Shown in pieces: positions 1-34,995 of a DNA stretch of 34,995 bases (positions within the stretch are counted from its first letter, which is position 1; every line of letters begins with the position of its first letter). A program made the translations under genes and the position numbers. The stretch covers positions 1 through 34,995 of the forward strand of contig WGCU01000045.1 of the NCBI GenBank assembly GCA_015493635.1. The letters run 5' to 3'. This stretch comes from Spirochaetaceae bacterium. Lineage in GTDB: Bacteria > Spirochaetota > Spirochaetia > B11-G9. The notes under the pieces are model-generated. The model saw nothing but the letters and a program-made list of their open reading frames with translations, did not search any database and was not told the DNA's origin.

Positions 1-564
1 CACCCGGGTGAATATCCCGGGCTTTTTTCTGCATCAATTTTCCCGCTTTTTATCAGGCACAGAAATAGTGCGGGATTCTTTCCTGTTTTACTCTTTTTCC
101 TAACAAAAACTCTCCGGGAATTACTCCAAAAATAATGCGGGAATCAACAACACGGGCCTCTTTACTGGTTAAAAAACAGCATCCAGGAGAAAATTGACGC
201 ATATTGGGGATCAATAAAAGATTGGGAAGCGATGGATGATTCCTGGGGGCATCTTGCAAATGTTCATGATGACAACATCTATTATATTGATCATGGGTTT
301 AATGATATAAAACCTCTTGAACAGATTGGAATAAAAGATGTTAAACAAGCTGCATTGTTTAGAGGCGGACGATGCTTATCGGATTATATGAAAAAGGGAG
401 ATTTATATACCCCCCTTGAGTGGGAATGTTCCAGAGGCCACCGGTTTAATGCAACGCCTTACCTTGTCTTGTACGGGGGACATTGGTGCCCTGAGTGTGA
501 TATAGACGCTATGCACTATACTTCGATAGCTGAAAAAAATAAATTCCTTGCCCAGGTCATGTAA
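1..564 (+). pseudogene. Probable damaged gene fragment, zinc-ribbon-like C-terminus
   Basis: The frame ending with TAA at 562-564 has its first ATG at 232 (110 aa). The same frame is open back to 136 and reads protein-like (for example LYWLKNSIQEKIDAYWGS). It is then stopped by TAA at 133-135 and is open again to the window edge (for example FFPVLLFLTKTLRELLQK). I infer an older, longer gene with an in-frame stop, perhaps with a new start at 232, where only a weak GGGAAG is seen upstream. The C-terminal part has a W-x-C-x3-GH motif and a WCPEC motif about 20 residues later, a plausible Cys-His zinc ribbon or treble clef. I do not recognise the family and assign no function. The gene converges on the helicase with an 8-nt gap. 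The coding 110-aa part is more certain than the pseudogene reading. Confidence 0.45.
3..28 (+). terminator. Possible rho-independent terminator hairpin
   Basis: CCCGGG at 3-8 can pair with CCCGGG at 16-21 around a 7-nt loop. A run of six T follows at 23-28. This fits an intrinsic terminator for a gene lying left of the window. The stem is only 6 bp. If the damaged reading frame described at 1-564 really extends leftward, this hairpin would lie inside coding sequence and be fortuitous. Confidence 0.45.
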
Positions 565-572
565 TCCTGGTA

Positions 573-2570
573 TTACGTGAATCCCGATTTAATCTGTGCG
601 AAAAAGGTATCTGCTTCCTCTTCTTCGACCACTGTTTCCGGTTCATGAAACTGGATGAGTTCATCCGGGATTTCGCTGAGAAACGGAGAAGGACCAGTAT
701 CAATAATTTCATGTCCGATTTTACGAGTCTTACAGCTTGTAACAAAGAGTTTTTGCTTGGCCCTTGTTATAGCGACGTAAAAAAGTCTCCGTTCCTCTTC
801 AATATTATCAGGATTTTCTTCCAAAGACCGTGCATGAGGAATGATACCGTTTTCTACACCTCCCAGGAAAACAATTTTAAACTCAAGTCCCTTTGACGCG
901 TGAATAGTCATTAAATTAATTTTTCCTTTTTCGTCATCACTGTTATCATCGCGTGTTATCAGTGTTATTCTATTTAAGAAATTGGCAAGCTGTTTATCAG
1001 GGGTATCAGGATTTTTTTCCCACCGTTCAAAAATATCCAAAAATATTCCAATGTTTTTGTATTTCCATTTTGCAACTTTGTCATTTTTCTGATGTTCAAG
1101 GAGGAGATACCCCCAATAATCCACCGTTTCTATAAGGTCCTGTACTGTCGGAACAAGTTTGGCACCATCAGCAATTTTTTCTCTAAAGGTTTCTATTAAG
1201 TTTATAAAATCGTCAATGCTTTCTTTTGCTTTAGCAGTAACGGATGTATGGGACGCCCACCGGAGAGCAACCATCGCTGAATAGAGGGAATAGTTCTGCT
1301 CTTCAGCAAGCTCACGTATTTTCTTTAAGGTAACATTCCCGATTCCTCTTCTTGGAGTATTTAATATTCTCAAAAGATTGATATTATCATCGGGATTATC
1401 AAGTACCCGAAGATATGCCACAATATCCTTTATTTCCTTGCGTTGGAAAAAACTTTTCCCTCCGGAGACTTTATATGGAATATTTTCTGACAGGAAAGCA
1501 TTTTCAATAATTGCACTTAAGCTGTTTGTTCTTACAAGAACACCGAAATCATGATAGTTATAACCTTCACGCATGGAAATCGTTTTAATCATATCAGCGA
1601 TAAATTCGGCTTCTTTCATTTCATTATCAGGATAGAATATTTCTATAGATCTGCCGTTCTCTTCTCCTGTCCATAAATTTTTATTCTTGCGGTGTTTGTT
1701 GTGTGAGATAAGATTGTTTGCCGCTGCAAGAATGTTTTTTGTAGACCGGTAATTCTGTTCAAGCATTATTTCTGTAAGTTCGGGGAAATCATTTTCAAAA
1801 CTGATAATATTCTGGTAATTTGCCCCCCGCCACGAATAAATTGACTGATCATCATCTCCTACCACACAAAGATTTCTGTAGCGGACGCCAAGCTGTTTAA
1901 TAAGTTCATACTGTCTGAGAGAAGTGTCCTGAAATTCATCAACCATTATATAGAGGTACTGTTCCTGGTATCCACTGAGAATATCGGGGAACTCTTTGAA
2001 AATCCTCAATGGTATATTAATCAGGTCGTCAAAATCTACCGCATTATACAAAAAGAGGTGTTCTGTATATGTTTTATATAGCTCCTGAAAGGATTTGTTG
2101 GAAGCATCCCATTTGGATCTTCCCATTTTGATGGAAGAAAAAAGATTCGCAACCTCAAATACATCAATAGAATCAGGATGTATGCCGATCTCTCTTGCAG
2201 CATTTTTTATAGCTGAGATTTTATCTACCTGATCATAAATACTAAAGTTGTCATGGTAACCGAGAACATGTATGGTCTTCCGGAGTATTTTTACTCCGAA
2301 AGCATGGAAGGTTGAAACAGTTAAATTGGAAAGTTTTTGTTTGGTTATCCCTTTTACCCTTTCTTCCATTTCCCGTGCTGCTTTGTTGGTAAAGGTCAGC
2401 GCAAGAATATTGGATTGATGAATACCATTTTCAAGCATATTTGCAATCCGATAGGTAATCATTCTGGTTTTCCCTGAACCTGCTCCCGCGATAACAAGGA
2501 CCGGCCCTTGTATTTTTAATGCAGCCTGCAGCTGTTTATCATTGAGTTCTTTTTTTAGATTGATTGACAA
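573..2570 (-). CDS. UvrD/PcrA/Rep-type superfamily 1A DNA helicase
   Basis: ATP-driven 3'-5' DNA helicase (665 aa) of the UvrD/PcrA/Rep group, acting in repair or replication restart in the cytoplasm. Motifs appear in order: Q motif LNDKQLQAAL (9-18), Walker A GAGSGKT (29-35), motif Ia LTFTNKAAREM (about 58-68), Walker B DEFQDT (211-216), motif III GDDDQSIYSWRGA (238-250), motif IV QNYRS (272-276), and motifs V/VI TIHASKGLEF and VAITRAK (about 560-605). Length is close to Rep and PcrA. The tail lacks an obvious PcrA-type extension, so I do not choose between the names. The start is TTG at 2570. A strong TAGGAG ribosome site sits 8 nt upstream, and its TAG is the stop codon of the preceding gene, so translation is probably coupled. 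Last gene of a four-gene minus-strand operon. Confidence 0.93.
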   Translation of the reverse strand: MSINLKKELNDKQLQAALKIQGPVLVIAGAGSGKTRMITYRIANMLENGIHQSNILALTFTNKAAREMEERVKGITKQKLSNLTVSTFHAFGVKILRKTIHVLGYHDNFSIYDQVDKISAIKNAAREIGIHPDSIDVFEVANLFSSIKMGRSKWDASNKSFQELYKTYTEHLFLYNAVDFDDLINIPLRIFKEFPDILSGYQEQYLYIMVDEFQDTSLRQYELIKQLGVRYRNLCVVGDDDQSIYSWRGANYQNIISFENDFPELTEIMLEQNYRSTKNILAAANNLISHNKHRKNKNLWTGEENGRSIEIFYPDNEMKEAEFIADMIKTISMREGYNYHDFGVLVRTNSLSAIIENAFLSENIPYKVSGGKSFFQRKEIKDIVAYLRVLDNPDDNINLLRILNTPRRGIGNVTLKKIRELAEEQNYSLYSAMVALRWASHTSVTAKAKESIDDFINLIETFREKIADGAKLVPTVQDLIETVDYWGYLLLEHQKNDKVAKWKYKNIGIFLDIFERWEKNPDTPDKQLANFLNRITLITRDDNSDDEKGKINLMTIHASKGLEFKIVFLGGVENGIIPHARSLEENPDNIEEERRLFYVAITRAKQKLFVTSCKTRKIGHEIIDTGPSPFLSEIPDELIQFHEPETVVEEEEADTFFAQIKSGFT

Positions 2571-2581
2571 ATGGCAGTCTC

Positions 2582-3061
2582 CTAGAGTGTTACCTGTTTT
2601 GTGAATATGGAGAACGCTGTTATTCCGAAATAAGAAATAGCCGTAACAATTATTCCGGAGATAATAACACCTATAAAAACGCTTAGAAAGGTTTTCTTTG
2701 CGTCAAGTCCCATAAGCCAGGCTCCGAGAGTTCCCGTATATGCTCCGGTAATGGGAAGTGGAACAGCGACAAAAAGCGCTATCCCTGCGTAACCGTACTT
2801 ATTAATCTTTCCTTCAATTTTATGCCTGTTTTTTTCCACAAAAGAAGTGAAGAGAGAAGCATACCAAGAATGTTTTATGAGCACTTTATGGAGAGTAGCC
2901 AGAAAGGTAAACACAAGGGGGCCGACCGCAGCATTAAGCAAAACGCAGTAGAAATAGGTAAAAAAGACTGGCTCTTTATTCCCAAGGGCGAAGGGGATAG
3001 CTCCTCTCAATTCTGAAATGGGCAGCAGTGATAAAAATGCGGTTATTAATAAAGTTTTCAT
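2582..3061 (-). CDS. Small multidrug-export family membrane protein (PF06695-like)
   Basis: Integral membrane protein of 159 aa. The N-terminal PISELRGAIPFALG motif and the VPLPITGAYTGTLGAW motif near residue 100 are typical of the small multi-drug export protein family, a DedA-like group whose real substrates are poorly known. Roughly four hydrophobic segments are visible: residues about 1-15, 32-58, 92-118 and 125-152. Start ATG at 3061 has GGGAGG nine bases upstream. It lies 21 nt after the DUF362 gene and its stop codon is part of the helicase ribosome site, so it sits inside the operon. The family call is firm, but any role in drug export is only the family label. Confidence 0.85.
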   Translation of the reverse strand: MKTLLITAFLSLLPISELRGAIPFALGNKEPVFFTYFYCVLLNAAVGPLVFTFLATLHKVLIKHSWYASLFTSFVEKNRHKIEGKINKYGYAGIALFVAVPLPITGAYTGTLGAWLMGLDAKKTFLSVFIGVIISGIIVTAISYFGITAFSIFTKQVTL

Positions 3062-3082
3062 GGTATCTGTCCTCCCTGTGGG

Positions 3083-4204
3083 CTATCTGATTTCAATTGC
3101 GTCTGCCGGACATACTTCATGACAGCAGTAGCACCGGATGCATCTGTTGTAATCTACTGCAACAAATTTCCCGTTGGGACCTTCCTCAAACCAGTTTGCG
3201 TTAGATGCGCAAATTTCAATGCATTTTCCGCACTTTATACATTTTTCTTCAATAAAATATGGTTTCGGTTTGTGTTTTATGGTGTACCGCTGTATGAATT
3301 TAGAATTCTTTAATATATTGAAAATGGTGTAGGGATGCGTCTGATTGGGAATAAGCTTGAAGGTGTTAGTTTTGACTTCATCAATACTGACTCCTGCAAT
3401 AGTTATATCAGTGGGAGTTTTAATTCCAAAATTTCTTTTAAGTGCGAGAGCATTGATCGGGATAGTAAGCGGATCGTACCCTATTATGGTTGACGCTATT
3501 ATATCAAGTGCTACGAGGTTTGTACTTCCAAGAATTACCTTGACAGGATGAGGTGTTCCGTTGGCGGGGCCGGGGCCTTCCATACCGATTATTCCATCCA
3601 TAACAGCGTATGACGGCATGATTGCTTCATATAAATCAAGAATCATTTCTCCAAAAGCATTCCTGTCAGGATAACGTACGTGGAAAGGTGATTTTGTAAG
3701 TCCAGGCACAAGCCCGAAGAGATTTTTTACTGCTCCGGTGAAAAACATAAGTTGATGAGTTTTTAATTTTGGAAGTGAAATGATCATATCCACTTTATCA
3801 ACAAAGGATGTAACCTTGAATTCTTTCTGTACTTTTGCTGTCGGAGATGAGACCGTTACTTTCTCTTTGGAAAAATTTGCCCAGAGTGCCCCTGTTTCCC
3901 TTACGACTGCTCCGATACCGCATTTTTCCCCCTTAAATCCGGCACCGGGAAGTCCCGGAGAATCTCCGACGTAGATTATTGATGCTCCTCTTTCCTGGAA
4001 GTATAAAATAACTTCTCTGACAAATTCCGGCCGTGTCGTTAAAGCTTTTTCCGGAGAAGCATCTGAAAGTATGTTCGGTTTTAAAAGGACTTTTTTCCCT
4101 TTTATGTCCGGTAAAGGTGCAAGGGTAAAGACTTTTCGAATTGCCGCTGCTAGTTCTTTTTTTGCATAGGTATTGCATACGGTGAGGGCTACTGTCGCCG
4201 GCAT
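3083..4204 (-). CDS. DUF362 protein with C-terminal 2x[4Fe-4S] ferredoxin domain
   Basis: Protein of 373 aa. Residues about 5-300 match the DUF362 type (KVLLKPNIL near the start, DMIISLPKLKTHQLMFFTGA, then ALDIIASTIIGYDP). The C-terminus holds two ferredoxin clusters: Cys 322, 325, 328, 332 and Cys 355, 358, 361, 365. Such proteins are thought to be cytoplasmic iron-sulfur electron carriers or enzymes, with no defined reaction. The frame is open upstream to 4288. I place the start at ATG 4204 because AAAGGAG lies 6 nt before it and homology-like sequence begins there (MPATVALTV). It follows the methyltransferase gene by 11 nt, in the same operon as the helicase and the small membrane protein. 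No obvious functional link to its neighbours is visible. Confidence 0.9.
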   Translation of the reverse strand: MPATVALTVCNTYAKKELAAAIRKVFTLAPLPDIKGKKVLLKPNILSDASPEKALTTRPEFVREVILYFQERGASIIYVGDSPGLPGAGFKGEKCGIGAVVRETGALWANFSKEKVTVSSPTAKVQKEFKVTSFVDKVDMIISLPKLKTHQLMFFTGAVKNLFGLVPGLTKSPFHVRYPDRNAFGEMILDLYEAIMPSYAVMDGIIGMEGPGPANGTPHPVKVILGSTNLVALDIIASTIIGYDPLTIPINALALKRNFGIKTPTDITIAGVSIDEVKTNTFKLIPNQTHPYTIFNILKNSKFIQRYTIKHKPKPYFIEEKCIKCGKCIEICASNANWFEEGPNGKFVAVDYNRCIRCYCCHEVCPADAIEIR

Positions 4205-4215
4205 CTTAGACTCCT

Positions 4216-4992
4216 TTACATAACTCTTTTTATTTTTGCGATGTATATAGGCCCATGTCCTTCTTCGGTATCCGGAAGAATCTGCCAACCATATGTTGTG
4301 GGTTCTCCGAAAGGAAATTCAGGATGAAGTATGGAAAAACGTCCTTTTCTTTTTCTCGAAAGTTTCTCCAGTACTCCGTCGTTTTCAAACGGAGAGAGAG
4401 CACAGGTACTGTATACGATAATCCCGTTTATTTTTACAGCTTCCGATGCGGATACTAACATGGAATATGCCTGTATTGCCAGATGCTTTGTCCGTGCGGG
4501 ACTCCACTTATTCAGATGTTCCGGAGAAGTAATAACATGCCTCTCTGAAGAACAGGGAGCATCAAGAAGAATCTTGTCATAAATTCCATTTTCATGCAGT
4601 GACCACCGTGATGCATCATGTCCTGTGACGGTAATATGTTCAGCAATGGAATCAGGGATGTGCTCGGATATTACCCTTTTTAATCTGTTCCTCCTGAGGG
4701 AAGAACGGTCGTTGGAAGTAAGCGAACCGGATGTACCTATCTGACAGGCAAGAATGAGTGTTTTACCGCCAGGAGCTGCACAGAGATCAAGGACCGTGTC
4801 CCCCTGCTGTACATCGAGAGCCATTGCGGCCATCACTGATGCTTCATCAAGGTAGTAGGGTTTTAGTAAACCTTTCATATATGCTGATTTAACCGGTTCT
4901 TTTAAAAGTGCTTTCTTAAGATTCTCCCACCTTTCGGGAAAGAGATCATGGTAAAAAGAATGAAAATCTATTTTTTGTTTATTTTTCCCCAC
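4216..4992 (-). CDS. RsmB/NOP2/Sun-family RNA m5C methyltransferase
   Basis: SAM-dependent cytosine-5 methyltransferase acting on rRNA or tRNA. With the start chosen here it is 258 aa. The SAM-binding motif LDLCAAPGGKT is at about 68-78. The two family cysteines are in DAPCSSERH (Cys147) and YSTCALSPFEND (Cys197). Length fits a catalytic core without an N-terminal NusB or PUA domain. The frame is open to 5121, but upstream ATGs lack ribosome sites. I prefer GTG at 4992: TGGAG lies 5 nt before it, and a TATAGT -10 box at 5011-5016 would start the mRNA around 5004, after those ATGs. Start confidence is moderate. First gene of the operon running to 573, divergent from gph. Confidence 0.87.
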   Translation of the reverse strand: MGKNKQKIDFHSFYHDLFPERWENLKKALLKEPVKSAYMKGLLKPYYLDEASVMAAMALDVQQGDTVLDLCAAPGGKTLILACQIGTSGSLTSNDRSSLRRNRLKRVISEHIPDSIAEHITVTGHDASRWSLHENGIYDKILLDAPCSSERHVITSPEHLNKWSPARTKHLAIQAYSMLVSASEAVKINGIIVYSTCALSPFENDGVLEKLSRKRKGRFSILHPEFPFGEPTTYGWQILPDTEEGHGPIYIAKIKRVM

Positions 4993-5077
4993 CGGAACTC
5001 CAGAGAAAATACTATACATGAAATACATATTAAAAGGAAGCAGGTTAAAGAAAATCTTCATACAATTTAATCGCATA

Positions 5078-5106
5078 TTGACTTTACATAAAAAGTTACG
5101 TAGCTT
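5078..5106 (+). promoter_or_regulatory. Sigma-70-like promoter of gph, no leader
   Basis: TTGACT at 5078-5083, a 17-nt spacer, then TAGCTT at 5101-5106. The start ATG at 5113 lies 6 nt after the -10 box, so the transcript would begin at or within a base of the start codon. The -10 box is weak. Confidence 0.5.
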
Positions 5107-5112
5107 GTTTGT

Positions 5113-5778
5113 ATGGTACATGCTGTAATTTTTGATCTTGACGGAACACTTTTAAATACATTGGGTGATATTGCGGGGGCTGTAAACAGGGCCTTAAAGC
5201 GGTATAATATTCCCGGTTATCCAGATGCGGCATACAAAGACATGGTTGGGTACGGTTTAAAGGATGTAACGCGGAAGGCTCTCATAAATGCACCTGAAAA
5301 GGGTCATGTAGAACTGGATACTCTGTACAGGGATGTTCTTGATGAATACAGGCGCAGCCCTGTTGATAAAACTTTTCCGTATCCCGGAATTATGAAACTG
5401 CTTGATAATCTTACCAGTATGGATTTGAAGTTAAGTATTCTGTCAAACAAAGAGGATTCCCTGGTAAAGATTATTACCAGTAAAATTTTTCCGCAGAATA
5501 TGTTTGCTGTTATTCAGGGACAACTGCCGGAAGTACCTGCGAAACCCGATCCTGAGGCGGTATATGCTTTCTGTACTGCCATGGGAGTAGATAGATCGGA
5601 TACGGTATTTATAGGCGACAGCGGAGCGGATATGCAGACTGCCCGCAATGCGGGTATGACAGGAATAGGAGTTTCATGGGGCTATCGGGACAGCAGACAT
5701 CTGCAAGAAGAGGGGGCCGGTTATATAGCTTTTTCATCTGAAGATATACTACACTTTATAAAGGGAGAATACACATGA
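5113..5778 (+). CDS. gph: HAD-superfamily phosphatase, phosphoglycolate phosphatase-like
   Basis: Cytoplasmic HAD hydrolase of 221 aa, probably removing phosphate from a small metabolite such as 2-phosphoglycolate. Motif I FDLDGTLLNT gives nucleophile Asp8 and general acid Asp10. Motif II is LSILSNKE near residue 115, the motif III lysine is in PAKPDPEAVY, and motif IV is FIGDSGADMQTARNAG near 172-187. The cap domain between motif I and II fits subfamily IA, as in Gph and pyrophosphatase PpaX. Substrate cannot be told from sequence alone. ATG 5113 has no Shine-Dalgarno sequence and sits 6 nt after a -10 box, so it may be leaderless. Its TGA stop overlaps the next start (ATGA at 5775-5778), so it is coupled to the phosphohexomutase. 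Confidence 0.85.
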   Translation: MVHAVIFDLDGTLLNTLGDIAGAVNRALKRYNIPGYPDAAYKDMVGYGLKDVTRKALINAPEKGHVELDTLYRDVLDEYRRSPVDKTFPYPGIMKLLDNLTSMDLKLSILSNKEDSLVKIITSKIFPQNMFAVIQGQLPEVPAKPDPEAVYAFCTAMGVDRSDTVFIGDSGADMQTARNAGMTGIGVSWGYRDSRHLQEEGAGYIAFSSEDILHFIKGEYT

Positions 5779-7508
5779 GGAAGGAAGAATTGCAGCAGCG
5801 GATTGAAGAATATCTTAAAAATGAAGATAACACGTATTTTACTGCAGATTTGGAAAAGGTTATTAAAGGCAATGATACTGATGAACTTAATGACAGGTTT
5901 TATACCTCTCTTTCTTTCGGGACAGGGGGGCTCAGGGGGAAAATCGGCGGCGGTTTGAACCGGATGAATCCTTATATAGTACGGAAAGCGACTCAGGGAC
6001 TATCCAACTATATCAGGGAAAATACTTCTACCGGATCTGCTGTTATAGCGTATGATTCTCGTCATTTTTCAGATTTGTTTGCTGATGAAGCAGCCCGTAT
6101 TTTATGCTCCAACGGTATTAAAACCTATCTTTTCTCTTCCCTGCGTCCTACCCCGGTTCTGTCTTTTGCTGTGCGTGAACTCGGAGCAACGGCAGGTATT
6201 GTTGTAACAGCTTCCCATAATCCTGCTGAATATAACGGTTATAAAGTGTACTGGTCCGACGGGGGACAGATCGTTCCTCCTCACGACAGTGGTATTATCA
6301 ATGAAGTTAACGCGGTCGAAGGCCCTTTGAAGCCGATGACAAAGGAAGAAGCATTAAAAAAAGGTCTTCTTGTTATTATTGACAAAGAGATAGATGAGCC
6401 GTTTGTTTCTCTTGTAAAATCATGCAGTATTCGTCCGGAACTATTAAAAACCATGGGAAAAGATCTGAAAATTGTGTATACTCCTCTCCACGGAACCGGG
6501 ACCGTCCTTGTTGAAAGAACCCTGAAAGAGATGGGTGTGCGTGTTCTTACTGTTCCTGAACAGCGGGAACCAGACGGTGATTTTCCCACAGTAAAATATC
6601 CTAATCCAGAGATTGCATCTGCTCTTGAACTGGCCATTGAACTGGCAAAAAAAGAATCTGCTGATATGCTTATGGGGACAGATCCTGATGCAGATCGTCT
6701 CGGCATTGCGGTACCTGATGGAGATACCATCGTTCTTGTTACCGGGAACCAGCTCGGTGCACTTCTTGCTGACTATATCTTTTCATCACGTCAGGAGGTT
6801 GGGAGATTACCTGAAAAAAGTGCTTTTGTTAAAACAATTGTTACGACTGAGCTGCAGAGAATTATTGTGGAGACCTATGGGGTAAAATGCTACGATGTTC
6901 TTACCGGATTTAAATATATCGCGGAAAAGATTAGAGAATTTGAGACAACAGGAGAATCATTTATTTTTGGAGGAGAAGAGAGTTACGGGTATCTTGTTAC
7001 TGACAAGGTTCGTGACAAGGATGCAGTTTCAGCGGCTTTTCTTGCCGTTGAAATGACCTTGTATCACCGGTCAAAAGGGAAAAGCGTTCTCGACCGGCTA
7101 AAAGAACTCTGGAATGAATTCGGGTATTTTGAAGAGCTGCTTATTTCAAGGTATTTTGAAGGGCAGGAAGGAAAAATAATAATGGATAAACTGATGTCTT
7201 CCCTGCGAGACAATCCGCCGAAGGAATTCGGAGGTATTCAGGTAGATCTGATAAAAGACTATAAAACAGGAATGACAATCCATGCTTCCGGTAAAAAAGC
7301 AAATGATATTCAACTCCCCCCATCCAACGTTCTGCAGTTTTATTTAACTGATGGAAGCAAAGTCACCGTCAGACCATCGGGTACAGAGCCAAAGATCAAG
7401 TTCTATGCTTCATGCAGGACAGAAGCAGGTATTCCCCTGGAAAAAGCGAAGGAGATAACACAGATTAAACTACAGGCCATAGAGAAACAGGTGGATGCCC
7501 TACTGTAA
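5775..7508 (+). CDS. Alpha-D-phosphohexomutase (phosphoglucomutase/phosphomannomutase)
   Basis: Enzyme of 577 aa that interconverts hexose 1- and 6-phosphates through a phosphoserine. The catalytic loop TASHNP is at 145-150 (Ser147 carries the phosphate), the metal loop GTDPDADRLG at 301-310, the sugar-binding loop GGEESYG at 399-405, and the phosphate-binding loop RPSGTEPK near 538-545. All four are intact. The length and the extra segment between domains fit the longer bacterial PgcA/PGM2-like group that acts on glucose phosphate and sometimes phosphopentose. AAGGGAG lies 7 nt before ATG 5775. It overlaps gph by four bases and its TAA overlaps the next ATG, so the three genes are one coupled operon. 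It links sugar phosphate metabolism to a c-di-GMP enzyme only by position. Confidence 0.94.
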   Translation: MRKEELQQRIEEYLKNEDNTYFTADLEKVIKGNDTDELNDRFYTSLSFGTGGLRGKIGGGLNRMNPYIVRKATQGLSNYIRENTSTGSAVIAYDSRHFSDLFADEAARILCSNGIKTYLFSSLRPTPVLSFAVRELGATAGIVVTASHNPAEYNGYKVYWSDGGQIVPPHDSGIINEVNAVEGPLKPMTKEEALKKGLLVIIDKEIDEPFVSLVKSCSIRPELLKTMGKDLKIVYTPLHGTGTVLVERTLKEMGVRVLTVPEQREPDGDFPTVKYPNPEIASALELAIELAKKESADMLMGTDPDADRLGIAVPDGDTIVLVTGNQLGALLADYIFSSRQEVGRLPEKSAFVKTIVTTELQRIIVETYGVKCYDVLTGFKYIAEKIREFETTGESFIFGGEESYGYLVTDKVRDKDAVSAAFLAVEMTLYHRSKGKSVLDRLKELWNEFGYFEELLISRYFEGQEGKIIMDKLMSSLRDNPPKEFGGIQVDLIKDYKTGMTIHASGKKANDIQLPPSNVLQFYLTDGSKVTVRPSGTEPKIKFYASCRTEAGIPLEKAKEITQIKLQAIEKQVDALL

Positions 7509-8536
7509 TGAACAGGAATGTGGATGAACTGATACGTAAATATGAATCGGAAATAAAGGATCTTAAGGAACTGCTGGAGATAAGCAAGAGTTTAAGTTCA
7601 AATCTTGAGTACCACTCATTACTTGATTCTCTTCTTTTTGCCTGTATGGGACATGCGCGGGTTACTAAAGCGGGGCTGTTTATAAACAACAAACTTTCCC
7701 ATTCTGATTTTACCCTGTACAGGAATTATGAGGGTTTTAATACTGATAAAAATATCCGTTATGTGATTCCGCAGCATTCTGAAATTGTAAAACTTTTTAA
7801 GGAGCATCCTGTCTGTTATACTATGCCGGAATTATTAAAGGATATACAGAATATAGCAGATATTAAGTCTTTTACCATTCTTGAACCGACGCTTATTATT
7901 CCGATTATCAACAAGGGGAATTTACAGGGGATGATTGTTCTTGGTGAAAAAATCGAAAATATGGAGTTCCCCGAATCTGAAAAGAATTTTCTTTTGAATA
8001 TTGCCGGACTGGCAGCCATAGCCATATACAACGCTTTTTTGTTTGAAGTGTCTACTACCGATATGATGACGAAACTTAAATTACGGCATGTTCTCTTTCA
8101 GACACTTCAGCAGGATTTTAATTCCGACAGAAATCTCCCCCTCTCTCTGTTGATGATGGATATCGACAAGTTTAAAAAGGTTAATGATACCTACGGCCAT
8201 GCTTTTGGTGATATTGTCATAAAAGAGGTTACCTCGGTTATCCGTGGAGGTATACGAATGCAGGATATGGCTGCGCGGTACGGCGGAGAAGAATTTACCG
8301 TTGTTCTGCATAAAATACCGGCGCATGAAGCGTATAAGATAGCGGAAAGAATCAGGCAGAAAGTGGAAAACCTTTCTCTTACTCACAAGGGAACAAGAGT
8401 AAATATTTCACTTTCAGTTGGATTATCTGAATATACTCCCTCTTTGGATGCAAAACCGATGGATCTTATAAAACGTGCCGACCTGGCTCTCTATGAAGCT
8501 AAAAGAAACGGGAGGAACCAGGTTCGGCTGGCATAG
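7508..8536 (+). CDS. GAF-GGDEF diguanylate cyclase
   Basis: Probable c-di-GMP synthase of 342 aa. A short coiled-coil-like start (1-30) leads to a GAF-like sensor domain (about 35-178) and a GGDEF domain (about 183-342). The active-site signature is RYGGEEF (Gly259 to Phe263), a catalytically competent variant. Metal and base residues are in MDIDKFKKVNDTYGH (217-231). A product-inhibition I-site RxxD is at Arg250-Asp253, five residues before GGEEF. There is no signal peptide or membrane segment, so it is cytoplasmic. Its ATG overlaps the phosphohexomutase stop (TAATG at 7506-7510), so translation is coupled. The GAF ligand is unknown. It ends 4 nt from the convergent flavoprotein gene, and no terminator is visible. 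Confidence 0.92.
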   Translation: MNRNVDELIRKYESEIKDLKELLEISKSLSSNLEYHSLLDSLLFACMGHARVTKAGLFINNKLSHSDFTLYRNYEGFNTDKNIRYVIPQHSEIVKLFKEHPVCYTMPELLKDIQNIADIKSFTILEPTLIIPIINKGNLQGMIVLGEKIENMEFPESEKNFLLNIAGLAAIAIYNAFLFEVSTTDMMTKLKLRHVLFQTLQQDFNSDRNLPLSLLMMDIDKFKKVNDTYGHAFGDIVIKEVTSVIRGGIRMQDMAARYGGEEFTVVLHKIPAHEAYKIAERIRQKVENLSLTHKGTRVNISLSVGLSEYTPSLDAKPMDLIKRADLALYEAKRNGRNQVRLA

Positions 8537-8540
8537 TAGT

Positions 8541-9578
8541 TCATTTTTCAGTTATATCAACCAAACCTAAAATTCTATCTGCTTCCTGTATCCCCCGTTC
8601 TACCATATCGTGGATAATATCATGTACACTCTGTATCCGGGAGACAATACCGACGCTCTGCCCAGCCATTAAGGATCCATGATCTATGTCTCCATCTATC
8701 ACGGCCTTGCGAAGCCCTCCAATCCAGAATTCTTCCAGCTTCTGGCCTGCTTCTCTCGCCGTCAGTGTTCCGCGTTCCATCTGTGCAATAAGTCCAAGCT
8801 GGAGAGTAGTAAAATCTTCTACACCACGGTTTGTAATAGACCGTACCGGAATAACAGGAACTCTTGGATCAAATTGAGCTGTTGGCATGGCATCTTTACT
8901 GGCTGCTTTGACAAAAGCCTGTTTAAAGTTAGGATGCGCAATTGATTCTTCTGCCACAGCAAAGCGGGTACCAAGCTGGACTCCGGAAGCCCCCATCATG
9001 AGATAATGAATCATGAGAAGACCGGACCCGATACCTCCTGCCACAAAAACGGGGACTTCCGTTGTGTGGGGAAGAATCTGTTCCGCCAGAACACTTGTAG
9101 AGACCGGGCCGATATGCCCTCCAGCCTCGTGACCTTCAATAATAAGCGCGTCAACCCCCATACTGATAAGCCGTTTTGCAATTCCAACCGTCGGAGCGAA
9201 ACAAAGCATTTTGCTGCTTGTTTTTTTAACCTTATTAATCGCATCCCGGGGCGGGAGTCCGCCTGCAAAAATAATATAGGGGAATTCTATGTCAAGAACA
9301 TGGTCAAGATGTGCCCTGAAGTTCGGAGCTATACTAATCAGGTTTACACCAAAAGGTTTATCAGTCATATCGGATGTTTTTATTATTTCTTCCTTAAAAA
9401 GATCAATGGGCATGTTCCCGCCGGCAAGGACTCCGAATCCGCCTTCGTTGGAAATAGTAGAAACAAGGTTTGCTTCTGAGATCCAGGACATAGCACCCCC
9501 GAGTATAGGGTATTCCACACCGAGGAACTCTTTCCCTCGTGTAAAAAGCTTATCCAGTAACGTACGTGATTTTTTCAT
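8541..9578 (-). CDS. Nitronate monooxygenase / FabK-like FMN enzyme
   Basis: FMN-dependent TIM-barrel protein of 345 aa in the nitronate monooxygenase/2-nitropropane dioxygenase family, which also includes enoyl-ACP reductase FabK. Visible markers are the N-terminal YPILGGAMSWISEANL, the FMN-site GFGVLAGGNM, the central IIEGHEAGGHIGP near residue 150, the phosphate-binding VFVAGGIGSG, and GVQLGTRF. The HEAGGH motif is shared by both activities. The protein is somewhat longer than typical FabK, so nitronate monooxygenase or FabK-like reductase remains open. Start ATG 9578 has AAGGGG 6 nt upstream. A 25-nt inverted repeat at 9592-9616 lies just upstream. It follows the radical SAM gene by 44 nt and may be partly cotranscribed with it. 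Confidence 0.85.
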   Translation of the reverse strand: MKKSRTLLDKLFTRGKEFLGVEYPILGGAMSWISEANLVSTISNEGGFGVLAGGNMPIDLFKEEIIKTSDMTDKPFGVNLISIAPNFRAHLDHVLDIEFPYIIFAGGLPPRDAINKVKKTSSKMLCFAPTVGIAKRLISMGVDALIIEGHEAGGHIGPVSTSVLAEQILPHTTEVPVFVAGGIGSGLLMIHYLMMGASGVQLGTRFAVAEESIAHPNFKQAFVKAASKDAMPTAQFDPRVPVIPVRSITNRGVEDFTTLQLGLIAQMERGTLTAREAGQKLEEFWIGGLRKAVIDGDIDHGSLMAGQSVGIVSRIQSVHDIIHDMVERGIQEADRILGLVDITEK

Positions 9579-9591
9579 TATGTACCCCTTG

Positions 9592-9616
9592 TACTGTTTT
9601 TAAAAACGTAACAGTA
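9592..9616. repeat. Inverted repeat upstream of the flavoprotein gene
   Basis: TACTGTT (9592-9598) and AACAGTA (9610-9616) are perfect 7-bp arms around an 11-nt A/T-rich centre. The dyad sits between the radical SAM gene and the start of the flavoprotein gene. It could be an operator for the latter or a weak hairpin after the former. No T-run follows on the minus strand, so a terminator is unlikely. Confidence 0.4.
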
Positions 9617-9622
9617 TTTCCC

Positions 9623-10528
9623 TTAAAAAGCAAGGTTCTCCTTTATAAAACCATTCTTCCAACTCCAGACCGGTATCGACTTGTCAGATGGAAAGGGATT
9701 CTCCTCTGAAAAATCGGGAAGCCAGTCCCTGCTTTGATCCTTTTCCCATTCCTGGATAAATCCGTTTTCGATACCGGCAGAACGTACAAGGGAAAGTATC
9801 GATTCATACTCACTCTCCGATAAACTTCTTTCCGGTATGGTACTGCTGATTCCGGGAATACGGACAGGAGTATACTGGGTCATGATGGAGATAAGTGTTT
9901 TTCCCCGCAGATTTTTTGCATACCATTGTAAAACTTCTTTTGAATTTTCAATTTCTCCGGGTATGACAAGATGCCGGATGATTACTCCCCTGGAAAGTAG
10001 CCCGGAAGGTGCATAGACAAGCGGTTTCCTCTCTGCAAGATAGATGAGACTTTCTTTGGCAACGACTGGATAGTGGCTGGTTTTAAAATAACGCTGTGAT
10101 ACATCAGGAGACAGGGTTTTTAAGTCAGGAAGGAAGATATCAATGTCATCTATCACGGTTTTCAGCACATCAACTGAGTCAAATCCGGACGAATTCCAGA
10201 GAAAGGGAAGGTCAAACCCCTTGCCTTTCAAATTGGAAACCCAGGCGGCAATGGTTGGAGCGAAATGTCCCGGTGTTACAAGATTGATGTTTACTGCTCC
10301 TTTCTGAGCCAGGACCATGCAAAGTGAGTTGAAAATATCTTCATCGATATTAGTTCCCAACCCTTTGTGACTAATCTGCCAGTTCTGGCAGAAAGGGCAT
10401 TTCATGGTACACCCTGTAAAGAAGAGAGTACCGCTTCCTCCTTTTCCTGTGAGTACCGGTTCTTCTCCGAAATGTATTCCAGCAGAAGCGAGCCGGACTT
10501 TATCCTTTTTACCATAGATTGTATTCAT
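9623..10528 (-). CDS. Radical SAM protein, PflX-like activating-enzyme homologue
   Basis: Protein of 301 aa of the radical SAM superfamily. The iron-sulfur signature is FFTGCTMKCPFCQNW, with Cys40, Cys44 and Cys47. The surrounding HFGEEPVLTGKGGSGTLFF is typical of PflX (COG1313), a homologue of pyruvate formate-lyase activating enzyme whose target is unknown. Further barrel motifs include NLVTPGHFAP and DIFLPDLKT. The frame is open to 10552. I choose ATG 10528 because a good promoter with TATAAT at 10536-10541 leaves 7 nt before it and the upstream ATG would lie outside the transcript. No ribosome site is visible, so the mRNA may be leaderless. Divergent from trkA, with overlapping promoters. 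Confidence 0.88.
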   Translation of the reverse strand: MNTIYGKKDKVRLASAGIHFGEEPVLTGKGGSGTLFFTGCTMKCPFCQNWQISHKGLGTNIDEDIFNSLCMVLAQKGAVNINLVTPGHFAPTIAAWVSNLKGKGFDLPFLWNSSGFDSVDVLKTVIDDIDIFLPDLKTLSPDVSQRYFKTSHYPVVAKESLIYLAERKPLVYAPSGLLSRGVIIRHLVIPGEIENSKEVLQWYAKNLRGKTLISIMTQYTPVRIPGISSTIPERSLSESEYESILSLVRSAGIENGFIQEWEKDQSRDWLPDFSEENPFPSDKSIPVWSWKNGFIKENLAF

Positions 10529-10535
10529 GAGCCGT

Positions 10536-10564
10536 ATTATACAGACGAGCATTGACAGAGTCCA
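10536..10564 (-). promoter_or_regulatory. Promoter of the PflX-like gene, no leader
   Basis: On the minus strand TGGACT (10559-10564), a 17-nt spacer and a perfect TATAAT (10536-10541). ATG 10528 follows after 7 nt. Confidence 0.65.
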
Positions 10565-10581
10565 TGTATGAAGGGTACTGT
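10552..10581 (+). promoter_or_regulatory. Promoter of trkA, no leader
   Basis: TTGACA (10552-10557), an 18-nt spacer and TACTGT (10576-10581). ATG 10589 follows after 7 nt. Its -35 lies immediately beside the -35 of the divergent promoter. Confidence 0.5.
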
Positions 10582-10588
10582 TTTAACC

Positions 10589-11986
10589 ATGTATGTTGTC
10601 ATTCTCGGAGCAGGTAGAGTGGGGTACATGCTTGCCCGTCAGCTTATAGACGAGGGGAAGAGTGTTGCTCTTATAGAAAAGAATCCTTCACGGGCAAAAG
10701 AAGTGCAGAATTCTCTTGATTGCCTTGTTATTAATAATTCCGGATCGAGCCTTCAAGTATTACGGAAAGCCGGTATACAAAAGGCATCCGCCTTTGTCAG
10801 TGTCAGCAGTTCTGATGAGTTGAATCTTATCGCGTGTTCAATAGTTGCTGCTGAGTTTCCATCTGTTATAACCATCGCCAGAATTAGAAATCTGGGATAT
10901 TCTGAAACGAAGCTGCTTAACGAAAGAATCCTCGGTATAGATCATATTATTAATCCTGATATGGAAGCGGCAAAGGCTATTACCCTTACCTTGAAACATG
11001 GTGCGAGAAGCGATATTATGCTTTTTGAGAAAACCAAGTTTCAGATGAGAGATATTCTGCTAGGAAAAAATTCTTTCCTAATCAATAAACCATTAAAAGA
11101 TGTACGGTTGGAATGCCAAAAAGAGTTCCTTATCCCTGTTGTTATCCGTGAAAATTATTATCTTATCCCTGAAGGGGATACAATACTGGAAGAAGATGAC
11201 AGGGCGTACATTCTTGCAGATGAAGCAGATTTTGAAGCCATATTCGCGAAAGAAAAAATAAATAATCAGAAAATTGAGAAAATTGTTATTGTTGGAGGAG
11301 GAACCATAGGAGCTCTGGTTGTTAGTAATATCCTTGGCGGGGAGGTGCTTTTCCCCGGTTTTTTTTCAACAGTAAAGAAATTTCTGAAATTGGGTAAAAA
11401 GAACCTGCATATTATAGATAAAGATTATGAACGTTGTAAAATACTGGCTGAACGCTTTCCTTCGGCCCTTGTAACCTGTCAAGATGTAATGGAGGATGGT
11501 GTGCTTGAAAATCCGGACATAGTAAATTCGGATCTTATTATCACAACAACGGGTAATCATGAACTTAATATTATTACCGGCAGTTATGCCAAGACGCTTG
11601 GGATTCCAAAGGCAATTGCTCTTGTCGTAAAAAAGAATTATCAGCATCTTGCTCATAATCTGAATCTTGATGTTTCGATAAGCCGTAATAATACGGTTGT
11701 TGATTCCATTATGAAGGTTGTTCGAAAGGGAAACATCAAGAATGTATACGGTATCTCAGGAGGAAAACTTGAAGTCATTGAGTTTTTACTTACGCACTCA
11801 TCTGAAATATCCGGAAAAAGGCTTAAAGATATAAAGTTCCCTGGGAAAAGCCTTATTCTTTTTATTACAAGGCAGGGAAAAACCGTTATTCCATACGGTA
11901 CCCTGGTATTAGAAGAAGATGATCATCTTGCATTTATAACTGAACGTGAGTCAATAAGGAAGCTTGAGAGCATGATAGCTGGATAA
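10589..11986 (+). CDS. trkA: Trk potassium uptake regulator TrkA (two RCK units)
   Basis: Cytoplasmic NAD-binding subunit (465 aa) that gates the TrkH potassium channel. It has two RCK units. The first Rossmann fold starts at residue 2 (YVVILGAGRVGY) and is followed by a TrkA_C-type domain (about 140-225). The second Rossmann fold starts near residue 227 (IEKIVIVGGGTIGA) and is followed by a second C-domain ending in PYGTLVLEEDDHLAF. Full length for TrkA. The frame is open to ATG 10568, but I choose ATG 10589 because MYVVILGAG is the usual TrkA start and a promoter ends 7 nt before it. No ribosome site is visible, so the mRNA is possibly leaderless. trkH starts 2 nt after the stop. Confidence 0.94.
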   Translation: MYVVILGAGRVGYMLARQLIDEGKSVALIEKNPSRAKEVQNSLDCLVINNSGSSLQVLRKAGIQKASAFVSVSSSDELNLIACSIVAAEFPSVITIARIRNLGYSETKLLNERILGIDHIINPDMEAAKAITLTLKHGARSDIMLFEKTKFQMRDILLGKNSFLINKPLKDVRLECQKEFLIPVVIRENYYLIPEGDTILEEDDRAYILADEADFEAIFAKEKINNQKIEKIVIVGGGTIGALVVSNILGGEVLFPGFFSTVKKFLKLGKKNLHIIDKDYERCKILAERFPSALVTCQDVMEDGVLENPDIVNSDLIITTTGNHELNIITGSYAKTLGIPKAIALVVKKNYQHLAHNLNLDVSISRNNTVVDSIMKVVRKGNIKNVYGISGGKLEVIEFLLTHSSEISGKRLKDIKFPGKSLILFITRQGKTVIPYGTLVLEEDDHLAFITERESIRKLESMIAG

Positions 11987-11987
11987 T

Positions 11988-13436
11988 ATGAAGTTTAAAA
12001 CGGTCTTTTTTACGTTATCCGTACTGATGATTATTATTTCTCTCTTTATGTTGTTTCCAGCGGGGATTGCTTTTTTTTATCATGAAACGACAAGCGGCAT
12101 CTCGTTCCTGAAAGCGGCAGGTGGTGTTATATGTCTCTCGATATTTGTCATATTTTTAACTGCTGCCGGGAGGAAGGAGCAGATGGGGGCCCGAGAAGGG
12201 TTTCTTATTGTTACATTCGGCTGGATATTTTCTTCTCTTGCTGGTGCGCTTCCCTTTGTTATTTCAAAACAGATACCCCGGTTTACCGATGCTTTTTTTG
12301 AAACAATGTCAGGCTTTACAACGACAGGGGCTTCTATCCTTACGGATATAGAAGGGTTATCCCACGGGATGCTTTTCTGGAGGTCATTAACACACTGGCT
12401 TGGCGGTATGGGTATTGTTGTCCTTACGGTTGCCCTGCTTCCCATCCTCGGCGTGGGAGGGCTTAATCTGCTTCGCGCGGAAGCCCCCGGCCCTTCTGTG
12501 GATAAAATGACGCCGAAAATCAAAGAGACTGCAAAGATACTCTGGTCAATTTATCTTCTCTTTACTGTTGTTGAAACAGGGCTTCTTATGTTTGGGGGCA
12601 TGAATCTGTTTGACGCTTCAACACATACGTTCGGTACATTGGCTACGGGAGGATTTTCCACCCGGGCACAGAGTGTCGGTGCTTTTCATTCGCCCTTTAT
12701 CCATATTGTCATAACTGTCTTTATGGTTCTTGCGGGTATGAACTTTAATCTCTATTACAAACTGGTATCAGGTAAAGTAAAAGATTTTTTTAAAGATACA
12801 GAGATGCGGGTGTATCTTTCCATCTTTGGCATTACGACACTTCTTATAGCTGTTAACCTGATCAATTCTTACGGTACCTTTGGCCGAAGTCTTCAGTATG
12901 CCGGATTCCAGACGGCATCAATCCTTACGACAACAGGTTTCGCGACAGCTGATTTTTCTCTCTGGCCTGCTTTTTCACGAAATATTCTGTTTTTTCTTAT
13001 GTTTGTCGGTGGCAGCGCCGGATCTACCGGCGGTGGAATGAAAGTTATTCGTCTTACTGCACTCTTTAAAATCGGCATAAATGAGATGAAAAGGATGATT
13101 CATCCCAAGGGAATTTTCCTGCTGCGTTTGAATGGAGAAGTTGTTAAAAAGGATATTATTTATCCCATTGCTGGCTTTATTCTTTTTTATATGGCACTAC
13201 TCCTCGGTATAACTGCTGTTGTGTCTACGGGAGGATATCCCATTTTAACATCGTTTACCACTGCCCTTGCGACCCTTGGAAATATCGGGCCGGGGTTTGG
13301 ACGTGTCGGTCCCGCTGAGAATTATTCATTTTTCCCTGATTACATAAAATGGGTATTAAGCGCTGCAATGATGCTTGGGAGACTGGAATTGTACACAGTG
13401 CTTGTTATTTTGACCCCATCATTCTGGAAAAAATAG
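11988..13436 (+). CDS. trkH: Trk potassium uptake channel subunit TrkH
   Basis: Potassium-translocating membrane subunit, 482 aa, about ten or more membrane segments. Selectivity-filter-like repeats of the Ktr/Trk/HKT family are visible: TTTGASILTDIEG near 105-120, FGTLATGGFSTR near 210-222, TTTGFATADF near 310, and TLGNIGPGFGRVGP near 425. Usual family length. ATG 11988 follows the trkA TAA with one base between, so the two subunits are made from one message. It is convergent with the thioredoxin-like gene, 8 nt apart, and no terminator is visible. Confidence 0.95.
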   Translation: MKFKTVFFTLSVLMIIISLFMLFPAGIAFFYHETTSGISFLKAAGGVICLSIFVIFLTAAGRKEQMGAREGFLIVTFGWIFSSLAGALPFVISKQIPRFTDAFFETMSGFTTTGASILTDIEGLSHGMLFWRSLTHWLGGMGIVVLTVALLPILGVGGLNLLRAEAPGPSVDKMTPKIKETAKILWSIYLLFTVVETGLLMFGGMNLFDASTHTFGTLATGGFSTRAQSVGAFHSPFIHIVITVFMVLAGMNFNLYYKLVSGKVKDFFKDTEMRVYLSIFGITTLLIAVNLINSYGTFGRSLQYAGFQTASILTTTGFATADFSLWPAFSRNILFFLMFVGGSAGSTGGGMKVIRLTALFKIGINEMKRMIHPKGIFLLRLNGEVVKKDIIYPIAGFILFYMALLLGITAVVSTGGYPILTSFTTALATLGNIGPGFGRVGPAENYSFFPDYIKWVLSAAMMLGRLELYTVLVILTPSFWKK

Positions 13437-13444
13437 AATGTGAG

Positions 13445-13768
13445 TCAATAGAGCAGTTCATAGTACCGGTTCATTTCACCTGCGAGCTGATCGACGGAAA
13501 CGTACCGTGCTTTACGGATAGCTTCCTTTACCTGAGTATAAATAAGAATTCCAGGAATGGTAAAGATTGAAAAGGTACCTGCTGCTTCGGGAATTTTCCC
13601 AAGATCTACATATCCCGCCTCTATACCAGGAAAACCGGTCAGCATATCTTTTATTTTCGGGATAAGCGCTTTGCAGACTCCGCAGTCAGGCCGGGAAAGA
13701 TAAAGAAGTCTCATCTCTCCGGAAGCAATAAAGGCATCTATTTCTGTCATGGAATCGAGGGTAATCAT
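13445..13768 (-). CDS. Thioredoxin-like protein with CGVC site
   Basis: Small cytoplasmic thioredoxin-fold protein (107 aa). The redox motif is DCGVC (residues about 28-32) after the first beta strand (MRLLYLSRPD). The cis-proline is in FTIPGILIY near 70-78. The unusual CGVC dipeptide differs from the standard CGPC, so it may reduce a special partner or act as an oxidant. Start ATG 13768 has AAGGAG 5 nt upstream and a good promoter at 13799-13827. Single-gene unit, convergent with trkH and divergent from the PAS-GGDEF-EAL gene. Confidence 0.85.
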   Translation of the reverse strand: MITLDSMTEIDAFIASGEMRLLYLSRPDCGVCKALIPKIKDMLTGFPGIEAGYVDLGKIPEAAGTFSIFTIPGILIYTQVKEAIRKARYVSVDQLAGEMNRYYELLY

Positions 13769-13798
13769 GGGGACTCCTTGGTATACGTGTGTCCGCGA

Positions 13799-13827
13799 AA
13801 AATACTAGAGAACGGAAATAATGTCAA
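13799..13827 (-). promoter_or_regulatory. Promoter of thioredoxin-like gene
   Basis: On the minus strand TTGACA (13822-13827), a 17-nt spacer and TATTTT (13799-13804). Transcription should start about 7 nt further on, leaving a short leader with the AAGGAG site. Confidence 0.65.
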
Positions 13828-13834
13828 TAAAGAC

Positions 13835-13863
13835 TTTACGAATATAATGAAAGCGGGTACAAT
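13835..13863 (+). promoter_or_regulatory. Promoter of the PAS-GGDEF-EAL gene
   Basis: TTTACG (13835-13840), a 17-nt spacer and TACAAT (13858-13863). The expected start near 13870 leaves a leader of about 17 nt with AAAGGGA before ATG 13887. Confidence 0.6.
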
Positions 13864-13886
13864 TGAAAAAAAAGTAAAGGGATGCC

Positions 13887-16151
13887 ATGTTAACAGCACA
13901 GAATGGAAAAAAAGCGGAACATGCCTCTTCTTATGGTGCTGAAAAGCCGTTCGTTGTTTTAAGAGATACACCGGAAGAGGAGCAGGGCTCACTATTCGAC
14001 GGGACTCTGCAGAACCTTATAAAGGAATTTGGTCTCGTCCATCATAAATTTACGACTCCGACAACTGAATTTGACCAGCGTCTTTATGGAAGTACCGATG
14101 GAGTCCTTGAGATATCAAAATCCGGAACGATCATGCATGTTAATGATGCTGTTCGTAACATACTTGCCTATGAGCCGGGGGAACTTGTGCGGAAGAATCT
14201 TTTTCCCATAATTCTTCCTGAATATCATGGTGCATTCAAAATCAGAATCAAGAAAGGGATGGAATCCATCATCTATCAGCGGTTAATTTCTGAAAGTAAA
14301 ATTCTTTTCCGTGCTTATTCAAAACTAAAACGGGTCTTTTCTCTTGAAGCGTACTTTTTTCCGTTGTACCGAAGCGGGGAGATGGTATTTCTTCTCATCA
14401 TGAGGCGGATTACCCAGGATGATGCTCTTGTACGGGAATTAAAGGAAAATGCCCACAATTATGATGCGCTTTCTGAGACTATATCTGAAGTTATTCTGCG
14501 TCTTGATGAACATTTTACCGTTATTTTTGTTAATTCTGCAATCAAGCGTGTTTTTGGATACAGCAGAGAAGAAATCTTGGGGAAACATTTCAAAACACTT
14601 TTCCCCGGAACCGTATTCGACCGTTACAAAGATGAGTTTTCCAAATATTTCTTTATTGATCTTGATCACCGTCACAAATCAGGTTTACGGAGAAGTATAG
14701 AAACCCTGGGTAAAAGTAAAAACAGAGGGATTACGCCTATTGAAATATCCTTCGGGAACTCCAGGAACTATGAGGGACGCTCTGTTACCTGTATTATAAG
14801 GGATATTTCCCAACGGAAAAATACAGAAAGGAAATTACGGCATCTTGCGTTTCATGATAAATTAACAGGATTGGGAAACAGGGATTTATTCAACAGCGAC
14901 ATGGGGATGATCTTTAAAAGTAATGAACAAAAAGAAAAAAATGCTGCATTATTCTTCCTGGATCTGGACGGATTTAAGCAGGTCAATGATACCTTCGGGC
15001 ATGATTTTGGTGATAAACTTCTTATACATACAGCTAAAAGGATTCGCGGAAGCTTACGGGAAACTGATGCTATTTACCGGTTCGGTGGAGACGAATTTGT
15101 TATTCTTATCAATAACATTACCAAGACCAGTGAAGCTGCACTTATCGCCCAGAATGTGCTTAACGAAATACAACGTCCCTACTATCTGGAAAGTATGGGA
15201 ACAACGACTGTCGTTACTATCGGTGTCAGTATTGGTATCGCGATGATTCCTGAGAATGGGAATTCGATATCAGAAATTGTCAAAAATGCTGACCTGGCTA
15301 TGTACAGTGCAAAAACAAGCGGTAAAAACCGGTTCGTTTTTTACCATACTCATTTAAACTCTGCCGCTCAGGAGCGATGGGATATAGAACAGGGATTAAA
15401 AAATGCCATCACTCATGAAGAACTGCAGATGTATTATCAGCCTATTGTAACTCCTGATGGAACGGTTAAGGGGTTTGAAGCGCTTATACGGTGGTTTCAT
15501 CCTGTGCGGGGATTAATTTCTCCTGCAAAATTTATACCTATAGCTGAAGAAAGCGGTATTATAAAAACCCTCGGGGTGTGGATCATGGAAAACTCATGCA
15601 GAGATCTACACACTATAAATGAAAGTGGTTACGGTAATTTGTATGTATCTTTCAATCTTTCGGCAGTACAATTTAATCAAACAGATCTTGCTGAAAGAAT
15701 TGCAAACGTTATACAGCGGACAGAAGCACGGACTGAAAATCTCCGTCTTGAGATTACCGAGACAAGTATTGTAAAAATGCCTGAGAGGGTTGTTAACGTC
15801 ATTACAAGTTTGAAGCGGCAGTATCCGAAAATAAAGTTTGTTCTTGATGATTTTGGAACAGGGTATTCGTCTCTGAGTTATCTCTCCCGTATGCCTATTG
15901 ACAGTCTCAAGATAGACATTTCTTTTGTTCGAAAATTATTTGAGCCAATGAATCTAAAGGTAGTTACGGCAATTATGAACCTTGCAAACAGCCTCCAGCT
16001 TAATATTGTCGCTGAAGGTGTGGAAGGAACGAAAGAACGTGATTTTTTCAAGGAAAAAGGATGTAATGCTCTGCAGGGTTTTCTGTTCGCGAAACCTATG
16101 CCTTTCAGCGATATCATGGATAGATTAAGATCTGGTGCACTTAAGAGCTGA
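13887..16151 (+). CDS. PAS-PAS-GGDEF-EAL c-di-GMP enzyme
   Basis: Cytoplasmic bifunctional c-di-GMP protein of 754 aa. The order is a PAS-like domain (about 70-175), a PAS domain (about 190-308), GGDEF (about 315-487) and EAL (about 500-750). The synthase site FGGDEF is intact (GGDEF at 400-404), with an I-site RETD at 391-394. The phosphodiesterase site is also intact by eye: FEALIRW (530-536), NLSAVQFN, LEITET (621-626), DDFGTGYSS (654-662), Lys675 and EGVE (710-713). Either activity may dominate, and sequence cannot tell which. No membrane segment. ATG 13887 has AAAGGGA 4 nt upstream. Its 3' end overlaps the small convergent gene by 27 nt. Confidence 0.94.
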   Translation: MLTAQNGKKAEHASSYGAEKPFVVLRDTPEEEQGSLFDGTLQNLIKEFGLVHHKFTTPTTEFDQRLYGSTDGVLEISKSGTIMHVNDAVRNILAYEPGELVRKNLFPIILPEYHGAFKIRIKKGMESIIYQRLISESKILFRAYSKLKRVFSLEAYFFPLYRSGEMVFLLIMRRITQDDALVRELKENAHNYDALSETISEVILRLDEHFTVIFVNSAIKRVFGYSREEILGKHFKTLFPGTVFDRYKDEFSKYFFIDLDHRHKSGLRRSIETLGKSKNRGITPIEISFGNSRNYEGRSVTCIIRDISQRKNTERKLRHLAFHDKLTGLGNRDLFNSDMGMIFKSNEQKEKNAALFFLDLDGFKQVNDTFGHDFGDKLLIHTAKRIRGSLRETDAIYRFGGDEFVILINNITKTSEAALIAQNVLNEIQRPYYLESMGTTTVVTIGVSIGIAMIPENGNSISEIVKNADLAMYSAKTSGKNRFVFYHTHLNSAAQERWDIEQGLKNAITHEELQMYYQPIVTPDGTVKGFEALIRWFHPVRGLISPAKFIPIAEESGIIKTLGVWIMENSCRDLHTINESGYGNLYVSFNLSAVQFNQTDLAERIANVIQRTEARTENLRLEITETSIVKMPERVVNVITSLKRQYPKIKFVLDDFGTGYSSLSYLSRMPIDSLKIDISFVRKLFEPMNLKVVTAIMNLANSLQLNIVAEGVEGTKERDFFKEKGCNALQGFLFAKPMPFSDIMDRLRSGALKS

Positions 16152-16415
16152 TGTTTCCGAGAAATATTCTCTGATTGCCGATTCATCTATCAAATTTCTT
16201 TCAAGAAGATCTTCCAGTTCCGTTATGTACCGTTCTTCCATATTGAAAATATCAGAATCAAGTTTACCCGACCAGATATATCTCGTAAGTTCCTCAGGCA
16301 GCTTTTCCATTGAAAGTATCCTACGGGCAATACTGTTCGACAGATACCATCGTATATCATCCAGTTCTATATTGTACTCTTCCATGAGGGATTTAACGAG
16401 CTTGTGAACGTTCAT
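16125..16415 (-). CDS. Small hypothetical protein downstream of typA
   Basis: A 96-aa soluble, charged and apparently helical protein that I do not recognise. It is rich in Glu, Leu, Ile and Arg, with a stretch NMEERYITELEDLLERN that looks coiled-coil-like. The start is ATG 16415, because GAAGGAG lies 4 nt before it. The frame is open further to 16502, but only inside typA. It overlaps the 3' end of typA by 23 nt and converges with the PAS-GGDEF-EAL gene, overlapping 27 nt. The strong ribosome site and tight overlap with typA argue that it is real and cotranscribed with typA. Function unknown. Confidence 0.65.
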   Translation of the reverse strand: MNVHKLVKSLMEEYNIELDDIRWYLSNSIARRILSMEKLPEELTRYIWSGKLDSDIFNMEERYITELEDLLERNLIDESAIREYFSETSALKCTRS

Positions 16416-18231
16416 TGTTCTCCTTCTTTTTACGCTCTTGAGCTGAAAGATAGATCTTTCTAATCCGTATAATTTTGGGAGTAATTTCAACAATTTCATC
16501 ATCTTTTATAAATTGAAGCGCCCGCTCCAGTGTCATACGGAGGATGGGAGTAAGGATAACTGCCTCATCTTTACCGGAGGCTCTCATGTTAGAGAGTTTT
16601 TTTGTTTTTGTAGGATTTACATTTAAATCATTTTCACGGTTATGTTCACCTATTATCATCCCTTCGTATACTTTATCACCAGGTTTTACAAAAAGCGTAC
16701 CCCGGGGCTCAAGATTAAACAGAGCGTAAGGAACAGCTGTTCCCGATCTATCTGCTACAAGACTTCCTGAGAACCGCCTCGTGAAATCTCCCAGATAATC
16801 GCCATATCCCGCAAAGGAGGTATTCATGAGACCCGTACCCCGTGTATCTGTAAGAAATTCATCTCTGTATCCGATAAGAGCTCTTGACGGAGCTTTAAAC
16901 TCAAGACGTACCCTTCCTGTATTTCCGTTACTCATATTGACAAGTTTTGCTTTCCTCCGTGAAAGTTTTTCGGTTACTATTCCGGAAAAACTGTCTGCAC
17001 AGTCAATATAAACGTGTTCCATGGGTTCTTTGCGTTTTCCATCAACAATCCTGAAAATTACCTGAGGCCGTCCTACTGATAATTCAAATCCTTCTCTTCT
17101 CATGGTTTCAATGAGAATCGCCATCTGCAGTTCCCCTCTCCCCTTTACAATCCAGCCATCTCCATCTTCTGCAACTTCTGCTTTCATGGAAACATTCATC
17201 AGTGTTTCTTTGACAAGTCTGTCCCAAATCTTACGCGGCTGTACAAACTTTCCATCAAGTCCTGCATACGGGGAAGTGTTCCGGTAAAATTTCATGAATA
17301 CTGTCGGTTCATCTACGGTTATACGGGGAAGAGCTTTCGGGTGTTCTTTGAAGCAGATTGTGTCGCCTATATGTACATCATCAATACCTGAGAGAACGAT
17401 AATTTCTCCAGCCGCCGCTTCAGTTACTTCTTTAAGTCCCATACCATCATAGGCTTGCAGTTTAGAGACTTTCAGAGGGAGTGCTTCACCAGCCTTATTT
17501 ATACAAACAAGACTCTCTCCTGCGTAGATGTTTCCATTGATAATCTTTCCTATGGCAAGTCTTCCCAGATAGTCTGAATAACTGAGATCTGAAACGAGCA
17601 TCTGAAACGGTTCCTCTTTTTTATACTTCGGTCCTGGCAGTTCTTTAACTATGGTATCAAGGAGAATGTGGATATTCTCACCGGGAGTATCTATACTTTT
17701 CTGAGCAATACCATCTCTTCCTATGGCATAGAGAACGGGGAAATCAAGTTGATCCTCATTGGCATCGAGGTCTATAAGCAAATCATACACTTCATCGAGG
17801 ACAACGAGCGGACGGGCATCATTCCTGTCTATCTTGTTTATAACAACAATTATTTTCAGCCCTTTCTGCAGGGCTTTGTCAAGTACGAAACGTGTCTGGG
17901 GCAGGGGACCTTCTGATGCATCAACAAGAAGTATGGCTCCATCGGCCATGGATAATGCTCTTTCTACTTCTCCTCCAAAATCGGAGTGTCCGGGTGTATC
18001 AATAATATTGATCTTGACACCATTCCAGCCAATGGCACAGTTCTTTGCTGCGATAGTTATACCCCGTTCTTTCTCGAGGTCCATCGTATCCATCAGCCGG
18101 TCATCAACTTTCTGACCTTCCCTGAACAATCCGCTTTGTTTAAACATTGCATCAACAAGGGTGGTTTTCCCATGATCGACATGTGCAATAATAGCTATAT
18201 TTCTAATTGACGTGTTTTCTATTCTGTTCAT
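16393..18231 (-). CDS. typA: Ribosome-associated GTPase TypA/BipA
   Basis: Translation-factor GTPase of 612 aa that binds 70S ribosomes and helps 50S assembly and stress adaptation. G1 is AHVDHGKT (residues about 15-22), G2 RGITI (about 55-59), G3 DTPGHSDFGGEVE (about 78-90) and G4 NKID (about 132-135). The elongation-factor-like domain 2 and domain V follow, and the BipA-specific C-terminal domain contains EPRGTLFVKPGDKVYEGMI. Full length. Only a weak AGG precedes ATG 18231. The basic tail ends at 16393, inside the next small gene. The first gene of a probable two-gene unit, divergent from the YjbQ-family gene. Confidence 0.96.
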   Translation of the reverse strand: MNRIENTSIRNIAIIAHVDHGKTTLVDAMFKQSGLFREGQKVDDRLMDTMDLEKERGITIAAKNCAIGWNGVKINIIDTPGHSDFGGEVERALSMADGAILLVDASEGPLPQTRFVLDKALQKGLKIIVVINKIDRNDARPLVVLDEVYDLLIDLDANEDQLDFPVLYAIGRDGIAQKSIDTPGENIHILLDTIVKELPGPKYKKEEPFQMLVSDLSYSDYLGRLAIGKIINGNIYAGESLVCINKAGEALPLKVSKLQAYDGMGLKEVTEAAAGEIIVLSGIDDVHIGDTICFKEHPKALPRITVDEPTVFMKFYRNTSPYAGLDGKFVQPRKIWDRLVKETLMNVSMKAEVAEDGDGWIVKGRGELQMAILIETMRREGFELSVGRPQVIFRIVDGKRKEPMEHVYIDCADSFSGIVTEKLSRRKAKLVNMSNGNTGRVRLEFKAPSRALIGYRDEFLTDTRGTGLMNTSFAGYGDYLGDFTRRFSGSLVADRSGTAVPYALFNLEPRGTLFVKPGDKVYEGMIIGEHNRENDLNVNPTKTKKLSNMRASGKDEAVILTPILRMTLERALQFIKDDEIVEITPKIIRIRKIYLSAQERKKKENNERSQAR

Positions 18232-18297
18232 TTTAACCTGCTTTATTGTTAATGTGGCATAAGGTATCTCATTGTGAAACTTTGAGCAAGGGCAGGT

Positions 18298-18326
18298 TTG
18301 CAGAACCGATGTTAAAAGTATATACT
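18298..18326 (+). promoter_or_regulatory. Promoter of YjbQ-family gene
   Basis: TTGCAG (18298-18303), a 17-nt spacer and TATACT (18321-18326). The start near 18333 gives a leader of about 12 nt that contains AGGAG, which supports ATG 18345 over the earlier ATGs. Confidence 0.65.
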
Positions 18327-18344
18327 TTCAGCAGGAGAGCATGG

Positions 18345-18758
18345 ATGAAAAGTTACAGAAAAGAACTTGTTTTTAATACGGCAAAGCGGTATGAAATTAT
18401 AAACATTACTGGTGATGTTGAAAAAGCTGTCAGAGAAAGCGGTATCGAGGAGGGATTCTGTCTTGTAAATGCAATGCACATTACAGCAAGTGTTTTTATC
18501 AATGATAACGAGCCGGGCCTTCATAAAGATTACCTTGAATGGCTGGAAAAGCTTGCTCCCTACAGCAGACATGGTTACCATCATAATGTCGGAGAGGATA
18601 ACGGTGACGCTCATTTAAAACGGCAGGTTATGGGACGGGAAGTTATTATTGCAATTACGGGCGGCAATCTTGATTTTGGCCCCTGGGAAGCGGTTTTTTA
18701 CGGCGAATTTGACGGACAGCGCAGGAAACGGGTTCTTATTAAAATTATCGGCGAATGA
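18345..18758 (+). CDS. YjbQ/UPF0047 family protein
   Basis: Small cytoplasmic protein of 137 aa of the YjbQ/UPF0047 family, labelled secondary thiamine-phosphate synthase because some members complement thiE loss weakly. The true role is unknown. Conserved features are [15 protein letters not shown] near 37-51, SRHGYHHN, the AHLKRQVMG histidine segment, and the C-terminal [18 protein letters not shown]. Start ATG 18345 has AGGAG 7 nt upstream and lies just after the promoter. A longer frame to 18246 lacks a ribosome site. Its last 14 nt overlap the convergent ATPase gene. Confidence 0.88.
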
Positions 18759-19911
18759 AAGTATCGAGAAATTTCTGAAAATCGAAGTGATTTTGAAAAA
18801 GTTCCTTTATCAGAACAATTTTTTCCTCATCATAGATCTGTATTTTACTGTTTGTATAGCTGCTTGATACTATCTGCTCCGCTTTTGCTGTTTCTTCCTG
18901 TACAAGAATTGCCGGTATGCCGCTTTTTTCTATCTGGGTTTCAATTTCCGGCCAGAGAGTTGTAAACTCTCCGCTTGTGAGGATAAGCCCTCCCAGATAT
19001 CCTTTCATTTTCTGTGCGTAACGGACAACTCGGGAACTCCTGTTCCGTGAACTGGCGGCAATAAGTATGACATCTCCCGGTTCGATGTATTTTTCCAGAT
19101 ACATGGCTTCAGCAACGAGAGAGATAACCTTTATTTTATTCAGCGGTGTTTTCCATAGCTTTCCATCGGGGTTTCCAAGCACTTTATGATTTTTAAAACG
19201 TGCTCTGATAACGTTCATTGAAGGGTGGAGAATTCTGTCTACCTGGGGGAGAAATCCTAAAATGCTGATAGGAACCGTATCCTGTGATCTGAACTTTCGA
19301 TTGATAAGATCCTCAGTAAGATAGTGCTTCGTTTGTTCAATTTTTGAGGGGATAACTTTGTTGAACAGGATCCCTCGTACACGGTTTTTATGCAGACGGA
19401 AATAGGAAAGATTCACTTCCATTTTATCAAGTGCTTTCCCGATCCCTCCTTCTGAGATATAGAGAATATCGGCGTCTATAAGGTTGCAGACTTCAGCGTT
19501 TGACAATCCGACAATTCCACCTACACCCGGATGGCCTGTTCCTTCAGCAATAATAATCTTTTTCTGAGAAAGAGAAGTCACTGCTTTTCTAATTCTTACT
19601 TTTAATGTATCAGTAAACGCTTGCTGGCCTGGAGATGATAAAAAGTTTTTGGTAAAACCGGATGGAAGCTGAACAGGGGATATTACTTCCATATCAAGAG
19701 CGGGAACTTCGGTAAAAGCATCAATAATTACCGCGTCCTTATCAAGGGTTTTTCCGGTTGAAAGGTTGACTACTTCCTGACCTACCGGTTTTATATATCC
19801 AAGTTGATCTGATGGGTATTCTCTGCTGAGGAGAGAAAGGAGGCCAAGACTTGTAACGGTTTTCCCTGAATGCTGGCGAGAACCTGCTATATAGATAATG
19901 GTAGGTTTCAT
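18745..19911 (-). CDS. BioD-like/DRTGG ATPase of the Pta N-terminal type
   Basis: Cytoplasmic P-loop protein of 388 aa. The N-terminal half resembles dethiobiotin synthetase/cobyrinate synthase ATPases (AAA_26), with Walker-A-like GSRQHSGKT at 10-18, the substrate-side GYIKPVGQ near 38-45, and [14 protein letters not shown] near 118-131. The C-terminal half (about 220-330) fits a DRTGG domain, as in the N-terminal regulatory part of large phosphotransacetylases. The catalytic Pta domain is absent, so it is a stand-alone regulator or an uncharacterised ligase. The start is ATG 19911, with AAAGGGG 5 nt upstream, rather than the earlier ATG 19968. It has its own promoter at 19940-19968. Confidence 0.8.
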
Positions 19912-19939
19912 ACATACCCCTTTGACTGTTATATACTGT

Positions 19940-19968
19940 ATTGTAGTATTTGGGTACGGTAATTGCAA
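19940..19968 (-). promoter_or_regulatory. Promoter of BioD-like/DRTGG gene
   Basis: On the minus strand TTGCAA (19963-19968), a 17-nt spacer and TACAAT (19940-19945). Transcription near 19933 gives a leader of about 20 nt, and ATG 19968 would fall outside the transcript. Confidence 0.6.
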
Positions 19969-19990
19969 GTAACGGTTAAACCGTTTCTGT

Positions 19991-20398
19991 TTACGTATCT
20001 TTGTTTACAACTATTGTTCCTTCTATTGTACAGGCAGCTTTTACCGTATTAAAAATGGTACCGTATTTCTCGATATTCATTTTAAGGCGGTCTATCTTTA
20101 AACGTTTATCATTACTGAAAACTGTCAGATGATACTGGACATGATCCATTCTCGGCGGACGCTCATAGCGTTCTGCTGAAACTTCTATGGAAGCACTTTC
20201 ATAAGAGTAATGGAGGAGTTCGGAAAATCGTTCAACATTTTTAAGAATACACGCTGCAAAAGAACCAAGAAAAAGTTCTGCGGGATTCGGCAGCGTATCC
20301 GCTGTCTGTTCTGTTGTCCCAAAGTCTGTTTGAATATCCTTTATTACAAATGATGCATCATTTTTTGCTACTGAATGCGCTGTTATGCTATAGTTCAT
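19991..20398 (-). CDS. OsmC-family protein
   Basis: OsmC/Ohr-fold protein of 135 aa. Family members are thiol peroxidases or uncharacterised relatives. The two expected cysteines are present in SFAACILKNVERF (about residue 51) and VKAACTIEGTI (near the C-terminus). The segment LPNPAELFLGSFAAC is the usual family motif. The Ohr-type subgroup cannot be separated with certainty, and the second half is closer to the general OsmC-like group. The frame is open to 20479. I choose ATG 20398 (MNYSITAHSV) because the promoter TTGACA at 20429-20434 lies just upstream. No ribosome site is visible, and the mRNA may be leaderless. Divergent from the patatin gene. Confidence 0.85.
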   Translation of the reverse strand: MNYSITAHSVAKNDASFVIKDIQTDFGTTEQTADTLPNPAELFLGSFAACILKNVERFSELLHYSYESASIEVSAERYERPPRMDHVQYHLTVFSNDKRLKIDRLKMNIEKYGTIFNTVKAACTIEGTIVVNKDT

Positions 20399-20405
20399 GA
20401 CTATA

Positions 20406-20434
20406 ACGGTATATAAAATATACAATGCTGTCAA
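20406..20434 (-). promoter_or_regulatory. Promoter of osmC-family gene, no leader
   Basis: On the minus strand a perfect TTGACA (20429-20434), a 17-nt spacer and a weak TACCGT (20406-20411). TATACC two bases earlier is an alternative. ATG 20398 is 7 nt after the -10 box. Confidence 0.5.
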
Positions 20435-20463
20435 TTTACATTTATCGTATACAATGTTAAAAT
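20435..20463 (+). promoter_or_regulatory. Promoter of patatin gene, no leader
   Basis: TTTACA (20435-20440), a 17-nt spacer and TAAAAT (20458-20463). ATG 20470 follows after 6 nt. The -35 abuts the -35 of the divergent osmC-family promoter. Confidence 0.6.
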
Positions 20464-20469
20464 AGTTGT

Positions 20470-21462
20470 ATGAAAACAATTCTTTCTATAGATGGAGGTG
20501 GGATTCGGGGAATTCTTCCTGCCAGAATTCTCCAGGAAATGCGTTTCCGCCTGGACAGATCAGGTGAAAATCGTCCCTATTTTAAACTTTTTGATCTCAT
20601 GGCAGGTACTTCAACGGGAGCACTTATTGCACTCGGTCTTTCACTGCCTGATGATGAAAACGGTGAACAGTATCCGGCTTCATCAATTGTGGATTTATAC
20701 AACAAACGGGGCAAGGAAATTTTCCCCTCTTCATATCACCGCCCGATTCACACTGCCATTCAGGCTTTCAGGTATAAATACCCTCCTGAAAAATATGAAA
20801 AACTGCTTCGTGATTTTTTCGGCAATAAAACCATGCAGGATGCGGCTACCAATCTCATCATAACCAGCTTTGATACTGAAGCAATGGAGCCTCACTGTAT
20901 TAAAAACCGTGATACATCAGAAAAACAGGAAAATGATCCTGATTATTACATGCGGGACGCAGCACGGGCTTCTTCTGCAGCTCCTACCTTTTTCCCCCCT
21001 GCATATATAAGCGCTATCGGCGAAGAGGAAAAGAAATTTTCACTTATTGATGGTGCTGTTTTTGCAAGTAATCCTGCAGGATTGGCTTATGTGGAAGCGC
21101 TTAAAATGTTTCCGTCTGAAAAGGATTTTCTTATCCTGTCTCTTGGTACCGGAGATTTTAAGCAGGGCTATTCATACGATGAAGTACGCTCCTGGGGATA
21201 TATGGAGTGGGTGAACCCCATGAAAAACTTTCCTATCGGTTCTATTATGGCTGCCGGGCAGAGTGAAGCTGTTAATCATCAGTTGAGCCGATTGAGTAAT
21301 GTAAAGTATTACCGGTTTAATATTGATATTACCGGATCGGAGTTTTTAATAGATGATGCGGGAGAAGCAAACATGAAGATGCTGTCAGTATATGCTGACA
21401 GCATGATTAAAAAGTACGATACCGAAATAAGTGAATTGTGCAGAATTCTCGGCAACAGATAA
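20470..21462 (+). CDS. Patatin-like phospholipase
   Basis: Cytoplasmic patatin-fold lipase or acyl hydrolase of 330 aa. The oxyanion loop is DGGGIRGILPARIL (about residues 7-20). The nucleophile serine is in GTSTGALIAL (about 46-55, GxSxG). The catalytic aspartate is in DGAVFASNPA (about 195-204). The Ser-Asp dyad is complete. No signal peptide is seen. ATG 20470 has no Shine-Dalgarno sequence and lies 6 nt after a -10 box. CBASS effector patatins look similar, but no cyclase or other defence gene lies beside it, so a housekeeping lipid role is more likely. It is convergent with acr3, about 20 nt apart. Confidence 0.9.
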   Translation: MKTILSIDGGGIRGILPARILQEMRFRLDRSGENRPYFKLFDLMAGTSTGALIALGLSLPDDENGEQYPASSIVDLYNKRGKEIFPSSYHRPIHTAIQAFRYKYPPEKYEKLLRDFFGNKTMQDAATNLIITSFDTEAMEPHCIKNRDTSEKQENDPDYYMRDAARASSAAPTFFPPAYISAIGEEEKKFSLIDGAVFASNPAGLAYVEALKMFPSEKDFLILSLGTGDFKQGYSYDEVRSWGYMEWVNPMKNFPIGSIMAAGQSEAVNHQLSRLSNVKYYRFNIDITGSEFLIDDAGEANMKMLSVYADSMIKKYDTEISELCRILGNR

Positions 21463-21481
21463 ACTCTCTTATTTAATAGGC

Positions 21482-22540
21482 TTACATCTCAACAGATTTT
21501 GCCGGAAACCAATGTCCTGTTTTGTTTGCTATTTTAACTAAAGTAAGCATCACAGGAACTTCGACGAGCACCCCTACAATGGTGGCCAGAGTAACAGGTG
21601 ATGTCGGACCGAAAAGTGAAACGGCAACAGCAACCGCAAGTTCAAAAAAATTGGATGCACCAATCATGCCTGCCGGAGCAGCGATATCATGGGAAATTCT
21701 TAATCTTTTACTGGAAAGGTACGCAATGAAGAAAATAAGAAATGTCTGAATGGTAAGAGGAACGGCTATTAATACAATATCAAGCGCGTTGGTGATAATT
21801 ATCTGCCCCTGATATGAAAAGATAAGTATAAGTGTTAAAAGCAGCCCGCTGATAGTAACCGAGCTGAATTTCGGGATAAAGGTATTATTAAAATAATCAA
21901 TTCCTTTCCGGTTGATAACATGGGTACGTGTGAGTATCCCGCCGGCAAGAGGAATGACAACAAACAGTACTACCGAAAGGAGAAGTGTTCCCCATGGGAT
22001 TGATATTCCGCTTATTCCCAACAGGAAAGCTACAATGGGAGTAAAGGCAAGAAGTATAATAAGGTCATTCGTGGCTACCTGGACAACCGTGTAGGCGGGA
22101 TTTCCTTTTGTTAAGTGGCTCCATACAAATACCATTGCTGTACACGGTGCTGCGCCAAGGAGGATAGCTCCTGCCAGATAATCATGAGCAAGGTTCTGTT
22201 TTATTAACGATCTAAAGACAACAAAAAAGAAAAAATATGCAATACCATACATGGTAAACGGTTTTATTAACCAGTTTGTTATCCATGTTACGAACAGACC
22301 TTTTGGGTTTTTTCTGATGTCCTTAACACTTTTAAAATCAACTTTAATCATCATGGGGTATATCATCAACCAAATAAGAATAGCTATGGGAATGGATACA
22401 TGGGCGTACTCAAATTTACTCAGGAAACGGGGGATTACCGGCAGATACACACCGATAAGTACACCGGCTGCCATGCAAAGAAGTACCCAGACTGATAGGT
22501 ACCGCTCAAAAAAACTTAATCCTGTTTCTTTACTCTTCAT
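21482..22540 (-). CDS. acr3: ACR3-family arsenite efflux permease
   Basis: Inner-membrane arsenite/proton antiporter of 352 aa with about ten membrane segments. ACR3 markers are the conserved cysteine in GAAPCTAMVFVWSHL near 130-145, NPAYTVVQVATNDLIIL, and the C-terminal AAPAGMIGASNFFELAVAVA with its conserved Asn-Phe-Phe-Glu. Full family length. GGAG lies 8 nt before ATG 22540, and the gene begins 3 nt after the arsR1 stop, so the two form an operon. Expected substrate is As(III), possibly Sb(III). Expression should rise when ArsR1 binds arsenite and leaves the palindrome at 22939-22953. No arsenate reductase gene is present in this window. Confidence 0.94.
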   Translation of the reverse strand: MKSKETGLSFFERYLSVWVLLCMAAGVLIGVYLPVIPRFLSKFEYAHVSIPIAILIWLMIYPMMIKVDFKSVKDIRKNPKGLFVTWITNWLIKPFTMYGIAYFFFFVVFRSLIKQNLAHDYLAGAILLGAAPCTAMVFVWSHLTKGNPAYTVVQVATNDLIILLAFTPIVAFLLGISGISIPWGTLLLSVVLFVVIPLAGGILTRTHVINRKGIDYFNNTFIPKFSSVTISGLLLTLILIFSYQGQIIITNALDIVLIAVPLTIQTFLIFFIAYLSSKRLRISHDIAAPAGMIGASNFFELAVAVAVSLFGPTSPVTLATIVGVLVEVPVMLTLVKIANKTGHWFPAKSVEM

Positions 22541-22543
22541 TTT

Positions 22544-22897
22544 TTAGTCTCCAATGCTGCAATGATTTACAGCGCTGTTCTTCCACTGCACGTATTTTTC
22601 ATGCAGTGTGTTCCATGAATCATCCTTTATGATTTTTTTAAATGCTTTTATAAAAATGGTTTTGTTATCGTCAATATTTTTATCCAGAGAATAGTATACC
22701 CATCTGTCCTTGCGTTGATCAGTAACAAGTCCGGAATTAAGAAGATAACGCAGGTGCCGTGATGTTTTTGACTGGGAAAGTTCAAGAATACCTTCCAGAT
22801 CACATACACATAACTCTTTTCCCCAAATAAGGAGTGCTAGGATCATCAGACGGGTAGGGTCTGAAAAAGCTTTAAAAAATTTAACAAGTTCGTCCAT
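22544..22897 (-). CDS. arsR: ArsR-family metalloid-sensing repressor (arsR1)
   Basis: Winged-helix repressor of 117 aa. The As(III)-binding motif ELCVCDL (Cys30, Cys32) lies at the start of the DNA-recognition region, as in classical ArsR. The recognition helix is SQSKTSRHLRYLLNSG, and the wing contains KDRWVYYSLD. Start ATG 22897 has GGAG 9 nt upstream. The frame is open further, but the promoter at 22925-22953 makes the earlier ATG unlikely. It is cotranscribed with acr3 and is probably autoregulated through a 15-nt palindrome overlapping its -35. Confidence 0.92.
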   Translation of the reverse strand: MDELVKFFKAFSDPTRLMILALLIWGKELCVCDLEGILELSQSKTSRHLRYLLNSGLVTDQRKDRWVYYSLDKNIDDNKTIFIKAFKKIIKDDSWNTLHEKYVQWKNSAVNHCSIGD

Positions 22898-22924
22898 TAT
22901 TGTAACTCCATAACCGCATAAACG

Positions 22925-22953
22925 AATATAAGAATATATTGACAATTTGTCAA
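22925..22953 (-). promoter_or_regulatory. arsR1-acr3 promoter with palindromic operator
   Basis: On the minus strand TTGACA (22948-22953), a 17-nt spacer and TATATT (22925-22930). The perfect 15-nt palindrome TTGACAATTTGTCAA at 22939-22953 (7-bp arms, one central base) covers the -35 and part of the spacer. This is a likely operator for ArsR1. Confidence 0.7.
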
Positions 22954-23067
22954 CATGATTCTATGATACTGATGATAGAAAATAATTACCAACCTTTTAC
23001 TTAGCTATTGATAAAAATCGTATTATTCTTAGCTTTGTACAAATAATCATAAAAGGAGAAAATACTC

Positions 23068-23190
23068 ATGGAAAAGAATGAACACCATCATTATGATGAT
23101 TATTCCATCGAACATGTAACGCTCCAGCCCGAATACAAAGCAATTGAAGGAAGATTGAAAGATACGGCTAATTATGATAAAAATAGTTAA
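23068..23190 (+). CDS. Small His/acid-rich peptide gene, 40 aa
   Basis: A short open frame beginning MEKNEHHHYDDYSIEHV, 40 codons plus TAA. AAGGAG lies at 23053-23058, exactly 9 nt before the ATG, as good as any ribosome site in the window. The N-terminus has three histidines and several Asp and Glu and could bind metal, but that is inference. It sits between arsR1 (divergent) and the frameshifted flavoprotein. The operator-containing promoter of that flavoprotein begins 6 nt after its stop. No family is recognised. The A/T-rich 120 nt upstream contains no promoter I can name with confidence. Confidence 0.55.
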   Translation: MEKNEHHHYDDYSIEHVTLQPEYKAIEGRLKDTANYDKNS

Positions 23191-23195
23191 CTATA

Positions 23196-23224
23196 TTGAC
23201 TATATGTGTAAATATACATATCTT
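23196..23224 (+). promoter_or_regulatory. Flavoprotein promoter with ArsR-type operator in the spacer
   Basis: TTGACT (23196-23201), a 17-nt spacer and TATCTT (23219-23224). The near-palindrome ATATGTGTAAATATACATAT at 23202-23221 fills the spacer and touches both boxes. The same left half occurs upstream of the DGC protein gene at 25212-25231. This is likely a repressor site. Confidence 0.68.
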
Positions 23225-23255
23225 AAGCGCATTACTACTTGAGGAGCGGAAAAAA

Positions 23256-24671
23256 ATGAAGAGATACGATGCAATTGTTATCGGGATGGGGCCGGCGGGA
23301 ATGGCTGTTTCTGCAATGGGTGCTGCCATGGGGCTGGATATTCTGGCAGTTGAAGAAAGAAAAGTTGGCGGAGAGTGTCTTAATGTAGGCTGTATACCGA
23401 GTAAAGCGCTGTTGAAAGCCAGTGAGGTTAATTTTTCAGCTTTTGATATGGAGCAGTTTGGTATAAGCTGTCAGTGTGATATGACCACCGATACCCACCG
23501 CACGATGGAAAGTGGTCCGTGGGAAGGTTGGTAAAATAAATAACAAAAAAATGATGAAAGCTTTTGACAGGGTTACCTTGGTACTGAATGAAGGGCCTGC
23601 CGAATTTGTTTCCAGGCATTCTATTTTGGTTAACGGAAAAAAATATTCCGCAAAAAAATATTTATAGCAACGGGAACAGAACCGTCTATTCCTCCTATAC
23701 CGGGCATGGAAGAATTATCAGATGAACAGATGCTGACCAATCTTAATATTTTTGATCTGGAAGAATTCCCGGAGAAGATGATTGTTTTGGGAGGCGGTGC
23801 GATTGGTACAGAAATGGCACAGGCATTTTCCAGGCTTGGAACAAAGATTACGATAATACAGATGGGAGACCATCTTTTGCCTGTTGGAGATAAAGATGCG
23901 GGAAATGTGCTGCAGGATATGTTTGAAAAGGAAGGCATTGCAGTATATAACAATGTGAAAATAGAAAAAATTGAAGTATCGGATGCCCTTATTCATGCGT
24001 ATACAGATAAGGGTGTTTTTGAAGGAAATAAAATTCTGGTAGCTGCAGGGAGAAAACCAGTTTTAAAACCGTTAAAACTGGAAAATGCCGGTATTAAATA
24101 TTCTAAAAAGGGTATTTCGGTTGACCGGAATTTACGGACAAATGTTAAACATATATATGCTGTTGGCGACTGCAACGGGCTTGCTCTTCTTTCACATGCT
24201 GCAATGCATCAGGGTATGCTTGCTTTGATGAATGCCATAAATCCAACACCTTTCAAATTAAAAAGAAATAAATATTATGTTCCCTGGTCCGTGTTTACAA
24301 AGCCTGAAGTTGCTCAGGTTGGGATGAAAGAGTTGGAAGCAAGAGAAAAGGGACTGCGCATAGAGGTTTTTAAAAGAGATTTTATATCATACGGAAGGAC
24401 TGTCGCGGATGGACATCCTGAAGGATTTATAAAAATTATTACCACTAAACGAGGAAAGATACTGGGAGTTACCATTGTAGGGGAATCAGCAAGTGAAATT
24501 ATTCATGAGTGGATACTTGCCATACAGAAGGGGCTTTCCATGTTTGATATCATGATGATGCAGCATTCTTTCCCGACTATCGCCATGATAAACAAGATGA
24601 TAGCTGAAGACTGGATGATGGCTAAAATGAAGAATCCCTGGATTCACAGAATAGCCAAATTGTTTATTTAG
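23256..24671 (+). pseudogene. Mercuric-reductase-like pyridine nucleotide-disulfide oxidoreductase, two frameshifts
   Basis: A FAD/NAD(P) disulfide reductase of about 471 codons when read through. The FAD motif IVIGMGPAGMAV is near residue 7, the redox disulfide GGECLNVGCIPSKALLK near 40-56, and the NAD fold IVLGGGAIGTEMAQAF near 175. The FAD site AVGDCNGLALLSHAA is near 305. The dimer end has HSFPTIAMINK in place of the usual active-site histidine region. ATG 23256 has GAGGAG 9 nt upstream. The reading frame changes twice: near 23470-23485 (after GISCQCDM the correct text moves to the frame reading PPIPTARWKVVRG), and in a run of seven A at 23652-23658, where an eighth A would restore AKKIFIATG. 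The changes cancel and the rest looks conserved. It is either a recent pseudogene or contains sequencing errors. Confidence 0.82.
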
Positions 24672-24693
24672 AAAGACTACCGTTTCTACTGTT

Positions 24694-24743
24694 ATAAGGG
24701 AGCCTGTTCCTTTCATCAACGAGAAAGGATACAAGCTCCTTAT
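24694..24743. terminator. Hairpin between convergent genes
   Basis: 24694-24714 and 24723-24743 are near-complementary 21-nt arms (ATAAGG..AGC..TGT..CCTTTC type), with one bulge on each side and an 8-nt loop. It lies between the flavoprotein and the convergent DGC gene. A bidirectional terminator or processing hairpin is likely. No clear T-run follows on either strand. Confidence 0.5.
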
Positions 24744-24765
24744 TCGGTTAGTACGTCCTTTATGC

Positions 24766-25182
24766 TTAATTTCTTGCCGGTAGTTTGCTGACTTCAGCAG
24801 ATATCTTCTTTGCAAGTCTGTCTACATCTTCAGCATCAAAATCAAGGGTGGGAACTTTATCTACTCCTTCCTTTGCTATGGTTATCTCGTAGGACGGGAT
24901 AATGTTCTTGTCACGGACAATCTTTGATGCACAGTTGTTCTGACAACCGTTAATAATAATGAGTTTCCGGGACTTTTCCGCTATAGCAACATGCGGCTTT
25001 GAGTTAGCACCAACCGCTGCTAGACAGCACATCCGCGCCTCTGCATTTTCCCTTGTCAGTTTTACCGCTACTTCGTGTCCTACCTGACCCACCGAAGCAG
25101 CTCCATCACATGCCAGAATAATATCCAGCCCTTCAGTTTCCTGACTGCATTTTTGTAGTAATTGCCAGTTTTCTTTACTCAT
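24766..25182 (-). CDS. DGC-type putative zinc-binding protein (copy 1)
   Basis: Cytoplasmic protein of 138 aa of the DGC-domain group often annotated putative zinc-binding protein. Conserved cysteine sites are ILACDGAASVGQVG (about 22-35), ARMCCLAAVGANSKPHVAI (about 49-67) and INGCQNNCASK (about 76-86). The name-giving Asp-Gly-Cys is Asn-Gly-Cys here, while copy 2 at 28410 keeps Asp-Gly-Cys. The molecular function is unknown, and the cysteines may hold zinc or another soft metal. ATG 25182 has AAGGAG about 8 nt upstream. Its promoter contains an ArsR-type operator matching the one at the flavoprotein. It is convergent with that gene and divergent from arsR2. Confidence 0.82.
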   Translation of the reverse strand: MSKENWQLLQKCSQETEGLDIILACDGAASVGQVGHEVAVKLTRENAEARMCCLAAVGANSKPHVAIAEKSRKLIIINGCQNNCASKIVRDKNIIPSYEITIAKEGVDKVPTLDFDAEDVDRLAKKISAEVSKLPARN

Positions 25183-25208
25183 AATAAGTTCTCCTTGCAG
25201 TAATCTAA

Positions 25209-25238
25209 ATTATATGTGTAAAAGCACATATATGTATA
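25209..25238 (-). promoter_or_regulatory. DGC protein promoter with ArsR-type operator in the spacer
   Basis: On the minus strand TATACA (25233-25238), an 18-nt spacer and a perfect TATAAT (25209-25214). The dyad ATATGTGTAAAAGCACATAT at 25212-25231 fills the spacer and clips the -10. Its inner arms TATATGTG/CACATATA (25211-25218 and 25225-25232) are perfect 8-bp repeats. Confidence 0.68.
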
Positions 25239-25338
25239 ATGTACTAGATGTTGCGAAAAATGTAAAGTGATGATAAATATAACGACAAAATAAAAGAAAA
25301 ACATACAAAAATAATAATAAAAAATGCAGAATGAGTTA

Positions 25339-25397
25339 TTGACAAAAATAATAACAAACAGTATTATCTATAAAGATATGTTTATATAAGCATGTAT
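25339..25397 (+). promoter_or_regulatory. arsR2 operon promoter and operator-like dyad
   Basis: TTGACA (25339-25344), a 17-nt spacer and TATTAT (25362-25367). The expected start is near 25374. A 22-nt dyad follows at 25376-25397 (ATATGTTTA, four bases, AGCATGTAT). Its halves match the two operators at 23202 and 25212 at most positions but are spaced two bases wider. The core ATGTTTATATAAGCAT is itself a near-perfect palindrome. The site lies just after the start point, a common place for autorepression. Confidence 0.65.
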
Positions 25398-25432
25398 GTT
25401 TTATGAGACTGCCTTAAAAAGGAGAGTAGGGA

Positions 25433-25765
25433 GTGCATAATCTGCTTTCAGTATCAAAATCCCTGGCTGATGAGACGCGATTGCGAATACTTAACCTTCT
25501 TGGTGACCGTGATTTTTGTGTGTGCGAACTGCAGGATATTCTGCAGATGTCTGAGCCCCGTATATCCAGGCATGTACGCATTTTGAAAGAGGCCGGACTC
25601 CTCAGCTACAGGAAAAAAGGGAAATGGGTCTACTATTCTCTTAATAAAACAGAGGGGAAGGATCTCCTTCTATCCTATCTGCAGTTGTGTTTTTTGAAAG
25701 ATCCAGTTTTTAAGCGGGACAAGGATGCAAGTGCAAATATAGTAGTTGCCTGCTCTGTGCAGTAA
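25433..25765 (+). CDS. ArsR-family metalloregulator (arsR2)
   Basis: Winged-helix repressor of 110 aa. It has the DFCVCELQDIL metal-site motif (Cys29, Cys31) at the recognition region, the helix SEPRISRHVRILKEAG, and a wing with KGKWVYYSLN. An extra cysteine lies near the C-terminus (VVACSVQ) and another in LQLCFL, which could complete a third-ligand site as in other ArsR variants. The start is GTG 25433 with AAAGGAG 8 nt upstream. It is the first gene of arsR2-arsP-chrA-trx-DGC2. I infer that it binds the three related dyads at 23202, 25212 and 25376. The inducer could be As(III) or another thiophilic species. Confidence 0.9.
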   Translation: MHNLLSVSKSLADETRLRILNLLGDRDFCVCELQDILQMSEPRISRHVRILKEAGLLSYRKKGKWVYYSLNKTEGKDLLLSYLQLCFLKDPVFKRDKDASANIVVACSVQ

Positions 25766-25794
25766 AAACATACGTTGATTTTATAGGAGGGAAA

Positions 25795-26832
25795 ATGTTA
25801 AAAACAATTTTTTTCGGCGGATGGAATGCACTTACCGATTATCTTTCTGCCCATGTCATTACCTGCCTTGTTCCGGCTTTTTTTATTGCCGGGGCAATAA
25901 CAATACTTATTACACAGGATAAAGTATTAAAATATTTCGGTGCACAGACCAAAAAAGTAGTCTCATATTCAATAGCTTCTGTATCCGGTGCCATTCTGGC
26001 AGTATGTTCCTGTACAGTTCTCCCTCTTTTTTCCGGTATATATAAAAGAGGAGCGGGGATTGGTCCCGCTATAGCATTTCTTTATTCGGGACCCGCCATA
26101 AACATACTTGCCATAACCTATACAGCAAAATTACTGGGACTTGATATCGGAGTTTCCCGTGCGGTAGGTGCAATCGTTTTTTCCATCATAATAGGATTTA
26201 TCATGTCGCTCATTTTTCCGCGGAAAAAGGGGGGCGAAGATGATCCTAAACCAGCAGTTATGAATTCTTCTTTTGCTATAAAACAAAAAAGAAGTGAATT
26301 TATAAATATTGTTTTTTTTGTTTTTCTTATCCTTGTCCTGATCTTTGCTTCTTCCAAGCATTGGATACTTACCGGTATCAGCCTTGTTCTTGTTGTCGGG
26401 ATATCTGTCAAGTATCTGGAAAAACATGAATTTATTATGTGGATGAAATCAACCTGGGACTTTTTCAAACAAATTTTTCCCCTTCTTCTGCTTGGTGTTT
26501 TCCTGGCAGGAATTATTACCATGTTTGTACCTCCTGAGTTTATAGCAAAGTGGGTTGGGAAAAATACGTTCTTGGCAAATATTCTTGCTTCTGTCATAGG
26601 TGCTTTTTCATATTTTGCAACCTTAACAGAAGTACCGATTGTAAAAGCATTAACTGATCTTGGTATGGCTAAGGGTCCGTCTCTCGCGCTTCTTCTGGCA
26701 GGTCCTTCCCTGAGTTTACCGAATATGATCGTGATCAGCAGAATCATGGGACTTAAAAAAGGATTAACGTATATTGTGCTCGTTATTGTAATGGCATCAG
26801 CTACCGGTTTGATAGTCGGAAACATTATTTAA
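25795..26832 (+). CDS. arsP: ArsP-type permease (UPF0718/DUF318)
   Basis: Inner-membrane permease of 345 aa with about eight to ten membrane segments in two repeats. The first repeat contains CSCTVLPLFSGIYKRGAG near residues 66-83, with the conserved Cys pair, and then FLYSGPAINILAITYTA. The second has FSYFATLTEVPIVKALTDLG near 275-295 and LLLAGPSLSLPNMIV. Characterised ArsP members export trivalent organoarsenicals such as methylarsenite and roxarsone(III), but most members are untested. A charged linker of about residues 140-165 separates the halves. TAGGAGG lies 5 nt before ATG 25795. It follows arsR2 by 29 nt in the same operon. Confidence 0.87.
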   Translation: MLKTIFFGGWNALTDYLSAHVITCLVPAFFIAGAITILITQDKVLKYFGAQTKKVVSYSIASVSGAILAVCSCTVLPLFSGIYKRGAGIGPAIAFLYSGPAINILAITYTAKLLGLDIGVSRAVGAIVFSIIIGFIMSLIFPRKKGGEDDPKPAVMNSSFAIKQKRSEFINIVFFVFLILVLIFASSKHWILTGISLVLVVGISVKYLEKHEFIMWMKSTWDFFKQIFPLLLLGVFLAGIITMFVPPEFIAKWVGKNTFLANILASVIGAFSYFATLTEVPIVKALTDLGMAKGPSLALLLAGPSLSLPNMIVISRIMGLKKGLTYIVLVIVMASATGLIVGNII

Positions 26833-26847
26833 GCGGAGGAACACAGA

Positions 26848-28056
26848 ATGGAAATGGAGAATAACAGGAAAATCCGCTTAAGCTCTATACTGTGGTCATA
26901 TTTACTTTTGGGGACTTCAGCTTTCGGTTTCTCTGTATTGCAGAAGATAAAAAAAATGGTTAGGGAAAAGAAATGGCTCAGTGAAACAGAACTGGAGGAA
27001 GGGCTTGCCCTTGTTCAACTCTACCCGGGACCAATAATGATAAATCTTAATACGTATATCGGATATCAATTACGTGGATTTCCCGGAGCTCTTGTTGCTA
27101 CTGTTGCATTTATAGCTCCCACAACGGTTCTAATGATTATACTTTCTTCGTTGTATTTTTCGCTGGGGAAAATGGTATGGATAAAGCCGGTTTTTACAGG
27201 GTTAGAGGCTTTGGTCGTCGGGATTATTATCAATGTGATACTGGATTTCGGAAAACGGGGAATAAAGAATGCGAAACAGGCTGGAATTGCTTTTATCGCG
27301 TTTTCAGTGTTGATCTTAAATCTTAATGTTGTTTTCCTTGTCCTTCTGGCTCTCCTTGCCGGAGCCATATTTCTTAAGCCAAAAGAGAAAAAACAAAAAG
27401 ATATTGTTATAGAAAAACCACATGCAGCGAATAAAAGAAAGGAGCAATGGAAACCGTGGTTTGGAATATCAGTAGCTATAATATTTTTAATTGCAGGTAT
27501 TGCTGTCTCAATAATTTTAGCATCAGATGTCGGGAGAACAGCACTTTCTTTTTTTAAGATTGGTTCTGTTGCTTTCGGAAACGGATTAACAATTCTTCCC
27601 CTGATACAGGCGGATGTCGTAGATAAATTCCATTGGCTGACGCTGCATCAATTTATTGACGGAATTGCCTTGAGCCAGATCACTCCCGGGCCTTTTCTTG
27701 TTATTGCAACGTTTATCGGTTTCAAAATGGGAGGTGTTCTTGCATCTCTTCTCACAACGTTTGCCATTTTTTCCCCATCTTTTGTTTTAACGTTACTATT
27801 TACAGAAATATTCAGGCATATTAAAAATATTGCGTTTGTAAAAGGGGCCTTGGCAGGAGTGCTGGCTGCATTTGTAGGTTTACTTTCTGCTATGCTTCTG
27901 CAGCTGGGAGCCGTTATCGCCCATGACCCGGCTGCAATGATATTTTCAGCCGCTGCTTTTATCAGTGTCCGTTATCTTAAGCTGGATATTTTATGGATAT
28001 TTTCCGGTGGCTTGGCATTATGGATAGGGTTATATGCGCTAAAGATACCTTTATAG
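26848..28056 (+). CDS. chrA: CHR-family (ChrA-like) transporter, two-domain
   Basis: Inner-membrane protein of 402 aa with two homologous CHR halves. The N half carries LALVQLYPGPIMINLNTYIGY (about residues 50-70), and the C half carries FFKIGSVAFGNGLTILPL (about 232-249) and ALSQITPGPFLVIATFIGF (about 272-290). ChrA exports chromate or a related oxyanion. The usual FGG motif of the N half is replaced by AFGFSVLQ, so chromate as substrate is not assured. The halves are joined by a basic linker of about residues 172-200. GGAGG lies about 8 nt before ATG 26848. It starts 15 nt after arsP, in the ArsR2-led operon. Confidence 0.88.
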   Translation: MEMENNRKIRLSSILWSYLLLGTSAFGFSVLQKIKKMVREKKWLSETELEEGLALVQLYPGPIMINLNTYIGYQLRGFPGALVATVAFIAPTTVLMIILSSLYFSLGKMVWIKPVFTGLEALVVGIIINVILDFGKRGIKNAKQAGIAFIAFSVLILNLNVVFLVLLALLAGAIFLKPKEKKQKDIVIEKPHAANKRKEQWKPWFGISVAIIFLIAGIAVSIILASDVGRTALSFFKIGSVAFGNGLTILPLIQADVVDKFHWLTLHQFIDGIALSQITPGPFLVIATFIGFKMGGVLASLLTTFAIFSPSFVLTLLFTEIFRHIKNIAFVKGALAGVLAAFVGLLSAMLLQLGAVIAHDPAAMIFSAAAFISVRYLKLDILWIFSGGLALWIGLYALKIPL

Positions 28057-28085
28057 GTAAAAAATATTAAAAGGAGATGAAAACC

Positions 28086-28391
28086 ATGAGTATTATTGAT
28101 GAAAAAATAAAAGAGGGGAAACCGTTGATTGTAGATATGGGTAGTGATACCTGTGTCCCCTGCAAAATGATAAAACCGGTGCTTGAAGAAATTGCGGAAG
28201 AATATAAAGATGATCTTAACGTTATTATTCTTGATGTTCACGAATATATGGAAATAGCTCAGGAATTGGGAGTTATGTCAATTCCAACACAGTTTTTTTA
28301 TGATAAAGAAGGCAAGATGCTTGGACAGCATATCGGTTTTCTTCCAAAAGAAAGTTTCGAACAAATTATATCAGAACAATTTTCATTGTAA
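28086..28391 (+). CDS. Thioredoxin with CVPC site
   Basis: Small cytoplasmic thioredoxin of 101 aa. The active site is DTCVPCKMIKP (Cys23, Cys26), with the cis-proline in MSIPTQFFY near 66-74. The fold is complete and CVPC is close to the standard CGPC. The start is ATG 28086, because AAAGGAG is 9 nt before it. An ATG at 28077 directly touches the ribosome site and is unlikely. It sits between chrA and the second DGC gene, so it probably reduces a partner or substrate of this system, for example an arsenical or a DGC cysteine. That is inference. Confidence 0.9.
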   Translation: MSIIDEKIKEGKPLIVDMGSDTCVPCKMIKPVLEEIAEEYKDDLNVIILDVHEYMEIAQELGVMSIPTQFFYDKEGKMLGQHIGFLPKESFEQIISEQFSL

Positions 28392-28409
28392 CCTGTAAGG
28401 AGATATTTT

Positions 28410-28859
28410 ATGGAAAAGAAGAATATAGAAGATATAAAAACAAATTCTGCACGGAACACGATAATAAATCAGCATAAAAAATTTGGGAAAACAATTAGTG
28501 TAAACGGATGTTTCGGGAGCTCAAACATAGGGCAGAAAGCAGGTTTTATTGCCAGAGAAATAGTACGGGATGTACCCAATGCGTTTATGCGCTGTCCAAT
28601 AGCCGCTTTCCCTGAAGTAGAAGGGCCTACTCAGGTTCTCCTTCATGATGACTATCATGTAGTTATTGATGGCTGTGAGGCACGATGTCTTAGGAAAAGT
28701 TATGAAAAACTCGGGCTGGATGTATCACTCAGTTATGCTCTTGACGAACATTTTGCATGTGAAAAAAAGCCGGGACCGGACTTTGATGAGAAAAAGATGC
28801 AGGATATTTCCCGTAGTATTTTGAAGGATATTAAGGATAAATTGTTAAACGATAGGTAA
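28410..28859 (+). CDS. DGC-type putative zinc-binding protein (copy 2)
   Basis: Cytoplasmic protein of 149 aa related to copy 1 at 24766 but clearly diverged. Conserved sites are ISVNGCFGSSNIGQKAG (about 29-46), AFMRCPIAAFPEVEGP and VVIDGCEARCLRKSYEK, the last holding the Asp-Gly-Cys signature. A further cysteine (HFACEKK) follows. These positions could form a metal or redox site, but no activity is known. AAGGAG lies 7 nt before ATG 28410. Last gene of the ArsR2 operon. No terminator is seen after it. Confidence 0.82.
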   Translation: MEKKNIEDIKTNSARNTIINQHKKFGKTISVNGCFGSSNIGQKAGFIAREIVRDVPNAFMRCPIAAFPEVEGPTQVLLHDDYHVVIDGCEARCLRKSYEKLGLDVSLSYALDEHFACEKKPGPDFDEKKMQDISRSILKDIKDKLLNDR

Positions 28860-29160
28860 TTCTATAGTACATGCCCAGTATGGTATTTGCCTGATGTGAT
28901 AATTCTTCCAGGGGGTAGGTTTTTGAAAGGATCCCGTTTTATTTATTTTTGAAATCGGTATCAATCCTTTCATCCTGGAGAAATACTGTTGACAGGAGTA
29001 CCTTTAATGATGGTTTTTCATTCTCTGCACTCCCTCGGGAACGGAACCATGTCCCGCTCCACTCACTCGTTTGAGAATAAGCGAAAAGGTCTTCTCTTGC
29101 AGAGTATTTCCGGGTATAGTATAGTTAATAAATTATGAAATAGTAACGGAGTCAAATTAA
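28860..29160. other. Intergenic region, mostly unexplained
   Basis: About 300 nt between the DGC2 gene and the REC-REC-GGDEF gene. The last third holds a clear promoter (29097-29125). A weak dyad, GAAAGGAT (28925-28932) with ATCCTTTC (28964-28971), surrounds a long A/T-rich loop. A 43-codon open frame at 29007-29138 has an AGGAG before it but overlaps the promoter and does not look protein-like. No terminator or RNA gene is recognised. Confidence 0.4.
29097..29125 (+). promoter_or_regulatory. Promoter of the REC-REC-GGDEF gene
   Basis: TTGCAG (29097-29102), a 17-nt spacer and TATAGT (29120-29125). The expected start near 29132 gives a leader of about 29 nt with CGGAG before ATG 29161. Confidence 0.65.
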
Positions 29161-30408
29161 ATGGGTAAAATACTGCACCTGGAAAACGCAGTGCTTTTTA
29201 GAAAAATTATAAAAAATATTGTTATATCCAAAGGTTTTGAAGTTTTTGCTACTGCAAACAGTACTGAAGCGATGGAAATATTGGATAAGAATGAAATCAA
29301 TCTGATTATAACTGGAAATGTGCTCGAAGATACTACTGGACTGGAATTTGTGGAAAAAATCAGTAAAAGTAGATTTTCATCAATACCTGTCATTCTTCTT
29401 ACATCTACAGATTCCCTGGAAATGCGGGAAAAACTCTTTTCCCTTGGAATAATAGACTATATTTTAAAGAAGGATATTACGCAATCAAGGCTTTCAACAT
29501 ATTTTGACGCTCTCGTAGCTGAAGATTCTCTCCTCCAGCAGATACGTAATACAAATATTGCGGTTCTGGATGACAGTAAATTTGGCCTGGAAGTGATTAA
29601 AAAAATATTTGAATTACACGCTATTACGAAAGTTGGTTTTTTCCTTGAACCTGAAGAGCTTCTTAATAAATCATCAGAATATTCAATTTTTTTTGTTGAT
29701 CTTGTAATGCCGGGTATTTCAGGAGAAGAAGTTATTGTGCAATTACGAAAAGCAAAACCGAATTGTGTTATTATTGTTGTTTCGAGCATTCAGAACTATC
29801 GGACTATTTCAAACGCATTGATGTATGGTGCAAATGATTATATCAGTAAACCGTTTGATAATGGAATGTTTATGGCGCGATTAAAGGCAAATGCTCGTTC
29901 CTATTTTCTCTATAAGCAGCTGGAGAAAAAAGCTGTTACCGATGGGCTGACAGGTCTATATAATCACCGGTATATCTGTGATTATGTTGCAAGAATGATT
30001 GATAAAAAAAGGAATGAGGGGAAAACGTTTTGTGTTCTCCTTATGGATATAGACCATTTTAAACTGGTCAATGATACCTATGGTCATCAAGCTGGAGATA
30101 GTGTATTAATATCCATTGCCAGATTATTTATCGATACCTTTAGCAGTGAAGTAGTCTGCGGTCGTTATGGAGGAGAAGAGTTTTTAATAGTGTTGGATGG
30201 TATGTCCTTGGCAAACGGAATAATTGCGGCAGAAACGGTAAGAAAGAATGTTGAAAAGACTTCCTATACTGAAAAGAATTTAAAAATATCAATAAGCGGA
30301 GGAATTCTAGAGCATTCAAGTGAATCTGCAATGGAAATAATCAGGAAAGCTGATGATCTTCTCTATAAAGCAAAAAAAAATGGCCGAAACAGGATAGTAT
30401 CCGAGTAG
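29161..30408 (+). CDS. REC-REC-GGDEF response regulator, diguanylate cyclase
   Basis: Cytoplasmic regulator of 415 aa with a PleD-like layout. Receiver 1 (about 1-118) lacks the phospho-acceptor: LIITGNVLEDTTG has Gly52 where Asp is expected, and the acidic pair near the start is LEN. Receiver 2 (about 131-248) is complete, with Asp137/Asp138, Asp180 in FFVDLVMPG, Ser208 and Lys230 in YISKPFD. The GGDEF domain (about 255-415) has a competent RYGGEEF (337-341) and MDIDHFKLVNDTYGH. No RxxD I-site is present before it. CGGAG lies 9 nt before ATG 29161. It is transcribed alone. A sensor kinase partner is not in the window. Confidence 0.92.
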   Translation: MGKILHLENAVLFRKIIKNIVISKGFEVFATANSTEAMEILDKNEINLIITGNVLEDTTGLEFVEKISKSRFSSIPVILLTSTDSLEMREKLFSLGIIDYILKKDITQSRLSTYFDALVAEDSLLQQIRNTNIAVLDDSKFGLEVIKKIFELHAITKVGFFLEPEELLNKSSEYSIFFVDLVMPGISGEEVIVQLRKAKPNCVIIVVSSIQNYRTISNALMYGANDYISKPFDNGMFMARLKANARSYFLYKQLEKKAVTDGLTGLYNHRYICDYVARMIDKKRNEGKTFCVLLMDIDHFKLVNDTYGHQAGDSVLISIARLFIDTFSSEVVCGRYGGEEFLIVLDGMSLANGIIAAETVRKNVEKTSYTEKNLKISISGGILEHSSESAMEIIRKADDLLYKAKKNGRNRIVSE

Positions 30409-30433
30409 TGGACAATTCTATAGCAAATAAATT

Positions 30434-30462
30434 TTGACAAACAGTTATAATTCAATTAGACT
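30434..30462 (+). promoter_or_regulatory. Promoter of the ABC importer operon, no leader
   Basis: TTGACA (30434-30439), a 17-nt spacer and TAGACT (30457-30462). ATG 30469 follows after 6 nt, with no ribosome site. No Fur-box-like palindrome was obvious to me here. Confidence 0.6.
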
Positions 30463-30468
30463 CAGTAT

Positions 30469-32277
30469 ATGAATTGTAACACGAGAGATGTAAAGCTGAA
30501 CTTATTAAGAATAAGATATCGGAATTACTATATTCTCGCTGTTGTTTTTATTCTGATTTTTACATTTCTTGTATTGGTGCCGCTGCTGAAAATAATAATG
30601 ACCTCATTAAGTTTTCAGGTTAATGATGAAAGAATGGTAAGGGGTGCACATGAAGGTGCCTTTACTTTTTATCATTACAGCAGAGTTTTTATTGGCAAAC
30701 TTGCCCGTGCTCTCTTTTATAAACCGTTTTTAAATTCTCTTATTGTCGGTATCGGAGTAACGATGCTTTCAATGTTTATTGGAACGCTGCTTGCGTGGGT
30801 TTTAATAAGAACCGATATCCCCTTTAGGAAATTCCTTAATACTGTTATTGTTATTCCCTACATGATGCCTTCATGGGTCATGGCACTCGCATGGCTTCTT
30901 GTATTTAAAAATTCCAGAACAGGCGGTGCACCGGGAATGCTTACTGCTCTTTTCGGTATAGCCGTCCCGGACTGGATTTCATATGGCATGTTTCCAATAA
31001 TTATTTGTCTTGGATTTCATTATTATGCCTATTCGTATCTCCTTGTTTCAGGAGCACTTGAAACAGTAGATTCAGAACTTGAAGAAGCCGGGGCGTTGAG
31101 TGGTTTAAATAAATTAAAGGTTTTAAAAAAGATAACATTCCCTCTTGTCCTCCCCGCGCTCGGATCTTCTTTTGTTTTGACTTTTTCCCGGAGTATGGGA
31201 ACTTTTGGAACTCCTGCTCTTTTGGGTCTTCCCGTCCGCTTGTTTACTATACCAACTCAGATATATGCTTCAATCAACGCCCGAAATACAGGCGATGCAT
31301 TTGTTCTTGCTCTAATACTTGTTTTTCTGGCAGGAATAGCTATATACATAAATTCCAAAATAATAGGGAAAAGGAAGAGCTTTGTAACTATGGGAGGTAA
31401 GGGCTTTAGAAGCCGTCCGAACCATCTTGGAATTTGGAGGCTTCCGATTACGCTTGGTGTCTTCCTTTTCCTTATTGTAATAATAGTAATTCCTGTAATT
31501 CTATTGGCGTGGAATACTTTTATGCTTCTTCCAGACGATTATTCTTTTTCTAATCTAACAACACACTTTTGGGTTGGTAAGAGTAATTTTATGATTGCCA
31601 GTGGGCAGGAAGGAATTTTCAGAAACAGCGGAATATGGGGAGGTGTTTATAACAGTATTCGTCTCGGTATATCTGCTGCAGTATTAAATGCTTTTCTTGG
31701 TTTATTTGTAGGATATGCTATTGTCAGAAGCAGGGGAACAAGAATTTCAAAGAGTCTGGAAGCACTCTCGTTTGCTCCATATGTTTTCCCGGGAATTGCT
31801 ATGGGTGCTATTTACTTAGGTATGTTTGCAAAACCTTTTGGCCCTATTCCTGCACTTTATGGAACTTTCTGGTTACTTCTCTTAATTGTAGTGATAAAAA
31901 ATATGCCTTTTTCTTCACGAACAGGAATGAGCGCTATACTTCAAATTGATAAATCACTAGAGGAATCAGCACAGATAGAAGGTATGCGGTGGTTTAAACG
32001 TTTTCGAAAGATTATATTCCCTTTGTCACAAAGCGGATTTTTCTCAGGAATGCTTTTAACATTTATTACGTCAATGCGAGAGCTATCGCTTATCATATTA
32101 CTTGTTACTCCCGGAACAAGAGTTTTAACAACAATAATATTTGCATACGAGGATCAGGATATGGTACAGCATGCAAATGGTGTTACGCTTATTCTAATGC
32201 TGATTATAGTCAGCGCAAATTTTATTATGAGGAGGTTTTTCGGTTCAAAAAGTATAATGGGAATAAAAGAGTCTTGA
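30469..32277 (+). CDS. ABC transporter permease, fused FbpB type
   Basis: Inner-membrane permease of 602 aa made of two fused BPD_transp_1 units with about twelve membrane segments. The first hydrophobic segment is residues 21-43. Two EAA loops contact the ATPase: LEEAGALSGLNKLKVLKKI near 203-222 and EESAQIEGMRWFKRFRKI near 498-516. Fused two-domain permeases of this size are typical of ferric-iron importers (FbpB/SfuB) and some relatives for phosphonate, thiamine or putrescine. It is followed by the binding protein 14 bases on and the ATPase, so the importer is complete. Iron is the best guess from family layout. The start has no Shine-Dalgarno sequence. Confidence 0.9.
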   Translation: MNCNTRDVKLNLLRIRYRNYYILAVVFILIFTFLVLVPLLKIIMTSLSFQVNDERMVRGAHEGAFTFYHYSRVFIGKLARALFYKPFLNSLIVGIGVTMLSMFIGTLLAWVLIRTDIPFRKFLNTVIVIPYMMPSWVMALAWLLVFKNSRTGGAPGMLTALFGIAVPDWISYGMFPIIICLGFHYYAYSYLLVSGALETVDSELEEAGALSGLNKLKVLKKITFPLVLPALGSSFVLTFSRSMGTFGTPALLGLPVRLFTIPTQIYASINARNTGDAFVLALILVFLAGIAIYINSKIIGKRKSFVTMGGKGFRSRPNHLGIWRLPITLGVFLFLIVIIVIPVILLAWNTFMLLPDDYSFSNLTTHFWVGKSNFMIASGQEGIFRNSGIWGGVYNSIRLGISAAVLNAFLGLFVGYAIVRSRGTRISKSLEALSFAPYVFPGIAMGAIYLGMFAKPFGPIPALYGTFWLLLLIVVIKNMPFSSRTGMSAILQIDKSLEESAQIEGMRWFKRFRKIIFPLSQSGFFSGMLLTFITSMRELSLIILLVTPGTRVLTTIIFAYEDQDMVQHANGVTLILMLIIVSANFIMRRFFGSKSIMGIKES

Positions 32278-32296
32278 TAAAAAAAAAGGAGTGTTT

Positions 32297-33550
32297 ATGA
32301 CAAAAAAATTATTGGTGTTATTTTTAGGTATAAGTTTTGTTTTTAATGCGGTTTCACTTTTCGCAGCAGGTGCAAAAGAAACTGCAAAAGACTATCCTCC
32401 GGAAATGATGGCATGGATGAAAACAGCAAAGCTTGGTCCCTATGATAAAGGAAAACAGGATTGGGAGGAAATAAAAAAACTTGCCAAAGAAGAGGGAGAA
32501 GTTGTCGTTTATTCTTCATCTTCACGTATAGCGAAAGTAGCTGCTACTTTTGAGAAGAAATACCCCGGAATAAAAGTAACGTATTTTGATCTTGGTTCGG
32601 TAGGAACGGTAGAAAAGACCATACAGGAACAGAATGCTAATTTATTCAATGCTGATGTTATTACGACGGGAGGTTCGGGGCAGGTTATTCATGAGCTTTT
32701 GGGGAAGTACCGGTTGGTTAATTTTGTGCCTGATATGTACAAATCTCAGATACCGAAAGAACTTAGGGAACCGCTTCTGGCAAGAATTGTAGAAGGGTAT
32801 GTTTTTATGTATAATACGGAGGCCTACGGTAATAAACCTCCAATTCATAATGTATGGGAATTGACGCAGGATAAATGGAAAGGGAAAATAGTCGTAAAAA
32901 ATCCTATGAAATCCCTATCAAACAAAATGGGTTTATGGACGATGGTACAACATGCTGATGAATTTGCAAAAGCATATAAAGATTTAACAGGGAAAGAGAT
33001 AGTTCTCCATAAGGGAGTTCCTGATGCCGGGTATGAATTTTTATATCGACTTCTTCATAATGATTTAATTATTCTAAACTCAGGCAGTAAAGTGGCGAAA
33101 GCTTCAGGAGAAAAAGGTCAGAAAAATCCGCCAATTGCTATAACAGGATATACATACATAAGATATAATGAGTCCAAAGGCTATGTAAATGCTGTTATTA
33201 CACCGATGGATCCTGTTGAGAATATAATTACACCAGTGTATACTGGAATTGCCCGCCAGGCAAAACACCCTAACGCAGCTAAGCTATTTACAGCATACGA
33301 ACTAGGGGATATAAGTATAACGAAAAAAACCGTTATTAATCCTCCCTATACCGAGGGAAAAAGCTCTGAACTTCTGCAAGGGCTTGCGCCTTATTATGAA
33401 CCAGGTTCAAAGAGCCCACGGACAACTGTTCCATTGGCTAAGGGTGGAGAGCAGTGGTATGACTTGAAAAGCTGGACGGTTGACCCTGACTTTATGTGGT
33501 ATGAAGGTCTGAAGGTTCAGGATTTCTGGATTCAGGAAGCGGGAAATTAA
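32297..33550 (+). CDS. Periplasmic solute-binding protein of the ABC importer
   Basis: Secreted binding protein of 417 aa, ferric-iron/type II periplasmic binding protein class. A signal peptide covers residues 1 to about 24 (basic MTKK, hydrophobic LLVLFLGISFVFNAVSL), with cleavage likely around FAAGA. There is no lipobox cysteine. The mature part has EGEVVVYSSSSRIAKVAATFEKKYPGIKV near 50-80, typical of FbpA-like proteins. The ligand residues cannot be fixed by eye. The start is ATG 32297, with AAAGGAG 5 nt upstream; GTG 32291 is too close to the ribosome site. It lies between permease and ATPase in one operon. Confidence 0.9.
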   Translation: MTKKLLVLFLGISFVFNAVSLFAAGAKETAKDYPPEMMAWMKTAKLGPYDKGKQDWEEIKKLAKEEGEVVVYSSSSRIAKVAATFEKKYPGIKVTYFDLGSVGTVEKTIQEQNANLFNADVITTGGSGQVIHELLGKYRLVNFVPDMYKSQIPKELREPLLARIVEGYVFMYNTEAYGNKPPIHNVWELTQDKWKGKIVVKNPMKSLSNKMGLWTMVQHADEFAKAYKDLTGKEIVLHKGVPDAGYEFLYRLLHNDLIILNSGSKVAKASGEKGQKNPPIAITGYTYIRYNESKGYVNAVITPMDPVENIITPVYTGIARQAKHPNAAKLFTAYELGDISITKKTVINPPYTEGKSSELLQGLAPYYEPGSKSPRTTVPLAKGGEQWYDLKSWTVDPDFMWYEGLKVQDFWIQEAGN

Positions 33551-33560
33551 AGGATTTTTT

Positions 33561-34658
33561 GTGAGTGGAATAAAACTTTCAAATATATCGAAATCGTACA
33601 GCGGAATTCCCGCTGTACGTTCTCTTTCCCTGGAAATTAATGAAGGAGAATTTGTTACTTTGCTTGGCCCTTCAGGCTGTGGGAAAACGACGACACTGAG
33701 AATGATAGCAGGTTTGGAAGATGCTGATGATGGAGAAATATCAGTAGGTGAACATGTTTTCTATTCCCGGGAGAAAGGGTTATATGTACCGCCAGAGAAA
33801 CGAAAATTAGGTTTCATTTTCCAGAGCTACGCTCTGTGGCCTCATATGACGGTTCGTGGAAATATTGCTCTTGGTCTTGAAGAGAAAAAAATACCTAAAA
33901 AAGAAATAAATGATATCATCTCAAGAGTTTTAACAAAAGTACAATTGTCTGGACTGGAAAACAGGTACCCATCAGAACTCTCCGGAGGGCAGCAGCAGAG
34001 AGTAGCTGTTGCCAGAATGATAGCTTTTGAACCGGAAATATTCCTCATGGATGAACCACTGTCGAATCTTGATGCCATGTTGCGGATTGATATGAGAACA
34101 GAACTTAAAAGGCTGCATCAGGAACTTTCGGCGACTACCGTTTATGTTACACATGATCAAAATGAAGCCCTGACGCTTTCGGATAGAATTGCAGTTATGT
34201 ATGACGGAGAAATTAGGCAGATCGGAACGCCAAAAGAAATCTACTATAAACCCGCTGATTTATTTGTTGCCAGATTTGTCGGCAGCCCGAGAATTAATTT
34301 ACTAAAGGGTAGAATAGGAAGCGAAGGAGGAAAAGCAAAATTCTTTTTTAAATCAAAGGGAATAGTACTGCCTGCACATACATTATTTTCTTCTGCAAGT
34401 GTTATTGCTGCTATAAGACCTGAAGATATAACTATCAGTTCAAAACAGGTTCCAGGTTCTTTCGAGGGGATTGTCTTTTCTGTTCTACCAGCAGGTTCAG
34501 AAACCATAATCTATATACATTGCTGTGATACAACTATTACGTTGAAAGTTAATGGTTTTTCCTCCTTAGTGGAGGATGAAAAAATATGGATACAGCTGCC
34601 ACCTGATAAGATGAATTTCTATGATCCTGAAAGCGAACAAATTCTCAGTAATTACTAG
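33561..34658 (+). CDS. ABC importer ATP-binding protein (FbpC/PotA-like)
   Basis: Cytoplasmic ATPase of 365 aa driving the importer. Walker A is GPSGCGKTT (36-44), the Q-loop is FQSYALWPH (about 88-96), the signature is LSGGQQQRV (about 138-146), Walker B is FLMDEPLSNLDA (about 160-171) and the switch histidine is in VTHDQNEA (about 195-202). A C-terminal TOBE-like regulatory domain (about 245-365) follows, with IAAIRPEDI. Length matches FbpC/PotA types. The start is GTG 33561, with AAAGGA 6 nt upstream. It is ten bases after the binding protein gene. After the stop come about 67 nt in which I see no terminator, and then the interrupted HD-GYP remnant. Confidence 0.94.
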   Translation: MSGIKLSNISKSYSGIPAVRSLSLEINEGEFVTLLGPSGCGKTTTLRMIAGLEDADDGEISVGEHVFYSREKGLYVPPEKRKLGFIFQSYALWPHMTVRGNIALGLEEKKIPKKEINDIISRVLTKVQLSGLENRYPSELSGGQQQRVAVARMIAFEPEIFLMDEPLSNLDAMLRIDMRTELKRLHQELSATTVYVTHDQNEALTLSDRIAVMYDGEIRQIGTPKEIYYKPADLFVARFVGSPRINLLKGRIGSEGGKAKFFFKSKGIVLPAHTLFSSASVIAAIRPEDITISSKQVPGSFEGIVFSVLPAGSETIIYIHCCDTTITLKVNGFSSLVEDEKIWIQLPPDKMNFYDPESEQILSNY

Positions 34659-34725
34659 TAAACAACTCCGGGCAGAAGCGCGTAGATGTTTGGTATCTAT
34701 TTACCGGTGGAAAGATTTTGATAAT

Positions 34726-34845
34726 TTAGATTGATAATTTCTTTTTAATACGTAGGATTTTATCCTTTTCCTTAAAGAAAATATCTACCAGATCAGGGTC
34801 AAAATGCTTTCCTTTACCTTCTTCTATTATTCGGTTAATCTTGTC
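34726..34845 (-). pseudogene. HD-GYP phosphodiesterase C-terminal remnant
   Basis: The minus-strand frame gives about 39 codons ending at TAA (34726-34728). It reads INRIIEEGKGKHFDPDLVDI, the typical final segment of HD-GYP c-di-GMP phosphodiesterase domains, where FDP-x-LV follows the metal site. The catalytic HD and GYP residues are missing. The frame is cut at 34845/34846, exactly where an IS66-type terminus GTAAGCG begins. The 5' part should lie on the other side of the element, outside the window. The ATG at 34873-34875 belongs to the element, not to the original gene. Confidence 0.7.
34838..34845. other. Candidate 8-bp target duplication of the IS66-type element
   Basis: ATCTTGTC lies directly beside the presumed element end at 34846. 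IS66 family elements make 8-bp duplications, so the same 8 bp should follow the far end outside the window. This is predicted, not seen. Confidence 0.4.
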
Positions 34846-34995
34846 GTAAGCGTCAAATCTACCCCGTCTTGACATCAGCTTGAATCATTTCTCTCTACTA
34901 ATTTAAGAGGGGGAACACCTTCCATATTCCAGGGTAAAAGCCTTTCAAGATCTTCTTTTCTTTCAGCTTCCGGTATTTTCTCAAAGAGCTTTTCC
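34846..34995 (-). mobile_element. IS66-family insertion sequence, partial
   Basis: The element enters from the right edge. Its end is marked by GTAAGCGTC at 34846-34854. IS66 elements have termini starting GTAA, often GTAAGCG. The transposase reading frame inside runs towards this end on the minus strand and stops 29 nt before it. The rest of the element is outside the window. Confidence 0.7.
34875..34994 (-). CDS. IS66-family transposase, C-terminal end (partial at window edge)
   Basis: The last 39 codons of a frame that continues past the window. It reads LFEKIPEAERKEDLERLLPW then NMEGVPPL and stops at 34875-34877. A short leucine-rich helix followed by LLPW is the hallmark of the IS66 transposase C-terminus. 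The catalytic DDE part would lie outside the window. The neighbouring GTAAGCG terminus supports the assignment. It cannot be told here whether the transposase is intact. Confidence 0.68.
   Translation of the reverse strand, partial: EKLFEKIPEAERKEDLERLLPWNMEGVPPLKLVERNDSS

Follow-up and report, generated by a model that had tools for sequence, protein, structure and literature searches.

What interrupts the HD-GYP gene whose 3' end lies at the right edge of this stretch of DNA, and how much of its product would survive the interruption? The stretch analysed, 34,995 nucleotides long and called the window here, is an entire contig (G000:C45, hereafter C45) of a genome assembled into 101 contigs and 3.27 Mb. 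Its right edge is an assembly break within a mobile element, and it is the contig end, not the window, that cuts the element. The features of the window on which the question turns, together with its c-di-GMP genes, are the following:

7508..8536, plus strand: GGDEF protein, with a weak GAF match below its cut-off.
13887..16151, plus strand: PAS-GGDEF-EAL protein.
29161..30408, plus strand: receiver-receiver-GGDEF protein.
33561..34658, plus strand: uninterrupted gene of an ABC transporter ATPase, next to the HD-GYP tail and convergent with it.
34726..34845, minus strand: 3' part of the receiver + HD-GYP gene that the element interrupts, covering D315-K316, I317-I353, the HFDP motif and the stop codon (from the joined frame, the orthologue alignment and the tail comparison).
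34838..34845, no strand: target-site duplication ATCTTGTC, copy 1; copy 2 lies outside the window.
34846..34870, plus strand: the element's right inverted terminus, beginning GTAAGCGT.
34875..34995, minus strand: 3' end of an IS66-type transposase gene that runs off the contig; its last 39 residues, before the stop, include LLPW.

Three GGDEF proteins had been noted in this segment, and all are confirmed in the window, one of them also carrying an EAL domain. Elsewhere in the window, two small Cys-containing proteins (24766-25182 and 28410-28859) presumably resemble DGC-type putative zinc-binding domains, and the frames between them look like what we take to be an ArsR-type regulator, a permease and a chromate transporter.

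At the junction 34845/34846, the minus-strand HD-GYP tail (HFDPDLVDI...) abuts the start of GTAAGCGTC, and the meeting point of tail and element, which the original prediction had set at 34846, is thereby placed to the base. The transposase C-terminus with LLPW that had been noticed at the window edge was read as the 39-residue minus-strand tail listed above, its stop codon occupying 34875-34877. A mechanical 49-residue putative frame (window 34726-34875, minus strand) starts in the element and reads across the junction into the HD-GYP tail.

The original prediction also called for a matching inverted end, a second copy of the duplicated octamer and the 5' part of the HD-GYP gene beyond the window, and each of these was located on another contig, C1. 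Positions 1-150 of C1 are the opposite terminus of the element, which matches the C45 terminus in inverted orientation at 23 of 25 bases. ATCTTGTC, proposed as an 8-bp duplication from its C45 copy, recurs directly outside that terminus at G000:C1:151-158, and beyond it the minus strand of C1 encodes residues 1-316 of a receiver + HD-GYP protein. When the C45 and C1 flanks are joined with a single copy of the duplication, one open frame of 353 residues results, in which the two pieces follow each other in the orthologous frame with no gap, and with no overlap apart from the duplication; the joined protein is collinear, over its full length, with the uninterrupted orthologues (L119, L120 and L121). 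In the genome-wide HD_5 search, which returned 14 matches, the C1 match (165-566) ends at profile position 149 of 170, near the contig end; a weak match on C79 (16-116) also stops short of the profile end, and it is not at a contig end. An IS66-family element is almost certainly inserted in codon 317 of this 353-codon gene, with duplication of ATCTTGTC. The linkage of C45 to C1, as reconstructed from sequence, rests on the duplication, the frame and homology rather than on a spanning read.

This is not the only copy of the element in the genome. A pattern search allowing up to 3 mismatches found six ends, namely three left ends (C1, C85 and C96), two right ends (C45 and C72) and one solo divergent end (C89). 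The three copies of the left end show no difference over 145-150 bases, nor do the two copies of the right end over 149 bases, and from this identity we infer that transposition was recent. A second insertion is present at G000:C96:32373-32380 and C72:150-157 (L032 and L003) with its own 8-bp duplication, GTAGCATT, and it is the sharing of this octamer that makes C96 and C72 the two sides of one event. A frame that matches AAA_14 in part runs into the left end of the element on C96. The third left end, G000:C85:1-145 (L033), is flanked by CATCATAA, for which no right-end partner was found in the assembly. The solo end is of right type, at G000:C89:16829-16851 (L034 4830-4852), between two long frames; no transposase-like frame is evident there in the frame list. 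In addition, relics of related IS66 elements were observed at G000:C18:734-884 (L035), where a left end of 73% identity occurs with the start of a first frame, and at G000:C19:3-569 (L018), which holds the C-terminal part of another IS66 transposase.

Little of the element's interior is available. In its left end an ATG lies 81 bases inside, is preceded by GGAGGG and opens a 23-residue frame that reaches the contig edge. Searches of this one genome found neither TnpB nor the catalytic part of the element's TnpC in the assembly, and the element's own IS66 transposase domain was likewise not found there, the sole match being that on C19, which belongs to a different element with the tail LLPWSIGN. 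For comparison, the IS66 copies of an Agrobacterium study are about 2.56 kb long (PMC6778807). Outside this genome, the left end gave one 30-base match among 58 other relatives, and the right-end DNA gave matches of 24-40 bases in at least four of the 391 other genomes sampled from the phylum, the best two candidates being taken per genome; no exact copy of a 34-base stretch of the element was found in viral contigs.

Each of the five contigs that carry a full-strength end stops 145-150 bases into the element and none spans it, a pattern that would also be seen if assembly error or recombination between element copies had brought together HD-GYP pieces that do not flank one and the same insertion. 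The flanks, however, speak against such a misjoin. Three left and two right ends give six pairings, two of which, C45/C1 included, match at 8 of 8 bases and the other four at only 0-3 of 8; because of this difference, and because the joined frame aligns end to end with the orthologues, chance is a poor explanation. The pieces moreover complete a single frame as described above, and a misjoin is considered very improbable. Even less probable is that the inserted DNA is another DDE element with similar ends that does not belong to IS66. The family was assigned from the ends, the duplication and a short, sub-cut-off C-terminal match because the interior is absent from the assembly, and only 39 transposase residues and the 23 residues of the left-end frame are at hand for judging it. 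The 39-residue piece matches the Pfam 'IS66 C-terminal element' with an E-value of 8.8e-05 and 23.1 bits, below the curated cut-off of 30 and over only 21 of 39 profile positions, and the 23-residue frame has no IS66 match in Pfam. Against these points, the IS66 C-terminal element is the only Pfam match of the 39-residue piece at E up to 1, and its two matches in plasmids, weak as they are (E 0.5 and 0.9), are both annotated as IS66 family transposase. The terminal inverted repeats of the IS66 family have a consensus start of GTAA, with which both ends of the element, beginning GTAAGCGT, also start. Moreover, an 8-bp duplication accompanies two of the two insertions with both sides known (ATCTTGTC and GTAGCATT). 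Both traits have counterparts in named members, since the ends of ISPsko1 (IS66 family) begin GTAAGCGT (PMC12888890) and ISDrpg6 (IS66 family) makes 8-nt duplications (PMC10017437). GTAA is not universal in the family, however: the ISDrpg6 ends start GTCT (PMC10017437). Taken together, the GTAAGCGT ends, the 8-bp duplications and the short LLPW C-terminal match fit the IS66 family. The insertion is an ordinary event, caused by an as yet unnamed member of a family already known.

Of the seven other genomes of the family, three carry an orthologue of the interrupted gene, in each case an open frame of 355 residues with 66-68% identity to the 5' part. The next-best score in the seven genomes belongs to a match with 46% identity over nearly the full length, and single-domain matches reach higher identity over shorter stretches; among the 80 named loci listed, the best E-value is that of a locus in a Spirochaetales MAG (44% identity), which suggests a spirochaete-like genome. 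The same genome as the interrupted gene holds a close paralogue on C79, which is uninterrupted and 58% identical. The tail of the interrupted gene most resembles those of the three orthologues and this paralogue (19-22 of 35-36 residues identical), whereas the tails of the other loci compared share at most 14 identical residues with it. Tail similarity alone would not single out the interrupted gene, because the C79 paralogue outscores two of the three orthologue tails against the lost 37 residues.

The gene forms a pair with that of a large hybrid histidine kinase, which it follows directly and overlaps slightly. The HD-GYP start is predicted at C1 1100, within the last part of a 1,176-codon frame (C1 1084-4611, stop 1081-1083) with PAS, HisKA, HATPase and receiver domains, and an Hpt domain was detected when the last 326 residues of the kinase frame were scanned alone. 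A kinase counterpart (45-48% identical) adjoins the orthologue in the stretches of all three relatives, one match ending at a contig edge. The ABC transporter gene and the other window genes beside the tail are not beside the orthologues in these three stretches, and synteny therefore supports the C1 side alone.

What the insertion leaves of the protein can be read at the junction, GAC AAG ATG TAA, in which the final G and the stop are supplied by the element. On transposition into codon 317, with the 8-bp target ATCTTGTC duplicated, the GTAA end of the element completes an ATG codon and then provides a TAA stop, and the product is 316 native residues plus Met, with 37 of 353 residues lost from the C-terminus, HFDP among them. 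The coding ends of the element, that is, the left start codon and the right transposase tail, run in the same direction as the HD-GYP gene. Pfam assigns receiver and HD domains to the interrupted protein, HD_5 at 84.9 bits. When an orthologue is aligned to PmGH (4mcw), the eight metal-ligand positions and the counterparts of PmGH R314 and K317 all precede the cut, and the metal positions are kept as D-T-G-x-H, HD, H, HHE and D. The position of PmGH E185 is Asp in the interrupted protein, a replacement that the PmGH report counts with the trinuclear E/D-T-G subfamily (PMC4159591). In place of HHExxDGxGYP the protein has HHEKWDGTGYA, the final Pro being missing, and it is therefore classed as HD-GYP-like rather than as a c-di-GMP phosphodiesterase of proven activity. 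The Pro is missing in four of six aligned relatives, the three orthologues (GYI) and the C79 paralogue (GYL), and GYP is intact in L127 and L134, which are more distant. Replacement of the GYP Pro (GYA, GYI or GYL) with the metal positions kept thus recurs across this receiver + HD-GYP group (G000:C1:150-1100, L119-L121 and the paralogue L126).

It had been proposed that the insertion would remove a c-di-GMP phosphodiesterase; this claim is overstated, in that the last 37 of 353 codons are lost and the metal-ligand positions remain. The truncated protein may even be still active and the insertion nearly neutral, given that the counterparts of the eight PmGH metal ligands, R314 and K317 are retained and that PmGH showed no substantial drop in activity when P286, R314 or K317 was replaced by alanine (PMC4159591). 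Because P286A behaves in this way, the missing GYP Pro does not prove inactivity either. Retained activity is nonetheless unlikely. All three orthologues still have the segment that is lost here, and an F(D/Q)P tail occurs in six of the 13 other HD_5 loci, the remaining loci being without such a match in the tail comparison. The same report describes two extra C-terminal helices in PmGH, the last of which, alpha12, packs against alpha6 and alpha10 of the core (PMC4159591). From its place at the chain end, the lost HFDP segment should correspond to these closing helices, and by this analogy the truncation probably harms folding. The truncated protein, with its receiver and metal-ligand positions and without the HFDP segment, would then be destabilized, and its activity may be abolished; judged from the sequence, impaired function is likely. 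The output of the kinase/HD-GYP pair would be lost or reduced. A reversible or adaptive remodelling is very unlikely, in which the GTAA stop would give a stable metal-binding HD-GYP protein of altered activity, the kinase would still phosphorylate it and excision would restore the long form.

Genome-wide, there are 16 GGDEF, 3 EAL and 14 HD_5 matches, the interrupted gene included; besides it, 13 HD_5 matches are left, one of them weak, and the c-di-GMP level may well stay the same when a single HD-GYP gene is lost. A kinase/HD-GYP pair that is conserved in relatives has its HD-GYP output gene truncated here, which matters mainly for counting functional c-di-GMP genes in this genome. The finding also documents, in a spirochaete-like genome, an IS66-family element with two insertions known from both sides and a further left end, and it explains the contig break. 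Beyond annotation, its value is little.

Compared with known systems, the element resembles ISPsko1 in its GTAAGCGT ends (PMC12888890) and differs from it in that the termini diverge after the first 8-9 bases. It is like ISDrpg6 in the length of its duplication and unlike it in starting GTAA instead of GTCT (PMC10017437). Its short transposase piece with LLPW matches the IS66 C-terminal element below the cut-off, and in the 391 other genomes sampled from the phylum, at the best two candidates each, no match to its right-end DNA exceeds about 40 bases. As for the interrupted protein, it is closest to the receiver + HD-GYP response regulators, with which it has the receiver and HD domains in common. 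PmGH (4mcw), the nearest solved HD-GYP protein by sequence, shares with it the metal positions of the HD domain, and the HFDP tail is a feature of the uninterrupted orthologues. Unlike PmGH, the protein is interrupted after residue 316 of 353 and carries GYA as its GYP motif.
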